The notes under the pieces were generated by a model that saw nothing but the letters and a program-made list of their open reading frames with translations, searched no databases and was not told where the DNA came from. From Chryseobacterium sp. (GTDB taxonomy: Bacteria; Bacteroidota; Bacteroidia; Flavobacteriales; Weeksellaceae): a DNA stretch of 64,000 bases. Location: assembly GCA_027492795.1 (NCBI GenBank), contig JAPUEB010000044.1:1-64000 (forward strand). The letters run 5' to 3'. Of this stretch, positions 1 through 64,000 are shown piece after piece. The position numbers were made by a program, and so were the translations under genes. How positions within the stretch are numbered: position 1 is the first letter of the stretch; the number at the start of each line of letters is the position of its first letter.

Positions 1-193
1 AACTTATTTTATTGATTTTCAATAAGTTATAATTTTTGTCATGTACTAAACTTTTGTTTACTTAATATTCTCAAAGAGTTCCACCTATCAATTAAAACCA
101 AAAAAACTTTTGTGCCTTTTGTGGTTTATAATTTAGACTTCAGCAAATTGCTTGAAGTTTTTCTTTTCCCTAAATTTGCAACGCAACTTTTGA

Positions 194-249
194 AATCTCG
201 AATCTCGAATCTCGAATATCGAATCTCGAATCTCGAATCTCAAATCTCA
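194..249. repeat. 7-bp tandem repeat upstream of trpS
   Basis: Eight consecutive 7-bp units of the form AATCTCG lie head to tail, with one AATATCG variant and AATCTCA in the last two. The array ends 9 bp before the trpS start codon. Because the unit is not a multiple of three, a gain or loss would shift any frame read through it, but the array is judged to lie upstream of the coding region, so it would change leader length rather than protein. Related short repeats containing ACGAAT or TTCGTA occur in other gaps of this window. Confidence 0.85.
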
Positions 250-258
250 AATCAGAAT

Positions 259-1227
259 ATGTCACGAATCCTCACCGGAATACAGGCAACAGGAACGCCG
301 CACCTCGGAAATCTTTTGGGAGCAATCATTCCCGCCATCGAACTTTCCAAAAATCCTGAAAACGAATCGTTTTTGTTTATTGCGAATATGCATTCTTTAA
401 CGCAAATAAAAAATGCCGAAGAACTGAAACAAAATACCTACGAAATTGCTGCGGCTTGGTTAGCGTGTGGTTTGGATACCGAAAAAACGTATTTCTACAG
501 ACAAAGTGATATTCCTGAAGTTTGCGAATTGTCGTGGTATTTATCGTGCTTTTTTCCTTATACGAGGTTGCAGTTGGCACATTCTTTCAAAGATAAAGCC
601 GACCGTTTGGAAGATGTGAACGCAGGACTTTTCACCTATCCAATGTTGATGGCTGCAGATATTTTGTTGTATGATGCGGAAATTGTTCCGGTTGGAAAAG
701 ACCAATTGCAGCATTTGGAAATGTCGCGAGATGTTGGTGCGAGATTTAATCATCAAATGGGCGAAGTTTTCGTGCTTCCACAAGCGGAATTGCAGAAAGA
801 CACAAAATATGTTCCCGGAACCGACGGACAAAAAATGTCGAAATCTCGTGGAAATATCATTAATATTTTCCTTCCGGAAAAGCAATTAAAAAAGCAAGTA
901 ATGGGAATTGAAACCGATTCCAAAACTTTGGAAGAACCAAAAGATCCGGAAACCGATAAAGTTTTCGCATTGTATCAACTCATCGCAACGCCAGAACAAA
1001 CCGAAGTTTTAAGGGAAAAATATCTCGCCGGAAACTTTGGTTACGGACACGCCAAAACTGAATTGTTGAATTTAATTTTAGAAAAATTCAAAACGGAAAG
1101 AGAAAAGTTTGATTACTATATGAACCATCTTCCGGAATTGGATGCAAAATTGGAAGAAGGTGCTGAAAAAACCAGAAAAATTGCTGCGGAAACTTTGAAA
1201 AGAGCAAGAGTGAGTTTGGGAATGTGA
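259..1227 (+). CDS. trpS: tryptophan--tRNA ligase
   Basis: Class I aminoacyl-tRNA synthetase that charges tRNA-Trp in the cytoplasm. The 322-residue protein has the HIGH-equivalent signature TGTPHLGN at residues 11-18 and a perfect KMSKS loop at 192-196 (QKMSKSRGN), and its length fits bacterial TrpRS of about 320-335 residues. The reading frame is open 49 codons further upstream, but that stretch translates the 7-bp repeat array into a degenerate heptapeptide; the family begins MSRILTGIQATG, so ATG 259 is chosen. No Shine-Dalgarno sequence is visible, as is normal in Bacteroidota. The gene is followed by a hairpin that may serve as terminator for both flanking genes. Confidence 0.95.
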   Translation: MSRILTGIQATGTPHLGNLLGAIIPAIELSKNPENESFLFIANMHSLTQIKNAEELKQNTYEIAAAWLACGLDTEKTYFYRQSDIPEVCELSWYLSCFFPYTRLQLAHSFKDKADRLEDVNAGLFTYPMLMAADILLYDAEIVPVGKDQLQHLEMSRDVGARFNHQMGEVFVLPQAELQKDTKYVPGTDGQKMSKSRGNIINIFLPEKQLKKQVMGIETDSKTLEEPKDPETDKVFALYQLIATPEQTEVLREKYLAGNFGYGHAKTELLNLILEKFKTEREKFDYYMNHLPELDAKLEEGAEKTRKIAAETLKRARVSLGM

Positions 1228-1274
1228 ATTGAAGGACGAATTACGAAAATTGAATTACGAAAATTGAAATTATG

Positions 1275-1310
1275 AAAAATCCTCTCAGAAATTTCTTAAA
1301 GGATTTTTTT
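1275..1310. terminator. possible bidirectional terminator between trpS and the convergent membrane-protein gene
   Basis: An 8-bp stem, AAAAATCC paired with GGATTTTT, encloses an 18-nt loop and is followed by a T-run on the plus strand and preceded by an A-run that becomes a T-run on the minus strand. It sits exactly between two convergent genes. The stem is AT-rich and the loop long, so the call is moderate. Confidence 0.45.
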
Positions 1311-1795
1311 TATAGTTCCTCGTTTTCACGATTCATCTTGGCATTCTCGGAGGAATTCAAATCTAAATCGTTGATGATTTTTTCTTTTGAAGGAATCAAT
1401 GTGAGCATATAAAGCAAAATAATTGCAGGCAAAAAGAGAAAACTTTTATTGTTTTGAAAAACTAAAATTATTAGAAAAACAGGCGCTTCCAAAATGGCGT
1501 AACGAATAATATAAGCCGTTTGAAGTTGCATAATTTTTTCCTTCAAACCGTGTTCTTTCGGAATTCTATTTTTTAAAAACTGAAAAATTATTTGACTTAA
1601 AAATAAGCCTAAAACTATAAGTCCAATTGAAATTTGAAAATTTCCATCTTTAAAATCAAAATTAATTTCTTCATTTTCATGGTTCATAAAAAAGAAGGCT
1701 GTTAAGAGAAAAATGCTCCCAAAAATTGCCCAAAAGATTGTTTTATTCGTTTTTACAACGCTTGCTGGTGTTAGAATTGCCTGTTGATTTTTCAT
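1310..1795 (-). CDS. hypothetical four-TM membrane protein
   Basis: I do not recognise a named family. The 161-residue protein has a short polar N-terminus and about four hydrophobic segments (roughly residues 20-38, 53-70, 92-110 and 115-133), then a charged, Asn/Glu-rich cytoplasmic-looking tail. The ATG overlaps the stop codon of the upstream HAD-phosphatase gene by one base in a TAATG arrangement, which implies co-transcription and translational coupling. No catalytic motif is visible. Confidence 0.6.
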   Translation of the reverse strand: MKNQQAILTPASVVKTNKTIFWAIFGSIFLLTAFFFMNHENEEINFDFKDGNFQISIGLIVLGLFLSQIIFQFLKNRIPKEHGLKEKIMQLQTAYIIRYAILEAPVFLIILVFQNNKSFLFLPAIILLYMLTLIPSKEKIINDLDLNSSENAKMNRENEEL

Positions 1796-2487
1796 TAGAA
1801 ATAATTTTTAAGTTCTTCCAATTTTTTGATGACCAAAACCTGTTCTGCCTCGTAATTATCATTAAAAACATCCAAGAAAATCGCCTCAATTCCGAAGGAA
1901 AGTCCGCCTTCAACATCTGCAATCCAATCGTCGCCAATGATGACGGAGTTTTCTTTTTTGGCGTCTGATTTTTCTAAAGCATATTGAAAAATTTCCGGTT
2001 GTGGTTTCCTGATATTGATTTCGTCTGCAGAAGTGATGGTTTCAAAATAATTTTTAATGCCCGAAAATTCACATTTTCTGTAAGTTACCTCTTTGAAACC
2101 GTTGGAAAGGACGTGAAGTGTATACTTTTTTTCTGAAAGATATTCCAAGAGTTCAAAAGCGCCTTCCACAAGTTCATTATAGTTGAGAATTTCGTCTAAA
2201 AACTGCAATTCAAAACGCTGCGAAAGTTCAAAATCATCAATTCCGAAAAAAAGAAAAGTGTCGTAAAAACGGTGTTTACGCAAGTACTCTTTATCAATTT
2301 TATTGTCGCGGATTTGCGCCCAAAGATATTCGTTGATGGTAAAATATTCTTTATGAAATTCCTCGAAGCCGATATTGTATTTTTGTTGGATATCTTCCCT
2401 TCTGTAAAGTTCCTCTAAAGTGAGTCGCGCGTTTTTGCGATGGTCCCAAAGCGTGTTATCGAGGTCAAAAAAAATGTGCTGTATCAT
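1795..2487 (-). CDS. YjjG-type HAD hydrolase (noncanonical pyrimidine nucleotidase)
   Basis: HAD-superfamily phosphatase. Motif I is FFDLDNTLWDH at the very N-terminus (nucleophile Asp and acid/base Asp), motif II is VLSNGF, and motif III/IV includes IGDDWIADVEGG. The DLDNTLWDH start and 230-residue length match YjjG-type 5'-nucleotidases, which remove phosphate from noncanonical pyrimidine nucleotides; the substrate here is inferred. The frame is open three codons upstream to a TTG at 2496, but ATG 2487 starts right at the conserved core. A TACCTTTG box (TAnnTTTG type) at 2494-2501 on the minus strand lies only 6 nt from this ATG, so the mRNA may be leaderless. The next gene overlaps its stop. 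Confidence 0.8.
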   Translation of the reverse strand: MIQHIFFDLDNTLWDHRKNARLTLEELYRREDIQQKYNIGFEEFHKEYFTINEYLWAQIRDNKIDKEYLRKHRFYDTFLFFGIDDFELSQRFELQFLDEILNYNELVEGAFELLEYLSEKKYTLHVLSNGFKEVTYRKCEFSGIKNYFETITSADEINIRKPQPEIFQYALEKSDAKKENSVIIGDDWIADVEGGLSFGIEAIFLDVFNDNYEAEQVLVIKKLEELKNYF

Positions 2488-2495
2488 ACAGCACA
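2475..2495. promoter_or_regulatory. perfect palindrome spanning the start codon of the nucleotidase gene
   Basis: Two 10-bp arms, TGTGCTGTAT and ATACAGCACA, flank a single central C. The palindrome covers the last bases of a TAnnTTTG-like -7 box and the ATG at 2487. It could be an operator for a dimeric regulator or an RNA hairpin occluding the start. Function is inference; the symmetry is directly visible. Confidence 0.5.
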
Positions 2496-2496
2496 A

Positions 2497-3079
2497 AGGT
2501 AATTAATTAATTTTTGGAGAGTGTGAAGGATTTCTGTTTTCCTTTCACCACTTCAATGCTTTTGGAAAAATTCAGAATGAAATCTAAAGTCTCTTTTTTC
2601 GGTTTCATCTGTTTTCGTTTTAAAGTGTCAAGTTTTTTCATAGGCGAAAATGTGTTATTGACTTTAAAACGAAATTTTTTTTTAAATATTGTGATTATTA
2701 AATAAAAATGCCTGAAACATTAATTATGCATGATATTTTTTAACGTTACTTTTGTCTTGATACAAAAGTAACCAAAAAATCAAGACTGGATATTTTTGCT
2801 AAAAAATTGAAATTCCTTTCAAGAAAATTCCCAAAACTCGGGCGGAATTTAAGATTGGTTGCTTAAGAAAGATTTATACCGCCCTCAAATGATAATTCGC
2901 CGATTCCTTTTAAAAAATAAACACAAGAGGCAAACAATGGGAATTTTTATTTCGTTTATCATTTACAAGATTTCGTCCGAAGGAACTTCAATTTTTCTTC
3001 ACGCAAAAATCTCCTAGGTCGCAAAGAAAGCGCTTATAATAAAAATTTACTCTCATTAAAACATTGAAAAGGGAAATTT
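2497..3079. other. 583-bp gene-free stretch with dispersed-repeat remnants
   Basis: No credible ORF was found. From about 2745 to about 2960 the sequence resembles a degraded dispersed repeat that I recall from Chryseobacterium-type genomes: it starts with the inverted repeat at 2745-2786, followed by low-complexity text around 'caaacaatgg'. The rest is AT-rich with no recognisable RNA gene. The sigma factor and nucleotidase genes on either side are both on the minus strand. Confidence 0.5.
2745..2786. repeat. compound inverted repeat, end of a probable dispersed element
   Basis: An 11-bp perfect inverted repeat (GTTACTTTTGT at 2745-2755, ACAAAAGTAAC at 2762-2772) has a six-base loop CTTGAT. 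That loop, extended by GT, is itself complementary to ATCAAGAC at 2779-2786. The two pairings interlock as an H-type pseudoknot would. I recall near-identical sequence as a multi-copy intergenic element in related genomes, but copy number cannot be checked here. Confidence 0.6.
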
Positions 3080-3670
3080 TTATCGCGTTAAAATAATATT
3101 GTTTTCCTCCATAATTTTCCGAAGATTAATCAAGGCATAACGAACTCTTCCAAGAGTAGTATTGATACTTGTTTCCGTCTGTTCCGCTATTTCTTTGAAA
3201 CTTAATCCGTCAAAAAAACGAAGTTTGATGACTTCCTGCTGATTTTCGGGAAGATGAACGAGCATTTTCAGTAAATCTTCATTAATTTGCCTTGAAACCA
3301 ACTGGTCTTCAATGTTTTCCGAAGGCTCACGAATCAAATCAAAAATCGAAAATTCTTCGTTGTCGTAAGTAGTTTCAGAAACTTTTACATTTTTGGATTT
3401 TAGTCGGAAATGGTCGATAATTAGATTGTGCGCGATTCTTTTTGCCCAAAGAATGAACTTTCCTTCTTCGTTGTATCGTTTCTCTTTCAGCGTAATAATG
3501 ATTTTAACGAAAGTGTCCTGAAAAACATCATTCGCCAAATCTTCATCCATTAATTTGTAAAAAATAAAGGTGTAAAGGTCTTTTTGGTGCCGCTCCAAAA
3601 GCGTTGCAAGTGCGGTTTCGTTACCGCTTTGATAAAGGGATACGAGTTTACTGTCGTCGTAAGATTTCAT
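3080..3670 (-). CDS. ECF-type RNA polymerase sigma-70 factor
   Basis: Alternative sigma factor of 196 residues. Region 2 is visible as the block around residues 30-95 (DLYTFIFYKLMDEDLANDVFQDTFVK, then the FILWAKRIAHNLIIDHFR helix) and region 4 around 135-190, including LPENQQEVIKLRFFDGLSFKEIAE and the recognition helix INTTLGRVRYALINLRK. The length and lack of region 1 place it among ECF-type factors. No anti-sigma factor gene is adjacent, so its signal and regulon cannot be read from context. It stands alone between two gene-poor stretches. Confidence 0.9.
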   Translation of the reverse strand: MKSYDDSKLVSLYQSGNETALATLLERHQKDLYTFIFYKLMDEDLANDVFQDTFVKIIITLKEKRYNEEGKFILWAKRIAHNLIIDHFRLKSKNVKVSETTYDNEEFSIFDLIREPSENIEDQLVSRQINEDLLKMLVHLPENQQEVIKLRFFDGLSFKEIAEQTETSINTTLGRVRYALINLRKIMEENNIILTR

Positions 3671-3861
3671 AACTTTTCTTCAATTATTTTTATCAATCTT
3701 GTCCGCAAAACTTTGCAGAAAAGACTTTGTGTGTTGTTCTAACTAAATAAAACTGAAGTAAAAGTTATGCTATAGGCAGTAATTATTTTAGGTGATAAAA
3801 ATAAACAAATATTTTAAATAACGTTAATTATTCTTAAAAAAATATCAAATTTTTTGTGAAT

Positions 3862-4350
3862 TTATTTCATCAAATCGTGAATCATCACCGTTGGAATGTT
3901 TATGGTAAAATTGATGTTCAAGCCTTTCAACTCCTTCCCGTTGATTCCGTTTTTGTCAATCGGGAACGCGTAACCTCCCGTTAAATCTATCAATCCAAAC
4001 AAAGTTACCCCAATTTTCGGAGCGACATATTTTGTCGTGATTTCTGCGCCGCCCAAAAAATAGTAGGAGTGATAAAAATCCACATTTTTTTCAAAATTCA
4101 GCAAAATATCGCCTTGAACTTTCGGCATTATCGCAAATTTTCCATTGGCAACTCCCATCAATGCAGAGCCTCCAACTCGGAAAATCATATCATCATTTTC
4201 CAAAAAAAGCAACCGTCCTCCCAACTCTCCAAAACTCTGATTTTGATACACATAACCAACGTGAACCATTTTATGCATCGTCATTTGCGCTTTGGAAAAA
4301 CTTCCGAATGCGATAAAAATCAAAAGGAATAAAAGACGGTATGTTTTCAT
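3862..4350 (-). CDS. exported protein, possible small outer-membrane/beta-rich protein
   Basis: The 162-residue product has a clear signal peptide (MKTYRLLFLLIFIAFGSFSKAQ) with probable cleavage near residue 21. The mature part alternates short hydrophobic and glycine-rich stretches such as GGRLLFLENDDMIFRVGGSALMG and KIGVTLFGLIDLTGGYAFPI, suggesting an outer-membrane or beta-barrel-like fold. I do not recognise the family. It sits downstream of metK on the same strand but is separated by about 185 bp of hairpin-rich DNA, so it is probably its own unit. Confidence 0.65.
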   Translation of the reverse strand: MKTYRLLFLLIFIAFGSFSKAQMTMHKMVHVGYVYQNQSFGELGGRLLFLENDDMIFRVGGSALMGVANGKFAIMPKVQGDILLNFEKNVDFYHSYYFLGGAEITTKYVAPKIGVTLFGLIDLTGGYAFPIDKNGINGKELKGLNINFTINIPTVMIHDLMK

Positions 4351-4387
4351 ATTTTGGATTGAATTTCTGGGGTAAAGTTAAAAAAAA

Positions 4388-4498
4388 CTGCCTCACTTTT
4401 AGAATGAAGCAGTTTTTATTTTGTTCCTCTCCCTAAGAACTTCGTTCGTTAATTTCGGAAAATAATTATTTTCCTTATTAATCTCTCCAAAGGAGAGG
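4388..4498. repeat. hairpin cluster between metK and the exported-protein gene
   Basis: Three features lie here: AAAAACTGC...GCAGTTTTT around 4388-4421, a likely terminator-like stem for minus-strand transcription; an 18-bp perfect palindrome at 4457-4474 (GGAAAATAA followed by its reverse complement); and a CTCTCC-AAA-GGAGAG hairpin at about 4482-4497. The text around the last one resembles a repeat often seen between Chryseobacterium genes. No ORF is present. Confidence 0.5.
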
Positions 4499-4534
4499 GA
4501 CTTCAGATTAGTTTATTTAATCAAATTCAAGTTT

Positions 4535-5815
4535 TTAAAGACTGAATTCTTTTTTGATATCATCCACTCGGTCCAGTTTTTCCCAAGTGAAGAATTCAAG
4601 ATTTTCTAAAGTTTTTTCGTTGGATTTTCCTTTGTTGAAGGTTTTGCTTCCCACGTAATAATCTCTTCCCATGTGTCCGTAAGCCGCAGTTTCCTGATAA
4701 ATTGGGTTTCTTAATTTCAAGTTTTGTTCGATAGCGTAAGGTCTTAAATCAAACAATTTTTGAACTCTTTTTGCCAATTCGCCATCAGAAATTCCGACTT
4801 TGGAAGTTCCGTAAGTGTTGATGAACAATCCACAAGGTTCTGCAACACCAATGGCGTAAGAAACCTGTACCAAAACCTCATCAGCAACACCTGCTGCTAC
4901 AAGGTTTTTCGCGATATGTCTTGTTGCGTAGGCTGCACTTCTGTCCACTTTGGAAGGATCTTTTCCAGAAAATGCACCACCTCCGTGAGCTCCTTTTCCG
5001 CCGTAAGTATCTACGATGATTTTTCTTCCTGTTAAACCTGTATCTCCGTGAGGACCGCCGATTACGAATTTTCCTGTTGGATTGATGTGGTATTTAATTT
5101 GGTCGTTAAACAAATCCTGAATTTCTTTTTTCTGCGCCGCTTTTACTTTCGGAACCAAAATTTCGGTAATATCTTTTCTGATTTTTGCCAACATTGCTTC
5201 ATCACTTCCGAAGTCATCGTGTTGTGTAGAAACCACGATAGAATCGATGCGGATTGGTTTGTGATCGTCAGAATATTCTATAGTTACCTGCGATTTTGCG
5301 TCCGGACGAAGATATTGGATGGCGTTATTTTCTCTCCTCAAATTGGAAAGTTCCTTCAAAATTGCGTGTGCCAAATCCAAAGCAAGTGGCATATAATTTT
5401 CGGTTTCGTTAGTAGCATAACCGAACATCATTCCTTGATCTCCTGCTCCTTGAGAATTTGCTTTTGTTTCAAAATCAGCTTCTTCCGTAATTCTGTCAAC
5501 ACCTTGGTTAATATCCGGAGATTGCTCATGAATGGCAGAAATTACGCCGCAAGAATCGCCGTTGAACATATATTCGCCTTTGGTGTAGCCAATTCCGTTG
5601 ATTACGTCTCTCGCAATGCTCTGAACATCAAGATAAGCTTCGGATTTCACTTCACCGGCGAGAACAACCTGCCCTGTCGTTACCAAAGTTTCGCAAGCTA
5701 CTTTTGAAGTTTTGTCGTAAGCTAAAAAATTATCGATGAGCGCATCGGAAATTTGATCGGCAACTTTGTCTGGATGCCCTTCTGAAACGGATTCAGATGT
5801 AAATAAATAAGACAT
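4535..5815 (-). CDS. metK: S-adenosylmethionine synthase
   Basis: MetK makes S-adenosylmethionine from methionine and ATP in the cytoplasm. The 426-residue protein starts [17 protein letters not shown] with the His/Asp of the ATP/metal site, and contains [20 protein letters not shown] and the [19 protein letters not shown] signature, all hallmarks of the family. It is somewhat longer than the about 385-residue E. coli enzyme, which is usual in Bacteroidota. A probable SAM-II riboswitch lies about 80 bp upstream on the same strand, giving end-product feedback. Transcription comes from the oxyR side, after the oxyR terminator. Confidence 0.97.
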
Positions 5816-5892
5816 ATTTCTTTTGTTTTTTTAGATTAAAATTTTCAGAAAAAAAACGACCTGATTACAAAAGAAACTAAAAGAGAGAAATT

Positions 5893-5941
5893 CTGTTTTA
5901 GCATTTTTTTATGAGGTTGCAATCAGTTCAAATTTTTCCTC
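5893..5941 (-). promoter_or_regulatory. SAM-II riboswitch aptamer upstream of metK
   Basis: Read on the minus strand, GAGG (5938-5941) and CCTC (5913-5916) form stem P1 around a loop containing ATTTGAACTGATTGCAA. An A-rich linker follows, then ATGCTAAAA at 5896-5904. This order (P1, the ...ATTGCAA loop, A-rich linker, and a GCTAAA strand folding back as an H-type pseudoknot) is the SAM-II architecture as I know it. The aptamer is 78 bp upstream of metK, the expected context for S-adenosylmethionine feedback. P1 has only four visible pairs, shorter than typical. Confidence 0.75.
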
Positions 5942-5999
5942 GTGAGTTATCGGGTGCAAATTTAGTTACTATTTTTCAATTTGCAAAACAATCACTTAC

Positions 6000-6026
6000 A
6001 AAAAAACGCCTCCTTTTTGGAGGCGC
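6000..6026 (-). terminator. oxyR intrinsic terminator
   Basis: A 7-bp GC-rich stem, CGCCTCC at 6007-6013 with GGAGGCG at 6019-6025, has a five-base loop. On the minus strand it is followed by a run of Ts (the A-run at 6000-6006). It lies immediately after the oxyR stop and separates oxyR from the metK leader. Confidence 0.8.
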
Positions 6027-6029
6027 TTT

Positions 6030-6977
6030 CTATTGCGGTTTTACGCTTACAAAATCTTCGGGTGATTTAGAAAAATTCAGTTTTTTCTCCACCGAACTGC
6101 GAATGGAGGTTACCAGTTCATCAATAATTTTTTGTTTGTAAGTCGGTTTATAGTAAATGATACTGATTTCCCTGAAAGGATATGGTTTCCTGAAACGCAT
6201 CACTTTATTGTTTTGATTTTCAGAAAGTTGGTAGGTTGCCATTTCTGGTAAAATAGTAATTCCGCCCACTTTATCCACCATCTGAATCAAGGTATTGATA
6301 TTGGAAGCCAAGAAATCTAAATTTTTCGGTTTCAAGGAATTTTCTTTTAGGTGACAAATGTTTTCAAACTGTGTTCGCAGACAGTTTCCTTCCTCCAAAA
6401 GCCATACTTTTTCTTCATCAATTTCTTCTGGCACAACATAAGTGTCGTGTTTTGTAGCTCCTTCGGAAGAATACAGCATCAATTCTTCATTAAAAAGAAA
6501 ATCCTGATAAAATTCATTGGCAGCATCATAAGGAGTGGCGATAATTCCAGCGTCCAACTCGCCTGTTTTCAAAGATTTGATAATGTTTTCGGTGGTATTT
6601 TCCTTGATGTTCATTTCCACTTTTGGGTGTTCCCGCAAAAAATCGAAAATTTCCGTCGGCAAAATATAAGTGGAAACGGTTGGAATAATTCCGAGATTAA
6701 TTTTTCCACCCAAAATATTGTTCAGCAAATTGGCTTTGTTGCGCAAGTCATTTACAGAATCAATGATGGTTTTTGCGTGAGCGATAATTTGGCTACCAAC
6801 ATCGGTCGTTCGAATGGGATGTGTAGTTCTGTCGAAAACTTTCACATCCAACTCATCCTCAAACTTTTGTATCATCGCGCTCAAAGTGGGTTGCGTAATA
6901 AAACAGGCTTGTGCGGCTTTCCCAAAATGCTTGTATTTATCTACAGCGATAAGATATTCCAACTGCTGAATATTCAT
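6030..6977 (-). CDS. oxyR: OxyR-type hydrogen-peroxide-sensing LysR regulator
   Basis: LysR-family activator, 315 residues. The N-terminal winged helix-turn-helix covers about 1-65 (MNIQQLEYLIAVDKYKHFGKAAQAC...TLSAMIQKFE) and is followed by the substrate-binding-like sensor domain. The sensor contains GNCLRTQFENIC with cysteines at 199 and 208, the same numbers and spacing as the redox pair of E. coli OxyR, which form a disulfide when oxidised by peroxide. It is divergent from the katA catalase gene, a classical target. The intergenic region holds a large hairpin repeat. A strong terminator follows the gene. Confidence 0.93.
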   Translation of the reverse strand: MNIQQLEYLIAVDKYKHFGKAAQACFITQPTLSAMIQKFEDELDVKVFDRTTHPIRTTDVGSQIIAHAKTIIDSVNDLRNKANLLNNILGGKINLGIIPTVSTYILPTEIFDFLREHPKVEMNIKENTTENIIKSLKTGELDAGIIATPYDAANEFYQDFLFNEELMLYSSEGATKHDTYVVPEEIDEEKVWLLEEGNCLRTQFENICHLKENSLKPKNLDFLASNINTLIQMVDKVGGITILPEMATYQLSENQNNKVMRFRKPYPFREISIIYYKPTYKQKIIDELVTSIRSSVEKKLNFSKSPEDFVSVKPQ

Positions 6978-7505
6978 GGTAATAAATATAATCTATAACA
7001 AAGATACACTGTTTATGATAATATTTATCAAAATTTTAACGCAAATTTGATTTGCTAAGACGTAAATTTGTAGAAAGAATTTGAAATATTATTGAAAATT
7101 TAATCGCAACGAACGTAAAGATGTTTATACAAAAAACTTAAATGATTGCATAATGTATTAACCTAATCGGAAATTAATTTTCTTCGTTTTCCCCGACCCT
7201 TCCTTCGAGAACCTCAGGATGACAAAGAGCGAAGAAAATCAATTTCCTCCCATGTCATCCTGAGGCTCTCGAAGGAAGGGTCGGGGAAAAGAAATTGATT
7301 TTTAATATATAATATCTAAATTAGGTAAAAAATTCAGCTATTATAAAACTTAATATTTTTTCGCAAAGGCACTTCGTTCAGCAAAAATTTTGAATGTAAT
7401 AAGTTTAGTTGCTACGCGCAGCGTCGTTGTGAACGTAAAAACAAAAAAGATAAAAAAAATCTTTGCGCTCGTTGCGATAAAAACAAATCATAAAAAATTA
7501 AAAAT
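6978..7505. other. oxyR-katA divergent intergenic region
   Basis: This 528-bp gap should hold the oxyR and katA promoters and OxyR-binding sites, but I could not assign them with confidence. The centre is occupied by the hairpin repeat at 7187-7290. The part next to katA (about 7350-7500) is A-rich and carries a short open frame that I regard as non-coding. No RNA gene was recognised. Confidence 0.5.
7187..7290. repeat. long imperfect inverted repeat (38-bp arms)
   Basis: The left arm at 7187-7224 and the right arm at 7253-7290 are reverse complements at 37 of 38 positions, with a 28-base loop. Each arm contains CCCCGACCCTTCCTTCGAGA and the CTCAGGATGACA core. A diverged relative sharing that core sits at about 11857-12005, so this is a dispersed family and not a local terminator. 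Being inside a divergent promoter region, it could alter local supercoiling or act as a terminator for both directions. Confidence 0.9.
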
Positions 7506-8993
7506 ATGGAAAAGAAACTCACCACTTCGTCAGGAGCGCCTTATTTTGAACATCAGGACTCACAAACCGTTGGCGAAAGAGGACCTGTATTGTTGCAGGA
7601 TTTTATTTTGCAGGAAAATCTAGCGCATTTCGTGCGTGAAAGAATTCCGGAACGTGTAGTTCACGCTAAAGGAAGCGGCGCTTATGGAAAATTTACCGTA
7701 ACCAACGATATTTCGCAATATACAAGAGCCAAACTTTTTTCGAAAATTGGAAATTCATGCAAAATGTTTGCGCGATTTTCCACAGTTGGAGGCGAAAAAG
7801 GCAGTGCAGATACGGCAAGAGATCCGAGAGGTTTTGCCCTAAAATTTTACACCGAAGACGGAAATTGGGACTTGGTAGGCAACAATACGCCTGTTTTTTT
7901 CATAAAAGACGCCAAAAAATTTCCGGATTTTATTCATACCCAAAAAAGAACGCCGAAAAACAACCTTCCTTCCGCCACGATGAAATGGGATTTTTGGAGT
8001 TTGAATCCGGAAAGTCTTCATCAGGTTTTGATTTTAATGTCGGATCGTGGAACTCCGCATGGTTATAGACATATGCATGGTTTTGGTTCTCACACTTTTT
8101 CGATGATTAATGGTGAAAATGAGAGAGTTTGGGTGAAATTTCATTTCAAAACAGAGCAGGGAATAAAAAATTTCAACAACGAGGAAGCCACAAAAATGGC
8201 GGGTGAAAACCCTGATTTTGCGCAGGAAGACCTTTGCAAAGCCATTGAAAACGGTGATTTCCCGAAATGGAAACTCTACATCCAAGTAATGACCGAAGAA
8301 CAGGCAAAAGAATTCCGTTGGAACCCTTTTGATGTAACGAAAGTTTGGTTTCAGGCTGAATTTCCATTGATTGAAGTGGGCGAAATGGAACTGAACGAAA
8401 TTCCGGCAAATTTCTTCGCGCACGTGGAACAATCGGCTTTTTCGCCGAGTAACCTGATTGACGGAATTAGTTTTTCGCCCGACAAAATGCTTCAGGGAAG
8501 ACTTTTTTCTTATCCGGATGCTCACAGATACAGATTGGGCGTAAATTCTCATCAGTTGGAAGTAAACCGTTGTCCGTTTGCGGTAAATAATTATCAACGA
8601 GATGGTTTCATGGCAGATTCTAAAGATTATGGAGATGCTCCAAATTATTTTCCAAACAGTTTCGACAACATAAAACCGGATGCTTCCTACAAAAATTTTG
8701 AGTATGAACTCGACAGCAATAAAGTAGCCAATTTCAACAGAAATGAAAACGATGACGACCATTACACGCAACCCGGTTTGCTTTACACAAAGGCAATGAA
8801 CACCGAAGACCGCGAACATTTGGTTCACAATATCATCCAAAGTATGAAGGGAATTGACGGCCCGAAACGCGACGAAATCATCAACCGCCAACTTTGCCAT
8901 TTTTTTCGCGCAAATGTGGAACTGGGCATGAAAGTCGCAAGCGGATTGCAAATAAATATTGACCAAAACACACTCTCGCACGCGAAAATGTAA
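7506..8993 (+). CDS. katA: monofunctional haem catalase
   Basis: Disproportionates hydrogen peroxide. The 495-residue size is that of small-subunit (clade 3) catalases. Visible landmarks are the distal-side block RIPERVVHAKGSGAYG with catalytic His at residue 53, GNWDLVGNNTPVFFIKD with the catalytic Asn at 126, FSTVGGEKGSADTARDPRGFA, and the proximal haem-ligand region RLFSYPDAHRYRLG. No signal peptide is present, so it is cytoplasmic. Divergent from oxyR, it is expected to be peroxide-induced through it. A good terminator follows 27 bp downstream of the stop. Confidence 0.96.
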   Translation: MEKKLTTSSGAPYFEHQDSQTVGERGPVLLQDFILQENLAHFVRERIPERVVHAKGSGAYGKFTVTNDISQYTRAKLFSKIGNSCKMFARFSTVGGEKGSADTARDPRGFALKFYTEDGNWDLVGNNTPVFFIKDAKKFPDFIHTQKRTPKNNLPSATMKWDFWSLNPESLHQVLILMSDRGTPHGYRHMHGFGSHTFSMINGENERVWVKFHFKTEQGIKNFNNEEATKMAGENPDFAQEDLCKAIENGDFPKWKLYIQVMTEEQAKEFRWNPFDVTKVWFQAEFPLIEVGEMELNEIPANFFAHVEQSAFSPSNLIDGISFSPDKMLQGRLFSYPDAHRYRLGVNSHQLEVNRCPFAVNNYQRDGFMADSKDYGDAPNYFPNSFDNIKPDASYKNFEYELDSNKVANFNRNENDDDHYTQPGLLYTKAMNTEDREHLVHNIIQSMKGIDGPKRDEIINRQLCHFFRANVELGMKVASGLQINIDQNTLSHAKM

Positions 8994-9019
8994 TTAAAAT
9001 TATTTACCAAAATACACAT

Positions 9020-9052
9020 AAAGGGAAAAAATTCGTGGCTTTTCCCTTTTTT
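9020..9052 (+). terminator. katA intrinsic terminator
   Basis: AAAGGGAAAA at 9020-9029 pairs with TTTTCCCTTT at 9040-9049, ten perfect pairs with a ten-base loop, followed by Ts. Confidence 0.75.
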
Positions 9053-9107
9053 GTTGCCAAAAATTTCTTAATTTGCGTTGATAATAATAATCAGTCCATA
9101 AATCATT

Positions 9108-9875
9108 ATGAATTACGAAAACCTAAACATAATTAAAGAAAACAAAACAACAATAATCACCATTACTCGTCCAACTGCACTAAACGCATTGAATGCAAAA
9201 ACGATTTCAGAACTTAATGAAGCTTTGGAAGAAGCAGGAAACGACGGCAATTGCAGAGCAATCATAATAACAGGAGATGGTGAAAAATCTTTCGTTGCAG
9301 GTGCAGATATTAAAGAATTTACCAACCTTAATTCCACAGAGGCGGAAGAACTTGCAAAAACAGGACAAAATGCGGTTTTCAACAAAATTGAAAATATGAA
9401 AAAACCGGTGATTGCAGCTGTAAATGGTTTTGCTTTAGGAGGCGGTTTGGAGCTCGCAATGGCTTGTCATATTCGGTACGCATCAGAAAATGCAAAATTG
9501 GGGCTTCCTGAAGTTACTTTGGGCTTAATTCCTGGTTACGGCGGAACACAAAGGCTTCCAAAGCTTGTAGGAAAAGGACTTGCAAACGAATTAATTTTTT
9601 CAGCAAAAATGATTTCTGCGCAAAGAGCAAAAGAAATAGGATTGGTGAATGATGTTTTTACTTTAGAAGAACTGTTACCAAAATCGAAAGAATTAGCCAC
9701 CACAATTGCGAAAAACTCTCCAATGGCAATTTCAAAAGCAATTGCCGCAGTTAATCTTTATGATACAGATAAAGGTTTTGAAAAAGAAATATCCTCTTTT
9801 GGGGAACTTTTTGAAATGGATGATAAGAAAGAGGGAGTGGCGGCGTTTATTGAGAAGAGAAAACCGGAATTCTAA
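9108..9875 (+). CDS. enoyl-CoA hydratase/isomerase family protein
   Basis: Crotonase-fold enzyme, 255 residues, matching the usual length of single-domain enoyl-CoA hydratases. The oxyanion-hole segments are visible as FVAGADIKEF (about 62-71) and NGFALGGGLELAMAC (about 104-118), and both catalytic glutamates are present, in GGGLELA and in LGLPEVTLGLIPGYGGTQRLP. The family hydrates trans-2-enoyl-CoA in fatty-acid or amino-acid degradation; the exact substrate cannot be read. No beta-oxidation partner is adjacent. About 50 bp of TACGAAT-type repeat text separates it from the deaminase gene. Confidence 0.9.
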   Translation: MNYENLNIIKENKTTIITITRPTALNALNAKTISELNEALEEAGNDGNCRAIIITGDGEKSFVAGADIKEFTNLNSTEAEELAKTGQNAVFNKIENMKKPVIAAVNGFALGGGLELAMACHIRYASENAKLGLPEVTLGLIPGYGGTQRLPKLVGKGLANELIFSAKMISAQRAKEIGLVNDVFTLEELLPKSKELATTIAKNSPMAISKAIAAVNLYDTDKGFEKEISSFGELFEMDDKKEGVAAFIEKRKPEF

Positions 9876-9927
9876 AGTACGAATTGAGAAGTACGAATTA
9901 CGAAATTGGAAATACGAAATCAAAAAA

Positions 9928-10353
9928 TTGAGTACAAATAAATTTGATATCGCTTACCTGAAAATGGCGAAAGAATGGGCAAAGTTGTCCTATTGCAAAA
10001 GAAAACAGGTGGGAGCACTGATTGTGAAAGACCGAATGATTATTTCCGACGGCTACAACGGAACGCCGTCCGGTTTTGAAAACAAATGCGAAGATGAGGA
10101 GGGAAAAACGCATTGGTATGTTTTGCACGCAGAAGCCAACGCAATTTTGAAATTGGCAAGTTCTACCCAATCTGCAAAAGATGCGACGCTTTATCTCACA
10201 ATGTCGCCTTGCAAAGAATGCAGCAAACTTGTTCTGCAAGCCGGAATTTCTCGATTGGTTTATATTGATGAATATTCGGACAACGAGGGCGTTGTATTCA
10301 TAAAAAATCATGGAATAGAAGTTCATAGAATTTCTGAAGAAGAACTTTTATAA
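9928..10353 (+). CDS. dCMP deaminase family protein
   Basis: Cytidine/deoxycytidylate deaminase fold of about 141 residues. The zinc site is complete: HAEANAI (His plus catalytic Glu) and SPCKEC (two Cys). The N-terminal block YLKMAKEWAKLSYCKRKQVGALIVKD and the SDGYNGTPSGFEN segment are typical of dCMP deaminases, which supply dUMP for dTMP synthesis. The frame is open far upstream over the hydratase gene, but that part is a shadow. The conserved start is near NKFDIAYLKMA, so TTG 9928 is preferred; ATG 9964 would cut into the first helix. The xerD gene follows after 37 bp. Confidence 0.88.
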   Translation: MSTNKFDIAYLKMAKEWAKLSYCKRKQVGALIVKDRMIISDGYNGTPSGFENKCEDEEGKTHWYVLHAEANAILKLASSTQSAKDATLYLTMSPCKECSKLVLQAGISRLVYIDEYSDNEGVVFIKNHGIEVHRISEEELL

Positions 10354-10390
10354 AATTAAAAAAAAGAAAAACTAACACAAAAACACACAA

Positions 10391-11299
10391 ATGATGAACT
10401 GGGATGAAAAAATTAAAGATTTTGAAAATTTTCTGAAATTTGAAAGAAATTTTTCAGACAACACTTTGGACGCTTACCTTCGGGATATTAGGAAATTAAA
10501 AACTTACGCCGAAGCAAATATAGAAGGAACAGGACCGGATGATATTACTTACATTCAGCTACAGGAACACCTTTTCCAGCTTTCAAAACAAAAATTTAGC
10601 GAGCGTTCGCAGGCACGATGGGTATCGTCCATCAAAGCATTTTTCAAGTACCTTCTTGAAGATGAAATCCGTCAGGATAATCCGGCCGCCTTATTGGAAG
10701 GGCCGAAATTAGGGCTATATCTTCCCGACACCCTAAGTCTTTCAGACGTGGAACGAATAATAGGCGCGATAGACATTTCCACAGATTTAGGAAAAAGAAA
10801 TTTGTGCATGATTGAGGTTCTGTACGGTTGCGGACTTCGCGTTTCAGAACTGATAGATCTAAAAATCTCCAACATCAATTTCAAGGAAAACTACCTGAGG
10901 GTGGAGGGAAAAGGCGATAAGACACGCTTTGTACCACTTGCCGAATTTACCTCGAAAATGATAAAGGACTACGTGAAAAATGTTCGTTCGCAATATAAAA
11001 TCAACAAAAAATGTGAGGATATTTTGTTCCTGAACAGTCGCGGCTCTTCCATGTCGCGCGTTATTGTTTTTATCATCATCAAAGAGCTTACGGAAAAAGC
11101 GGGCATCAGCAAGAAGATTTCTCCGCACACTTTCCGCCACTCATTTGCAACTCATTTGCTTCAAAACGGTGCAGATTTACGATATATTCAGGAAATGTTG
11201 GGGCATTCCAGCATTACAACCACAGAAATTTACACCCATTTGAAAACCGAGGAACTTCGGGACGTGATTTTGAATTATCATCCTCGTAACATTAACTAA
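10391..11299 (+). CDS. xerD: XerD-type site-specific tyrosine recombinase
   Basis: Tyrosine recombinase of 302 residues, the usual XerC/XerD size. The N-terminal SAM-like core-binding domain occupies about 1-95 (FENFLKFERNFSDNTLDAYLRDIRKL). The catalytic domain carries the full set: Arg in YGCGLRVSELIDL, Lys in GKGDKTRFVPL, HTFRHSFATHLL, then GHSSITTTEIYTH with the nucleophilic Tyr. Xer recombinases resolve chromosome dimers at dif. The XerD name rests on the overall N-terminal pattern. An alternative start is the adjacent second ATG. A NUDIX gene follows 14 bp later. Confidence 0.9.
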   Translation: MMNWDEKIKDFENFLKFERNFSDNTLDAYLRDIRKLKTYAEANIEGTGPDDITYIQLQEHLFQLSKQKFSERSQARWVSSIKAFFKYLLEDEIRQDNPAALLEGPKLGLYLPDTLSLSDVERIIGAIDISTDLGKRNLCMIEVLYGCGLRVSELIDLKISNINFKENYLRVEGKGDKTRFVPLAEFTSKMIKDYVKNVRSQYKINKKCEDILFLNSRGSSMSRVIVFIIIKELTEKAGISKKISPHTFRHSFATHLLQNGADLRYIQEMLGHSSITTTEIYTHLKTEELRDVILNYHPRNIN

Positions 11300-11313
11300 A
11301 TAAAGATCATCAA

Positions 11314-11814
11314 ATGAAATTCTGCCCAAAATGTGGCAACGAAACCCTCAATTGGGACGGCGAAAAAAAATGGAGCTGCAATTGTGGCTTCACGCTTTAC
11401 AATAACGTTGCTGGAGCTGTTGCTGTTGTCGTTCGCTGTGGTAATGAGGTTTTCTTTACGCGCAGAAATCAGGAACCCAAAAAAGGAAAACTGGATTTGG
11501 CGGGAGGTTTTGTAGATCCAAAAGAAAGCGCAGAAACCACCTGTGAACGTGAACTTTTTGAGGAACTACAACTAAATGTTGATAAAAGCAAACTGAAATA
11601 TCTCGCGAGTCTTCCCAACGTTTATCACTACAAGGAAATCGACTATAATACTCTGGATTTATTTTTTGAATATCGTGTTGAAACAAAATTCGATGTAAGC
11701 CCTGAAATCTCCGAAATTTCCGAAACTGTTTGGATTCCTATAAAAGAAATCAATTTGGACGATATTGCTTTTGATTCGCAGAAAGTTTTTTTGGGGAAAT
11801 ATATGAACTCTTAG
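11314..11814 (+). CDS. NUDIX hydrolase with N-terminal zinc ribbon
   Basis: The 166-residue protein begins with a short zinc-ribbon-like segment (FCPKCGNETL...WSCNCGF, four cysteines within about 28 residues) followed by a NUDIX domain. The NUDIX box is intact from residue 68 or so: GFVDPKESAETTCERELFEEL fits GX5EX7REUXEEXGU except for the last Gly. Such proteins hydrolyse nucleoside diphosphates linked to another moiety; the zinc-ribbon version recalls NADH-pyrophosphatase-like enzymes, but the substrate is not determined. It follows xerD closely and may be co-transcribed. Confidence 0.85.
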   Translation: MKFCPKCGNETLNWDGEKKWSCNCGFTLYNNVAGAVAVVVRCGNEVFFTRRNQEPKKGKLDLAGGFVDPKESAETTCERELFEELQLNVDKSKLKYLASLPNVYHYKEIDYNTLDLFFEYRVETKFDVSPEISEISETVWIPIKEINLDDIAFDSQKVFLGKYMNS

Positions 11815-11856
11815 AGTCTGACTAAATTTTTTTTATTTCAAAAATACAGTATCAGA

Positions 11857-12005
11857 AATTTTCTTTTCTCCCAACCCTTCCTTCGTGAACTGCGTTCGCA
11901 GACTTTTCGTGTGTGCTCAGGATGACATGGGTGGAAAATTTCTTCAAAATGAACCTTAATTTGCTCCTTTTAGGGTTGGGGAAAAAAATTAAGGTTCATT
12001 TTGAA
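11857..12005. repeat. nested inverted repeats, second copy of the CAGGATGACA element family
   Basis: An outer pair (CCCAACCCTTCCTTCG on the left, AGGGTTGGGGAAAA on the right) resembles the oxyR-katA hairpin and shares its CTCAGGATGACA core. Within and beyond it lies a perfect 20-bp inverted repeat: arm 11943-11962 pairs with 11986-12005 around a 23-base loop. The element separates the plus-strand NUDIX gene from the convergent haem-binding gene and may help terminate both. Confidence 0.75.
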
Positions 12006-12020
12006 AATTTAAATAGGCTT

Positions 12021-12479
12021 TTAGTAATTCCCATTTTTCAAAATCTCCTCAAAATAATTGGTTAAAACTTTACGTTCTGCATCATTAAGGTTAGCTTTTG
12101 GATGTTGCGCAATGTAACCGGGCATCGGCATTTTTCGCTCGCGAACCATTTCTATGGTTTTTTCTAGAATTGTTTGCTTGATATCTTTATTATAATCTCC
12201 CCAAACAGAAAAATTGGCATGCTCCCTTCCTTCGTTGATATGGTGTTTTATAGACCACGAAATAGGCGCAACATAGGCATATTTGGGATATTTGGTTTCA
12301 AAACTATGACAGTCGTAACAAGAGTTTTTTAAAATTTCCGAAACTTTTTTAGGTGGGTTTTGTACATCAACAAAATTTTTCTCTTTTCTTATCGGCGGAT
12401 TTGTTCTGTCCACGGGAATAAGTTGGATGCCCACAAATATCAATACAATCCACAATACGATTTTGGTTATTTTTTTCAT
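12021..12479 (-). CDS. haem-binding domain-containing (c-type cytochrome-like) protein
   Basis: The 152-residue protein has an N-terminal hydrophobic anchor/signal (KIVLWIVLIFVGIQLIP) and a single covalent haem motif CYDCH in SCYDCHSFETKYPKYAYVAPISW. The MPMPGYIAQHPKANL segment supplies a likely axial Met. This pattern is that of the Bacteroidota 'haem-binding domain' family, exported to the periplasm. Its ATG overlaps the stop of the Ig-like protein gene by 4 bp (ATGA), so the two are translationally coupled. The redox partner is unknown. Confidence 0.85.
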   Translation of the reverse strand: MKKITKIVLWIVLIFVGIQLIPVDRTNPPIRKEKNFVDVQNPPKKVSEILKNSCYDCHSFETKYPKYAYVAPISWSIKHHINEGREHANFSVWGDYNKDIKQTILEKTIEMVRERKMPMPGYIAQHPKANLNDAERKVLTNYFEEILKNGNY

Positions 12480-14227
12480 CTTCTAATTGGTTCTGCAGTC
12501 CTTATTAAATTTCCGTCTCTGTTCTGGTTGATATTGGGCAGATTATTCCTATTCGGTTGTGTTGCTTCTGTTGGCTTTGCTGGTGATGATGTGGCAGGTT
12601 TTTGCAAATCAAGTTTTCGTTTGTCTTTCAAATCCCAGTCTTCTTCTAACGTCCAAAGCGGTCTTATGTTGATTTTTTTATGGAAAATATATACATCTTC
12701 TGCAAATTTTCTTTGTGTGAAATCTGCTCCGTCCCAGTTTCCGTTGCCGTTATTATCAACCAAAATTCTCACAAAATATTCATCCGGCTTCAGGACGGGG
12801 AATTTTATTTCTGTAGCGGATGTGTATTGTTCGTAAATAACTTTCTCGGAAGAATTTAAAAGCTGAATCCAAAATTTGGAAACTGGTTTATTGATTAATT
12901 TTACTTTGAAGCTGCCATAATTCTGAATTTTGTCTGCCTCTATATTCCATTGATGGGTCTTTTTGATGGCATCATAAAAAGAAGAAACGGTTTCTTTTGG
13001 GATATTTAGTTTATATTTTTTTCCTTCCTGAAAATCTGCTTTCACTAAAATTTGATAACCATTGGTTTCAGAAATTTTTGCACTGAAAGGCACTACGGTT
13101 AAACTATCCAGAGTAAGTTTCCATTTTTCCGGCTGAATTTGGTTGATGTAATAATTTGATTTTAACTTAAGCTCTGAACCGGGTGGCAAAAGATTGCCGC
13201 CTTCATTCACCAATGTCATTTCATTTTGGGCGTTTCTTTTGTAGAAAAGTGAAACGGTATCTTTTTTAGCATCTGCATTGTAACTGAATTTTAAATTTTC
13301 TGAAGTTGCTCCTAAGTTTTGTTTCACTGCATCAAACCAAATTTTCACAGAGTCCGATTTGGGGCGGTGTGTAATTTTGTAATCCTTCAGTTTTTCGTTT
13401 AATGAAAGAACTTCTACTTTTTCCGGATTTCCTTCGAAAAGCATGACAATACCTCCTGGATTTTCTTTCATTTCCAAATATTTTAGTGGTTTTTGAGAAG
13501 GATATAGTGTAAGATTCAACCCTGAGATGGATTTTTCCAAAACCACCGCTTCTTTTTGGAACGCAATTTTTTCTTTGCCTACATCATAAATTGAATTTCC
13601 GTTTTCATCCTCAAAAGCGATAATTTGGTATGTTCCGGGTGTGAGATAATTCAGTTCATAATATCCATCTTCATCAGCTCTGGTAATGTAATAAGGCTTT
13701 TGGCGATAATCTATAGAATCTTTTTGCTGATAAAGCCCCACAACTCTGTTTACTTTAGCATCTGTTTTGGTTATCGCGCCTGCAAGATTTACTTCGCCGC
13801 TAATATAGGTATCATCTATTTTTTCACCTGTAGAAAATGCAAAATTGTAATAAGGAAGCGTGTTTCCTTCATTATAATCCTGTATGGAGCTTCCAAAATT
13901 AAAGCTGTAAGTGGTATTCGCCTGTAAGGTATCCTGCCACTGAATCAAAATTTCTTTTGTCGCCAAGTTGGAAGGAAGAATTTTTTTAATTTTTGTAAGT
14001 GGAGGAGAAATAATGAGGTTTTTTTGAATATCTTTCAAAGTAATATACTCATCAAATTGAATACGGAGTTCCCGAAGATCTCTAGGAACGTTCACACGCG
14101 GAGTATCAATATTGGATCCTAAAACACGGGGCGCAAGTGTATCTTTATCTCCACCAACAGGCGAACCGACACGAGCGCAGGAAACCAAAATAAAACCTAC
14201 AAAAATCAACTGAATGATTTGCTTCAT
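12476..14227 (-). CDS. Ig-like domain lipoprotein
   Basis: Large surface or periplasmic lipoprotein, 583 residues. The signal peptide ends in a lipobox, VSCARVGSPVGG, followed by a bacterial Ig-like domain (about 25-135, beginning KDTLAPRVLGSNIDTPRVNVPRDLRELRIQFDEYI). Further on are a carboxypeptidase-like beta-sandwich (around 220-275, EDGYYELNYLTPGTYQIIAFEDENGN) and a similar segment near the C-terminus (DEYFVRILVDNNGNGNWDGADF). The frame continues 68 codons upstream over the serine-hydrolase gene, but ATG 14227 with its lipoprotein signal is clearly the start. It is 28 bp downstream of the serine hydrolase gene, same strand. Function is unknown. Confidence 0.85.
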   Translation of the reverse strand: MKQIIQLIFVGFILVSCARVGSPVGGDKDTLAPRVLGSNIDTPRVNVPRDLRELRIQFDEYITLKDIQKNLIISPPLTKIKKILPSNLATKEILIQWQDTLQANTTYSFNFGSSIQDYNEGNTLPYYNFAFSTGEKIDDTYISGEVNLAGAITKTDAKVNRVVGLYQQKDSIDYRQKPYYITRADEDGYYELNYLTPGTYQIIAFEDENGNSIYDVGKEKIAFQKEAVVLEKSISGLNLTLYPSQKPLKYLEMKENPGGIVMLFEGNPEKVEVLSLNEKLKDYKITHRPKSDSVKIWFDAVKQNLGATSENLKFSYNADAKKDTVSLFYKRNAQNEMTLVNEGGNLLPPGSELKLKSNYYINQIQPEKWKLTLDSLTVVPFSAKISETNGYQILVKADFQEGKKYKLNIPKETVSSFYDAIKKTHQWNIEADKIQNYGSFKVKLINKPVSKFWIQLLNSSEKVIYEQYTSATEIKFPVLKPDEYFVRILVDNNGNGNWDGADFTQRKFAEDVYIFHKKINIRPLWTLEEDWDLKDKRKLDLQKPATSSPAKPTEATQPNRNNLPNINQNRDGNLIRTAEPIRR

Positions 14228-14255
14228 GAAAGAAATTTTCACAAATTTAATTAAT

Positions 14256-15518
14256 TTATTCGTCATCCACAGGCAAAGAATCGGCAGAAGCGTTTGCAGA
14301 ATCGGTTTTCTGCCCCATTGTTTTTTGAAGTCGGGCCACCTCCATAGGGTAATTTCCGAAAAGACTCGCCAAAGAAAGCGCAGAATACGGAGCGCGAGAA
14401 AATTTATTCCCAATGGCAATAATAGTAACATTAGAACCTAGCAAATGTCCGAAGACAGAATTCGTTCCGTGCCACCATCCTGTGTGATAAGTAAGTTTTG
14501 AACCATTGTCGTAAACCTTCATTCTAAATCCGATTCCGTAATTATTAACTCCAGGTTTTTCGTTGCTGTAAGGTTCAAAAACCATCTTCATTAAATCTGC
14601 TCGCAGAAAATTGGGAGCATACATCGCTCTGGAAAAATTCAACAAATCTCTTGGAGTTGTAAAAACGTTTTTATCTCCATAAATTAAATCCAACCTGTCG
14701 TAAGGATGAACTTTTGGACCTCTGTTGTAGAAAGACTTTGCTGCAGTAAGCGTATCTTTTTCCTGAAAAATATAAGTGTTTTTCATTTTCAGCGGTTCAA
14801 AAACCATCTGATGCATTGCTTCAGGAAAATTGGTTTTGGTTACTTTTTCTATGATTAAAGCTAAAAGCGCAAAATTGGTGTTACAATACATGAAACCTGT
14901 ATCGGGAGGTCTTGCTGCTTCAGGCTTGTAACGGATAAGCATATTGAGAACATCCTGATTGGTAAGAAATTTTTTAGAAAGTTCCACAGGTTGAGGCTCA
15001 ATTTTTTCAATAAAATATTCGTATTTCGGAAGTCCGCTTCTTTGTGTAAGCAAACTTTTTACAGTAACTCCTTGGTAAGGAAAATTTGGAAAAAACTTGG
15101 AAACCTCATCGTTCAAACCAATTTTACCCGCTTCTATAAGTTTCATCACCGCCATTGCTGTGATGGTTTTGCTGATAGAGGCTACATGAAGCGGCGTAGA
15201 TTTGGAAATGGGTTCTTGGTTATTATCCTGTGCAAAACCACTGTATTTTTCGTAAAGAATATGATCTCCTTTTGCTACCAAAAAACCTCCCCAAATGTTT
15301 CCTCCTTCCCAAATAGTTTTGTAGTATTCGTCAATTACCGCTGCAATAGAGTCTTCGTTGGGCTGTTTATTATCTTTTCTGTGGAAAACGTCCTTTATAT
15401 CAACATTTCCGAAATTGGGAAGTGTAGTTTGTTCTTTGTGATGAAAAAAAGGAATTTCTTTCTTACAGGATGTAAGCAAAATTAACCCCACCATACAGAG
15501 CCAATAAATGTTCTTCAT
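14256..15518 (-). CDS. serine hydrolase lipoprotein (class C beta-lactamase/esterase fold)
   Basis: The 420-residue protein has a lipoprotein signal (MKNIYWLCMVGLILLTSCKK). The penicillin-binding-like fold is marked by the SxxK nucleophile motif in ASISKTITAM and the Tyr-x-Asn-like motif in FMYCNTNFALL; the third motif may be HTGWWHGTNS. These enzymes include class C beta-lactamases, D-aminopeptidases and esterases, so resistance cannot be inferred from the fold. It leads a run with the Ig-like lipoprotein and haem-binding genes. Confidence 0.88.
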   Translation of the reverse strand: MKNIYWLCMVGLILLTSCKKEIPFFHHKEQTTLPNFGNVDIKDVFHRKDNKQPNEDSIAAVIDEYYKTIWEGGNIWGGFLVAKGDHILYEKYSGFAQDNNQEPISKSTPLHVASISKTITAMAVMKLIEAGKIGLNDEVSKFFPNFPYQGVTVKSLLTQRSGLPKYEYFIEKIEPQPVELSKKFLTNQDVLNMLIRYKPEAARPPDTGFMYCNTNFALLALIIEKVTKTNFPEAMHQMVFEPLKMKNTYIFQEKDTLTAAKSFYNRGPKVHPYDRLDLIYGDKNVFTTPRDLLNFSRAMYAPNFLRADLMKMVFEPYSNEKPGVNNYGIGFRMKVYDNGSKLTYHTGWWHGTNSVFGHLLGSNVTIIAIGNKFSRAPYSALSLASLFGNYPMEVARLQKTMGQKTDSANASADSLPVDDE

Positions 15519-15626
15519 ACTTTCTATTCAAATGCACGGCAATTTAGCAAAATCTTGAAATGTGAAAATATGATTAAAGTAATATTAAGATTTTTTTAAC
15601 AGAAACATAAGTTAAAAAAAAACAGT

Positions 15627-16199
15627 TTATTTTCTTCTGAACATCACCTTGTTGCCCACAGGAAGACGCACTTCAACGTCTTTGCCTTGAAACTGCTTTC
15701 TTTGCGCATCAGTTATCAAAGGGTTGAATTGCCAATAAAACAAATTCCTGTTGACTAATTTTGTTCTGATAGTAGTAGAGCCAACGCCACATTTTCCGAT
15801 GTAGAAGAAAATTAAGTCGGGTATCTGCAAGCCAAACCCCATACTTTTCAAACTGATTTCTCCTACAGTGTCATCCTTTAAAGAAAGGGTATTTTCAATA
15901 ATTTTTCCGTCAGAAATACGTGATATTTTATGTTTTACAACTAATGCATCTATGAAAAAAGTTTTCTTTTGATACTTTTCGTATATTTTTAGTGTTTTCT
16001 TCTTGATGTGCAATTCGGTAAGATTTCCGTTCTGTTCATTAATCCATTTTCCAACGTACTTATCAAGATGATTATTTACATCCTTCACATATCCATTTTC
16101 TGGTACGCCTTGATAATCTTCCATTGAAACAACCATTCTTTTGGGAGCACAAGCTGATAGGAGGGTCAATGTGAAAAATAAAAACAACCTCATTATCAT
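15627..16199 (-). CDS. hypothetical lipoprotein
   Basis: The 190-residue product starts with a lipoprotein signal, LFLFFTLTLLSACAPKR. No domain is recognised. The mature chain has a KYVGKWINEQNGNLTELHIKKKTLKIY block suggestive of a lipocalin-like beta fold. The start ATG overlaps the stop of the dehydrogenase gene by four bases (ATGA); a second ATG two codons in would give a slightly better signal peptide. Probably the last gene of the HU-thioesterase-dehydrogenase run. Confidence 0.65.
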   Translation of the reverse strand: MIMRLFLFFTLTLLSACAPKRMVVSMEDYQGVPENGYVKDVNNHLDKYVGKWINEQNGNLTELHIKKKTLKIYEKYQKKTFFIDALVVKHKISRISDGKIIENTLSLKDDTVGEISLKSMGFGLQIPDLIFFYIGKCGVGSTTIRTKLVNRNLFYWQFNPLITDAQRKQFQGKDVEVRLPVGNKVMFRRK

Positions 16200-17185
16200 G
16201 GTTTCATAAATGTTCTGCTAATTTTATCCACAATCACCTGCGCCAGTTTTTCTTTGCTTTGATGTGTCCATCCTGCAATATGTGGTGTAACAATAACTTT
16301 TTCAGAGGAAAGGAGAAAATCTAAATCTTCATTTTTGGAATCTAAATTTTCAAAAGAAGCCTTTTCGTATTCCAAAACATCTAAAGCAGCTCCCTTTACC
16401 TTTCCAGACTTTATCGCTACAATTAAATCTTTAGTTTTTACATTTTTTCCTCTAGCCGTATTGATGAAATAGAAGTTTTTACTCATTTCTGAAATAAATT
16501 TTTCATCAACCAAGTAATGCGTTTTAGCAGTTAAAGGTATGTGTAAACTTAGAATATCTGCATCATTTTTAAGTTCTTCCAAAGAAACTTGTGTTGCAAA
16601 ATCATCTGAAAGATTGGGCAAAATATCGTGGAAAATCACTTTGCAGCCAAAACCGGAAAGCCTTTTTGCGACCGCTTTTCCCATATTTCCGTAACCGATG
16701 ATTCCGAAGGTTTTTCCTAATAGTTCGTCGCCACGGTTTTCTTCGCGTTTCCAAATTCCGTTTTTTACTTCGTTTGATGCAATGAAAAGTCGGTTCATTA
16801 AGACCAGAAGCATTCCCAAAACGTGTTCGGCTACAGAATCTCGGTTTCCTTCTGGAGAACTGATGAGTTTTATCCCAAATTCTTCAGCAGCTTCCACATC
16901 AATATTTTCCATTCCGGCTCCTACTCTAGCGATGAATTTTAGATTTTTTGAATTTTCGAGGAAATTTTTATCAAGTGGAATACGGCTGCGAATGATGATG
17001 CCGTCGTAATTTTTTATTTTTTTTAAAACCTCATCATACGAAGAGAGATGGTCTTCTTCCATTAGAAATCCCTTTGCAGTAAGCTGTTCTGAAATTAAGG
17101 GATGGTTTTTATCGAGCTGAAGAATAATCCCCTTTTTCCCAAAAGGGAAACACGTCTCCAATTTTTCCACCTTATTTTTTTGCAT
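16196..17185 (-). CDS. D-2-hydroxyacid dehydrogenase (phosphoglycerate dehydrogenase-like)
   Basis: NAD-dependent dehydrogenase, 329 residues. The substrate lobe contains FIARVGAGMENIDVEAA. The nucleotide-binding lobe has the GxGxxG motif as TFGIIGYGNMGKAVAKRL (about 152-169). The catalytic Arg (NTARGKNV), Glu and His (VTPHIAGWTHQS) are visible. It lacks the ACT domain of many SerA enzymes. It may make 3-phosphohydroxypyruvate or reduce another 2-ketoacid; nothing nearby identifies serine synthesis. The thioesterase gene ends two bases upstream, so they are co-transcribed. Confidence 0.87.
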   Translation of the reverse strand: MQKNKVEKLETCFPFGKKGIILQLDKNHPLISEQLTAKGFLMEEDHLSSYDEVLKKIKNYDGIIIRSRIPLDKNFLENSKNLKFIARVGAGMENIDVEAAEEFGIKLISSPEGNRDSVAEHVLGMLLVLMNRLFIASNEVKNGIWKREENRGDELLGKTFGIIGYGNMGKAVAKRLSGFGCKVIFHDILPNLSDDFATQVSLEELKNDADILSLHIPLTAKTHYLVDEKFISEMSKNFYFINTARGKNVKTKDLIVAIKSGKVKGAALDVLEYEKASFENLDSKNEDLDFLLSSEKVIVTPHIAGWTHQSKEKLAQVIVDKISRTFMKP

Positions 17186-17187
17186 TA

Positions 17188-17709
17188 TTATTGAGGCTGT
17201 TCACAAAAAAGCTTGCGAAGTTCCACAGAATCTTGTGGTTTCATCCTTCCAGAAAGTATCAACGAAAGTTCTTTTCTGCGAAGTGCAGCTGCAAATCTTT
17301 CTTTTTCCAAATCGGTTTCCGGCTCCATTTGTGGAATTGGAACTGGTTTATTGAATTCATCCACCGCTACAAAAGTGTAAATTCCTTCGTTTGTATGGAT
17401 TTTTTCACCTTTTATAGGGTCGTCCAACCAAACATCCACATAAATTTCCATAGAAGTTGAAAATGCCCGCGAAACTTTGGATTCCAACACAACGATTCCT
17501 GCTTCCGGAATTGGATGATTGAAGGAAACGTGGTTTACAGATGCCGTTACAACTCTTCTCGCACAATGTCTTGCTGCGGAAATAGATGCGCAACGATCCA
17601 TTTTTGCAAGAAGTTCGCCTCCGAAAAGATTTCGCAGAGAATTGGTTTCGTTCGGGAGAACGATGTTGGTCATTATCGTTAATGAGTCGGACGCTTTTTT
17701 GATTTCCAT
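17188..17709 (-). CDS. hotdog-fold acyl-CoA thioesterase
   Basis: YciA/BACH-type acyl-CoA thioesterase. The hotdog domain is plain: NIVLPNETNSLRNLFGGELLAKMD with the catalytic Asn/Asp region, ASISAARHC, TASVNHVSFNHPIPEAGIVVLESKV, and THNEG-like HTNEGIYTFVAVD. The frame extends to ATG 17757, giving 16 more lysine-rich residues, but the family begins close to the KKASDSLTIM segment, so ATG 17709 is preferred (173 residues). Even then the start lies inside the upstream HU-CCDC81 gene by 31 bp; ATG 17673 would remove the overlap but also part of the first strand. Confidence 0.85.
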   Translation of the reverse strand: MEIKKASDSLTIMTNIVLPNETNSLRNLFGGELLAKMDRCASISAARHCARRVVTASVNHVSFNHPIPEAGIVVLESKVSRAFSTSMEIYVDVWLDDPIKGEKIHTNEGIYTFVAVDEFNKPVPIPQMEPETDLEKERFAAALRRKELSLILSGRMKPQDSVELRKLFCEQPQ

Positions 17710-18497
17710 TTTTGATTTGTTGATTTTTTGGAACTCCATTTTTTCTTCGGAGTCCATTTTTTTGCATTAGATTTTACGGGGACTACTGCACTTTTTCTAA
17801 CAGAATCCTGCTTAAGACTGTCTGCTGCTTTTAAGCTATCTGCAGTTGCATTGAGTTTTTGTACATCAACTTTGAAATTACCATTTTCTATACGGTGAGT
17901 TGAATTTTTTACAGTGATATCGTCGAAAGATTTTTTTCCGAAAAGCCTTTCTTGCTGCGTGATTCCCAAATAAGCCAACCCAAGAACAGGAACTGCAACC
18001 AAAAAAATCCACAAAATAGAATTATTGAATTGGTAACTTCCTTTTTCTTCGGTATTTGGTTCGTTGTAAAGATTTTCACCATTTTTTATTTCAGAAATAT
18101 TAATTTCTTCCAATCCATAAAAATCCGGAGATTCTTTTTGGATGCGGTTACCTTTAAAGACGAGCTTGTTTTCAGAAATGTAAAAATTCCCCAAACCTTC
18201 CACGGAAAACTCTTCATTTTTCTGTAACAAATTTTTCCAGTAATCGGTTTGTATTTTTAGTCGAGATTTTGCCGTTTCTTGGGAAATATTATTTTGCAAA
18301 GAAATGTATTCCACCAGTTTTTCATCCTCAACAAGGTAGTTTGCATCGAAAACAATTCGCTTTGCAGGTGGTAGAATTGTCTTTTTATCTGCATCAAAAA
18401 TCGCTCTGGAATTTTCCGTAGAAAAAACTCCAAATTCTGGAACGGCAACTTTTCTATGTCGCTTCAAAAGCTCTAAAATTCCTGCTGAAATATTCAT
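17679..18497 (-). CDS. HU-CCDC81 domain membrane protein
   Basis: The 272-residue protein opens with two HU/IHF-like repeats of the bacterial CCDC81 type (ILELLKRHRKVAVPEFGVFSTENSRAIF, then a second lobe with FSVEGLGNFYIS at about 100-112). One transmembrane helix follows (about 160-178, NSILWIFLVAVPVLGLAYLGI). Many Bacteroidota relatives end in a peptidoglycan-binding SPOR domain; here the tail is instead a Lys/Trp-rich stretch of about 30 residues (KKW, SSKKS repeats) lying over the start of the thioesterase gene. It may link the envelope with DNA or cell-wall structure; function unproven. Confidence 0.75.
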   Translation of the reverse strand: MNISAGILELLKRHRKVAVPEFGVFSTENSRAIFDADKKTILPPAKRIVFDANYLVEDEKLVEYISLQNNISQETAKSRLKIQTDYWKNLLQKNEEFSVEGLGNFYISENKLVFKGNRIQKESPDFYGLEEINISEIKNGENLYNEPNTEEKGSYQFNNSILWIFLVAVPVLGLAYLGITQQERLFGKKSFDDITVKNSTHRIENGNFKVDVQKLNATADSLKAADSLKQDSVRKSAVVPVKSNAKKWTPKKKWSSKKSTNQKWKSKKRPTH

Positions 18498-18547
18498 GTA
18501 TCGGCAAATTTACCCTTTTTCTTTTTTTCAAAAAAATTAAAAACAAA

Positions 18548-18571
18548 AAAGACTGCCTTCCGACAGTCTTT
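18548..18571 (-). terminator. terminator of the T9SS-sorted protein gene
   Basis: AAAGACTG at 18548-18555 pairs with CAGTCTTT at 18564-18571. On the minus strand the hairpin is followed by a T-rich run. Confidence 0.7.
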
Positions 18572-18590
18572 ATCTTTAAAAAGATGAAAT

Positions 18591-19271
18591 TTATTTGATG
18601 AATTTCACCACTTCGTTTTCAGTTCCGTTAGAAACTCTTAGGATGTACATTCCTTTTTGGCTGATGTTCAAATCAATTGGGTTTCCGTCTGCTTTTACAT
18701 TGATGGTTTTTACAGTTCTACCGCTGAAATCATATACACTTACGTTTAGATTTCCTTTTTTGGAAGTGTAAAGCGCTCCTTCTGCAACAAAAGATTTTCC
18801 TTTCAAATTGTTTAAATCAGAAACCGACATTGTACCAAGGGTTGTGGTCCCTGTAAATCCTTTTGAGTTTGCCATAATGTCTGCAGACTGCATCGTTGCA
18901 CCATTTTGCTGGTTTTTGAAAACGATACCGAAATTACTCACGGTAGTATTTGCTGGCAATACATCATTAGGAGCGGTGTTACCCGTCCAAACTTTTGTAT
19001 TAAAATTTACCGTTGCTTCATAAGCAGAGATTGCAGGATTCCAAACCATTTCTACATTAGAGTTGGACCAAGCATCTGTATAAGTTGTTCCCGGAATCCA
19101 CAAATGAGCCCAAAAACTTGGCGTTCCTACTCCTGGTGAGTAAAGAGAGTAATCATTCGCTTGTCCGTAAGTCATTTTTACAACGCCTTGTGAAACGTTT
19201 GTGATAACTAATTGTGCAGAAACTGCCACCAAAGCGAAGAAAGTTAAGAATAGAGCATAAAGTTTTTTCAT
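18591..19271 (-). CDS. secreted protein with T9SS type A sorting domain
   Basis: The 226-residue protein has a signal peptide (MKKLYALFLTFFALVAVSAQ) and a C-terminal type IX secretion sorting domain from about residue 155: GNLNVSVYDFSGRTVKTINV, then GMYILRVSNGTENEVVKFIK. The central part (VEMVWNPAISAYEATVNFN...VSNFGIVFKNQQNGATMQSADIM) looks like a compact beta-sandwich and may be a carbohydrate- or starch-binding module, but I cannot name it. It is expected to be exported across both membranes and attached to the surface or released. A terminator follows and the TonB receptor gene lies upstream. Confidence 0.8.
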   Translation of the reverse strand: MKKLYALFLTFFALVAVSAQLVITNVSQGVVKMTYGQANDYSLYSPGVGTPSFWAHLWIPGTTYTDAWSNSNVEMVWNPAISAYEATVNFNTKVWTGNTAPNDVLPANTTVSNFGIVFKNQQNGATMQSADIMANSKGFTGTTTLGTMSVSDLNNLKGKSFVAEGALYTSKKGNLNVSVYDFSGRTVKTINVKADGNPIDLNISQKGMYILRVSNGTENEVVKFIK

Positions 19272-19359
19272 ATTTTTATTTTTAATTGTTAAACCGCAGC
19301 AAATTTATGAATGAATTTGCTTAACTCACAAATAATTGAAGCAAAATATAATGCATCAC

Positions 19360-21465
19360 TTATTTAAACAAAAAACTTACTCCAAACATAAAGTTCGTTC
19401 CCGCTTGTGAAAAGTAATATGGACTGCCATCGTAAACATAACCGTTGTTCACATATTTTTTGTTGAAAATATTGTTCAGCAAAAATTTAAAATCTACATC
19501 AGTTTTGCGCAGATTCAAAGTGTATTTTGCATTGAAATCGGCTAGAAAATAAGACGGAAGTTTCAAATCTGCATTATTGGTATTATCCAAAAACTGGCTT
19601 CCAATGTATTGATTTTGGAATCCTAAAGAGAAATTTTTTGTAGGATTAAAATTAATCATAACGTTTGCGATAATGTTTGGCGAAAAAGAAATCGGCGTAT
19701 TTCCAAGATTTTCAATTCCCGATGGAGTTTCGCTTTTAAAATCGATATTTTTATTTTGACTTACACTTAAATTCCCTGAAACATTCCATTGTTCTGAAAT
19801 TTGTGAAAGTGCAGCCAATTCAATTCCCATTCTGTAAGATTTTCCTGAATTTTCTCGGATAAACTCGCCAATATTGTTGATTTTTCCGTTTAAAACCAAC
19901 TGATTTACATAATACATATAATAAGCATTCGCAGAAAACTGAACTTTCCCGAAAGATTTTTCTAAACCGGCTTCAAAATCGTGCAAAGATTCCGCTTCTA
20001 CGTTCGGATTGGCAAACAAATCGTCGCGGTTTGGCTCTCTGTGCGCATTTGCGTAGGAAATGAATATTTTTCCTGAAGGAATTTTATAGGAAACTCCGGC
20101 TTTAGGATTGAAAAAGTTCCATTTTTTGTTCAAATCTGCACCTTCACCGTCACCTTGCATCAAAATTTGCGTGTTGTAGGAAATATTTCTCAACTGTAGG
20201 TCTCCAAAAAATTCAAAATCATCAAGCCTGAAAAGCACTTTGGCAAAACCGGAAATTTCATTTTTCACAGAATTGTTTCGGTAATATTCATGCTCTTTAA
20301 TTTGAGGAAAATAAACTCCGGTTACATTCCCGAAATGTTTTCCAGCATATTGATTTGCAACAACTCCCAAATTCAAATCTATATTTTCAAATGTTCCGTA
20401 AAGTGTAGAAACTGCGCCATAAAAATCATTATCCAGCCACTTTTTTCGGATGAAATCGGAGCGTGAAATCGTTCCTTGATTTGGCAAATTATATTTTGAA
20501 AATTTCGCGCCCTGCTTATAATTTTCGTAATATCCTTTTCCTTTGGTGTAATGCGCGGTGGTTTCCAGACGCCATTTTTCATTAAAAACCTGTTCCCAAA
20601 GCAATTGATAATGGTTTTGGCGGTAATTATCGGTTTCATTATCGTAAAAACCGACAATATTTTCCCAATTGGCGTCGTAAATTGCTCCGGAATAGTTGAA
20701 TTTTGGATTTTCTTCCCAAGTTTTTTTATCGATTCCGTTCCACGCTTGGTAGGTTTTTTCTTTTCCTCCGAATGCCATCAAACGCAATTTGGTGTTATTT
20801 TCTTCGAAAAGTGCCGTGAAATTATAAGAATCTAAATTTGAAAAAGCTCGGTCGACATAACCATCGGAATGAATTTTCGTGTATCGCCCCATCATCGAAA
20901 GACGGTTGTTCCAAAATTTCCCTGAACCTATTTCCGCAGAATATTTATAGGTATTGAAAGATCCATAAGAATTATCCGATTTTAAATAAAATTTTTCATC
21001 GGGATTTTTTGAAATAACATTCACGCTCGCTCCAAATGCGGAAACGCCGTTGGAAGAAGTTCCCACACCGCGCTGAATCACAATTTGTGACGCTGAACTC
21101 GCCAAATCTGGAACATCCACAAAAAAAGTTCCCTGACTTTCGGAATCGTTGTAAGGAACGCCGTTCATCATCACATTAATGGAAGTTCCACCCACTCCTC
21201 GAATTCTAAAACCCGTGTAACCAACACCATTTCCCGCATCGGAAGTTGAGATAACGGAAGTTTGGTTTTTCAATAAAATCGGCAAATCCTGACCGAGATT
21301 TTTTTGGTCTAAATCTTTCTGAACATTGATGATTTCTTTGGCAACTGGAAGTCGCTTTAGTAATTTAACTTCCTCTATTTCAGAAGTTTTAATGGAATCT
21401 TTCGGCAAAATTTGCGAAAAATAGAACGGACTTACGCAAAGTCCTAAAAATAAAAAACCTTTCAT
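19360..21465 (-). CDS. TonB-dependent receptor, probable thiamine transporter
   Basis: Outer-membrane TonB-dependent receptor of 701 residues. A signal peptide is followed by the plug domain (about 45-150, RIRGVGGTSINVMMNGVPYNDSESQGTFFVDVPDLASSASQIVIQRGVGTSSNG) and a 22-strand-type barrel ending GTNFMFGVSFLFK with the usual terminal Phe-x-Phe-like strand. Direct evidence for its role is the TPP riboswitch about 120 bp upstream on the same strand; receptors controlled by such elements in Bacteroidota are predicted thiamine or thiamine-precursor importers. No inner-membrane transporter gene is adjacent. Confidence 0.9.
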   Translation of the reverse strand: MKGFLFLGLCVSPFYFSQILPKDSIKTSEIEEVKLLKRLPVAKEIINVQKDLDQKNLGQDLPILLKNQTSVISTSDAGNGVGYTGFRIRGVGGTSINVMMNGVPYNDSESQGTFFVDVPDLASSASQIVIQRGVGTSSNGVSAFGASVNVISKNPDEKFYLKSDNSYGSFNTYKYSAEIGSGKFWNNRLSMMGRYTKIHSDGYVDRAFSNLDSYNFTALFEENNTKLRLMAFGGKEKTYQAWNGIDKKTWEENPKFNYSGAIYDANWENIVGFYDNETDNYRQNHYQLLWEQVFNEKWRLETTAHYTKGKGYYENYKQGAKFSKYNLPNQGTISRSDFIRKKWLDNDFYGAVSTLYGTFENIDLNLGVVANQYAGKHFGNVTGVYFPQIKEHEYYRNNSVKNEISGFAKVLFRLDDFEFFGDLQLRNISYNTQILMQGDGEGADLNKKWNFFNPKAGVSYKIPSGKIFISYANAHREPNRDDLFANPNVEAESLHDFEAGLEKSFGKVQFSANAYYMYYVNQLVLNGKINNIGEFIRENSGKSYRMGIELAALSQISEQWNVSGNLSVSQNKNIDFKSETPSGIENLGNTPISFSPNIIANVMINFNPTKNFSLGFQNQYIGSQFLDNTNNADLKLPSYFLADFNAKYTLNLRKTDVDFKFLLNNIFNKKYVNNGYVYDGSPYYFSQAGTNFMFGVSFLFK

Positions 21466-21584
21466 TCTTTTAATTTTTTAAGATTAATTGAATAAAAGGG
21501 GCGATTAAATATAAATGATGGTTGATAAATGATGATTGATTTTGAATTGCAATCACTTATCAATTATCTTTTATCATTTATGAA

Positions 21585-21656
21585 TGCATCCCTAAACAGC
21601 ATTACCTGTTCGAGGTTCATTGGGTATAATCTCAGCCACAAAAGCAGCACCCCTTA
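21585..21656 (-). promoter_or_regulatory. TPP riboswitch (THI element)
   Basis: On the minus strand the sequence reads GGGGTGC, then GGCTGAGATTATACCC, GAACCT, GAACAGGTAATGCTG and AGGGATGC in the order and spacing of the TPP aptamer: the CTGAGA pyrimidine-sensor loop and the ACCT/AGGTAATGC pyrophosphate-sensor helix are both intact. It precedes the TonB-dependent receptor gene and would repress it when thiamine pyrophosphate is plentiful. Short-period repeats of the type TGATGATTGAT lie between the aptamer and the gene. Confidence 0.95.
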
Positions 21657-21688
21657 AAATTCTGACCGCGAAATTATGAAATTTTTAT

Positions 21689-22429
21689 TTAATATTTATT
21701 ATTTTTATCATCAACGTAAAAATAATTATTGCCGTCTTTGGTTACTTCGAAGAGATGCGCCAATTTCCAGCTGTAATTTCGTTTGATATCAGCATATTCA
21801 AAGGGAACAATGATGTTGTTATGAACATCAATCACCCCAAATTTATCGTCTTTTGCAGCAATAATCATCGGTTCTTTCACATTGGTTCCTTCCATAATGT
21901 GAAGTAATTGATATTGTGGAGCAATAACATATTGCTTATCGTCATTTTCATTATAAAAATTCTTTTTATCTATAATTCCATAAGCACCTTTTCTTACAAA
22001 ACTATTGAAAACTTGAGGTTTATACGTATTGGCGCATTTACCTTTTTCCTCGTTTTTGTACTGATAAACCTTATTTCCTTTGCTGTCTATACGATAATCT
22101 ACATCCTTTACGCTAACGGAAGCATATTCCGCAGTTCCAAACTTTTTTACAGATTCGTTCGGGGAGTTCAGAAGATTGCAGTCCTCCGTGAAAAAGCCTA
22201 CATTGGAAAATTGAGGCTTAATAACAACTTTTGATTTTTGATTTTTAAAACCAAACTTTCCGTTTTGCAATAAGGGGATTAATCCGGCTACGGAATCGTT
22301 TACTTTTTCGTTTGCCTCACTGGCTGAAACAGAAATTGAGGAATTAAAACCTTGGCCGAGCGCCAATTTGCCTTGCGAGTACAGCAATAGCGATAGACCT
22401 GTAAGAAACAGGCAATACAATTTTTTCAT
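21689..22429 (-). CDS. WG-repeat-containing exported protein (copy 1)
   Basis: The 246-residue product has a signal peptide (LYCLFLTGLSLLLYSQ). Its body contains WG-type repeats: GKFGFKNQKSKVVIKPQFSNVGFF around 55-80 and DKFGVIDVHNNIIVPFEYADI around 195-215, plus a weaker KGAYGIIDKKNFY unit. WG repeats are beta-rich modules of unknown binding function. It is a close paralogue of the next gene upstream, sharing the same C-terminus with conservative substitutions, so it arose by tandem duplication. Regulation is not visible. Confidence 0.7.
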   Translation of the reverse strand: MKKLYCLFLTGLSLLLYSQGKLALGQGFNSSISVSASEANEKVNDSVAGLIPLLQNGKFGFKNQKSKVVIKPQFSNVGFFTEDCNLLNSPNESVKKFGTAEYASVSVKDVDYRIDSKGNKVYQYKNEEKGKCANTYKPQVFNSFVRKGAYGIIDKKNFYNENDDKQYVIAPQYQLLHIMEGTNVKEPMIIAAKDDKFGVIDVHNNIIVPFEYADIKRNYSWKLAHLFEVTKDGNNYFYVDDKNNKY

Positions 22430-22542
22430 CGTGTTTGTGTGTTTTATCGCAGTAAAAATACAACAAACTTTGTTTTTTTTACAATATTATGTTAAAAACA
22501 GAATAAAATCATACAGATTACGTATAGTAATTAAAAATTTTA

Positions 22543-23265
22543 TCAGTAACGTTTGTTTTTATCATCAATGTAAAAATAATTGGTTCCATCTTTGGTAACT
22601 TCGAAAAGCCTTCCAAGTTTCCAGCTGTAATTTCTTTTGATATCGCTGTATTCGAAAGGAATGATGATTTTATTATTCACATCAATAATTCCAAAACGGT
22701 TTCCGAGTGAAGCAATAATCATCGGATTTTTCAAATCGTCGCCTTCTAAAACATGAAGGTATTCGTATTGCGGGTAAATTCTGTAATGGCGGTAATCTTC
22801 AGGATTGGTGAATGTTGAATCTTCAATGAGTCCGTAAAATCCGTTTTTAACATAGCCGTGAAAAAGTTGCTTTTTATATTCGTTAGGGCATTTCCCCAAA
22901 TCATCTTTTTTGAACTCATAGACACGTTTTCCATACATATCAATACGATAATCAACATCTTCCGCACGAACTGAAGCGTAACTTTTGGTTCCGAATTTTC
23001 TAATTTTCTCGTTTGGGGAATTCAAAAGATTACAATCTTCAGCAAAAAATCCCACATTGCTGTAAACAGGCTTTATGACGACCTTTCCTTTTTGATTCTG
23101 AAAGCCAAATTTACCATTCACTTTCACTGGAAAAAGGGCTGCAACCGAGTCGTTCAGTTTCAACAAATCAAAATTGGCTTTGTGTTGAACTTTTTTGTTT
23201 TTTTTGATTTGTGAAAAACCCGAACAAAAGAACAGCAATAAAAAAGAAACGAAAAATCTCTGCAT
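22543..23265 (-). CDS. WG-repeat-containing exported protein (copy 2)
   Basis: Paralogue of the adjacent downstream gene, 240 residues from ATG 23265 with signal peptide MQRFFVSFLLLFFCSGFSQ. WG repeats GKFGFQNQKGKVVIKPVYSNVGFF and NRFGIIDVNNKIIIPFEYSDI are in matching positions, and the ending (KRNYSWKLGRLFEVTKDG...YIDDKNKRY) is shared. The frame is open to 23310, but that would overlap the exosortase-associated gene and disrupt the signal. It follows the exosortase F pair by 10 bp, so it is likely in their operon. Confidence 0.72.
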   Translation of the reverse strand: MQRFFVSFLLLFFCSGFSQIKKNKKVQHKANFDLLKLNDSVAALFPVKVNGKFGFQNQKGKVVIKPVYSNVGFFAEDCNLLNSPNEKIRKFGTKSYASVRAEDVDYRIDMYGKRVYEFKKDDLGKCPNEYKKQLFHGYVKNGFYGLIEDSTFTNPEDYRHYRIYPQYEYLHVLEGDDLKNPMIIASLGNRFGIIDVNNKIIIPFEYSDIKRNYSWKLGRLFEVTKDGTNYFYIDDKNKRY

Positions 23266-23275
23266 CAATTTTTTT

Positions 23276-23725
23276 TTAAAATTTATTTGCCAATAAAGCT
23301 TTTTCTGCATGTTTTCTGTAATAAAACATAGGAATGATGAGCAATAAAATTAAGGGCTGAATTACAAATCTCCTCATATAAAAGGAAAAAACATAGCCAA
23401 TTTCAAATTTTTGGTAAATACAAAAAAGATATACCGGAAAAGTGATGGCAAAGAAAATCGTCATCAGCAAAATCGCTTGAAACGTCCATTTTTTATTGCC
23501 AAACATGAAATGAATAATGACCGCTGAAAAAATAAGATTCAACAGAAATCGGAATAAATGATTGGTAATCAGTTTCGCCCACTCAAAATCAGGAAAAGGG
23601 GCAGCTTGATTAGCTTCATGAAAATAATTCAGAAACGGATCGTAAAACCAGCTGTCCTCAACCGCGCGAACCGCAATTAATCCAAAAACACCCAGAATTA
23701 CAACAAACCATTTCAGAATTTTCAT
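23276..23725 (-). CDS. exosortase F system-associated membrane protein
   Basis: The 149-residue protein has an N-terminal hydrophobic segment and three further membrane helices (roughly 55-73, 78-100, 120-140), with an aromatic periplasmic stretch EDSWFYDPFLNYFHEANQAAPFPDFEW. Its size, topology and position directly after xrtF match the small membrane partner known beside exosortase F in Flavobacteriia. The start overlaps the xrtF stop by four bases (ATGA). Its role in sorting is unknown. Confidence 0.8.
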   Translation of the reverse strand: MKILKWFVVILGVFGLIAVRAVEDSWFYDPFLNYFHEANQAAPFPDFEWAKLITNHLFRFLLNLIFSAVIIHFMFGNKKWTFQAILLMTIFFAITFPVYLFCIYQKFEIGYVFSFYMRRFVIQPLILLLIIPMFYYRKHAEKALLANKF

Positions 23726-24243
23726 TTTTTCAAAACGAATTTATTAATCCAAATCAGCCAAAGCAGCACCACCAAACCATAAATCACCGCAGGAAATAGA
23801 TAATCGTGTGTTATTTTACCAAATTGCGGGTATTCTGTAAGTACGATATTAAGACCTGCGATTCTTAACACATTCATTACATGCAAAAAAACAATACTTC
23901 CCACAACAAATAAAAAAGTTTTAGCTCCTTTGTAAAATGCCAAAACAAAAGCTGCAAATAAAATCATCACAGAAACTGCGTTGCAACCTTCCACCATTCG
24001 GGAAACATAGTTATTGTTTATTTTAAAATACTCGGTAATCTGTTTCGGAAAATGTTGTAAAACGGTAGAATATCCTGCTGCATTCTGAAGTGTTTTAACA
24101 TGCTCTGCAACCCAACGTGAATAAGGATCGAGTCCGAAAGGCTCAGTACGGTTGAGATACAACTGATACAACAGAAAAAGCGCCAAGTAAATAAGCGCAA
24201 ATCTCAGAAGTATCATTAAAACCGGTTTGAAATCCTTTAACAC
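23722..24243 (-). CDS. xrtF: exosortase F (XrtF)
   Basis: Membrane transpeptidase-like protein sorting enzyme, 173 residues. The exosortase triad is visible: Cys87 in VEGCNAVSVMILF, Arg127 in NVLRIAGLN and His146 in THDYLFPAV, each at the end of a membrane helix. Exosortases cleave short C-terminal sorting signals and anchor the substrate. Translation starts at GTG 24243 (family starts LKDFKPVL); a -7-like box lies only about 5 nt upstream, so the transcript may be leaderless. The partner gene overlaps its end. No obvious substrate with a C-terminal sorting signal is in the window. Confidence 0.87.
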   Translation of the reverse strand: MLKDFKPVLMILLRFALIYLALFLLYQLYLNRTEPFGLDPYSRWVAEHVKTLQNAAGYSTVLQHFPKQITEYFKINNNYVSRMVEGCNAVSVMILFAAFVLAFYKGAKTFLFVVGSIVFLHVMNVLRIAGLNIVLTEYPQFGKITHDYLFPAVIYGLVVLLWLIWINKFVLKK

Positions 24244-24245
24244 GC

Positions 24246-24285
24246 CACAAATATACTAAATAACGCCTAAATTAGTATATTTGTG
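24246..24285. promoter_or_regulatory. symmetric divergent promoter between xrtF and the AmgK-like gene
   Basis: A perfect 14-bp inverted repeat, CACAAATATACTAA at 24246-24259 and TTAGTATATTTGTG at 24272-24285, contains TATATTTG (the TAnnTTTG -7 box of Bacteroidota) on each strand. The plus-strand box at 24277-24284 ends 7 nt before ATG 24292; the minus-strand box ends about 4 nt before GTG 24243. No clear TTG -33 element was found for either, so the assignment is moderate. Confidence 0.5.
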
Positions 24286-24291
24286 CAACGC

Positions 24292-25308
24292 ATGAGCAAT
24301 TTGGAAAACACTAAACAATTTTTTGAAAACTTCACCGGAGAGAAAGCTATTTTCTTCGATGCATTGCCGCAAAGCGGTTCGGATAGAGTGAATTATATCG
24401 GTGAATCGTCTGAGGGAAAATTTGTAATTACTTTTAATAACAATCTTCGCGAAAACGAGGCTTTTTTCTATTTTTCCGAAATATTTTCTGGATTAAATTT
24501 AAACACCCCAAAAATTTTCAAAATTTCGGAAGACCGCAAAACTTATGTACAAGAATATCTTGGAAAACACACATTATCACAAATAATTGATGCAGTAGGA
24601 ACTTCTGAACGCGTAGAAAATTTGGTGAAGCAAACTTTAGATCAACTTTATGAACTTCAGACGAAAACAGATGGAAAAATAGATTTTTCAAAAACTTTTG
24701 AATATGAAGTTTATGATGAATTTCCTGTTTTGAATGACCTTTTTTACTTCAAAAAACTTTTCATCGATATTTTAGAAATACAGTATCATAAATCTTCACT
24801 TCTGAAGGAATTCAAAAAAATCGTTCAAAAAATTGAAAACTTGGAGCCGAAAGGTTTGATGATTCGCGATTTTCAGGCAAGAAATATTATGGTAAATCAT
24901 CTGGATGAAGTATCATTCATCGATTATCAAGGTGCAATGGAAGGTCCAATTTTGTACGATGTAGTTTCGTTTCTACATCAGGCGAAAGCTAACTTTCCAG
25001 AAAACTTCAAAAGCGAAATGACCAGTTATTATATTTCGAAATTTGATTTGGAAAAACAGGTTCAACTAAATCTTTCGGTGAAGCTTTTGCAGCTCATTCG
25101 TTTTATGCAGGTTTTGGGAGCTTATGGTTTTCGTGGGCTTATTCAACGCAGATCTCACTTTATTTCAAGTATCGAAAAAGGAATTGAAAATCTTTGTAAT
25201 TTTTCCGAAAACTGGGATGAAATGAATGAATATCCTGAATTAAAAAAAGTAATCAGCGAGTTGAAATCTCCTTCAATCTCAATGAAAATTAATGAAATAT
25301 TGAATTAA
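24292..25308 (+). CDS. AmgK-like sugar kinase (aminoglycoside phosphotransferase family)
   Basis: Protein-kinase-like phosphotransferase of 338 residues. The catalytic core reads LMIRDFQARNIMV (RDFxxxN, equivalent to HxD...N) and FIDYQGAMEGPILYDVVSFLHQAKA (metal-binding DxQ with the GP..YD block), a pattern shared with AmgK, the anomeric kinase that phosphorylates N-acetylmuramic acid and GlcNAc at C1 in peptidoglycan recycling. The following RapZ-C and MurU-like genes strengthen that reading. True antibiotic phosphotransferase activity is not suggested. ATG 24292 is preferred over TTG 24283. Confidence 0.82.
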   Translation: MSNLENTKQFFENFTGEKAIFFDALPQSGSDRVNYIGESSEGKFVITFNNNLRENEAFFYFSEIFSGLNLNTPKIFKISEDRKTYVQEYLGKHTLSQIIDAVGTSERVENLVKQTLDQLYELQTKTDGKIDFSKTFEYEVYDEFPVLNDLFYFKKLFIDILEIQYHKSSLLKEFKKIVQKIENLEPKGLMIRDFQARNIMVNHLDEVSFIDYQGAMEGPILYDVVSFLHQAKANFPENFKSEMTSYYISKFDLEKQVQLNLSVKLLQLIRFMQVLGAYGFRGLIQRRSHFISSIEKGIENLCNFSENWDEMNEYPELKKVISELKSPSISMKINEILN

Positions 25309-25336
25309 TTTAAACGCAATTTTAGAATATCAAATA

Positions 25337-25741
25337 ATGTTAAACATCGACATTCACAGTTTTTCCTACAAAAAAGGCGGAATACCAAAAGATAATTCCG
25401 GAAACGGCGGCGGTTTTGCCTTTGATTGCCGAGGAATCCTAAATCCGGGCCGAATAGAAGAATACAAAGCACAAACCGGAAAAGATCTTCCCGTTCAGGA
25501 ATATTTGGAAACCAAAACTGAAATGCCAAAGTTTTTAAATTTAATTAAAGACTTAGTTTCCATAACGATTAACGAATATTTATCGCGAGGTTTTGAACAT
25601 CTTCAAATCAATTTTGGTTGTACTGGCGGACAACACCGTTCTGTATATTCTGCAGAAAAAATTGCAGCATTTATCCGTGAAAAATATCCACAAACTTCAG
25701 TAAAAATTACCCACGACGAACAACCACAACTGAATAATTAA
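25337..25741 (+). CDS. stand-alone RapZ C-terminal domain protein
   Basis: The 134-residue protein corresponds to the C-terminal half of E. coli RapZ only. Shared blocks are SFSYKKGGIP at the start, FDCRGILNPGR, TGKDLPVQEYL, and the signature GCTGGQHRSVYSAEKIA at 94-110 (GCTGGKHRSVY in E. coli). The N-terminal P-loop kinase domain of RapZ is absent. In E. coli this C-terminal domain binds glucosamine-6-phosphate and small RNAs and controls glmS expression. Here it lies between AmgK- and MurU-like genes, suggesting an amino-sugar sensing or enzymatic role, which is inference. Confidence 0.85.
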   Translation: MLNIDIHSFSYKKGGIPKDNSGNGGGFAFDCRGILNPGRIEEYKAQTGKDLPVQEYLETKTEMPKFLNLIKDLVSITINEYLSRGFEHLQINFGCTGGQHRSVYSAEKIAAFIREKYPQTSVKITHDEQPQLNN

Positions 25742-25759
25742 TAATGAATAATTAACAAA

Positions 25760-25910
25760 TGAATGTCCGTTTTATGTCATATTTTGATTTTTGAAGCGAA
25801 TTTGTCATTCCGACGAAGGAGGAATCTATTTGATTATCAATAGATTCTTCATTACGCTTCGCTTCATTCAGAATGACAAAGTACTCATTATTACAAAAAG
25901 CGGACATTCA
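25760..25910. mobile_element. MITE-like element with TGAATGTCCG terminal inverted repeats
   Basis: A 151-bp non-coding unit starts TGAATGTCCG and ends CGGACATTCA, with terminal inverted repeats of about 17 bp (14-15 matching). Internally GTCATTCCGA and TCAGAATGAC form a second inverted pair. Very similar flanks (AATTAACAAATGAAT on the left, AATTAACAATGAAT on the right) may be a target duplication. Related copies lie at about 28395-28510 and 57796-57881. No transposase is encoded, so it would depend on one elsewhere. Confidence 0.65.
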
Positions 25911-25980
25911 AAATTAACAATGAATAATTTTCACAATCCTAATTATTCATTATTCATTGTTATTTATTAATTGGAAAAAT

Positions 25981-26694
25981 ATGAAAGCACTCATCTTTGC
26001 CGCAGGAAAGGGAACCCGTTTAAAACCCTTTACAGACAGCCATCCAAAAGCTTTGGCTTTGGTAAATAATGTTCCTTTGCTGGAGCGCAACATCAAATAT
26101 TTACAGGGTTTCGGTATTAATGATTTTGTGGTGAATGTGCATCATTTTGGCGATCAAATCATTGATTTTTTGAAAAAAAATGAAAATTTTGGCGCAAAAA
26201 TTGAAATTTCGGATGAAAGTGCTGAACTTTTAGAAACCGGCGGTGGTTTGGTTTTTGCAAGAAAATTTTTGGATCATGGCGAGGATTTTCTCATAATGAA
26301 TGCCGATATTTTGACTGACTTAAATATCTCTGATTTTGTAGAATACCATAAAAAAAATGAAGATTTTGCAACTTTGGCGGTTTCAGACAGAGAGAGTTCG
26401 CGAAAACTTTTTTTCAATTCGGAGATGATTCTTCGCGGTTGGCTGAATGTTCAAACGGGCGAACAAAGACTTGCGGAATTTAATAAAGGCTTCAGAGCTT
26501 TGGCTTTTAGCGGAATACACTGCATCAATCCTGAAATTTTTAATAAAATAAAACGTTCCGGAAAATTTTCGATTATGGAAGAATATTTAGACTTAATGCA
26601 CACAGAAAAAATACACGGTTATCAGCATAACGCCCATTTGGTGGACGTTGGAAGACCGGAATCTGTATTGGAAGCGGAAAAGTATTTTTTTTAA
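25981..26694 (+). CDS. MurU-like nucleotidyltransferase (sugar-1-phosphate uridylyltransferase)
   Basis: NTP-transferase fold, 237 residues. The nucleotide-binding start is MKALIFAAGKGTRLKPFTDSHPKALA (GxGTRL-x8-PK type), followed by VNNVPLLERNIKYL, ETGGGLVFA (typical of MurU and related enzymes) and the metal-binding NADILTD. The C-terminal DVGRPESVLEAEKY is also characteristic. MurU converts N-acetylmuramate-1-phosphate to UDP-MurNAc after AmgK; the AmgK-like gene two genes upstream supports that role. The start is ATG 25981; the frame opens 8 codons earlier. The MITE-like element separates it from the RapZ-C gene. Confidence 0.85.
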   Translation: MKALIFAAGKGTRLKPFTDSHPKALALVNNVPLLERNIKYLQGFGINDFVVNVHHFGDQIIDFLKKNENFGAKIEISDESAELLETGGGLVFARKFLDHGEDFLIMNADILTDLNISDFVEYHKKNEDFATLAVSDRESSRKLFFNSEMILRGWLNVQTGEQRLAEFNKGFRALAFSGIHCINPEIFNKIKRSGKFSIMEEYLDLMHTEKIHGYQHNAHLVDVGRPESVLEAEKYFF

Positions 26695-26808
26695 AGCGAA
26701 TGTAGTGAATGGTGAATGGTGAATTTTAAATGGCGAATAAATAAATGTAGATAGTATAAGGTAATGAAAAGTTCAAACTTCAAACCTTAAACCTCAAAAA
26801 AAAAATAG

Positions 26809-27567
26809 ATGAGCAAAATAAAACGTGGAAAAGGTTTAACGAAGGTTGTTGCCGGAAATGAAACCGAAATAGATCAAAGAGTAAAAAGTCATTTCCAAGA
26901 GAAAACTTGGGACGAAACCATTACTAAAGACAGTTGGATGGTTTTCAAAATCATGTCTGAACTGGTGGATGGTTATGAAAAACTGGCAAAAATTGGCCCT
27001 TGTGTTTCTATTTTTGGCTCTGCAAGGCTAAAAGAAGGCGACGAATATTACGAAACCGCAGTAGAAATTGCAGAAAAAATCACACAAATCGGCTTCGGAA
27101 TCATTACAGGAGGCGGTCCCGGAATTATGGAAGCCGGAAACCGAGGCGCAAAAAAAGCAGGTGGAAAATCCATTGGTTTGAATATAGAATTGCCTTTTGA
27201 ACAGCATTTTAATCCATATATCGACAAAAATTTCTCGATGGATTTTAATTATTTTTTTGTGCGAAAAGTAATGTTCATCAAGTATTCTCAGGGATTCATC
27301 GTTATGCCTGGAGGATTTGGAACACTGGATGAGCTTTCTGAAGCTATTACGCTCATCCAAACACAAAAAATTGCAAGATTCCCTATTGTTTTGGTAGGCT
27401 CTGAATTTTGGAGCGGACTTTTGGAATGGTTCACGAATACTTTGCTGAAAAACGGTATGATTTCTGAAGCAGACCTGAACCTATACAGAGTGGTAGATAC
27501 GGCAGACGAAGCAGTTGCACACATTAAGGCGTTTTACGACAAATACTCCATCAATGTTAATTTTTAG
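26809..27567 (+). CDS. LOG family protein (Rossmann-fold nucleosidase)
   Basis: 252-residue member of the LOG/TIGR00730 family. Visible motifs are SIFGSARL, GIITGGGPGIMEAGNRGAK and PGGFGTLDELSEA, i.e. the GGGxGxM and PGGxGTxxE pair. Family members hydrolyse nucleoside 5'-monophosphates to base and ribose-5-phosphate, or are cytokinin-activating enzymes in some lineages; an older annotation, lysine decarboxylase, is not supported. The gap upstream of 114 bp is short-period repeat text. Independent of the previous gene, though on the same strand. Confidence 0.88.
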   Translation: MSKIKRGKGLTKVVAGNETEIDQRVKSHFQEKTWDETITKDSWMVFKIMSELVDGYEKLAKIGPCVSIFGSARLKEGDEYYETAVEIAEKITQIGFGIITGGGPGIMEAGNRGAKKAGGKSIGLNIELPFEQHFNPYIDKNFSMDFNYFFVRKVMFIKYSQGFIVMPGGFGTLDELSEAITLIQTQKIARFPIVLVGSEFWSGLLEWFTNTLLKNGMISEADLNLYRVVDTADEAVAHIKAFYDKYSINVNF

Positions 27568-27628
27568 TTGGCATATATTTTGCGAAATACTTTTAGATTA
27601 TATTTGTAATCGTAAATACTAAACGAAA

Positions 27629-28099
27629 ATGAAAAAAATTTTAAAAATATTGGGTGTTTTAACAGTTTTTATGATGATGAGCTTTGTGGCAGCCGACTTT
27701 TATTCATCTATGACTAAAGTAGATTATGTAGAAGGAAGCAAAACCCTAAAGTTTACTACAAAACTGAACACGAACCATATTTCGGATGCCATAAAGATTA
27801 ATCCGAACACGGCAGGTTTTGAAGCTGAAGTAAAAAAATATGTGAACAACAATTTCGATGTTTATGTAAATGGATCTGCAAAAACCCTTACGTTTACAGG
27901 AAGCCAAATAAGTGGTGAAACTGTTTTCGTGTATTTTGAAACGGGCGGTGTAGCAGAGATTGAAAATATAAAGATTAAAAACACAATTTTATTGGGTGCA
28001 TTTCCAAAACAGCTCAACCTTGTAAACATCGCTTATAAAGGGCAACAAAAGACGATGAATTTCCAAAGAGGAAAGGAAGTGAATGAAGTTTCTTTCTAA
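27629..28099 (+). CDS. DUF6702-type exported protein
   Basis: The 156-residue product has an N-terminal signal segment (ILGVLTVFMMMSFVAADFYSS) and the block YSSMTKVDYVEGSKTLKFTTKLNTNHISDAI followed by YVNNNFDVYVNGSAKTLTFTG, typical of the DUF6702 family of small periplasmic proteins of unknown function. A TATATTTG box at 27599-27606 is 22 nt upstream, with TTTG 16 bp before it as a plausible promoter. A terminator follows the gene. Confidence 0.75.
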   Translation: MKKILKILGVLTVFMMMSFVAADFYSSMTKVDYVEGSKTLKFTTKLNTNHISDAIKINPNTAGFEAEVKKYVNNNFDVYVNGSAKTLTFTGSQISGETVFVYFETGGVAEIENIKIKNTILLGAFPKQLNLVNIAYKGQQKTMNFQRGKEVNEVSF

Positions 28100-28124
28100 A
28101 AAGTAGAAAATATCATAAAAAATT

Positions 28125-28153
28125 AAAGCCGTTGTTTTTGCAGCGGCTTTTTT
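28125..28153 (+). terminator. intrinsic terminator after the DUF6702 gene
   Basis: AAAGCCGTTG at 28125-28134 pairs with CAGCGGCTTT at 28141-28150 (one G-U wobble), followed by a T-run. Confidence 0.8.
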
Positions 28154-28394
28154 CGTGTCTTCAATTCTATGAGAGGATTTTTTTAAAATTATTGGAACTT
28201 TGTTTTATTAAATGCCACGAATGCGCAAATATGTTTTTGCTGGATATAGATGAATTGACTTTTTGAAAGGGGGTTTTCTAGGAGATTTTTGGAAGATTAT
28301 TCTGAAATTTATTTTTATTAAACATATTGAGATAGTTGCAATTTTTTTGATTTTTTTAGCGATTATCCATAATATAATAACACACTTTTTTTAG

Positions 28395-28510
28395 CGACAT
28401 CATGCCGAACGTAGTGAGGAATCTCGTTGAAAATCAATAGATTCTTCACTTCGTTACACTACGTTCAGAATGACAAACTCAATATTATTACTAAAAGAAG
28501 CGGACATTCA
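28395..28510. repeat. decayed copy of the MITE-like element
   Basis: The right end GCGGACATTCA matches the terminus of the 25760-25910 element, and the interior has the same ATCATGCCGAACGTAGTGAG...TTCAGAATGACA inverted structure. The left terminus is missing or too diverged to see. Confidence 0.6.
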
Positions 28511-28625
28511 TAATTTTTTCAAGAAATTAAGCACTCTTTTGGTTCGCGCGGAGCGCGACACAATGTTAACCTCTTGCGACTTGTCGCTGGAGGAAAATAA
28601 TAGTTATACCAAAATGCATTCTAAA

Positions 28626-28656
28626 ATTGTACAATCTTTAAAAAAAATTGTACAAT
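28626..28656. promoter_or_regulatory. two ATTGTACAAT palindromes two helical turns apart
   Basis: The 10-bp palindrome ATTGTACAAT occurs at 28626-28635 and again at 28647-28656, a centre-to-centre spacing of 21 bp. Such spacing suits cooperative binding of a dimeric protein on one DNA face. No gene start is near, so a regulatory role is only a possibility; part of a repeat is the alternative. Confidence 0.35.
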
Positions 28657-28970
28657 CCAACCGAGAAGCGGTGATATTATTGTAGAAAAAAAATGCAGAT
28701 AAGTAATAAAACCACGAAGTGATGACATTAAAATAGATTTGTAAACAATGTCACTCCTTCGGAGTTCTAACCGATTTAAATGGTTATTTCTTCTATAAAA
28801 ATCTCACACATTCAGTGTTTTATCTTTAAGAAAAATATAGAAATATGGGACATAGAAAATTAATAAATATTAAAACAAAATTGGACAATTCTATTACTAT
28901 TTATGGCGTTAGCAATAAAAAATGAACCCAAATATCAATTTCATACTATAAGAAATGGCAAAAATCAATA

Positions 28971-28996
28971 AAAAAACCGTCAAAAGACGGTCTTTA
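28971..28996 (-). terminator. terminator of the DUF5689 gene
   Basis: ACCGTC at 28977-28982 and GACGGT at 28986-28991 form a tight hairpin, and the A-run at 28971-28976 gives Ts on the minus strand. Confidence 0.75.
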
Positions 28997-29017
28997 AAAT
29001 TATTTTTTAAGAAAAGC

Positions 29018-31117
29018 TTATAGAGCTTTGATCTTAAAGTCATCTACTTCCCAAGTTGCTGCTGCAGATGTTGTAGAAGTATATTTGAAGGCAATTCTTA
29101 CATTTTTGCCTAAAAAAGCACTTAAATTTATATTTCCAGAGCTTACCCAATCTCCGTAAGCGGCGATGTTGGTATCTAAAGTTGCTGGTAAAGCTACCCA
29201 AGTAGTAGTTGCTGGATTTCCTGTATAATTTTCAGTTGCAAAAACTTCCAATGCATTTCCGGCAAATCTAACGTCCGTTGTGAAGCTTACTGTTGCTTTT
29301 GTTTTTCCAACTAAACTAACCTGTTTTGAGATTAGCCAATCTTCGTTCGCAATATTCCCTCCTGCAAAACCGCTCATTACTGCATAGTAATTTGTTCCGT
29401 TTCCTTGGTTGGATGTATTCCAAACTTGTGCACCCAAAACATTTACGGTAGTCCAATCTGTGCTGAAACCTCCCGCTGCAAAGTTTTCGCTGTAGATTGT
29501 GGGTAGCGGTGTGTAAACCGTTCCGTCGCAACGAGGATTATCAAAATCTGCATGAACTTGTTTTGGAATCCAAAGTTGATACACTCCGTTTGTAGGATTG
29601 GTTTCATAATAACTCAAAATCGCGTAAACATCTCCTTTTCCACCGTCAATTTCATTGGTTGCAAAGTTTGCAAAGTTGCTTGTGCGCAAGAAAATAGTGT
29701 TACCGTTACAATCTTTAAGGGTTCTGTTGGTAGCTGCTCCTGCTGCATAAGTTTTACCCAGATCTCCGTCAATAAATTCCACATCTTTTATCTTAATCCA
29801 TCTTCCCACATCAGCTTTAGTTAAAGAAGATATCGTTTTTTCTGTTGGAACTACAGCAGTTACGGGAGTATTGCTATCAAAGAAATATTTGTAAACATCT
29901 GCTTCTGCAATTTGTCCCACGATAGCGCCAAAAGGCTGTCCTAATTGCATTTCACCATTTACATTGCCAACATAAAGGTTTTTCAATTTAATAAAAACAT
30001 CTTTTCCTACTTTAAAACGTGCATCCTGATAAAGATTAAGCTTATTGATATTAACACGAATTCCTCCGGTTGCATCTTCTATATAAATATACTTGTAAAG
30101 ATTCCCTGTCTCGTCGTTTGCAGTTACTTTTGCTTTTAACAAGAAATCTCCAGTGATTTGGGTTAACGCACTTGTGGAAAGCGCTTTCACTTCAGCAACA
30201 GTTTTGGTCGTTAATCCTGCCTGCTCTAAACCACAAGGATTCGCTGTAATTGCATCTGTTCTTGGGAATGTATTCATCTCCAAATCCGTCACTCTGTTGA
30301 TGTAAAACTGGTGTGTAGAGCTGAATTTACTGAAAATTCCAACAAAAGTTCCTTTTCCTGCAGGAATTAATTGGTTGGCAAAAGATGCGAAACCACTGTT
30401 TCTTACTACAACATTCATGGTACTTCCTTGCTGATTGAGTTTTTTATCTACACTTGTTCCCTCTGGAGCATAAGTTGTACAAAGAACTCTGCTGTCGAAC
30501 TCTACATTTTCTAATTTAACCAAAGCTCCCAAAAGGTTTTGGTTTGCTGCGAACTGTGCATAAGTAAGAACTTTCGGCTCAATTTTCACAATGTCGGAAC
30601 AAGATCTTACCAAATAGTTAGAAACTGCATTTTCTGGAATTCTGGAAACCGCATCTGCACCTGTAGCAATAGCATTTGCATCTCTTACACCCAATTGTAC
30701 AAGACCACCATAAGTTCCTATTGCAAGTCCGTTTAGTTTAATATAAATTTTAGATCCTTGTGGATATTTGGTATAAGTACTTACCGCATCAACACTAATA
30801 GTAAAACCGTGTGTAGGATTTACAGGATCGTCCTGAATGTAAATAGTTTTGTAAATATTTCCCGTTTCATCTGTTGAAGAAACGTATCCCTGTAGAATTT
30901 TCACAGTCGTTGGATCGTTTGTAGCTTCAGGAAAAACGTATGCTGTAGTTCCATGAAGTGCCTTTACCTGCGCAATCGTCATATTTGCAGCAAGATCCTG
31001 ACACTGATAACCCTGCATATTTGGAGTATCATAAATATCGTCATGAACGCAACCTGTAATCACCAGAGCCGCGAAAATGGCGAACAAAAATTTTAAAAAT
31101 GAATTATGTATTTTCAT
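29018..31117 (-). CDS. DUF5689 surface lipoprotein with C-terminal adhesin-like domain
   Basis: Outer-membrane lipoprotein of 699 residues starting at ATG 31117, with lipobox ITGCVHD. It carries two DUF5689 modules (about 45-285 and 310-530), each with repeated OB-fold-like segments such as LQGYVSSTDETGNIYKTIYIQDD and KAKVTANDETGNLYKYIYIEDATGG. The C-terminal 150 residues (FSTDWTTVNVLGAQVW...EDWLISKQVSL...WEVDDFKIKAL) resemble a choice-of-anchor J/cleaved adhesin sandwich. It lies 18 bp behind its TonB receptor gene, like SusD-type partners. OB-fold similarity suggests nucleic-acid or sugar-phosphate binding; this is inference. Confidence 0.85.
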   Translation of the reverse strand: MKIHNSFLKFLFAIFAALVITGCVHDDIYDTPNMQGYQCQDLAANMTIAQVKALHGTTAYVFPEATNDPTTVKILQGYVSSTDETGNIYKTIYIQDDPVNPTHGFTISVDAVSTYTKYPQGSKIYIKLNGLAIGTYGGLVQLGVRDANAIATGADAVSRIPENAVSNYLVRSCSDIVKIEPKVLTYAQFAANQNLLGALVKLENVEFDSRVLCTTYAPEGTSVDKKLNQQGSTMNVVVRNSGFASFANQLIPAGKGTFVGIFSKFSSTHQFYINRVTDLEMNTFPRTDAITANPCGLEQAGLTTKTVAEVKALSTSALTQITGDFLLKAKVTANDETGNLYKYIYIEDATGGIRVNINKLNLYQDARFKVGKDVFIKLKNLYVGNVNGEMQLGQPFGAIVGQIAEADVYKYFFDSNTPVTAVVPTEKTISSLTKADVGRWIKIKDVEFIDGDLGKTYAAGAATNRTLKDCNGNTIFLRTSNFANFATNEIDGGKGDVYAILSYYETNPTNGVYQLWIPKQVHADFDNPRCDGTVYTPLPTIYSENFAAGGFSTDWTTVNVLGAQVWNTSNQGNGTNYYAVMSGFAGGNIANEDWLISKQVSLVGKTKATVSFTTDVRFAGNALEVFATENYTGNPATTTWVALPATLDTNIAAYGDWVSSGNINLSAFLGKNVRIAFKYTSTTSAAATWEVDDFKIKAL

Positions 31118-31135
31118 TGTAAGTATTTTTTTCAA

Positions 31136-33937
31136 TTAAAATCTTAAATAAACATTAGCAAAGAAAGTTCTTCCTCTATCGTACCACAATTTTGGTCCGA
31201 AGAACGGATATTTTCTGTCTGCATCTGCAATAGCTTCAGGGAAGTTTACACTTCTACCCTGTTCGAATCCGCCTGTTACGTAATTTCTGTTGTTCATAAT
31301 GTTATTTACGCTCAAGCTGATTCCCATTCTGTATTTTCCGAAAATGAAAGATTTTCCGGCGTTTGCATTCAACATAAATTGGTCATCAAATTTTTGTTGA
31401 GCCGTAATTCTGTCGATAGCTTCCTGCGTAGCTCCTGCGTAATTGTCTCCTGTAGCAGGATCTGTGTACATAGCCGCAGTTTTGTTAAGCGCAGAAAAAT
31501 CTAAATATTGGTCTTGCAAATAGTTTGCGGATGCACCAATCCACCAATATTTTGGAGAATTGTATCTTAAACCTGCGGAATACGCTTTCTGTGGAGTCCC
31601 TGCAATTTTGTAATCTTTAATTTTTGCTTCACCCCAGTTGTCGCGGTATCCAAAATCATCATCAAAGGTGGTTACTTTTGGGTTATTGGTAACTCTGTAA
31701 TCACCATAGCTCGCAACTGCATTTGCAGATAAAGTAGGTGTGATTTTTACTTCCGCACCAAGTTCCAAACCTTTGTAAGTCTTATCAATTCCGCTTAAAA
31801 TCTCTGCGATTAATGCGTTTTCGCCACTTGATGTTCCAGAAGTAAGGTCTGCGTAATACCTTGAAATTTCTGTAGCATTATTAATAGTTGTATAATAAGC
31901 TCCCAATCTCAATTTCAAAGTTTGACCTCTTAAAATATAGCTTAAATCATTAGAGTTGATGATTTGATTTTCCACACTTGGCGTAATCATATTGGTAACT
32001 CTTGGGCTGATGAAAATCTCATTTAAAGTTGGAGCAAGGCTGAAAAATCCTCCGTTGTAAACGATGAAGTTTTTACCGTTGATTTTGTAGGTAATTCTAC
32101 CTTTCAAACCTGCATCAAAAGCGCTGTAAACATCACTTTTTCCTTTTCCATCATATACTGCGTGTTTGAATTTTCCATCTCTTTGCGATTCTGCATAAGA
32201 AGAAAAAACAGATGCCATGAAGTTCCATTTCGGAAGATCCAATTCGGAAGAAGCGTTCAAAGCGTAAGAATTTCTTAATAAATCGTAAGAATATTGCGTT
32301 CTGTCGCCTTCCATGATTTTTCTGTTCGGATTATCCACATCATTTGGAGCATCACCATTGAAAGCATTCAAGTCATAAGCATAAAAAGCCCCCAAAAGAT
32401 CCTTCATTTCACGGAAATTATCTGATTTTAAGTTTTGATAATTAAAATTCAAATTCAATTTCCAGTTAGATGCCAATTTCGTATCGAAATGCGAAGCAAA
32501 ATTCAAGGTTTTGTCTTTATTTACATCTTCTACAACAGTATAAACAGCTCCTTTTTGGTTGCCGTTCATATCATATCTGTTCAGATAGTTTGCGCTGTAA
32601 AGGGACATCCAATCGATTTGGCTTACGTTATCGTTATTTTTCCATTCGTTCACATACGCATTGTATTGATTCTGCTCTGCATCTGTAATAGCAGTTCCAC
32701 CATCGGAAGTTGAGCCCAAAAATTTATCCCACAAATATCCTGGCAATTTTCTGTAATAAGTAGGGTTCGGATCTGAAGCGTGGAACCAATCCAATCGGCT
32801 TCTTCCATCTCTACCAAATTGATAAGAAATGGTGTTGTTCCAGTTGCTATTTTTTCCAATTTTCAGGTAATCAGATAGCATGAACATCGGTTCAAAAACT
32901 CTTCTGATTCTGGAGTTTCTTTTTTCACCATCTTGCCATCCCCAATATGCGTTGTAGCTTTTGCCCATCAAATCGTAGGTTTCCTGTGTATTTGGAGAAT
33001 TTCCAGCTCTGTAAGTTGGCGATCCAAAAGCTGTTAAATTTATCGCGTGTCTGCTGCTAAACTGTTTTTCAATAGCTGCAAAATATGCGTAAGAATCTTG
33101 GTAAGTTCCTTCTATTACTCCATTATCCGCCCATCTTCTGCTACCAGAAACCGTGAAAGCCCAACCTTTTTTCGTAAGTCCACTATTATAAGTAGCCATC
33201 GCACGATGAAAATAACTTCTATTGGTGAAAGAATACGCCAAAGAAGTCTGTTTTCTGTAGCTGGAGGCTCTTGTGTTATAATAAACTACACCTCCTAAAT
33301 TTCCAAAAGTATATTCGGAAGGCGTAAGGTTATCTGCATTTTCATAAGGATATCTTGTAACGTCGTTCAAGCCGCCCCAGTTGCTGAAATCCACTTTTCC
33401 GTCATCGTTTTTGGACATCGGAACTCCGTTGAAAAGGATATCTTCGTATCTGTTTTCCATACCTCTTGGTCGGAACCAATAAGCTCCCAATTCAAAAGCA
33501 GAAACACTTTGAAAAATATCGCGTCCAGAACTTAAAAGTCCTACAGTAGGCTGCATTGATGATCCTCCTTCGTCATTATCAGATGCTGAATCATCAATCA
33601 CCATTACTCCGGCTTCACTTCCGGTCGCAAAATTTAGGTTGATAACTCCCAAATCCTTTCTTTTTTCATTGGCAGTTACATCAAACTCAATAATTTTGGA
33701 TTCAAAACTTGGTTTTGAAATCGTAATCAGGTAATGTCCCGGTTGCATATCTACAAACTGGAAATACCCAATCTTGTCTGCTCTCACATCATTTGCAGAT
33801 GCGGAAAGATCAATCTCTGCATTTTCCACAGGTTTTCCCTGCGCATCTTTTACATACGCATAAACAGTAGTTTGCGCAAAGTAAAACGAAGCCGGAAGCA
33901 GCGTAAATAAAGAGATTAAAGATAATTTTTTAATCAT
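31136..33937 (-). CDS. TonB-dependent receptor with carboxypeptidase-like N-terminal domain
   Basis: Outer-membrane transporter of 933 residues. Signal peptide (SLFTLLPASFYFAQ), a carboxypeptidase-regulatory-like beta-sandwich (about 23-100, YAYVKDAQGKPVENAEIDLSASANDVRADKIGYF), then the plug and a long barrel ending RTFFANVYLRF with a terminal Phe. Its partner, a DUF5689 lipoprotein, follows in the same transcript. The divergent gene encodes a secreted endonuclease/phosphatase, so the substrate may be nucleic-acid derived. Arrangement resembles SusCD but the lipoprotein is not SusD-like. Confidence 0.9.
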   Translation of the reverse strand: MIKKLSLISLFTLLPASFYFAQTTVYAYVKDAQGKPVENAEIDLSASANDVRADKIGYFQFVDMQPGHYLITISKPSFESKIIEFDVTANEKRKDLGVINLNFATGSEAGVMVIDDSASDNDEGGSSMQPTVGLLSSGRDIFQSVSAFELGAYWFRPRGMENRYEDILFNGVPMSKNDDGKVDFSNWGGLNDVTRYPYENADNLTPSEYTFGNLGGVVYYNTRASSYRKQTSLAYSFTNRSYFHRAMATYNSGLTKKGWAFTVSGSRRWADNGVIEGTYQDSYAYFAAIEKQFSSRHAINLTAFGSPTYRAGNSPNTQETYDLMGKSYNAYWGWQDGEKRNSRIRRVFEPMFMLSDYLKIGKNSNWNNTISYQFGRDGRSRLDWFHASDPNPTYYRKLPGYLWDKFLGSTSDGGTAITDAEQNQYNAYVNEWKNNDNVSQIDWMSLYSANYLNRYDMNGNQKGAVYTVVEDVNKDKTLNFASHFDTKLASNWKLNLNFNYQNLKSDNFREMKDLLGAFYAYDLNAFNGDAPNDVDNPNRKIMEGDRTQYSYDLLRNSYALNASSELDLPKWNFMASVFSSYAESQRDGKFKHAVYDGKGKSDVYSAFDAGLKGRITYKINGKNFIVYNGGFFSLAPTLNEIFISPRVTNMITPSVENQIINSNDLSYILRGQTLKLRLGAYYTTINNATEISRYYADLTSGTSSGENALIAEILSGIDKTYKGLELGAEVKITPTLSANAVASYGDYRVTNNPKVTTFDDDFGYRDNWGEAKIKDYKIAGTPQKAYSAGLRYNSPKYWWIGASANYLQDQYLDFSALNKTAAMYTDPATGDNYAGATQEAIDRITAQQKFDDQFMLNANAGKSFIFGKYRMGISLSVNNIMNNRNYVTGGFEQGRSVNFPEAIADADRKYPFFGPKLWYDRGRTFFANVYLRF

Positions 33938-34153
33938 AATAAATTATTTAAATTCACCTTTTTAATATACCCTTTTTTAGGGGCAACAAATTTAAGCTTA
34001 TTTTTGGTTAAGTTAAACATTTTTAACATTTTATTCAAATATTAATCTTAATAAATACCAACATCAACTGAATTTAATACACACAGAAAAATAAATCCAA
34101 ACCAATATCAAATTATTAGTAATTTTACACACCAAAATTTATATTAAAAATCC

Positions 34154-35359
34154 ATGATGAAAAAATATTTCACCATCTTCGCAGCACTGTGTTTTGCTTT
34201 AGTTTTTCCTCAAAAAAGACAGGTTCAAAGAGCTACAGTGGCATTTCTAAATGTTGAAAACCTTTGGGACATTTATCCCTCCGCCGACTATATTGATGGC
34301 ACGAAAGACCCCTCAAATCCCGCTTTTCACAGAAGCGTTCCGTTAGATTCTTTGAAATATCTGGAAGTTACGGAAGATTACAAAGGACCTTGGAGTGATG
34401 AACTTTTAATTGGTAAAAAAGTCGTGAGAACTCAAATTTTAGCTGAAGATTTCACCCCAAAAAGCGCAAAAAACTGGAATCAGGAGAAATACAATACTAA
34501 ACTTGCCAACCAAGCGAAAGTAATTTCAGAATTGGGCCGACAATATACCAACGATAATCCCGCAATTGTAGGACTAATTGAAGTTGAGAACAGAAATGTA
34601 ATAGAAGACCTCATCAAACAACCTGCTTTAGCAAAAAGCGACTACGGCATCGTTCATTACAATTCTTATGACGCAAGAGGAATCGACATTGCCATCATTT
34701 ATCAGAAAAAAAGATTCAAAGTAACCGAATCTTATAAAAAAGAAGTAAAAATTTTCGACGACGAAGGCAAAAGAAGCTACACCAGAGACGTTTTGGTGGT
34801 AAAAGGGCTTTTAGACGGCGAAAAAATTGCAGTTTTCATGAATCACTGGCCTTCCAGAAGCGGCGGAGAAGCCAAATCCTTACCAAGACGTATCGCCGCA
34901 GCAACCGTTTTGAAACAGGAAATGGATAAAATAAGGGCAGAAGACCCTTCCGTAAAACTTTTTGCGATGGGCGATTTCAACGATGATCCAGTAAGTCCGA
35001 GCTTAAAAAAATATCTTGGAGCCATCGAAGATCCCGCAAAACTTTCAGAGCAAACTCCTTATTATAACTTAATGTATAAAGCTTTCAAAGCTGGCGTTGC
35101 ATCATTAGGTTACAGAGATGCTCCCAATCTTTTTGACCAAATTATTGTTTCAAAAAATCTTTATTCACCAGAAAAACTCACTCCAACCTATACTGTTTTT
35201 AAGGCGGAAATTTACGCCCCTCCCTATTTAATCAATTCTGAAGGACAATGGAAAGGATACCCTTTCAGATCTTGGGACGGAGATAGATTTACGGGCGGTT
35301 ACAGCGACCACTTTCCGGCAGTTTCGGTGGTGCAGAAAGAATATATACCAAGAAATTAA
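34154..35359 (+). CDS. secreted endonuclease/exonuclease/phosphatase family protein
   Basis: The 401-residue protein has a signal peptide (YFTIFAALCFALVFPQKR) and the EEP fold: FLNVENLWDIY (metal-binding Asn), GLIEVENRNV (Glu), FMNHWPSRSGGE (catalytic His plus phosphate grip), KLFAMGDFNDDPVSPSL (GDFND) and GYSDHFPAV (SDH). These are all the catalytic signatures of DNase I/phosphatase family enzymes. Export suggests it degrades extracellular nucleic acid or removes phosphate. It is divergent from the DUF5689/TonB receptor pair. A terminator follows. Confidence 0.9.
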   Translation: MMKKYFTIFAALCFALVFPQKRQVQRATVAFLNVENLWDIYPSADYIDGTKDPSNPAFHRSVPLDSLKYLEVTEDYKGPWSDELLIGKKVVRTQILAEDFTPKSAKNWNQEKYNTKLANQAKVISELGRQYTNDNPAIVGLIEVENRNVIEDLIKQPALAKSDYGIVHYNSYDARGIDIAIIYQKKRFKVTESYKKEVKIFDDEGKRSYTRDVLVVKGLLDGEKIAVFMNHWPSRSGGEAKSLPRRIAAATVLKQEMDKIRAEDPSVKLFAMGDFNDDPVSPSLKKYLGAIEDPAKLSEQTPYYNLMYKAFKAGVASLGYRDAPNLFDQIIVSKNLYSPEKLTPTYTVFKAEIYAPPYLINSEGQWKGYPFRSWDGDRFTGGYSDHFPAVSVVQKEYIPRN

Positions 35360-35371
35360 TAAAAATTACAC

Positions 35372-35399
35372 AAGCCGGAGCAGAACTCCGGTTTTTTTG
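35372..35399 (+). terminator. intrinsic terminator after the EEP-family gene
   Basis: GCCGGAG and CTCCGGT flank a CAGAA loop, followed by TTTTTT. Confidence 0.8.
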
Positions 35400-35525
35400 G
35401 CTGTAGTTTTGATGCTATTAAATAGTACTCTCTAAATTTTCAGAAAAATCAGTGATAATTAGAAAAATCAGTGGCTGATGAAATTAAAAGATTCAGGTTT
35501 TAATAGGAATAAAAATTAAAAAAAA

Positions 35526-35945
35526 ATGAAAACAACTATCACCTTTTTTATGCTTCTGTTCGCATTCATCGCTTGCACACCGCAAAGAAGCATCATCGAC
35601 CCAAAATCCGAAAAAGTGATGAAGCCCGAAAAAAATGATGATGGAGAATGGGATTTAACGGTAATTGACTCTCAATACGATTATTTTATGAGCGCCATTG
35701 CAAAACCAATGAGTTTTTATACCGAAAGCTACCTGAAAAGCAAAAACACCTTTCTGGTAAGCGAATGGAATTCCTACTATTATTCAGGGCGTTATAGAAA
35801 TATTATCGAATCCTCAATCGACTATGATTCCCGAGAAAATTACGGGTTGAAATTCGAATACAAACTCTACCAAGTTTTCGCCTATGTTTCTTGGAAATAC
35901 GGATTAAAAATGAACGGTTTAAGCCAAACTGACGCTTACCGATAA
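35526..35945 (+). CDS. DUF6146-type lipoprotein
   Basis: The 139-residue product carries a lipoprotein signal (FFMLLFAFIACTPQRS) and the conserved blocks DLTVIDSQYDYFM, KPMSFYTESYLKSKNTFLVSEWNSYYYSGRYRN, and KLYQVFAYVSWKYGLKMNGL, which I associate with the DUF6146 family of unknown function. It is convergent with sodB across a shared terminator. Confidence 0.75.
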   Translation: MKTTITFFMLLFAFIACTPQRSIIDPKSEKVMKPEKNDDGEWDLTVIDSQYDYFMSAIAKPMSFYTESYLKSKNTFLVSEWNSYYYSGRYRNIIESSIDYDSRENYGLKFEYKLYQVFAYVSWKYGLKMNGLSQTDAYR

Positions 35946-35946
35946 C

Positions 35947-35976
35947 AAAAAGGTTCAGAAAATTCTGAACCTTTTT
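35947..35976. terminator. bidirectional terminator shared by the DUF6146 gene and sodB
   Basis: AAAAAGGTTCAGA and TCTGAACCTTTTT form a long perfect stem with a small A/T loop, giving T-runs in both directions between two convergent genes. Confidence 0.85.
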
Positions 35977-36000
35977 TAATAGTTTATTTTTTAATGTTTT

Positions 36001-36597
36001 TTATCCGTTGAATTTCTTTTCAACAGCATCCCAGTTGATGATATTGAAAAAAGCGGTCACGTAATCCGGTCTTCTGTTTTGATAATGAAGGTAATAAGCA
36101 TGTTCCCAAACATCAAGTCCTAAAATTGGAGTTCCTTGGCAATCTGCAACCGGCATCAAAGGATTATCCTGATTTGGAGTAGAGCAAACCGCTACAGAAC
36201 CGTCCTCTTTTTTGCACAACCAAGCCCATCCTGAACCAAATCTTGTTTTTGCGGCCTCAGAAAAATCTGTTTTGAATTTTTCAAAACCTCCGTAAGCTTC
36301 AATAGCGGCTTTTACGTTTCCAACAGGTTCTTTACTTCCTCCCGGAGCAATAATTTCCCAAAAAAGTGAATGGTTGTAATGTCCGCCTCCATTATTTCTT
36401 ACCGCAGCTTTATCGGTTCCTGTTTTGCAGATTTCTTCGATGGTTTTTCCTTCCAAATCTGTTCCTGCAATGGCTTTATTAAGGTTGTCGATATATGCTT
36501 GATGGTGTTTTGTGTAGTGGATTTCCATTGTTCTTGCATCAATGTTCGGCTCCAAAGCGTCGTAAGCGTATCCTAATTTTGGTAATTCGAATGACAT
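36001..36597 (-). CDS. sodB: Fe/Mn superoxide dismutase
   Basis: Dismutates superoxide. The 198-residue length is standard. Metal ligands are recognisable: His27 in [18 protein letters not shown], His in [11 protein letters not shown], and the Asp/His pair in [20 protein letters not shown]. The protein starts [14 protein letters not shown], typical of cytosolic forms without signal peptide. Whether Fe or Mn is used cannot be decided by eye; the symbol is provisional. It is the last gene before a repeat-filled gap that separates it from rho. Confidence 0.93.
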
Positions 36598-36795
36598 AAT
36601 TTGTTTATTTTTTATTGTTAAAAATTAAGTTAGCCAAAGATAATCAATATAAAGAACATTTACTTTACAAAATTTTTCAAAAAAATTATAACGGCGATTG
36701 ATGAACTCTTTAATGATAAGTGATGAGTAATGAGTAATAAGTAATGAAAAAATGCAAAATCAATATATATGAAAAATTGAGACAAAAAATAATTG

Positions 36796-36912
36796 CCAAA
36801 TCTGACGGTCATTTTCGTAATTTGTATTTCGTATTTCGTAATTCGAGCTATTCATCGACATTAAGAACTATTAATTGCTGAACCTAGTTTTCATACTTTT
36901 TTCTAAAAACAT
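36796..36912 (-). pseudogene. decayed partial duplication of the rho 3' end and terminator
   Basis: This stretch aligns with 37017-37132, the rho C-terminal codons plus the following terminator text: both contain GACGG(T/C)CATTTTCGTA, TTCGTATTTCGTA, TTCATCGACAT, ATTGCTGA and TTCTCATAC or TTTTCATAC followed by TTTTTTC. In the rho frame the copy has two adjacent stops where the real gene encodes Glu-Glu, then still reads FLMSMN. It is a fossil of a tandem duplication and cannot encode Rho. Confidence 0.75.
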
Positions 36913-36915
36913 AAG

Positions 36916-36991
36916 AATATGCGATTATAATCCCTTTTTTATATATAAATATGCGATTATAATCCTGAATTTACATATAAAAATGCGATTA
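36916..36991. repeat. three direct repeats of 32-bp period containing GATTATAATC palindrome
   Basis: AATATGCGATTATAATCC occurs at 36916-36933 and identically at 36948-36965; a third, partial copy (AAAATGCGATTA) begins at 36980. The spacing is exactly 32 bp each time. The core GATTATAATC is its own reverse complement. It could be an operator array, a recombination remnant or a decayed tandem repeat. Unit length and spacing do not fit a CRISPR array. Confidence 0.7.
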
Positions 36992-37008
36992 GGAAAAATT
37001 TTAAAAAT

Positions 37009-37033
37009 AAAAAAACCGCCCAAATTAGGACGG
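37009..37033 (-). terminator. rho intrinsic terminator
   Basis: CCGCCC at 37016-37021 opposes GGACGG at 37028-37033; in the minus-strand RNA the single mismatch becomes a G-U pair. The A-run at 37009-37015 provides the T-tract. Confidence 0.65.
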
Positions 37034-37068
37034 CCATTTTCGTATTTCGTATTTCGTAATTCGTATTT

Positions 37069-38877
37069 CTACTTGTTCATCGACATCAAAAACTCCTCAT
37101 TGCTGATGCTCGTTCTCATACTTTTTTCCACAAATTCCATGGCTTCCACAGGATTCATATCAGAAAGATATTTTCGAAGTATCCACATTCTTTTTTGGGT
37201 AACGTCATCGTGAAGCAAATCGTCGCGTCTTGTAGAAGATGCCACCAAATCAATCGCAGGATAAACGCGTTTGTTGGCAATTTTTCTGTCGAGTTGAAGC
37301 TCCATATTTCCGGTTCCTTTAAATTCCTCGAAAATTACCTCGTCCATTTTGGAACCTGTATCAATTAACGCTGTTGCAATAATAGTTAAAGAACCTCCTC
37401 CTTCAATTTTTCTTGCTGCGCCAAAAAATCTTTTCGGTTTGTGAAGCGCATTTGCATCCACACCTCCCGATAAAATCTTTCCAGAAGCAGGAGTTACGGT
37501 ATTATATGCTCTCGCCAAACGTGTGATAGAATCGAGTAAAATTACCACATCGTGTCCACATTCTACCATTCTTTGGGCTTTTGCAAGAACCAAATTGGCA
37601 ACTTTTACGTGTTTATCAGCTGCTTCGTCGAATGTTGAAGCAATAACTTCCGCATTTACGCTTCTTTCCATATCGGTAACTTCTTCAGGACGCTCATCAA
37701 TAAGCAAAACCATCATATAAGCTTCGGGGTGATTGGCAGAAATGGCGTTTGCAATATCTTTCAAAAGCATCGTTTTACCGGTTTTGGGCTGCGCAACAAT
37801 CATTGCACGCTGTCCTTTCCCGATTGGAGCGAACAAATCGACAATTCTTGTGGAAACCGTAGAACCTTTTCCCGCCAAATTAAATTTTTCTTCCGGAAAA
37901 AGCGGTGTAAGATATTCAAAAGCAACACGGTCTTTTATAAAAGCCAAATCCCTTCCGTTTACTTCTGTAGGCTTCATCAGAGAAAAATATTTTTCTCCTT
38001 CTTTTGGCAAACGCACAATTCCTTTTACGTTGTCACCCGTTTTTAAACCATAATTTCTAATTTGCGCCGTGGAAACATAAACGTCGTCAGGCGAAGAAAT
38101 ATAGGAGAAATCGGAGGAGCGAAGGAAACCGTAGTTGTCGGGTAGAATTTCCAAAACGCCTTCTATCGTTACCATTCCATCGAAGTTGAACTCTTTTCTT
38201 GGTTCATTTTCATCGGAATGTTCTTCAGTTTTTGGCTGATTTTGGTTTTGGTTGGGATTCCTGTTAGGATTTTGGTTGTTTTGGTGTTTGTTTTTTTGGT
38301 TCGGATGAGAATTCTGGTTTTGATTACCGTTTCCGTTGGAATTTTGGCTGGAATTCTGATTCGGGTTTTGCTTCTGATGATGCTGTTGCTGTGGTTTTTG
38401 CTCTTCAACAGCAACTGGCTCTGGAGCGGTTTCGGTTTCAGATTTCAATTCTGCAACTTCTGCAGGTTTTACTTCTGTAGTTTCTGTGGAAACAGGTTTT
38501 GAAATCCTCTTGCGTTTATTTCTTGCAGTTTTTTCCTGAATTTCAGCAATATCTACACTTTCAGATTCTTCCGTTTCTGGTTTTTCAAACTGTATTTCTG
38601 CAGTTTTTTCTTCAGCTGGAGCTGGTTTTGGGGCAGGTTTTCTGCTTTTAGGTTTTTGCGCCGGCTTTTCGGCGGGCTTTGTTTCTTCTGTGGTCATTGC
38701 GGTTTCTGTGGCGTTGTAGTATTCTTTTGCAATTTTAGGATTAGAAGCCTGGAAATCGAGTATTGCAAAAATTTTGTCGTTATCTGTGCCGTTTTTTGGC
38801 ACTTTTATAGCCAAATCTTTCAGGATTTTAGCCACGCCCGCTTCGGATTTTGACCGTAACGTTTCAATGTTGAACAT
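37069..38877 (-). CDS. rho: transcription termination factor Rho with N/Q-rich insertion
   Basis: Hexameric RNA helicase that terminates transcription. The 602-residue protein has an N-terminal Rho-N helix-loop-helix (about 1-50), a low-complexity charged region from 60, an N/Q-rich segment at 160-215, an RNA-binding cold-shock-like domain (about 230-300), and the RecA-type ATPase with Walker A in [12 protein letters not shown]. coli Rho is 419 residues; the difference is almost all the insertion. Long disordered insertions are typical of Bacteroidota Rho, and the B. thetaiotaomicron protein has been reported to phase-separate through its insertion. Confidence 0.96.
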
Positions 38878-38993
38878 AAATGTGTTGTAATGTATTTTTT
38901 TAAAAAAAATTAAAAAATAAGTAAGATAAGAAAATGAAAGTCAGGCGACTTCAGATTATTACAGTGTGTTTGTAGTGCAAATCTACACTATTT

Positions 38994-39024
38994 TTTGAAT
39001 TATGCAAAATTTGTGCTATTTTTG
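38994..39024 (+). promoter_or_regulatory. Flavobacteria-type promoter for the DUF4293 gene
   Basis: TTTG ends at 38997 and TATTTTTG (TAnnTTTG) lies at 39017-39024, separated by 19 bp, the Bacteroidota sigma-factor consensus. The start codon is 18 bp downstream. Confidence 0.65.
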
Positions 39025-39041
39025 CGAACCAATTACTAAAA

Positions 39042-39431
39042 ATGCTACAGCGAATACAGACGGTTTTTGTTTTTATAGCGGCGCTTTGTGCTGCTGCACT
39101 GCATTTTACCGGTTTAGATGTGGAACTTTTCGGCAGCAAATACATCATCGCTGCGATTACTTTGTTCTCGTTTATCATCGCTTTGGTATCGGTTTTTAGT
39201 TTTAAAAATAGACCAAGACAAATCATGTTGAACAATTTCAACATGTTTATAAACGCTTTGTTGATCGGCTTATTGGTTTACTGGCTACTCAATTTATCCG
39301 GAGGAATTAGTTTTCCTGAGAAGGGTATTGAGCCAATTTTCCCCATTGTGGCTTTGTTTTGTTTGTTTATGGCAAACATCTACATTCGTAGGGACGAGAG
39401 GCTCGTAAAATCTGTAGACAGACTTCGATAA
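39042..39431 (+). CDS. DUF4293 membrane protein
   Basis: The 129-residue protein has four hydrophobic segments (about 5-23, 33-52, 66-85 and 98-114) and starts MLQRIQTVFVFIAALCAAAL with the conserved ending FMANIYIRRDERLVKSVDRLR, which I associate with DUF4293. It is commonly near rho in Flavobacteriia and is divergent from it here. Function is unknown. Confidence 0.8.
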   Translation: MLQRIQTVFVFIAALCAAALHFTGLDVELFGSKYIIAAITLFSFIIALVSVFSFKNRPRQIMLNNFNMFINALLIGLLVYWLLNLSGGISFPEKGIEPIFPIVALFCLFMANIYIRRDERLVKSVDRLR

Positions 39432-39459
39432 TCCAAACAACGATTTTTTTTTGAGTGAA

Positions 39460-39488
39460 ACAGTTCCTTTTTGGAGCTGTTTTTTTTA
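39460..39488 (+). terminator. intrinsic terminator after the DUF4293 gene
   Basis: ACAGTTC and GAGCTGT (one wobble) flank CTTTTTG, then a T-run of eight. Confidence 0.65.
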
Positions 39489-39537
39489 TTTAAAGTCGTG
39501 CTGATTTTTCTATATTTGATTTTAAATAAGATATTCA

Positions 39538-40461
39538 ATGAAAAAAATTGCCGTTATTCTTTTTCTCACAATGTTCTCAATGCTTTTTTCGCAAGATATT
39601 TCCAAAGAAAAAACAATGGGAATTCTCTCTACTTTGGCTTCCGATAAAATGAAAGGCAGAGAAATTGGAACTCCCGAAAACGATTCTGCCGCAATTTTCA
39701 TCGCAAAAAAATTTAAAGAAAATGGGCTGGATTTCTGCACCGGAAATTCTTTTTTAGTTCCTTTTAAATATCGAGGAAAAACAGTTTACAATGTTTGTGG
39801 CATCAAAAAAGGAAAATCTGAAAAATCTTTGGCTTTTTCGGCGCATTTTGATCACATTGGTTTTCACAACAGTAGCGGCGACAATATTTTTAACGGCGCA
39901 GACGACAATGCGAGTGGAACAACCGCTGTTATAACGCTTTCGGAATATTTTAAGGACAAAGCAACCGATTTTTCGATGGTATTCATCGCCTTTAATGGTG
40001 AAGAACACGGAATGAAAGGATCACAAGCAATTGCCAACGAACCCAGTTTAGAAAAATTCAACAAAAATATTCAGGCGCTTTTCAACTTTGAAATGATTGC
40101 TACAGAATCGCAATTCGGCAAAAATGCCTTATTTATGACTGGCGACGACCTTTCTGATTTGGATGAATTGATGAACAAAAACGCTGCAAACAATCTTAAA
40201 ATCTATCCTGACCCCTACAAAAGTCAACAACTATTTTACCGTTCAGACAATGTAAGTTATGTAAAGAAAAAAGTGATTGCGCACTCATTTTCTACCGTTG
40301 ATATGACGAAAGCTACTCATTATCATCAGGTAAACGACGATTTAAGCGTGGTTGATTTTGATAACCTTACCCAAATCATCAATAATTTTGCAAAAACAGT
40401 GGAAAATTTGAACATCACCAATTTTTCGCCGAAATACAGTGAAAAGGTTCGTTACAGGTAA
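39538..40461 (+). CDS. M28 family zinc aminopeptidase, exported
   Basis: The 307-residue protein has a signal peptide (IAVILFLTMFSMLFSQ). The M28 metallopeptidase core is AHFDHIGFH (first His/Asp), FNGADDNASGTTAVITLSEYF (bridging Asp) and FIAFNGEEHGMKGSQ with the catalytic Glu pair; the last His ligand is probably in ATHYHQVNDD. It is expected in the periplasm, releasing N-terminal amino acids or modified residues. Neighbours give no substrate clue. Confidence 0.9.
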   Translation: MKKIAVILFLTMFSMLFSQDISKEKTMGILSTLASDKMKGREIGTPENDSAAIFIAKKFKENGLDFCTGNSFLVPFKYRGKTVYNVCGIKKGKSEKSLAFSAHFDHIGFHNSSGDNIFNGADDNASGTTAVITLSEYFKDKATDFSMVFIAFNGEEHGMKGSQAIANEPSLEKFNKNIQALFNFEMIATESQFGKNALFMTGDDLSDLDELMNKNAANNLKIYPDPYKSQQLFYRSDNVSYVKKKVIAHSFSTVDMTKATHYHQVNDDLSVVDFDNLTQIINNFAKTVENLNITNFSPKYSEKVRYR

Positions 40462-40496
40462 TTATTTGGTATGAAAAATTTTTCAACATAAAGGTT

Positions 40497-42626
40497 TTAC
40501 TTAAAAATCCTTCCCACAATTTTTCCGATTGCAACAAAATCTGCAGCGTTTCCAATATCGCGGGTGTGTTTTGTGTATTCATCCTCTCCCAATCTATTTG
40601 GAAATATGAGCAAATAATTTCTGTTACGGAAGTTTTCGTTCAAATAATCGGGAACACGCTGCATTTCGGGAAGGTACGAAACCATTTCTCTCGTTGCCAT
40701 AAATAGAATTAACGCATCGTTTTCTTTCATTTTATCAAAAACACTTCTCAGTTCCGCCCAATTGCTAAAAATGACTGTGGAAGCGTCAATATTCACTTTA
40801 TTTCGGATGTTTTCAATAATAGAGATGGTGTCTTCTGTACCGTAAAATTCCACTTTCGAGCCCGAGTTTCGCGCTATATTCCAAACTTTAAGTAATGAAT
40901 GGAAGAAACCGGATTCCAAATGTGCTTTATGTGGGAGTATAACGATGTATTTCTGTATGGTGGAAACGGGTTGTGCAGAATGATATACCAAAACATTTGA
41001 TGAACGATTGCGCAAATAGCCACTGTACAAATTGTATACAAAACTGGGCGAAAACCCCTTTTCTACGTCAACTCCTATAAGCAAATCTGTAATTTCGTTC
41101 ACTTTAATTTCGTTGCTTACACCATTGATAACATCTGCATCATAACGCGTTAATGGTGTAACTTTTACATCTGCGGACGCGCCAATAGTTTGCGCAGCAT
41201 GAAGAAGTTTTTCTGCATTTTTTTTGGAAGATTCATTTTTTTCTTCATTAATGATGTTTAGCGCGAAAAGATCTTCTTTATTGTTTCTCGATTTAAAAAG
41301 AAGCGCAAGATTCATCATCGGCTCAATAATACTCAACTGATTTACTGCAAGAAGAATTTTTTCTTCATCGGGATTGATATCGGAAATGGTGTTCTCATTT
41401 TCGCTTTCTACAAGTTTATTTGCATTTTTCTGTGTAACGAAGGAAGAAACGGTACAGGAAACCAAAATCAAAAGAATACTTCCGTTCAGCACGCTTTCGT
41501 CCAAAAGACGAATGGGTTCTCCGGTTGGAGTTTCGCCGATGATAATGCTGTAACCAACCATCACAATTGCCAAAGTTGCCGCTGCGTGAGCCGCGCTTAA
41601 GCCAAAAATAACACCGCCTTGTTCTTTGGTAAGCCGAAATGTTTTTTGTGTGGCAACTGCTGCAAAATATTTAGAAAAAATTCCAATAACCGTCATTAAT
41701 AAAGCGATTTCTATGGTTTTTAAATCTTTAAAGAAAACGCTGAAATCGATAATCATCCCGACACTTATCAGGAAAAATGGGATGAAAATAGCATTTCCCA
41801 CAAATTCTACCCGATTCATGAGTGCGGAAGTGTGCGGAATCAATCTGTTTAAAGCAAGTCCCGCGAAAAATGCACCTATAATGGCTTCTACACCGGCAAG
41901 TTCGGCAAGAACCGCTGCAAGATAAATCATCACCAATACAAAAATATACTGCGAAATATTATCATTAACTTTTTTGAAAAACCACCTACCCAAAATAGGA
42001 AAACCAGCCAAAACCACTACCGAAAAAACCAACATTGACACGGAAATTTTCGTCCAAAACGCCGCATTTACTTCTCCCTGAACTACACCTACACAAACCG
42101 CCAAAACCAAAAGAGCCAAAATATCGGTAATCATGGTTCCGCCAACTGCAATGTTTACCGGAAGCGATTTTGAAATCCCCAATTTGCTAACAATAGGGTA
42201 AGAAATAAGCGTGTGCGACGAAAAAATACTCGCAAAAACAAACGAGGTAATCCAAGGGAAATTAAAAAGATAATGCGAGCTTAAAATCCCTAAAACAAAG
42301 GGAATTGCAAAGGTATAGAAGCCGAAACCAATACTTTTCCATTTGTTTTTTTTGAATTCTGCAAGGTCGATTTCCAAGCCTGCCAAAAACATAATGTAGA
42401 GCAAACCAGTAGTTCCGGTTACTACAATACTTGCGTCTCTCGCCAAAACATTGAAGCCATTTGGGCCGATTATCGCGCCTGCTATAATTAGGCCTAAAAG
42501 ATGCGGAACCTTAATTTTATTGAGTAAAATTGGGGCAAAAAGTATGATGATGAGAACCACCAAAAACTTCAAAACCGGATCTTCTAACGGAAGTGAAAGA
42601 TTTGTAATGCTTAAGATTGTCAGCAT
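40497..42626 (-). CDS. CPA2-type cation:proton antiporter
   Basis: Inner-membrane antiporter of 709 residues. The first about 400 residues are multi-spanning (12-13 helices) with the Na/H-exchanger fold, including GLIIAGAIIGPNGFNVLA, IVSKLGISKSLPVNIAVGGTMITD and LAGLEIDLAEFKKNKWK. The C-terminal half is cytoplasmic and resembles a universal-stress-protein pair (ILLAVNQLSIIEPMMNLALLFKSRN and IVILPHKAHLESGFFHSLLKVW). KefB/NhaS-like K+ or Na+ exchange is the best guess; the ion is unknown. The lipoprotein gene ends 3 bp upstream, so they may be one transcript. Confidence 0.9.
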   Translation of the reverse strand: MLTILSITNLSLPLEDPVLKFLVVLIIILFAPILLNKIKVPHLLGLIIAGAIIGPNGFNVLARDASIVVTGTTGLLYIMFLAGLEIDLAEFKKNKWKSIGFGFYTFAIPFVLGILSSHYLFNFPWITSFVFASIFSSHTLISYPIVSKLGISKSLPVNIAVGGTMITDILALLVLAVCVGVVQGEVNAAFWTKISVSMLVFSVVVLAGFPILGRWFFKKVNDNISQYIFVLVMIYLAAVLAELAGVEAIIGAFFAGLALNRLIPHTSALMNRVEFVGNAIFIPFFLISVGMIIDFSVFFKDLKTIEIALLMTVIGIFSKYFAAVATQKTFRLTKEQGGVIFGLSAAHAAATLAIVMVGYSIIIGETPTGEPIRLLDESVLNGSILLILVSCTVSSFVTQKNANKLVESENENTISDINPDEEKILLAVNQLSIIEPMMNLALLFKSRNNKEDLFALNIINEEKNESSKKNAEKLLHAAQTIGASADVKVTPLTRYDADVINGVSNEIKVNEITDLLIGVDVEKGFSPSFVYNLYSGYLRNRSSNVLVYHSAQPVSTIQKYIVILPHKAHLESGFFHSLLKVWNIARNSGSKVEFYGTEDTISIIENIRNKVNIDASTVIFSNWAELRSVFDKMKENDALILFMATREMVSYLPEMQRVPDYLNENFRNRNYLLIFPNRLGEDEYTKHTRDIGNAADFVAIGKIVGRIFK

Positions 42627-42629
42627 AAA

Positions 42630-43205
42630 TTATTTTTTAGATTTATCTAAATCAACAGAAAACCGAGAGACGCAGCTGTTTTGACCAATGACATCTCTGA
42701 AGCCTTTAATCTTATTTTCCTGCAAATCATTCAGCACTATATTGATCTCCGTTTTATTGGTAGCTGTGGAATCGCTGATGAACTTAAAATGAATTTCAGA
42801 ACCATTATATTTTCCGGTGTAAATTCTGGCATTCCCAGTTTTGTTGGTCACTTTTGCCGAAATTACAGATCCGTTTTCAGAAAATTCCCAAGTATCCGTT
42901 CGTGTATCACCAATTACATTTTCAGGACAGTTTGATTCAGTACAGATCATTTTTCCGCTCCATCTTCCTAAAATATGTTCAGGAATTGCAAAGGTTTGCA
43001 AAGAATCCTTTCTTGCGAGTAAACTGTCCCGCATTTTTATAAGATTCTGATATTCTGATTCTTTCAGAGAAAAAGCTTTCTCTTTTTCAAGAAGTTTTTC
43101 TTCACGAAGCATCAGCTCGGCATTTTTTTTATTGAAATCGCAAGAGTTCAAAACTAAAAGACTTACAACAAAAAGAAAGAAAAAGGGAGACTTGATAGAT
43201 GTCAT
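42630..43205 (-). CDS. hypothetical lipoprotein with coiled-coil stem
   Basis: The 191-residue product has a lipoprotein signal ending VLNSCDFNKK and a heptad-like stretch (KKNAELMLREEKLLEKEKAFSLKESEYQNLIKMRDSLLARKDSL) forming a probable coiled coil. A globular domain follows (GRWSGKMICTESNCPENVIGDTRTDTWEFSENGS...), with two cysteines. I do not recognise the family. It lies directly upstream of the antiporter gene, a gap of 3 bp. Confidence 0.65.
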   Translation of the reverse strand: MTSIKSPFFFLFVVSLLVLNSCDFNKKNAELMLREEKLLEKEKAFSLKESEYQNLIKMRDSLLARKDSLQTFAIPEHILGRWSGKMICTESNCPENVIGDTRTDTWEFSENGSVISAKVTNKTGNARIYTGKYNGSEIHFKFISDSTATNKTEINIVLNDLQENKIKGFRDVIGQNSCVSRFSVDLDKSKK

Positions 43206-43357
43206 TTTTGCATGTTTTATTTTGTAATTTTTTAAAAATAGTAAAAAAAATCAAGAAAGAAAAATTCAAAATCTTTTTTTGCAAGCCTTTAAACTTGATT
43301 TTTCGGCAAATTCGCTATTAATTTTTTGTGTAATTTTGCGCTTTCAACTTCATATCA

Positions 43358-45190
43358 ATGAATTACTATAAAAGGGCGATATCGTACATTTTACCCTACA
43401 AATCTACAATAGCGCTGGGAATTTTCTTTAATATCCTTTACGCTGTTTTTAATATTATTGCCATGTTGGGATTTATTCCCGTGCTCAATATTCTATTCGA
43501 TAAAAAAACTCCGAAAATAGAATCCAAACCTGTTTTTAATGGTGAAATTTCAAGTTTGGGCGATTTTTTGAAAAACAGCTTCAATTTTTTCATTCAGGAA
43601 CTGGAAGCAAGTAGAGGTCCAGAATATGTTCTTTTGCTTACCTGCATTATGTTTATTTCTATGTTTCTTTTTAGAAATATTTTCAGCTATTTTTCTGAAT
43701 TTTACCTTACTTATTCGCGAACCGGCGTTTCCAGAGATTTTAGAAGCCAGCTTCACAGCAAAATTTTAGAATTGCCTGTTGCATTTTTTTCAGACACCAG
43801 AAAAGGAGATGTTTTTGCGAGAATCACGTCTGATGTTGGCGAAATTGAAGGAAATATCCTGAACAGTTTGATTGATATCATCCGTTCTCCTATTGTTATT
43901 ATTCTTACAATGGGGTATTTATTGTATTCCAATTTTCAGCTTACCGTTTTTACATTAATTGTTTTTCCGATTATGGGAACATTAATTTCAATGATTGGAA
44001 AAAGCCTGAAAAAAGATACTGGAGAAGCGCAACAGGAACTAGGGAAAATGTATTCTTATGTGGATGAAACACTTGTAGGATTAAAAGTTATAAAAATCTT
44101 CAACGCATCCGAACAAATAAAAGCCCGTTTTGATGACACCCTGAACAGGATTCGCGACCTTTCATTAAAATTATTCAAGAAAAAAGCACTTGCATCGCCT
44201 GTAAGTGAACTTTTAGGAGCTTTAACGATTGGTATGATTGTTTATTTCGGCGGAAAATTGGCATTGCAGGGAAAAGGACTTTCCGGAGCTGAATTTATAG
44301 TTTATATCTCCCTTTTTTACACCATTTTGGATCCCTTGAAAAGGCTTTCAAATTCAATTTCAAATTTTCAGAAGGGTGAAGTTTCTGCAAAAAGGGTTTT
44401 TGAAATTCTGGATGCCGATTTTCAGATAAAAGAAATAGAAAATGCAATTGTAATAGACGATATAAAAGAAAAAATAGAGTTTAAAAACATCAGCTTTGCC
44501 TACGAAGACCGCAAAATTCTGGATAATTTCACACTCACCATTCCGAAAGGACAAAGTGTAGCATTGGTAGGACAAAGTGGAAGCGGAAAAAGTACGATTG
44601 CAAACCTGATTACCCGTTTTTACGACGTTCAGGAAGGCGAAATTTTGATTGACGGAATCAACATCAAAAACATTAAACTTTCAAGCTACAGAAAGCTTTT
44701 CGGGTTGGTAACACAGGATAATATTCTTTTTAACGATACCATTGCCAACAATATCGCTCTCGGAAATCTAAAAGTAGGACAAGAACGCATTCAAAATGCC
44801 GCAAAAGTTGCCAATGCAAATGATTTTATACTGGATCTTCCAAAAGGGTATGATACAGGAATTGGCGAAGCCGGCGGAAAGCTTTCGGGTGGACAAAAAC
44901 AAAGAATTTCCATTGCGAGAGCAGTTTTGAAAAATCCTCCGATTATGATTTTGGACGAAGCAACTTCAGCTTTGGACACAGAATCTGAAAAACTGGTACA
45001 GGAAGCTTTGGAACATATGATGGAAAACCGTACATCATTGGTGATTGCGCACCGACTTTCCACCATACAGAAAGCCGACACAATTGTAGTAATGGAGCGC
45101 GGAAAAATTGTAGAACAAGGAACCCACCACGAACTTTACGAAAAAGACGGCGTTTACAGAAAACTGGTGGATTTGCAGAATTTCGAGTAG
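43358..45190 (+). CDS. MsbA-type ABC exporter (fused permease-ATPase)
   Basis: Half-transporter of 610 residues: six membrane helices in the first about 330 residues, then an ATPase. Walker A is VALVGQSGSGKST, the Q-loop is VTQDN, the signature is LSGGQKQRIS, Walker B is IMILDEATSALD and the switch His is in VIAHRLS. It forms homodimers; MsbA-like members flip lipids or lipid A, but drug or peptide export is possible. A TAATTTTG box (TAnnTTTG) lies at 43331-43338. A strong terminator follows. Confidence 0.92.
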   Translation: MNYYKRAISYILPYKSTIALGIFFNILYAVFNIIAMLGFIPVLNILFDKKTPKIESKPVFNGEISSLGDFLKNSFNFFIQELEASRGPEYVLLLTCIMFISMFLFRNIFSYFSEFYLTYSRTGVSRDFRSQLHSKILELPVAFFSDTRKGDVFARITSDVGEIEGNILNSLIDIIRSPIVIILTMGYLLYSNFQLTVFTLIVFPIMGTLISMIGKSLKKDTGEAQQELGKMYSYVDETLVGLKVIKIFNASEQIKARFDDTLNRIRDLSLKLFKKKALASPVSELLGALTIGMIVYFGGKLALQGKGLSGAEFIVYISLFYTILDPLKRLSNSISNFQKGEVSAKRVFEILDADFQIKEIENAIVIDDIKEKIEFKNISFAYEDRKILDNFTLTIPKGQSVALVGQSGSGKSTIANLITRFYDVQEGEILIDGINIKNIKLSSYRKLFGLVTQDNILFNDTIANNIALGNLKVGQERIQNAAKVANANDFILDLPKGYDTGIGEAGGKLSGGQKQRISIARAVLKNPPIMILDEATSALDTESEKLVQEALEHMMENRTSLVIAHRLSTIQKADTIVVMERGKIVEQGTHHELYEKDGVYRKLVDLQNFE

Positions 45191-45220
45191 TTTTTTATAA
45201 ATACTTAAATCACAACTAAA

Positions 45221-45258
45221 AAAAAAATGAAGCTTTAAGTTGGGCTTCATTTTTTTTT
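45221..45258. terminator. bidirectional terminator between the ABC exporter and psd
   Basis: AAAAAAATGAAGC at 45221-45233 and GCTTCATTTTTTT at 45244-45256 form a perfect 13-bp stem with a ten-base loop, T-runs on both strands. Confidence 0.85.
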
Positions 45259-45264
45259 GTATTC

Positions 45265-45927
45265 TTAATAATTTTCAGCTTTCATTTTCGCAATCACATC
45301 AATGCCGCCTGTTGTTTTATCTCCAATTTTGCAAAGAATTTCCGTATCCAAAGGTAGGAAAACATCCATTCTGGAGCCGAATTTTATGAAACCGTATTCG
45401 TGTCCTGCTTTTGAAGTGTCGCCTTCATTGCAGTAAAACACAATTCTTCTCGCTACATAACCTGCAATTTGACGGAACACCACTTTGTGATGGGTTAAAC
45501 TTTCAACGGCAACGGTGGTTCTTTCGTTATCTGTAGAAGATTTTTCGTGCCATGCAACGAGGTATTTCCCAGGATGATACTTTTTATAAATTACCTTACC
45601 TGAAACCGGATAACGGCAAATATGTACATTGAGAGGCGACATAAAAATAGAGACCTGAATAGCTTTTTCTTTCAGAAATTCTGGTTCGTCCACTTCCTTT
45701 ATCATCACCACTTTTCCGTCAACCGGCGCTATTACGTTTTCTTTATGGTCTAAAATTTCACGGTTGGGAACGCGGAAAAACCAAAAAACTAATCCATAAA
45801 TTACCAATAGTGGAATGATTACCAACAGGGACCACTCTTTCAAAAAATAAACAGCCAGAAACGCCAAAACAGCGAATGCGATACTTGCAACGATAATGGT
45901 TCCTGTAGATTCTCTATGCAGTTTCAT
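45265..45927 (-). CDS. psd: phosphatidylserine decarboxylase proenzyme
   Basis: Makes phosphatidylethanolamine from phosphatidylserine. The 220-residue short form has one or two N-terminal membrane segments (about 8-48), the HxPL-like SPLNVHICRYP block and the self-processing site in EYGFIKFGSRMDVFLP; Gly184-Ser185 is the predicted cleavage that creates the pyruvoyl group. It follows cdsA by 7 bp in a phospholipid-synthesis operon with LUD, ftsH and rsfS upstream. Confidence 0.93.
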   Translation of the reverse strand: MKLHRESTGTIIVASIAFAVLAFLAVYFLKEWSLLVIIPLLVIYGLVFWFFRVPNREILDHKENVIAPVDGKVVMIKEVDEPEFLKEKAIQVSIFMSPLNVHICRYPVSGKVIYKKYHPGKYLVAWHEKSSTDNERTTVAVESLTHHKVVFRQIAGYVARRIVFYCNEGDTSKAGHEYGFIKFGSRMDVFLPLDTEILCKIGDKTTGGIDVIAKMKAENY

Positions 45928-45934
45928 GATTTTT

Positions 45935-46807
45935 TTAAATAATTTTTTCTAAAATAAAGTACAAATATACAATTGGAGCGCAGATAATAAAACTGTCCAG
46001 CCTGTCTAAAACCCCACCATGTCCGGGAATGATGTTTCCCGAATCCTTCACGCCGAAACTTCTCTTCAATTGGCTTTCTACCAAATCACCTAAAGGCGCA
46101 AAAATAGAAATCAACAGTCCCACCACAATCCAATTTCCACGAAGATTGGGAACGTATTTTTCTACAAAAAATGCCAAAATTAATGTTAGAATTACTCCTC
46201 CTGCGAAGCCTTCCCAAGTTTTCTTCGGCGAAATTTTCGGCGACATTTTGTGTTTCCCGAAAAACTTTCCAGTTAAATATGCAAAAGTATCACTGCTCCA
46301 AATGAGGATAAAAAGATAAAAAACCTCCTGCGTAAAGTAATTCTGCATTGCAGAATATTTGGGAAGCCCAAGCGCAAAACCAAAAGGCAACGCTATGTAA
46401 ATTACAGTAAAGATAAGCTTTCCACTGTCAAAATAAAGTTCATTTGTGTATTTGAAAAGAGTAATAACAGCAATAAGGATGAGTGAAAGTGCCAAAATCT
46501 CCGTAAGTCTGAAATCAAAATAAAAACCATGATTGAAATACCTCTTTGTAAAAAGATAAAAAACGAATAATGCAAGCGGAAAAACCACCCACCGTTCATA
46601 ACCATTGCTAAACTTCATGATACGGAAGCATTCCCAAAGCCCCATTATGAATAAAAATGCAATAAGGCCAAAATAGAGCTGGTATTGCTTTACGGAATCC
46701 GGAAAAACCTTGTTGATGGTTTCTGCGCCTAATGGATGAACGCACGCCATAAGCACAATAATATATACTAAACCGGATATGGTACGTTGAATTAAGTTTT
46801 TGTCCAA
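45935..46807 (-). CDS. cdsA: phosphatidate cytidylyltransferase
   Basis: Inner-membrane enzyme making CDP-diacylglycerol from phosphatidate and CTP. The 290-residue protein has about eight hydrophobic helices and the family signature SQLKRSFGVKDSGNIIPGH followed by GGVLDRLDS near the C-terminus. The product feeds the pathway ending in the adjacent psd. In the Flavobacteriia run rsfS-ftsH-LUD-cdsA-psd it is followed directly by psd. Confidence 0.94.
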   Translation of the reverse strand: MDKNLIQRTISGLVYIIVLMACVHPLGAETINKVFPDSVKQYQLYFGLIAFLFIMGLWECFRIMKFSNGYERWVVFPLALFVFYLFTKRYFNHGFYFDFRLTEILALSLILIAVITLFKYTNELYFDSGKLIFTVIYIALPFGFALGLPKYSAMQNYFTQEVFYLFILIWSSDTFAYLTGKFFGKHKMSPKISPKKTWEGFAGGVILTLILAFFVEKYVPNLRGNWIVVGLLISIFAPLGDLVESQLKRSFGVKDSGNIIPGHGGVLDRLDSFIICAPIVYLYFILEKII

Positions 46808-46822
46808 AATGGCATTTTTTGA

Positions 46823-47404
46823 TTAATCTTCAATCAAAAGAAGGAAGAGTTTAGTATTTTCATTGGAAGGATTGTCCAATTTTCCCTGATTTCCGCTAAT
46901 GGAAGTGAGGTTTTTCACATTTCCGTTTCGTTTTATTTTGCTCATGGCTTCGTTCAGGTTGGAAACAATCTGGGATACATTTGCCATCACAATAATTTTT
47001 TCGGGAAGTCTGGAAGAGTGAAAGTGTTTGATATTGTTGTGAGAGAGCATAATTCTGCCATCGTAGGCAATTAGATACTCACAGGTGATGAAGGCGGCAT
47101 CGTTATCGGGATCAAGGTTTTCGGTATAATTGGATTTAATAACATCCAAGAAGTTCCTCAAGTCATTATCGCAGCAGAACACCGATTTTATTTCCTCAAT
47201 CTTGATAATTTGATTTAAAGTTTGTAGAGCTTCCGCCTCATCCGCACAATAATTAAAAAAACCGCCGGAATGCGTGAAAAGCTGGGCAAATTTATAGTCT
47301 AGATCAGCATTTTTCAGCGAATCTCCTAATCTTTCCAGGCTTTGGCTGTCGTCATCTTCGCCCTGGTTGATAATTTTCCCGACAATTTTCTTAAATAAAC
47401 TCAA
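46823..47404 (-). CDS. LUD domain-containing protein
   Basis: The 193-residue protein matches the LutC/YkgG-like LUD domain, with the segment DAAFITCEYLIAYDGRIMLSHNNIKHFHSSRLPEKIIVMANVSQIVSNLNEA near its centre. The LUD family includes lactate-utilisation proteins, but stand-alone versions in this Bacteroidota operon have no established role. It starts MSLFKKIVGKIINQGEDDDSQ, a short charged N-terminus. The gene is 115 bp downstream of ftsH. Confidence 0.8.
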   Translation of the reverse strand: MSLFKKIVGKIINQGEDDDSQSLERLGDSLKNADLDYKFAQLFTHSGGFFNYCADEAEALQTLNQIIKIEEIKSVFCCDNDLRNFLDVIKSNYTENLDPDNDAAFITCEYLIAYDGRIMLSHNNIKHFHSSRLPEKIIVMANVSQIVSNLNEAMSKIKRNGNVKNLTSISGNQGKLDNPSNENTKLFLLLIED

Positions 47405-47475
47405 CTTCCGCTATTTAAATTAATTGATACAAAAATAGAAATTTTTTTAAAAGATTTTAAGCTCTACACTAAAAA

Positions 47476-47509
47476 AACACAAAACCTGACATTCATTAAG
47501 AATATCAGG
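47476..47509 (-). terminator. possible terminator or processing hairpin after ftsH
   Basis: CCTGACATTC at 47485-47494 and GAATATCAGG at 47500-47509 pair except at one position; T-rich minus-strand sequence follows. It would reduce read-through from ftsH into the LUD gene. Confidence 0.5.
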
Positions 47510-47519
47510 CTAATAATTC

Positions 47520-49520
47520 TCAAAGCTGCGTTCCGCTTTCTGGTGCTGCAATATTTTCTTCAGCAATTTTTTCTCCGGCGTTTTTCAAATCCTTTGATTC
47601 AGAATTTGCCACAGGATGTTCCGTAAGTTCCGGATCCCAAGCTCTTTTCCCGAAAATTTCTTCAAGATCTTCCTGGAATATTACTTCTTTCTCCAAAAGT
47701 TTTCCTGCCAACGCATCCAGCTTGTCTCGGTTCTTGGAAAGTATTTCTAGGGCTCTTGTATATTGTTGCTCTATAATTCCTTTGATTTCTACATCAATCT
47801 TTTTGGCTGTTTCTTCGGAATAGGGCTTTCCAAAACTGTATTCGCTTTGTCCGGAGCTGTCATAATACGAAATATTTCCAATATTTTCGCTCAATCCATA
47901 AATGGTAACCATTGCCTGTGCCTGTTTGGTAACCCTTTCCAAATCGGAGAGTGCACCTGTGGAAATATTTCCAAAAGCGGTCATTTCTGCCGCCCTTCCT
48001 CCGAGTGTTGCACAGATCTCATCAAGCATTTGCTCTGTTGTAGTGAGAGATCTTTCTTCCGGCAAATACCAAGCTGCTCCCAGCGAACGTCCTCTTGGTA
48101 CAATAGTTACTTTTAGCAGTGGGGCAGCATGCTCCACCAGCCAAGAAATTGCAGCATGACCGGCTTCATGAAAGGCAACACGCTTTTTTTCTGAAGGTTT
48201 AATAGCCTTATTCTTCTTTTCCAAACCTCCGATAATTCTGTCCACAGCATCCAAAAAGTCCTGTTTAGTTACAGATTCGTGGTTATTTCTGGCTGCAATT
48301 AGCGCAGCTTCGTTACAAACATTGGCAATGTCAGCTCCACTAAATCCCGGCGTTTGTTTCGCCAGAAATTCTCTGTCTACAGAATCGTCAAGTTTAATTT
48401 TTGAAAGGTGAACATCGAATATCTGTTTTCTTTCGTGAAGTTCTGGCAAATCTACATAAATGGAGCGGTCGAAACGTCCTGCTCTCATGAGTGCCTTATC
48501 CAGAATATCTGCACGGTTGGTTGCCGCCATTACGATAACGTTCGTGTCTGTACCAAAGCCATCCATTTCGGTAAGCAATTGGTTTAGCGTGTTTTCTCTT
48601 TCGTCGTTTCCTCCCTGAAATCCGCCTCTTCCTCTTGCCCTACCAATTGCATCTATTTCATCAATAAAAATAATTGCTGGAGATTTTGCTTTTGCCTGCG
48701 CAAAAAGGTCTCGAACTCTGGATGCACCTACTCCCACAAACATTTCCACAAAATCTGAACCTGAAAGCGAGAAGAAAGGAACTTTTGCCTCACCTGCGAC
48801 AGCCTTTGCTAAAAGTGTTTTACCGGTTCCCGGAGGACCTACCAAAAGAACTCCTTTTGGAATTTTACCCCCTAGTTTTGTATATTTTTCGGAGTTTTTC
48901 AGAAAATCTACCACTTCTTGTACTTCTTCTTTGGCTCCTTCCAGTCCAGCTACATCCTTGAAGGTTACGTTCAGTTTTTCCTTTTCATCAAAGAGTTTTG
49001 CACGAGATTTACCGATGGAGAATATTTGTCCACCCGGTCCACCTGGTCCCGCCATTTTTCTGAAAAAAATGTAGTAGATGATGAACATGATGGTGAGGCC
49101 TATAGCAATCTGGATTAGGAAATCCTGCACCATGCTTCCGGCAACATCCACAGTTTTTGTAGTTTTTATCTGGGGATTTTCAGCTTTTATTTTGTCGAAA
49201 TTTTCAAGAAAAAGCCTCAGGTCTCCGTATTTGATCGAGTAATCTGCACTTGGAACGGTTTCCAGTGCGGAAAATGGGCTTTCTTGCTTTTTGCTATTAG
49301 CCACCAATTTGGTTTTGGCTTCGGGCGTGAGGTAAACGTCTGCCGTAAAGTTGTCCCTGTACGCTTTTACATTCTGAATTTTTCCCTCTTTCATAATCGA
49401 GAAAAACTCTTCCTCGGTTATCTCCTGTGTATTGGAAGGTAGAAAAAGCCCTTTCCCGAAGAAAAGGAGTACCACCATAATTGCAAGGGGGAAAAACCAG
49501 TTAAATCCTTTATTGTTCAT
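47520..49520 (-). CDS. ftsH: ATP-dependent zinc metalloprotease FtsH
   Basis: Membrane-anchored AAA+ protease, 666 residues. Two transmembrane helices (about 10-25 and 132-153) bracket a periplasmic domain. The AAA+ module has Walker A GPPGTGKT at 228-235, Walker [12 protein letters not shown] and the second region of homology [20 protein letters not shown] with the Arg finger. The zinc-protease motif HEAGH is in [13 protein letters not shown]. It degrades misassembled membrane proteins and short-lived regulators. rsfS lies 23 bp upstream, in the same transcript. Confidence 0.97.
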
Positions 49521-49543
49521 GTATTTTTTTCTTTTATTTGTTT

Positions 49544-49906
49544 TTAGGCTTCTATTTTGGTTATTTTAGCATCGCCCCAAAGTTCTTCAATCTCATAATA
49601 CTCCCTAATATGCCTTTGAAAAATATGCACCACTACGGAAACATAATCCATAAGTACCCAAAGCGAATTTTCTGTGCCTTCCACATGCCATGGCCGCTCT
49701 TTCAACTCGTTGCGTACTTTTTTTTCAATGTTGCCAGCAATGGCAGAAACCTGTGTGTTGGAGTTTCCGGTGCAGATAATAAATGTTTCTGCCACGGAGT
49801 TTTCAATTTTAGAAAGGTCGAAAACCATAATGTCTTCGCCTTTTGTATCCTGTATAGCGTCAATAATCTGATGAATTAATACCTCTTTATCTGTAGTTTT
49901 GTTCAT
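49544..49906 (-). CDS. rsfS: ribosomal silencing factor RsfS
   Basis: Binds the large ribosomal subunit (uL14) and blocks subunit joining under nutrient limitation. The 120-residue protein has the family blocks GEDIMVFDLSKIENSVAETFIICTGNSNTQVSAIA and ERPWHVEGTENSLWVLMDYVSVVVHIFQ. The frame is open seven codons upstream; ATG 49906 (MNKTTDKEVL) is chosen because the family starts near here. A TAAATTTG box about 18 nt upstream is a plausible promoter for the rsfS-ftsH operon. Divergent from birA. Confidence 0.93.
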   Translation of the reverse strand: MNKTTDKEVLIHQIIDAIQDTKGEDIMVFDLSKIENSVAETFIICTGNSNTQVSAIAGNIEKKVRNELKERPWHVEGTENSLWVLMDYVSVVVHIFQRHIREYYEIEELWGDAKITKIEA

Positions 49907-49981
49907 TAAAATTTTGTTAATCTGCAAATTTATTGTTTTTTATTTACTTTCACGCCTGTTCGATTCTTAAAACTTTCTTAA

Positions 49982-50698
49982 ATGAAGCATCCGTTTTACC
50001 TTGGTCATTCCTCATCAACAAACGATGAAATCCTAAATTTTTTGGATGATGGAAGCGAGGATTTTCCTGCTCTTTACACCTTCAACCAAACCAAGGGCCG
50101 CGGACAGTATGGAAAATCTTGGGAAAGTTCCGAAAATCTGAATTTGGCATTTTCTATAGCATTAAAGGATAAATTCATAAGAATCCCACTTTCTTTATTC
50201 AATTATTATACCGCCTCCGTAGTACGCAACTTTATTGCCAATTTGACCTGTTCGGAGGTTTTTATAAAATGGCCCAATGATATAATCATTAAAAATAAGA
50301 AGATTGCCGGGATGCTTATAGAACGAAAAAAAATTAACGCGGAAAGCTATGTCATCATTGGGATCGGGATTAATGTGCTTCAAAACAATTTTAAAGATTT
50401 GCCTAGCGCAGGCTCGTTGCTTACACAAACTGCAAAAAAGTTCGAGCTACACTTACTTGCAGAACAACTTTACTATCATCTTTCTAAAGAGCTACTGCAA
50501 AACAACAATGAAAAAGATATCCTTCAAAAATTTAACAATCATTTATTTAGAAGAAATGAAATTTCAGTTTTTGAAGAAAATTCCCTGCGACAAAATGGCA
50601 TAATAAAGCATGCTGACGCAGATGGTTTTCTTTGGGTTCAGATGGAAAATGATGGCTTAAGGAAATTTTACCACAAAGAAGTTCAATTGCTCTACTGA
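49982..50698 (+). CDS. birA: biotin--[acetyl-CoA-carboxylase] ligase
   Basis: Attaches biotin to carboxylases via biotinyl-AMP. The 238-residue protein is the short form without a DNA-binding domain, so it does not act as the E. coli biotin repressor. Motifs are SSTNDEILN, the adenylate loop TKGRGQYGKSWES and KWPNDIIIKNKKIAGMLIE. The stop codon overlaps the stop of the convergent LptF/G gene by several bases. Confidence 0.92.
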   Translation: MKHPFYLGHSSSTNDEILNFLDDGSEDFPALYTFNQTKGRGQYGKSWESSENLNLAFSIALKDKFIRIPLSLFNYYTASVVRNFIANLTCSEVFIKWPNDIIIKNKKIAGMLIERKKINAESYVIIGIGINVLQNNFKDLPSAGSLLTQTAKKFELHLLAEQLYYHLSKELLQNNNEKDILQKFNNHLFRRNEISVFEENSLRQNGIIKHADADGFLWVQMENDGLRKFYHKEVQLLY

Positions 50699-51786
50699 TT
50701 TGCCCTTTTAAAGTACAAAAATGCTGCAAGAGGACCAAAAAACATATTTGGCAGCCACATTGCGATTGCTGGTGGAAGTGTTTTGTTTTCTGAAACCACT
50801 TTTAGAGCCTCAAATGAGAACACAAAAACAAAGGCAAGAGCAATCCCGATAGCAAGATTAACCCCTAAACCCCCTCTCTTTTTCTGGGAAGATAATGAGA
50901 GTGCAAGGAAAGTAAGGACAATGATGGAAACCGGCATTGAAGTTCGCTGATACAGCTCATTTTTGTAAGAATTCAGGTTGCTATTTCCTTTTTGCTCCTC
51001 CCTTTTTATAAATTTAATAAGTTCCGGCGTGTTCTTGGTTTGCCCCAAAAGCTGATCCGGAAAAAGCTCCTCCGGTGGATGCCCAAAACTTTTATAGGTT
51101 TGGGAGCCATTGTTTAGTTTTTCGGTATCGTCTTTATTAATTGTTTTTTCATAAAAACTGGTAAGGGTAAAGGTTTTCTTTTCCTTATCCCAACTCAATT
51201 CGGCTGCAAGCAGTTGATAAATAAGCTTTTTATTTTTATCGAATTTTTTATAGGAAAAGCCGGAACCTCTTTTTTCTTTTTTGTTATAGTTGTGGATGAA
51301 AATAAACTCATTGGCAGAAATCTGGGTGGCAACAGGTGCGCTGCCAATCACGCTTTCCCTATTAACGGAAGTCATTGTGTATGGCTCCAGCTCGTTTTTT
51401 TTAATATTCGCCCAAGGAAGCAGAAAATGGTTGATGAGCAAAGATATAATAGCAATTAACAATGATGTTACCAGATAAGGCTGTGCAAACCTGTGGAAAC
51501 TTGCGCCACTGCTGATGATGGCCACAATTTCGGTATTGTTTGCCATTCTGGAGGTGAAATAAATCACCGAAATAAAAACCAGAATGGACATAAAAGTCAT
51601 GATGAGGTAAATAATCCAGTATGGATAGAAGCCTGTAAGGAATTCTGAAATTTGAAAACCGTTTTCCTCGATTCTTGGTTTTTTTGCCTGCACATCTATC
51701 ACAAATACAACGATGGAGAGCAAAAGCAAAATAAACCCGAATGTTCCGAGGTATTTTTTGATGATATAACGGTCTATAATCCCCAT
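50692..51786 (-). CDS. LptF/LptG family permease
   Basis: Inner-membrane subunit of the lipopolysaccharide exporter, 364 residues, six helices: three near the N-terminus (about 12-29, 53-75, 100-121), a periplasmic jellyroll domain (about 130-265) and three near the C-terminus. The start MGIIDRYIIKKYLGTFGFILLLLS is typical of YjgP/YjgQ family. Bacteroidota often have LptF and LptG as related copies; which one this is cannot be decided. It lies downstream of tgt in the same direction. Confidence 0.87.
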   Translation of the reverse strand: MGIIDRYIIKKYLGTFGFILLLLSIVVFVIDVQAKKPRIEENGFQISEFLTGFYPYWIIYLIMTFMSILVFISVIYFTSRMANNTEIVAIISSGASFHRFAQPYLVTSLLIAIISLLINHFLLPWANIKKNELEPYTMTSVNRESVIGSAPVATQISANEFIFIHNYNKKEKRGSGFSYKKFDKNKKLIYQLLAAELSWDKEKKTFTLTSFYEKTINKDDTEKLNNGSQTYKSFGHPPEELFPDQLLGQTKNTPELIKFIKREEQKGNSNLNSYKNELYQRTSMPVSIIVLTFLALSLSSQKKRGGLGVNLAIGIALAFVFVFSFEALKVVSENKTLPPAIAMWLPNMFFGPLAAFLYFKRANQ

Positions 51787-51799
51787 AATTCTAAAAAAT

Positions 51800-52939
51800 T
51801 TAGAGTCGCTGCCTTAAAATAGGCACCACCGAATCCTTCCATTGATAAAAATCTCCGGCTAAAATATGCTCTCTTGCCACTTTTACCAAATCTAGGTAAA
51901 ATGCTAAGTTGTGTATAGAAGCAATTTGTTTTGCGAGATATTCTTTCGACACGAAAAGATGCCTCACATAAGCTTTGGAGTATTCTTTATCCACAAAACT
52001 TGTCCCAAACTCATCCAAAACCGAAAAATCATTCTTCCATTTTTCGTTTTTCATATTAATGACGCCATTCCAGGTGAAAAGCATTCCGTTTCGGGCGTTT
52101 CTTGTAGGCATTACGCAATCCATCATATCAATTCCCAAACCTATAGATTCCAGAATATTCCAAGGAGTTCCTACTCCCATTAGATATCTAGGTTTTTCTT
52201 TTGGTAAAATATCGGTAACCTCATCTGTTATTCTGTACATTTCTTCTTCGGGCTCACCTACGGAAAGCCCGCCGATTGCATTGCCATCTGCGTTTTGCTC
52301 CGAAATAAATTCTGCCGAAATTTTTCTTAAATCAGAATAGGTAGAACCTTGAACGATTGGAAAAAGACGTTGTTTATGGCTATATAATTCAGGATTTTCA
52401 TTACACCAATCAATACATCTTTTCAGCCAACGGTGCGTCATCTCCATGGAAAGTTTTGCCTGATTGTATTCGCATGGATATGGCGTACATTCATCAAAGG
52501 CCATAAAGATATCCGACCCTATTTTTCTTTGAATTTCCATAGAAATTTCCGGAGAAATGAAATGATAGCTTCCGTCAATATGAGATTTGAACTTCACTCC
52601 TTCTTCAGACATTTTTCTGGAATCCGACAAAGAAAAAACCTGAAAACCGCCAGAATCCGTCAAAATGGGCAAATCCCACTTCATAAATTGATGCAAACCA
52701 CCTGCTTTTTGCATTACTTCCATCCCGGGCCTTAGATAAAGATGATAGGTATTTCCTAGGATGATTTGCGCTTTAATATCCTCTCTTAGCTCGTGTTGGT
52801 GAACAGTTTTTACAGACGCTACGGTTCCTACCGGCATAAATATAGGCGTTTGTATTTGCCCGTGATCCGTGCTAAGGATTCCGGCTCTTGCTTTACTTTC
52901 TGTATTTTTCTCGATTTCAAAAAAAGGCTGCATCATCAT
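51800..52939 (-). CDS. tgt: tRNA-guanine transglycosylase lacking the zinc cysteines
   Basis: Inserts preQ1 (queuine precursor) at position 34 of GUN-anticodon tRNAs. The 379-residue protein has the catalytic ILTDSGGFQVFSL with Asp95, the GGLSVGEP substrate loop and the nucleophile Asp274 in MMDCVMPTRNARNG. The canonical CxCxxC zinc ligands near the C-terminus are absent: aligned with the E. coli LDPECDCYTCRNYS block, this protein has Gly312, Ser314 and Asp317 and only the His (His343) remains. The start overlaps the DUF4296 stop by 4 bp. Confidence 0.93.
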   Translation of the reverse strand: MMMQPFFEIEKNTESKARAGILSTDHGQIQTPIFMPVGTVASVKTVHQHELREDIKAQIILGNTYHLYLRPGMEVMQKAGGLHQFMKWDLPILTDSGGFQVFSLSDSRKMSEEGVKFKSHIDGSYHFISPEISMEIQRKIGSDIFMAFDECTPYPCEYNQAKLSMEMTHRWLKRCIDWCNENPELYSHKQRLFPIVQGSTYSDLRKISAEFISEQNADGNAIGGLSVGEPEEEMYRITDEVTDILPKEKPRYLMGVGTPWNILESIGLGIDMMDCVMPTRNARNGMLFTWNGVINMKNEKWKNDFSVLDEFGTSFVDKEYSKAYVRHLFVSKEYLAKQIASIHNLAFYLDLVKVAREHILAGDFYQWKDSVVPILRQRL

Positions 52940-53304
52940 CTTGCGAAAGGGGGAATTACCGGATTATTTTTTTTGTTCTTTTCAATATATTTTTCAGCCT
53001 CAGGATGTTTTTTCTTAAGGATTTCCTGCGCTTCATTCAGGATTGGCTCAAGCTTTTGGCTAATAACATAGTATTTATAGCTTTCAGAAAAATTTGCTGC
53101 CTGAATGTTGTGTTTTTTTAGAATGTACCTTACTCCCGCCTCTTGATTGGAAGATGGGTTTACAAATGTAGCTTCCTCATTAAGTGACATTTCCGCAATT
53201 AATTCAGACATTTTGGATGGCGGAATAAGATTATTTGGCCTGTCCACAAATTGTGAGCAGGATACAATACAAATAAGAGCCATTATTCCTAAAAACTTCT
53301 TCAT
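52936..53304 (-). CDS. DUF4296 lipoprotein
   Basis: The 122-residue product has a lipoprotein signal (FLGIMALICIVSCSQF) and the block LIPPSKMSELIAEMSLNEEATFV followed by VRYILKKHNIQAANFSESYKYYV, typical of DUF4296. The family is common in Flavobacteriia and has no established function. Its stop overlaps the tgt start (ATGA), and the GT2 gene lies 3 bp upstream, making a four-gene run GT2-DUF4296-tgt-lpt. Confidence 0.83.
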   Translation of the reverse strand: MKKFLGIMALICIVSCSQFVDRPNNLIPPSKMSELIAEMSLNEEATFVNPSSNQEAGVRYILKKHNIQAANFSESYKYYVISQKLEPILNEAQEILKKKHPEAEKYIEKNKKNNPVIPPFAR

Positions 53305-53307
53305 GCA

Positions 53308-54024
53308 CTAAAGTTTGCCGATTAGGGATTTCCATTTAAGATTCAGAACGCCAAAAATAGCTTCACCTATTATTCCTCCGTTCATTTTGCTTTCTCCCTG
53401 AACGCGGTTTGTAAAAATTATTGGTACCTCCTCTATTTTAAAGCCCTTTTGAAAAGCCCGGAATTTCATCTCCACTTGGAATCCGTAGCCTTTCAGCTTC
53501 ACATTGTTCAATCCGATTTCTTCTAAAACTTTTCTGGAAAAACAAACAAATCCTGCCGTAGTATCATGCACGGGAATACCAAGAACAAACCTTACATATT
53601 TGGATGCGAAATAAGAGAGCAGCACTCTTCCCATTGGCCAGTTTACTACGTTCACACCGTTGCAATATCGGGAACCAACGCTCATATCGCCTTTTTTGCA
53701 AGCCTCAAAAAGCTTTGGCAAATCATTTGGGTTGTGGGAGAAATCTGCATCCATTTCAAAAATATAGTCGTATCCGTTTTGCAATGCCCATTGAAATCCG
53801 TGGATATAGGCCTTTCCCAAACCGTCTTTCACTTTTCTTACACTCAGATGCAGATGGTTTGGGTGTTCTTTTTGAATATTCCTTACAATTTCTGAAGTTC
53901 CGTCGGGCGAGGAATCATCTACTACCAAAATATTGAAATCCTGCTCCAAATCCAGCACCGCATGAATGATTGCGGCGATGTTTTCCTTCTCATTATAGGT
54001 AGGTATGATGACGAGTTTCTTCAT
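53308..54024 (-). CDS. polyprenol monophosphomannose synthase-like glycosyltransferase (GT2)
   Basis: GT2-fold enzyme of 238 residues. It starts VIIPTYNEKENI, with the NDP-sugar Asp motif VVDDSSPDGT, DxD-like EMDADFSHNP, and PVHDTTAGFVCFSRKVLEEI and GYGFQVEMKFRA, the pattern of dolichol/polyprenol-phosphate mannosyltransferases without a membrane domain. It transfers a sugar to a lipid carrier for envelope glycans. A TATATTTG box lies 10 nt upstream of its ATG on the minus strand. Confidence 0.87.
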   Translation of the reverse strand: MKKLVIIPTYNEKENIAAIIHAVLDLEQDFNILVVDDSSPDGTSEIVRNIQKEHPNHLHLSVRKVKDGLGKAYIHGFQWALQNGYDYIFEMDADFSHNPNDLPKLFEACKKGDMSVGSRYCNGVNVVNWPMGRVLLSYFASKYVRFVLGIPVHDTTAGFVCFSRKVLEEIGLNNVKLKGYGFQVEMKFRAFQKGFKIEEVPIIFTNRVQGESKMNGGIIGEAIFGVLNLKWKSLIGKL

Positions 54025-54054
54025 TCTGGCTGCAAATATAGTTTAAATTCAGCA

Positions 54055-54088
54055 TTGCGTTTTAATCTTTTAAAAAATCCTATTTTTG
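54055..54088 (+). promoter_or_regulatory. candidate promoter for the DUF4271 gene
   Basis: TTG at 54055-54057 and TATTTTTG at 54081-54088 are 23 bp apart, at the long end of the range for TTG/TAnnTTTG promoters. The start codon is 7 nt downstream, so the transcript would be leaderless. Confidence 0.4.
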
Positions 54089-54095
54089 CAAAAAA

Positions 54096-54770
54096 TTGCT
54101 TTTGAGACTTTCCTTTTTAGTTGTAAATGAAGTAAGAATTCCTGCAAATAACGACTGGGTGATGTTTACATTGCTTGGCTGTGCATTTGTTTTAATTTTT
54201 ATGATGATTTCACTTCAAAGGGACGCTTCTGTAAAAGAATTTTTGGCTCAGGAATTTACGGTTTCCGCCAATGTTTTTTTAAGCTGGTTGGTAACTTCCT
54301 TTGTTTTTGCCACTTTGCTTTCTGTATTGCTATCACAATTCATACCGTTTGTTCCAAAATTTTTTTCAGAGTATCCCGTATTCGGTTATCAAGTCAACAA
54401 ATTTGGTTATACTTTTCTGGTGGTTTTGCTCTACTATTTTATTAGGGCTGTGTTTACTTATTTTTTTTATCAATCGTCAGGCGCGGGTCGTAGATGGGCT
54501 GTATTTTATTTTACGGTTACCAAATTATATTTTGTTCTTTCGCTTCTGCTTATAATAATGTGCATCATCAATTTCTATTTTCCTGTTGATCGAAAAGTTG
54601 CTTTCCCTATATATGTTGGGATGCTGGTTGTTTTATTTGTGTTTAAGCTGTTTTATTATCTTTTTCATAAAAACCAAATTCTTCCAAAAGAATGGTATTA
54701 TAAATTTTTGTATATTTGCACCCTCCAAATTATACCCTTGCTGGTACTTTGGAAACTTTTGTTTTTTTAA
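54096..54770 (+). CDS. DUF4271 membrane protein
   Basis: The 224-residue protein has six hydrophobic helices (roughly 22-38, 62-85, 102-125, 140-163, 172-190, 200-222) and matches DUF4271 by length and by the blocks IPANNDWVMFTLLG and FGYTFLVVLLYYFIRAVFTYFFYQ. It is commonly found directly upstream of hemD in this group, as here. The start is uncertain: the only candidates ahead of the conserved IPANNDW block are TTG 54096 and TTG 54102. Confidence 0.72.
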   Translation: MLLRLSFLVVNEVRIPANNDWVMFTLLGCAFVLIFMMISLQRDASVKEFLAQEFTVSANVFLSWLVTSFVFATLLSVLLSQFIPFVPKFFSEYPVFGYQVNKFGYTFLVVLLYYFIRAVFTYFFYQSSGAGRRWAVFYFTVTKLYFVLSLLLIIMCIINFYFPVDRKVAFPIYVGMLVVLFVFKLFYYLFHKNQILPKEWYYKFLYICTLQIIPLLVLWKLLFF

Positions 54771-54781
54771 GAAAATTGGAA

Positions 54782-55522
54782 ATGAAAATAAAGTCTATTC
54801 TTGTATCGCAGCCACCTCCTAATGAATCCTCTCCTTATTTGGAAATGGCCAAAAAGGAGAAAATTAAAATCGATTTTCGTCCTTTCATTCATGTAGAAGG
54901 CTTGGATAATAAAGAGCTAAGAACCCAAAAAATTGACCTTACCCAGTACAACGGAATTATTTTCACCAGCAAAAACGCTATAGACCATTATTTTCGTTTG
55001 GCGGAAGAAATGAGGTTTCAGGTTCCAGATTCCATGAGGTATATTTGCCAAAGCGAAGCCATTGCCAATTATCTTCAGAAGCACATTGTTTACAGAAAAA
55101 GGAAAATTGCCTTCGGAGAGAAAAACTTTTCGGATATGGCGCCACTTTTCAAAAAATTTCCTTCTGAAAAATACCTTATCCCAACTTCGGATGTGATGAG
55201 TCCAGATATTCCTGCAACTTTAGACAAAGCAAATATCGACTGGACTAGAGCGATTATGTACAGAACAGTATGTTCCGACCTTTCCGATATTAAGGTGAAG
55301 GATTATGATATGCTGGTTTTTTTCAGTCCGCAAGGAATTCGTTCGCTTCACCAAAACTTTGAAGGCTTCAAACAGGGCGAAACAAAAATCGCAGTTTTTG
55401 GAACAACCACCCAAAATGCAGCAGAAGAAACCGGCTTGCGCGTAGACGTAATGGCGCCAAGTAAAGAAACGCCTTCAATGACGATGGCCATCGAAAAGTA
55501 CATCAGAAACATGAATAAATAA
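54782..55522 (+). CDS. hemD: uroporphyrinogen-III synthase
   Basis: Cyclises hydroxymethylbilane to uroporphyrinogen III in haem synthesis. The 246-residue sequence has the two-lobe pattern of HemD: IIFTSKNAIDHYFRLAEEM in lobe one, PTSDVMSPDIPATLDKANI in lobe two, and the late MLVFFSPQGIRSLHQNFEGF block with the conserved SPQGI-like turn, followed by GTTTQNAAEETGLRVDVMAPS. HemD diverges quickly, so identity rests on these short motifs. ATG 54782 lies 9 bp after the DUF4271 stop. Confidence 0.8.
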   Translation: MKIKSILVSQPPPNESSPYLEMAKKEKIKIDFRPFIHVEGLDNKELRTQKIDLTQYNGIIFTSKNAIDHYFRLAEEMRFQVPDSMRYICQSEAIANYLQKHIVYRKRKIAFGEKNFSDMAPLFKKFPSEKYLIPTSDVMSPDIPATLDKANIDWTRAIMYRTVCSDLSDIKVKDYDMLVFFSPQGIRSLHQNFEGFKQGETKIAVFGTTTQNAAEETGLRVDVMAPSKETPSMTMAIEKYIRNMNK

Positions 55523-55670
55523 GCCTTATCGCTTTTTTTAAATATCAAAAATCATCAATTTCTTTGGTGATTTTTTCTTTTAGATAAAGACTATATTTGC
55601 GCTACAAAATTTTGAACAATTCAGATTCAACTGTTTATTGAACAAATTTGAACAAACTTGAACCAAAAAA

Positions 55671-57719
55671 ATGAACGCTCCCAAAGCTAAAAAAATAGAA
55701 AAAATACTCGAAATTCACGGAGATAAGCGTATCGACAATTATTTTTGGATGAATGAAAGGGAAAACCTTGAAGTCCTAAAGTATTTGGAGGAAGAAAACC
55801 AATATTGCGATTTTGTGATGAAGGACACCGAAAAACTTCAGGAAGAACTTTTTGAAGAAATGAAGGCGCGTTACAAAAAAGATGATGAAAGTTTGCCCTA
55901 TTTTTTCAACAAATATTGGTATATCGTTCGTTACGAAGATGGGAAAGAACATCCAATTTTTACCAGAAAATTTGAAGCTTTAGAAAATCCAGAAGAAATT
56001 ATTCTGGATGTTAATATTTTGGCGGAAGGTCATAAATATTTTGAGGTTGGAAGCGTTGCCGTAAGTCCTAATAATGAATTGGCGAGTTTTTCGGAGGATG
56101 ATTTAGGACGAAGAATTTATACGATTCATTTTAAAAATCTAAAAACCGGCGAAATTTTGCAGGACCAAATCGCAAATACGACAGGAAAAGCAGTTTGGGC
56201 TAATGATAACCGACACATTTTCTACATCAGAAAAGACAAAAGTTTGCGCGCTTTTCAAGTTTGGCGACACGAATTGGGAACCGACTCTTCTCAGGACATT
56301 TTGGTTTTTCATGAAAAAGATGAAACTTTTGATGTTAACGTTTTCAAAACCAAATCTTTAGAATACATTTTCATTGCGAGTTCTTCCACGATTTCGGATG
56401 AACATCGGTTTATTCCTGCAAATGATGTTTTGGCAGAATGGAAAATTATTCAACCTAGAATTTATGATTTGGAATACGCTGTGGAACATTATGAAGACGA
56501 ATTCTACATCATTACCAATGCTGATGAAGCTACGAACTTCAAATTGGTAAAAACAAAAGTTAAAAATTGTGGAATGGAAAATTGGGTAGATGTCATTCCG
56601 CACCGAAAAAATATTTTGCTGGAAGGTTTTGAAATTTTCAAAAAATATTTGGTTTTAGAGGAAAGAAATGAAGGTTTGCTTCAAATAAAAATTATTGATA
56701 ATCAAACCAATGAATCTCATTATTTGGAATTTTCGGATCCAACTTACACCGCTTATATCGGAATTAATTTAGAATTTGATACCGAAGTTTTGCGTTTTGG
56801 CTACACTTCCTTAACAAAACCCAATTCCACTTTTGAATATCATTTAAAAGAAAAAACCACTATTTTACTGAAACAACAGGAGGTTTTAGGCGGAAAATTT
56901 TCTGCTGAAAATTATATTTCTGAAAGAATTTGGGCATCTTCACGAGACGGAAAATCTAAAATTCCAATATCATTAGTGTATCACAAAAACACGAAAAAAT
57001 CCGCTGAGACCCCGCTACTTTTGTATGGTTACGGAAGTTACGGACATACTGTGGATGCGAGTTTTTCCAATGTTCGGCTTTCTATTTTGGACAGAGGTTT
57101 TATTTACGCAATTGCTCACATTCGTGGCGGAGAATATTTGGGAAGAGAATGGTATGAAAACGGAAAAATGCTCCACAAAAAAAATACATTTTTCGATTTT
57201 ATAGATGCCGGAAAATTTTTGGCTTCAGAAAATTATACTTCCGAAAAACATCTTTACGCAATGGGCGGTTCTGCAGGCGGATTGTTAGTAGGAGCCGTGA
57301 TGAATTATGAACCAAATTTATTTAACGGAATTGTGGCGCAAGTTCCTTTCGTGGACGTGGTTACAACCATGTTGGATGAAGAAATCCCTTTAACAACCGG
57401 CGAATTCGACGAGTGGGGAAATCCAAAAAATAAAAAATATTACGATTATATGCTTTCCTATTCTCCGTACGATAATGTGGAAGCGAAAAATTACCCCAAT
57501 TTATTGATCACCACAGGTTTACACGATTCGCAAGTGCAGTATTGGGAACCCGCAAAATGGACAGCAAAATTGCGTGAACTGAAAACAGATTCTAATGTTT
57601 TGATTTTTAAAACCGATATGAGTTCCGGTCACGGTGGAGCTTCGGGAAGGTTTGAATCATTAAAAGAAGATGCTTTGGAGTATGCGTTTTTATTAAAGTT
57701 AGAAAATAAACATAATTAA
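55671..57719 (+). CDS. ptrB: oligopeptidase B (S9 prolyl oligopeptidase family)
   Basis: The 682-residue serine peptidase matches E. coli oligopeptidase B in length. An N-terminal seven-bladed propeller (about 60-400) precedes an alpha/beta hydrolase domain with the nucleophile in GGSAGGLL (Ser of YAMGGSAGGLLVGAV), LLYGYGSYGH and the catalytic His in SSGHGGASGRF. It cleaves short peptides after Arg or Lys; the P1 preference is inferred from family. No signal peptide is visible. A hairpin of 17-bp arms follows. Confidence 0.9.
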   Translation: MNAPKAKKIEKILEIHGDKRIDNYFWMNERENLEVLKYLEEENQYCDFVMKDTEKLQEELFEEMKARYKKDDESLPYFFNKYWYIVRYEDGKEHPIFTRKFEALENPEEIILDVNILAEGHKYFEVGSVAVSPNNELASFSEDDLGRRIYTIHFKNLKTGEILQDQIANTTGKAVWANDNRHIFYIRKDKSLRAFQVWRHELGTDSSQDILVFHEKDETFDVNVFKTKSLEYIFIASSSTISDEHRFIPANDVLAEWKIIQPRIYDLEYAVEHYEDEFYIITNADEATNFKLVKTKVKNCGMENWVDVIPHRKNILLEGFEIFKKYLVLEERNEGLLQIKIIDNQTNESHYLEFSDPTYTAYIGINLEFDTEVLRFGYTSLTKPNSTFEYHLKEKTTILLKQQEVLGGKFSAENYISERIWASSRDGKSKIPISLVYHKNTKKSAETPLLLYGYGSYGHTVDASFSNVRLSILDRGFIYAIAHIRGGEYLGREWYENGKMLHKKNTFFDFIDAGKFLASENYTSEKHLYAMGGSAGGLLVGAVMNYEPNLFNGIVAQVPFVDVVTTMLDEEIPLTTGEFDEWGNPKNKKYYDYMLSYSPYDNVEAKNYPNLLITTGLHDSQVQYWEPAKWTAKLRELKTDSNVLIFKTDMSSGHGGASGRFESLKEDALEYAFLLKLENKHN

Positions 57720-57723
57720 AAAT

Positions 57724-57778
57724 CGCCACGAATGCACGAATTTTTAAATTTCCAAAAGACATTCGTGTATTCGTGGCA
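57724..57778. terminator. large hairpin after ptrB
   Basis: GCCACGAATGCACGAAT at 57724-57740 and ATTCGTGTATTCGTGGC at 57762-57778 match at 16 of 17 positions. A-rich sequence follows, so it is a weak terminator and may be a dispersed repeat; similar text (ATGCCACGAATGCGC) lies at about 28210. Confidence 0.5.
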
Positions 57779-57795
57779 AAAAAAAATATGCGCTT

Positions 57796-57881
57796 GTCAT
57801 TCTGAACGAAGCTTGCGAAGTGAAGAATCTTTTTCAAAAATTAATAGATTCTTCATTCCACTACGTTCCATTCAGAATGAC
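57796..57881. repeat. third copy of the GTCATTC inverted element
   Basis: Starts GTCATTCTGAACGAAGC and ends TTCAGAATGAC in inverted orientation, with TAGATTCTTCATT in the interior, as in the 25760 and 28395 copies. Outer TGAATGTCCG termini are absent. The copy ends 15 bp before the next gene start, so it occupies its promoter or leader region. Confidence 0.65.
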
Positions 57882-57896
57882 ACATTACCAAATATT

Positions 57897-58265
57897 ATGA
57901 ACGAATCACAACTTTGGAAAAAAATAGAAGATTTTTTCCAAGAAAATTTTGATACCGAAAAAAACGTTCCGATTGAAACCATTTTGTTTCTTATCGGCGT
58001 TCAGGAATTGGGCAGCGGAAAACAGAAATACACAAAAGACGATAAGGTAAACCTCATCCACATTGCGGTTTGCAGATTGCTCGAACCTTTCGGATATTAT
58101 CAATTTTCACATTACGATGATGATGGATATCCGCATTTTGAAGAACTGGAACAACTTCCGGAGCTGAAACCGAACGAACAGCAAATTTTAATGAAGAAAT
58201 CAATCATCCAATATTTTATCGACGAAAAACTGTTTGATGATGAAACATTACACCAAATTCAATAA
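57897..58265 (+). CDS. conserved small hypothetical protein
   Basis: The 122-residue acidic protein (MNESQLWKKIEDFFQENFDTEKNVPIETILFLIGVQELGSG...) is unlike any named family I know. It has no signal or membrane segment. The frame continues 55 codons upstream but that part is the inverted repeat, so ATG 57897 is the start. The C-terminus DEKLFDDETLHQIQ is charged. Confidence 0.65.
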   Translation: MNESQLWKKIEDFFQENFDTEKNVPIETILFLIGVQELGSGKQKYTKDDKVNLIHIAVCRLLEPFGYYQFSHYDDDGYPHFEELEQLPELKPNEQQILMKKSIIQYFIDEKLFDDETLHQIQ

Positions 58266-58351
58266 GAATTATTTTCGTTGGAAAAACCGAATTTTTTCCA
58301 AAATTCCAAATATTTATAAATCAACAACTTACGATTTGATTTTGAAAATAA

Positions 58352-58439
58352 TTTGTTAAAACAAATATTTTTAACAAATTTTATATACTATTATGGCTAA
58401 ATAATTGTTTTGATATTGTTAAAATCAGTAATTTTAACA
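58352..58439. promoter_or_regulatory. two similar inverted repeats upstream of the histidine kinase gene
   Basis: TTTGTTAAA (58352-58360) and TTTAACAAA (58370-58378) form the first; TGTTAAAAT (58417-58425) and ATTTTAACA (58431-58439) form the second. Both share TGTTAAA half-sites. Their centres are about 63 bp apart, close to six helical turns. They lie 22 to about 110 bp before ATG 58461 and could be operators for autoregulation. Confidence 0.45.
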
Positions 58440-58460
58440 TTTCAAAATGAAAATTTATTC

Positions 58461-60005
58461 ATGAACAATAAGTTTATTCCCATTATTTCTGTATTTATGA
58501 CGATTTCTTTAATCGTTTTCGTCACGCTGCAGTTTTACTGGTTGAAAAATTACTACGAAGCTCTGGAACAGGACTTCTCGAACAAAGTTCACGCTGTATT
58601 GGAAGCGAGTACGGAAAAGGTGAATACAATAGAAAACGAAAAGTATTACGCCCAATACAAAAATTTCGACAAAGAAGTTATTGCGCATTCCAAACAACCT
58701 TCGGTAACTACGATACAGCAAGTTCAGGATTCTGCGAGCAAGCGCACCATCACTTATTCTAAAAACATTATTGAAAATAAAGACATTCCGCTTGGCAGAA
58801 AAGGCGACAGCCTGAAATGGACAAAAATGTACACCGATGAAGCCCTGATCAAAGTAAAACGCGACTCCACAAAACCGGAATTGCTTACAGCAGGCCTGAA
58901 CACAGATATCCAAAGCGGCGAATACAATTTACGTGAATTTGTGAAAGTAAACGCAACCGGACTTCCCATCAACCAAAGAATTGACGGCAAAACTCTGGAT
59001 TCCATCCTTTCCAAAGAACTTCGGATGAAAGGTATTGAAACCAAGTTTGGTTACGCAGTTTTAGATGCAAAAAACGCACTAACTTCCGTAGCAAACAGCA
59101 TTTACAAAGACGAAAAAAATGCAGACAGCTACTCGTATCCACTTTTTACAGACAATCAGGAAAAAACGCTTTACAGTTTAGATCTTGTTTTTCCTAGAAA
59201 AGGATATTCCTTGGCAAAAAATAATCTTCCGATGCTGTTGGGAACGTTCATGTCGCTCCTCACCATTTTGGGTATTTACATCATCTCCATTAATTATATG
59301 ATGAAGCAGAAAAAAATTGCCGAAATAAAGACCGATTTTATCAACAACATGTCGCACGAGTTTAAAACACCGCTTGCTACCATTTCTGTAGCAACAGATT
59401 CTTTGGCGAACGATAAAATTGCTACCAATCCGGAGAAGGTGAAATATTATTCCGGACTCATCAAGCAGGAAAACCTCCGCATGAAAAAACAGGTAGAAAA
59501 CGTACTGAACATGAGTAAACTGGAGCGAAACGAAGTGCAGCTTTTCCTGAAAGAAACGAACTTAAGAAATCTCATCAAAGAAATTGTAGAAAGTTTCGGA
59601 TTAATTGTAGAACAACGCAATGGCAGTTTAACCCAAGAGTTTACAGCCGACCGATACATCGTAAAAGTAGATGAATTCCACATTTCCAATGCCCTCATCA
59701 ATTTGTTGGATAATGCCAATAAATACTCTCCGGAAGCTCCGGAAATAAAAGTAAAAACCAGAAATGAAGGCAGTTGGTACGTCATCGAAATATCCGACAA
59801 AGGAATGGGAATGGATGGCGAAAATAAAAAGAAAATTTTTGAAAAATTCTTCCGAGAAGAAACCGGAAACATCCACAATGTAAAAGGACAAGGACTCGGA
59901 CTTTCCTACGTAAAAAAAATCATCGAACTTCATAAAGGACAAATTTTGGTAGATTCTCACAAAGGAAAAGGCTCAATTTTTACGATAAAACTTCCGATGA
60001 GCTGA
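58461..60005 (+). CDS. sensor histidine kinase, two-TM, RprX-like
   Basis: Membrane sensor of 514 residues. Two transmembrane helices (about 5-26 and 255-280) bracket a periplasmic sensor domain of about 225 residues. The HisKA domain has NNMSHEFKTPL with the phosphorylated His299, and the HATPase has the N-box NALINLLDNANKYS, the G1 box ISDKGMGMD and the G2 box GQGLGLSYVKKI. It pairs with the response regulator 500 bp downstream. The layout resembles Bacteroides RprX. ATG 58461 is chosen over the earlier open codons. The sensed signal is unknown. Confidence 0.93.
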   Translation: MNNKFIPIISVFMTISLIVFVTLQFYWLKNYYEALEQDFSNKVHAVLEASTEKVNTIENEKYYAQYKNFDKEVIAHSKQPSVTTIQQVQDSASKRTITYSKNIIENKDIPLGRKGDSLKWTKMYTDEALIKVKRDSTKPELLTAGLNTDIQSGEYNLREFVKVNATGLPINQRIDGKTLDSILSKELRMKGIETKFGYAVLDAKNALTSVANSIYKDEKNADSYSYPLFTDNQEKTLYSLDLVFPRKGYSLAKNNLPMLLGTFMSLLTILGIYIISINYMMKQKKIAEIKTDFINNMSHEFKTPLATISVATDSLANDKIATNPEKVKYYSGLIKQENLRMKKQVENVLNMSKLERNEVQLFLKETNLRNLIKEIVESFGLIVEQRNGSLTQEFTADRYIVKVDEFHISNALINLLDNANKYSPEAPEIKVKTRNEGSWYVIEISDKGMGMDGENKKKIFEKFFREETGNIHNVKGQGLGLSYVKKIIELHKGQILVDSHKGKGSIFTIKLPMS

Positions 60006-60009
60006 TGCA

Positions 60010-60050
60010 TAATGAACAATTAATAATGAATAATGAATAATGAATAATTA
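60010..60050. repeat. AATAATGA short-period tandem repeat
   Basis: Between the kinase and four-helix genes the sequence repeats AATGAATAATGAATAATGA with a period of about 8. Similar repeats flank other genes in the window, e.g. near 25730-25760, and a related AT-rich text follows the four-helix gene. Confidence 0.7.
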
Positions 60051-60062
60051 AAAATTATAACT

Positions 60063-60434
60063 ATGGAAAACTATTTTAGAAAAGAAAATCCAATTAGAGA
60101 AAAATCTTTTGAATTTGCCGTGAGAATTGTGAATTTATACAAATTATTAACTTCAGAAAGAAAAGAATTCATCATGTCTAAACAGCTTTTACGCTCTGGA
60201 ACTTCAATTGGAGCGAACATCGAAGAAGCAATGGCAGCTTTCAGTAAAAATGATTTTATCTTTAAAAATCAAACTTCATATAAAGAATCTTTTGAAACCT
60301 CTTTTTGGCTAAGATTATTACATAGAACAGATTATATAAACGACAAAGAATTTGAATCTATGTTTGCAGACAATCAAGAACTTATCAAAATATTAACTGC
60401 AATTTTAAAAACATCAAAAGAACTAAATAAATAG
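60063..60434 (+). CDS. four-helix-bundle (S23/23S rRNA intervening-sequence) family protein
   Basis: The 123-residue all-helical protein begins MENYFRKENPIREKSFEFAVRIVNLYK and has the family block MSKQLLRSGTSIGANIEEAMAAFSKNDFIFKNQTSYKESFETSFWLRLL. Members were first noted in rRNA intervening sequences and include homologues of bAvd from diversity-generating retroelements; solitary genes are common and functionally unassigned. It sits inside a histidine kinase/response regulator pair, flanked by AT-rich repeat text, and seems to be an inserted cassette. Confidence 0.87.
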   Translation: MENYFRKENPIREKSFEFAVRIVNLYKLLTSERKEFIMSKQLLRSGTSIGANIEEAMAAFSKNDFIFKNQTSYKESFETSFWLRLLHRTDYINDKEFESMFADNQELIKILTAILKTSKELNK

Positions 60435-60502
60435 AACGAACTAAATTCACAAAATGAAAATTATTAAATATTAATTATTCATTTTTAATTAAACCCAAAG
60501 GT

Positions 60503-61189
60503 ATGAGCAACAGAATATTATTAGTAGAAGACGATCAGAGTTTCGGCGCAGTGCTGAAAGATTATTTAAGCATCAACAATTTTGATGTAACACTTGCCAC
60601 AGACGGAGAAATGGGATTAAAGGAATTCACCGAAAACGAATTCGACATCTGCATTTTCGATGTTATGATGCCAAAAAAAGACGGTTTTTCATTAGCCGAA
60701 GACGTAAAAAAGATCGATAAAAACACACCGATTATTTTCCTTACTGCAAAAAATTTAAGAGAAGATATTTTAAAAGGTTATCAACTGGGAGCCGATGATT
60801 ATATTACGAAGCCATTTGATACTGAGCTACTTCTCTACAAAATAAAAGCCATTCTTCAAAGAAGCGCAACCATGGAAAATGAAGAACAGGAACAGTTTAA
60901 GATTTCCAATATTTTCTTTGATTCTATGCTGCGACAGTTACGCGTTGGAGACAATGAATACAAACTTTCACCGAAAGAAAACGAGTTGTTGAAGCTACTT
61001 TGCTTGCACCGAAACGATTTTATGCCAAGAGATTTAGCCTTGAGAAAAATCTGGAAAAAAGAAAATTATTTCACCGCAAGAAGTATGGACGTTTATATCG
61101 CCAAACTTAGAAAACTTTTGAAAGATGATGAAGGATTAGAAATCATCAACGTTCATGGTGAAGGTTTCAGACTTTTGGTAAAAAATTAA
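60503..61189 (+). CDS. OmpR-family response regulator, RprY-like
   Basis: Two-domain regulator of 228 residues. The receiver (1-120) has the acidic pair Asp10/Asp11, the phosphoacceptor Asp53 in CIFDVMMPKKDG, Thr81 and Lys103 in ITKPF. The C-terminal winged helix (about 130-228) contains LSPKENELLKLLCLHRNDFMPRDLALRKIWKKENYFTARSMDVYIAKLRKLL. It should act downstream of the kinase two genes upstream. A strong hairpin terminator follows. Confidence 0.94.
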   Translation: MSNRILLVEDDQSFGAVLKDYLSINNFDVTLATDGEMGLKEFTENEFDICIFDVMMPKKDGFSLAEDVKKIDKNTPIIFLTAKNLREDILKGYQLGADDYITKPFDTELLLYKIKAILQRSATMENEEQEQFKISNIFFDSMLRQLRVGDNEYKLSPKENELLKLLCLHRNDFMPRDLALRKIWKKENYFTARSMDVYIAKLRKLLKDDEGLEIINVHGEGFRLLVKN

Positions 61190-61207
61190 AACTCCTTTTT
61201 TTAAAGC

Positions 61208-61248
61208 AAATAGCAAATTCAAGTAAAATGAATTTGCTATTTTTGTTT
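61208..61248 (+). terminator. intrinsic terminator after the response regulator
   Basis: AAATAGCAAATTC at 61208-61220 and GAATTTGCTATTT at 61230-61242 form a perfect 13-bp stem with a nine-base loop, then TTGTTTTT. Confidence 0.85.
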
Positions 61249-61266
61249 TTCTAAATTTTTAAATCA

Positions 61267-61992
61267 ATGAAAATCAAAATACTTTTTTTATTCAGCCTCG
61301 CAGTTTTATTCACTTCTTGCAAAAAAGATGAAAAAGCCACCATTCTTTCAGATTCGTCTGCTTCAGTAAACGCCAATTCCGAACAAATTGCAAAACAAAG
61401 AGCTGCGGGAATGCTTTTGCCACAAAATCAAAATCCAGTTGCTCCGAATGTTGTTGCTCCCAACCAAACCGCGGTAGTTTCTCCGGATGGAAAACAGATT
61501 CAGGTTCAACCACAAAATGGGCAAAATCAGCAAGTTATTGCACCAGGAATGAATCCTCCTCATGGAAAACCAGGACACCGTTGCGATATCCCAGTTGGTG
61601 CGCCATTAAATTCCGCAAAAACTGCTGCACCACAACAAATTACCGTAAATCCGAGTTCGGCAAAACCGGATCCAAACGCTTATAATGTAACTCCAAAACC
61701 TACGACACCGGTAAAAACTGCACCGGGAATGAATCCACCTCACGGCGAACCAGGACATCGTTGCGATATTGCAGTTGGAGCACCTTTGAGCTCTCCTCCA
61801 GGAAAAACTCCGGCACAAAATGCGACACCAAATATTCAAACTTCAGCTCCTGCAAGTTTACCGGCAACTGTAGCTGCTCCTGCCAATAACGCTCCTGCTC
61901 TTGATGCCAATGGAAAACCTCTTACGGTAAATCCTGCTCATGGACAACCAGGACATCGTTGCGATATTTCCGTCGGCGCCCCTTTAAAATAA
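61267..61992 (+). CDS. lipoprotein with three HGxPGHRCD repeats
   Basis: The 241-residue product has a lipoprotein signal (LFTSCKKDE, Cys18) and a Pro/Gln/Ala-rich, probably disordered chain. Three repeats PPHGxPGHRCDIxVGAPL lie at residues 97-114, 157-174 and 225-240 (the last with PAHGQPGHRCDISVGAPL). Each offers two His and one Cys, a plausible metal-ligand set. I do not recognise a named family, though similar repeats occur in related genomes. The following genes encode a Cys-rich exported protein and a metal-domain TonB receptor, so metal handling is the likely role. Confidence 0.75.
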   Translation: MKIKILFLFSLAVLFTSCKKDEKATILSDSSASVNANSEQIAKQRAAGMLLPQNQNPVAPNVVAPNQTAVVSPDGKQIQVQPQNGQNQQVIAPGMNPPHGKPGHRCDIPVGAPLNSAKTAAPQQITVNPSSAKPDPNAYNVTPKPTTPVKTAPGMNPPHGEPGHRCDIAVGAPLSSPPGKTPAQNATPNIQTSAPASLPATVAAPANNAPALDANGKPLTVNPAHGQPGHRCDISVGAPLK

Positions 61993-62016
61993 ATTTTTGT
62001 AAATTTGCAAAACTAA

Positions 62017-62385
62017 ATGGCAAAGAGATTTCAAATATTTTTGATGATTCTTGCTTTGGGGTTTTTCGTAATTCCGAAGCAGGTTTTCTTTGCACAAACC
62101 ACAGAAATGTCTTGTTGCACCAATACATCCGAAAAAGATTGCTGCAATAAAGACACAAAAAAAGACCAAAAAAAGCCTTGCCACGACAGCAAGAAAAACT
62201 CGTGTAACGATTGTACAACTTGCCACTCCTGTCACGCAAGTTTCATTGCTTTTGGTTTAAATGGCACAACAAATCAATCGGAAGCTTCCACTTTCGCTTT
62301 TTCAAAAAAGGAAAATTTCAATTATCGCGCTCCCGAAATTCAGGAAGCCGTTACAAAAATTTGGCAACCGCCAAAAATAGGTTAA
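62017..62385 (+). CDS. Cys-rich HYC_CC_PP-type exported protein
   Basis: The 122-residue protein has a signal peptide (FLMILALGFFVIPKQVFFAQ) and nine cysteines in paired patterns (SCC, DCC, PCH, CNDCTTCHSCH) in its middle, ending IWQPPKIG, a signature I associate with the HYC_CC_PP family found beside heavy-metal TonB receptors in Bacteroidota. A TAAATTTG box lies 9 nt before the ATG. It probably binds or shuttles a thiophilic metal. Confidence 0.75.
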   Translation: MAKRFQIFLMILALGFFVIPKQVFFAQTTEMSCCTNTSEKDCCNKDTKKDQKKPCHDSKKNSCNDCTTCHSCHASFIAFGLNGTTNQSEASTFAFSKKENFNYRAPEIQEAVTKIWQPPKIG

Positions 62386-62484
62386 TCTAATTTTTTACAG
62401 CTAAAAATGGGTCTTTTCGGAAGAATTCCGGGAAGTTCTATGCTGAAATTCAATTTTTAAAAAATTATTTTTAACTTATTTAAA

Positions 62485-64000
62485 ATGAAATCATTACATA
62501 AATATTTAGTAATCTCCTTCTTATTTTTCGCTAATTTTATTTTCGCTCAAACCACAAAAACTGAAGTTTGGGTAAATGGTGACTGCGGAATGTGCAAAGA
62601 ACGCATCGAAACAAACGCCAAAAAAACAGGAGCCAATTTTGCAGAGTGGAATTCCGAAACCAAAATGCTTTCTTTAGAATTTGAGGCAGCAAAAACTTCT
62701 ATCGATCAAATTTTGAAAAAAATTGCAGAAGTTGGCCATGACAACGAGAAATATAAAGCAACACAAAAGGTTTACGATCAACTTCCGGGTTGTTGCCATT
62801 ACGACAGAGCCGAATCTGCCCCGGAAATGAAAACTACCGAACTTATTCCTACAAAAAAAGCTGAAAATCAATTTTATGTAAAAGGAAACTGTGGTTCTTG
62901 TAAAACAAGAATTGAAGCAGCCGCAAAAGAAGCAGGTGCAGAAATGGCTGTTTGGGACGCAGATTCACAGTTGGTAACTTTACATTTTAATGCTGCAAAA
63001 ACTTCTGCCGACCTAATTTTGAAAAAAATTGCAGAAGTAGGTCACGACAACGAAAAATATAAAGCCCCTGAAGAAGTTTATAAAAATCTCCCAGGTTGTT
63101 GTCTTTATCCTCGAGATATTCCTGTAAGTGCAAAAAATCCTTTGGTTCATCATGAAGAAGACGAAGCTAAACCATCATCTACGGATTCTAGAATCGCGAA
63201 AAGAGAGCAAATGCTTCAAAACGAGGAGCATTACAACAAATCTATTGAAGGAGTAACCATCACAAAAACACAAGAAGCTACTGCATTAAGCAGAAAATCA
63301 GCGGATTTAACCTTCAATATCGGCGGAAAAGAATTGCTGAAAGCCGCTTGTTGCAACCTATCTGAAAGTTTTGAAACCAACGCAACTGTCGATGTTTCCT
63401 ACAGCAATGCAGTTACTGGAACGAAGCAACTGAAAATGTTGGGTTTAGACCAAAAATATACGGCTTTAACCAAAGAATTATTGCCTGAAATTCGTGGTTT
63501 GGCTTCAGCTTATGGTTTAAATTTTATTCCTGGAAGATGGATTGGCGGAATTCAGCTTACCAAAGGCGGAAGCACCGTAACGAACGGTTATGAAAGCATT
63601 ACCGGACAAATCAATACAGAATTATTGAAATTCAACGGAAAACCAGAAACGACGCTCAATCTTTTTGCAGACATTAATGCAAGAACGGAAGCCAATATAA
63701 CCCATGTTTCTGCACTTTCGGACCATTGGAGCCAATCAATTTTGCTGCACGGAAACGGAACTTTGGTAAAAATGGACAGCAATAATGACGGTTTTCTGGA
63801 TCAACCTGTCGGAAATCAGCTCAACGCAACTTACCTCCTGAATTACAGCGATTTGGAACACACAGGTTGGGCAACACATTTTGGAATTAATTTTCTACAA
63901 GACAAAAGAAAAGCCGGACAAATGGATTACAATTGGCAAAAACCTCAAGTTTTACAAGACAAATATGGCGTTGGAATCGATATTTCACGTTTCCAAGTTT
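62485..64000 (+). CDS. TonB-dependent receptor with two N-terminal HMA domains (partial at window end)
   Basis: The coding region starts at ATG 62485 and stays open to the last base; about 505 residues are visible. After a signal peptide ending FAQ22 come two heavy-metal-associated domains with metal-binding CGMC (Cys34/Cys37) and CGSC (Cys136/Cys139), each followed by KKIAEVGHDNEKYKA and LPGCC, so the 102-residue unit is tandemly duplicated. The plug domain follows (AACCNLSESFETNATVDVSYSNAVTGTKQLKMLGL...GRWIGGIQLTKGGSTVTNGYES). It likely imports or senses copper or another thiophilic metal. Confidence 0.9.
   Translation, partial: MKSLHKYLVISFLFFANFIFAQTTKTEVWVNGDCGMCKERIETNAKKTGANFAEWNSETKMLSLEFEAAKTSIDQILKKIAEVGHDNEKYKATQKVYDQLPGCCHYDRAESAPEMKTTELIPTKKAENQFYVKGNCGSCKTRIEAAAKEAGAEMAVWDADSQLVTLHFNAAKTSADLILKKIAEVGHDNEKYKAPEEVYKNLPGCCLYPRDIPVSAKNPLVHHEEDEAKPSSTDSRIAKREQMLQNEEHYNKSIEGVTITKTQEATALSRKSADLTFNIGGKELLKAACCNLSESFETNATVDVSYSNAVTGTKQLKMLGLDQKYTALTKELLPEIRGLASAYGLNFIPGRWIGGIQLTKGGSTVTNGYESITGQINTELLKFNGKPETTLNLFADINARTEANITHVSALSDHWSQSILLHGNGTLVKMDSNNDGFLDQPVGNQLNATYLLNYSDLEHTGWATHFGINFLQDKRKAGQMDYNWQKPQVLQDKYGVGIDISRFQV

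Follow-up and report, generated by a model that had tools for sequence, protein, structure and literature searches.

In a Chryseobacterium genome, an AmgK-like sugar kinase, a stand-alone C-terminal domain of the regulator RapZ (RapZ-C, its metabolite-binding half) and a MurU-like nucleotidyltransferase are encoded together, and these three families very probably form a dedicated three-part module for the salvage of MurNAc. The module marks genomes that form MurNAc-6P via AnmK and lack MurQ; AnmK makes MurNAc-6P from anhydro-MurNAc, and MurQ is the MurNAc-6P etherase. Both the co-inheritance of the families and the fusion of RapZ-C to the kinase suggest a cell-wall recycling step that has gone unrecognised, perhaps the removal of a phosphate. 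In the reading that we prefer, to which we assign a probability of roughly 0.4 and whose catalytic steps we infer, the locus is an anabolic MurNAc-recycling module of Bacteroidota with RapZ-C as the missing phosphatase. If this is true, RapZ-C is a candidate for the MurNAc-6P phosphatase needed by AnmK-positive, MurQ-negative Bacteroidota, and would be an unrecognised, widespread component of peptidoglycan recycling in Bacteroidota, gut Bacteroides and Parabacteroides included.

Genes and proteins of the locus

The locus lies in a stretch of 64,000 nucleotides of Chryseobacterium sp. DNA, hereafter the window, and its features are as follows.

23276-24243, minus strand: genes for exosortase XrtF (TIGR04128) and the membrane protein associated with it (TIGR04127), transcribed away from the kinase gene
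24292-25308, plus strand: AmgK-like (APH-fold) sugar kinase, 338 aa (Pfam APH, NCBIfam AmgK, alignment A1, model)
25337-25741, plus strand: stand-alone RapZ C-terminal domain, 134 aa (PF22740, PDB 5o5s, model, alignments A3 and A4)
25742-25980, no strand: spacer with hairpin-forming insert, 239 nt (22-nt inverted arms at 25760-25781 and 25889-25910)
25981-26694, plus strand: MurU-like nucleotidyltransferase, 237 aa (NCBIfam MurU, PDB MurU entries, alignment A2)

An earlier note on this DNA had placed an AmgK-like kinase, a RapZ C-terminal domain and a MurU-like enzyme in one locus, and this was verified with Pfam and NCBIfam for all three ORFs, in that order on the plus strand. The kinase ORF runs from an ATG at 24292 to a stop codon at 25306-25308. 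Its product matches Pfam APH (E=4.5e-9), and its top NCBIfam family is AmgK (E=3.7e-15); the score of 55.9 bits is below the 550-bit equivalog cut-off, and the protein is therefore named AmgK-like. The catalytic R-D193...N198 and D211 are invariant among relatives (alignment A1), as befits an APH-type fold, and the model (pLDDT 92.6) has 3csv as its top PDB match (TM 0.78). The kinase is predicted to phosphorylate MurNAc at C1. The nucleotidyltransferase starts at the ATG at 25981, the mechanical ORF beginning upstream at a TTG at 25957. Its top NCBIfam match is MurU (NF045761, E=2.8e-42), again with a score (145.1 bits) below the equivalog cut-off, here 250 bits, hence the name MurU-like, and its PDB matches are MurU entries (4y7t, E=2.9e-24; 8hhd/9smv, E=3.7e-23).

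The protein encoded between them matches Pfam PapZ_C (PF22740) over residues 3-128 (E=1.5e-31) and PDB 5o5s (E=7.5e-13), and its nearest relatives are found in Chryseobacterium, Kaistella, Bergeyella and Elizabethkingia. PF22740 is its sole Pfam family, with no HAD phosphatase family in the protein, and neither this protein nor any other part of the genome contains the N-terminal P-loop domain of RapZ (PF03668). The kinase and RapZ-C genes are separated by 28 nt. The gap of 239 nt between the RapZ-C and MurU-like genes is occupied by the hairpin-rich insert; the corresponding spacer is shorter than 100 nt in most Weeksellaceae relatives. The insert, which has a GTCATTCCGACGAAGGAGGAATC core, occurs in one copy in the window and is missing from the loci of 80 relatives. 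Scans for promoters and terminators gave a signal near the shuffled background, and no Rfam family scored above its gathering threshold in 23000-28200, where just one sub-threshold snoRNA match was found.

Co-inheritance and the link to AnmK and MurQ

Of 296 Bacteroidota genomes, 36 encode RapZ-C (PF22740). The kinase (A1 profile, E<1e-70) was present in all 36 and in 1 of the 260 others (G009), and MurU (A2 profile, E<1e-50) in all 36 and in 2 of the 260 others (G009 and G231). Fisher p-values for co-occurrence with RapZ-C were ~1e-45 (kinase) and ~3e-44 (MurU), values that overstate independence because the genomes are related. The kinase and RapZ-C form one protein of ~475-510 aa in 26 of 30 loci and are adjacent in two more, while MurU adjoins in 21 of 29 loci (the window's own left out) and is encoded elsewhere in the genome in the remainder; six genomes with RapZ-C have MurU at a separate place and still encode all three families. 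RapZ-C lies apart from both partners in two genomes (G180 and G271), which encode them elsewhere. Within Weeksellaceae, the order kinase, RapZ-C, MurU is kept in 78 of 80 loci, and the other two have RapZ-C and MurU adjacent with the kinase elsewhere. The conserved order in 78/80 loci and the co-occurrence of the three families in 36/36 genomes indicate a gene cluster rather than chance. The link to MurNAc salvage that the earlier note had drawn is borne out. The note's own refuting condition, a RapZ-C found mostly apart from these genes, is clearly contradicted, as RapZ-C is fused to, adjacent to or co-inherited with its partners in 36/36 genomes.

RapZ-C is unlinked from the kinase at four loci (L037, L038, L106 and L120). 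Loss of the kinase was considered for L106 and L120 and rejected, as the gene was found elsewhere in those genomes. At L038 (G271), positions 5773-7493, a stand-alone RapZ-C gene is followed after 33 nt by a co-directional gene for an MFS-like transporter, and the two may form an operon. The RefSeq proteins named "RNase adapter RapZ" in Parabacteroides distasonis (WP_005858754.1) and Bacteroides finegoldii (WP_237923178.1) are the fusion, with MurU directly 3'. For 476-aa kinase-RapZ-C fusions of gut Bacteroidota (L185 3984-5414 and L187 3981-5411), the RefSeq name ignores the kinase half.

The distribution of RapZ-C was compared with those of AnmK (PF03702) and MurQ (TIGR00274, present if E<1e-40), which were found in 208 and 211 of the 296 genomes; in this set, the family f17 and Weeksellaceae are represented by many related genomes. 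RapZ-C is carried by all 13 genomes that have AnmK and lack MurQ, but by 13 of the 195 that have the two enzymes (Fisher p=7e-14); counted by family, the figures are 6/6 and 3/43 (p=6e-6). With f17 left out, RapZ-C occurs in 20 of 21 MurQ-negative and 16 of 211 MurQ-positive genomes, so that 16 genomes carry both RapZ-C and MurQ. Of the genomes that encode both the kinase and MurU, 26/26 with AnmK carry RapZ-C and 10/74 without AnmK do so; the ten RapZ-C genomes (10/36) without AnmK belong to families f16, f34, f45 and f11. The window's own family is RapZ-C-positive, AnmK-positive and MurQ-negative in 7/7 genomes. In the window's genome (G000), AnmK is encoded at C24:50522-51553 with its GLMSGTSLDGLD motif intact, and MurQ is absent.

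A second sample, drawn at class level (104 genomes, 89 of them new), added two genomes with RapZ-C (G298 and G383), each of which lacks MurQ and carries the fusion and MurU (p=0.0026, new genomes). In their families (f51 and f95), the other sampled member or members were MurQ-positive and RapZ-C-negative. The remaining MurQ-negative genomes of this sample were one of 0.5 Mb, one 69% complete and one 92% complete with 5% contamination.

AnmK, MurQ and RapZ-C are all absent from f17 (64 genomes), and a divergent AmgK-like kinase is present in 63/64. At one f17 locus (L161, 3515-8110), a single operon encodes an AmgK-like kinase, a MurU-like enzyme with a hexapeptide tail, the exo-muramidase NamZ and a sodium:solute symporter. 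This operon is likely a salvage route for free MurNAc in which MurNAc-6P would never be formed. NamZ, tried as a discriminator, was uninformative, as it occurs in 286/296 genomes.

A possible phosphatase and its alternatives

The RapZ-C protein contains a phosphate loop, GCTGGQHRS (residues 94-102; C95-x5-R101-S102). The C-x5-R-S motif is invariant in 27 diverse Bacteroidota, in 80/80 Weeksellaceae and in nine RapZs from nine genera of other phyla, the comparison with Pseudomonadota being based on plasmid-borne RapZs. The segment G-C-T-G-G-x-H-R-S-V, FD.R, NPG and a late His are invariant in 27/27 divergent Bacteroidota. The structural model of RapZ-C (pLDDT 93.3) superposes on the C-terminal domain (CTD) of E. 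coli RapZ (5o5s) with Z 19.8 and an rmsd of 1.6 over 122 residues. It places the loop between strand 88-95 and helix 101-116, with the Cys predicted at the strand end and the Arg at the helix start, which is the phosphate-loop arrangement of cysteine-dependent phosphatases. No PTP, LMW-PTP or rhodanese fold was among the Foldseek/VIA matches listed for the model; the closest non-RapZ folds were the sugar domain of phosphofructokinase (PFK; Z 6.8), a likeness already published for RapZ (PMC5737377), and P-loop designs. In our partial coverage of the literature, no paper was found that calls the RapZ loop a C-x5-R motif.

RapZ-C and E. coli RapZ share the fold of the C-terminal domain and a phosphate pocket (C247, T248, G249, H252 and R253 in E. 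coli RapZ), in which the E. coli loop binds sulfate via the backbone of T248/G249 and via R253 (PMC5737377, PMC9841335). Unlike E. coli RapZ, the RapZ-C studied here has neither the N-terminal P-loop domain nor the RNA-binding tail, is paired with an APH-type kinase, has Gly in place of H190 and contains a Gly-rich SGNGGG segment before FD.R. The E. coli mutants C247A and C247S are inactive, and a catalytic thiol was suggested by the authors (PMC9841335); a phosphatase would give a testable account of the essentiality of Cys247. The density of a transformed product after a soak with GlcN6P (PMC9841335) and the phosphatase activity reported for the RapZ homologue YvcJ (PMC7525490) also speak for this reading.

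In the proposed route, AnmK, encoded elsewhere in the genome, would convert anhydro-MurNAc to MurNAc-6P. The C-x5-R loop of RapZ-C would then take up the 6-phosphate, which Arg101 would keep in place for attack by the nucleophile Cys95, and hydrolysis would release MurNAc. From this the AmgK-like kinase would make MurNAc-1P, and the MurU-like enzyme would convert MurNAc-1P to UDP-MurNAc, bypassing MurA and MurB. RapZ-C would take the place of MupP, which in Pseudomonas is a HAD-type phosphatase acting on MurNAc-6P, and in the fusion the MurNAc made by the 6-phosphatase would be passed on to the 1-kinase. Because the salvage route bypasses MurA, fosfomycin tolerance is predicted.

That RapZ-C is a MurNAc-6P phosphatase is proposed tentatively. 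Its strongest objections are the carriers without AnmK and the accumulation of MurNAc-6P in an E. coli murQ mutant (PMC5371407). The 10/36 carriers that lack AnmK and the 16/36 that have MurQ count against this activity. The E. coli mutant accumulates MurNAc-6P despite its RapZ, which implies that E. coli RapZ removes this compound poorly and that the Bacteroidota domain would need another specificity, for which the change of H190 to G and the Gly-rich insert are candidates. In addition, no general acid was pinpointed, and a HAD phosphatase could act unseen.

Instead of an enzyme, RapZ-C may be an allosteric sensor: on binding a sugar phosphate (GlcN6P, MurNAc-6P or GlcNAc-6P), which it would leave unaltered, it would activate or inhibit the AmgK-like kinase to which it is fused or with which it is paired, and would so adjust salvage to de novo synthesis. 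We regard this as possible, if rather doubtful, and rank it close behind the phosphatase. The E. coli RapZ-CTD has been published as a GlcN6P binder and not as an enzyme, with a nanomolar KD (PMC7073468); the sulfate/malonate pocket is largely conserved in RapZ-C, fusion to a kinase is typical for regulatory domains, and a sensor would work equally well in AnmK-less genomes. A sensor alone, however, gives no reason for RapZ-C to be present in all AnmK-positive, MurQ-negative genomes, the nucleophile-like Cys is invariant, and RapZ-C is unlinked at four loci from the kinase that it should switch. It is also conserved like MurU and far above the kinase to be regulated (median identities in Weeksellaceae of 81% for RapZ-C, 81% for MurU and 60% for the kinase; 53%, 46% and 32% in more distant relatives). 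The earlier note had offered an amino-sugar sensor or an "unsuspected enzyme": the tie to AnmK-positive, MurQ-negative genomes and the invariant C-x5-R-S favour the enzyme, short of proof, and the coupling of salvage to de novo synthesis through a sensor was not established.

RapZ-C might also act on a different substrate or catalyse a different reaction, for instance as a phosphatase of GlcNAc-6P or GlcN6P or by phosphate transfer from position 6 to position 1, and in this way feed the kinase and MurU. Such an enzyme would draw on the same active-site arguments, would fit the 10/36 genomes without AnmK too, and would agree with the density of a chemically transformed product seen in crystals of E. 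coli RapZ with GlcN6P (PMC9841335). We consider it improbable, as the association follows AnmK/MurQ status and hence MurNAc-6P. The fold shared with the E. coli RapZ-CTD (Z 19.8) could also mean that RapZ-C acts post-transcriptionally as an RNA adapter, like its E. coli counterpart, and shares a transcript with the salvage genes by convenience. This is very hard to reconcile with the missing basic tail (K270, K281-K283), the replacement of H190 by Gly in 27/27 sequences, the absent N-terminal domain, the fusion to a sugar kinase and the lack of any RNA family above gathering score in 23000-28200. There is a real chance that a new phosphatase family lies behind RapZ-C. The broadest form of this proposal is unlikely in our estimate: the RapZ C-terminal domain would be an enzyme, and C-x5-R phosphatases of sugar phosphates would have arisen in it independently, as a new family. 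Its form in Bacteroidota would be the MurNAc-6P phosphatase fused to AmgK, and the "GlcN6P sensor" of E. coli and other RapZs would be its descendant or still an enzyme.

Relation to described systems and neighbouring genes

The locus resembles the AnmK-MupP-AmgK-MurU route of Pseudomonas in having the kinase and MurU together, in its AnmK-positive, MurQ-negative host and in the expected product, UDP-MurNAc. It differs in its third component, since MupP is a HAD phosphatase whereas RapZ-C is not HAD and is usually fused to the kinase, and in that the kinase and MurU score under the NCBIfam equivalog cut-offs. MupP was discovered by its profile, present with amgK and absent with murQ (PMC5371407), and the distribution of RapZ-C recalls it in the strong enrichment in MurQ-negative genomes, though 16 genomes carry both RapZ-C and MurQ. 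In Bacillus subtilis, YvcJ, encoded beside GlmR/YvcK, likewise places a RapZ-C domain in amino-sugar and cell-wall metabolism, and phosphatase activity has been reported for this RapZ homologue (PMC7525490); YvcJ is, however, a complete two-domain protein, and its partner is GlmR rather than AmgK/MurU.

The AmgK/MurU route is already known, and has been named for a member of Bacteroidota, Tannerella forsythia (PMC7670621; Hottmann 2021, cited in PMC13046382); the texts found on it in the literature searched do not mention RapZ. The literature searched held no paper containing both RapZ and AmgK and none joining RapZ, Bacteroides and peptidoglycan recycling; by title and abstract, papers retrieved for RapZ and MurNAc were reviews or unrelated work. 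The RapZ-C component thus appears to be undescribed in the literature searched.

In the window, XrtF precedes the kinase on the opposite strand and a LOG-family gene lies 3' of MurU; outside the window's family, neither gene is associated with the module. Two adjacent paralogues further along the minus strand (21689-22429 and 22543-23310) have similar sequences of the WG-repeat type (Pfam scan on the second) and apparently arose by tandem duplication. In at least eight relatives (L054 5484-6001, L072, L093, L113, L114, L127, L091 and L097), an ORF of ~127-136 aa lies between the kinase and RapZ-C genes; it presumably resembles a GxxExxY protein, and is degenerate in L091 and L097.
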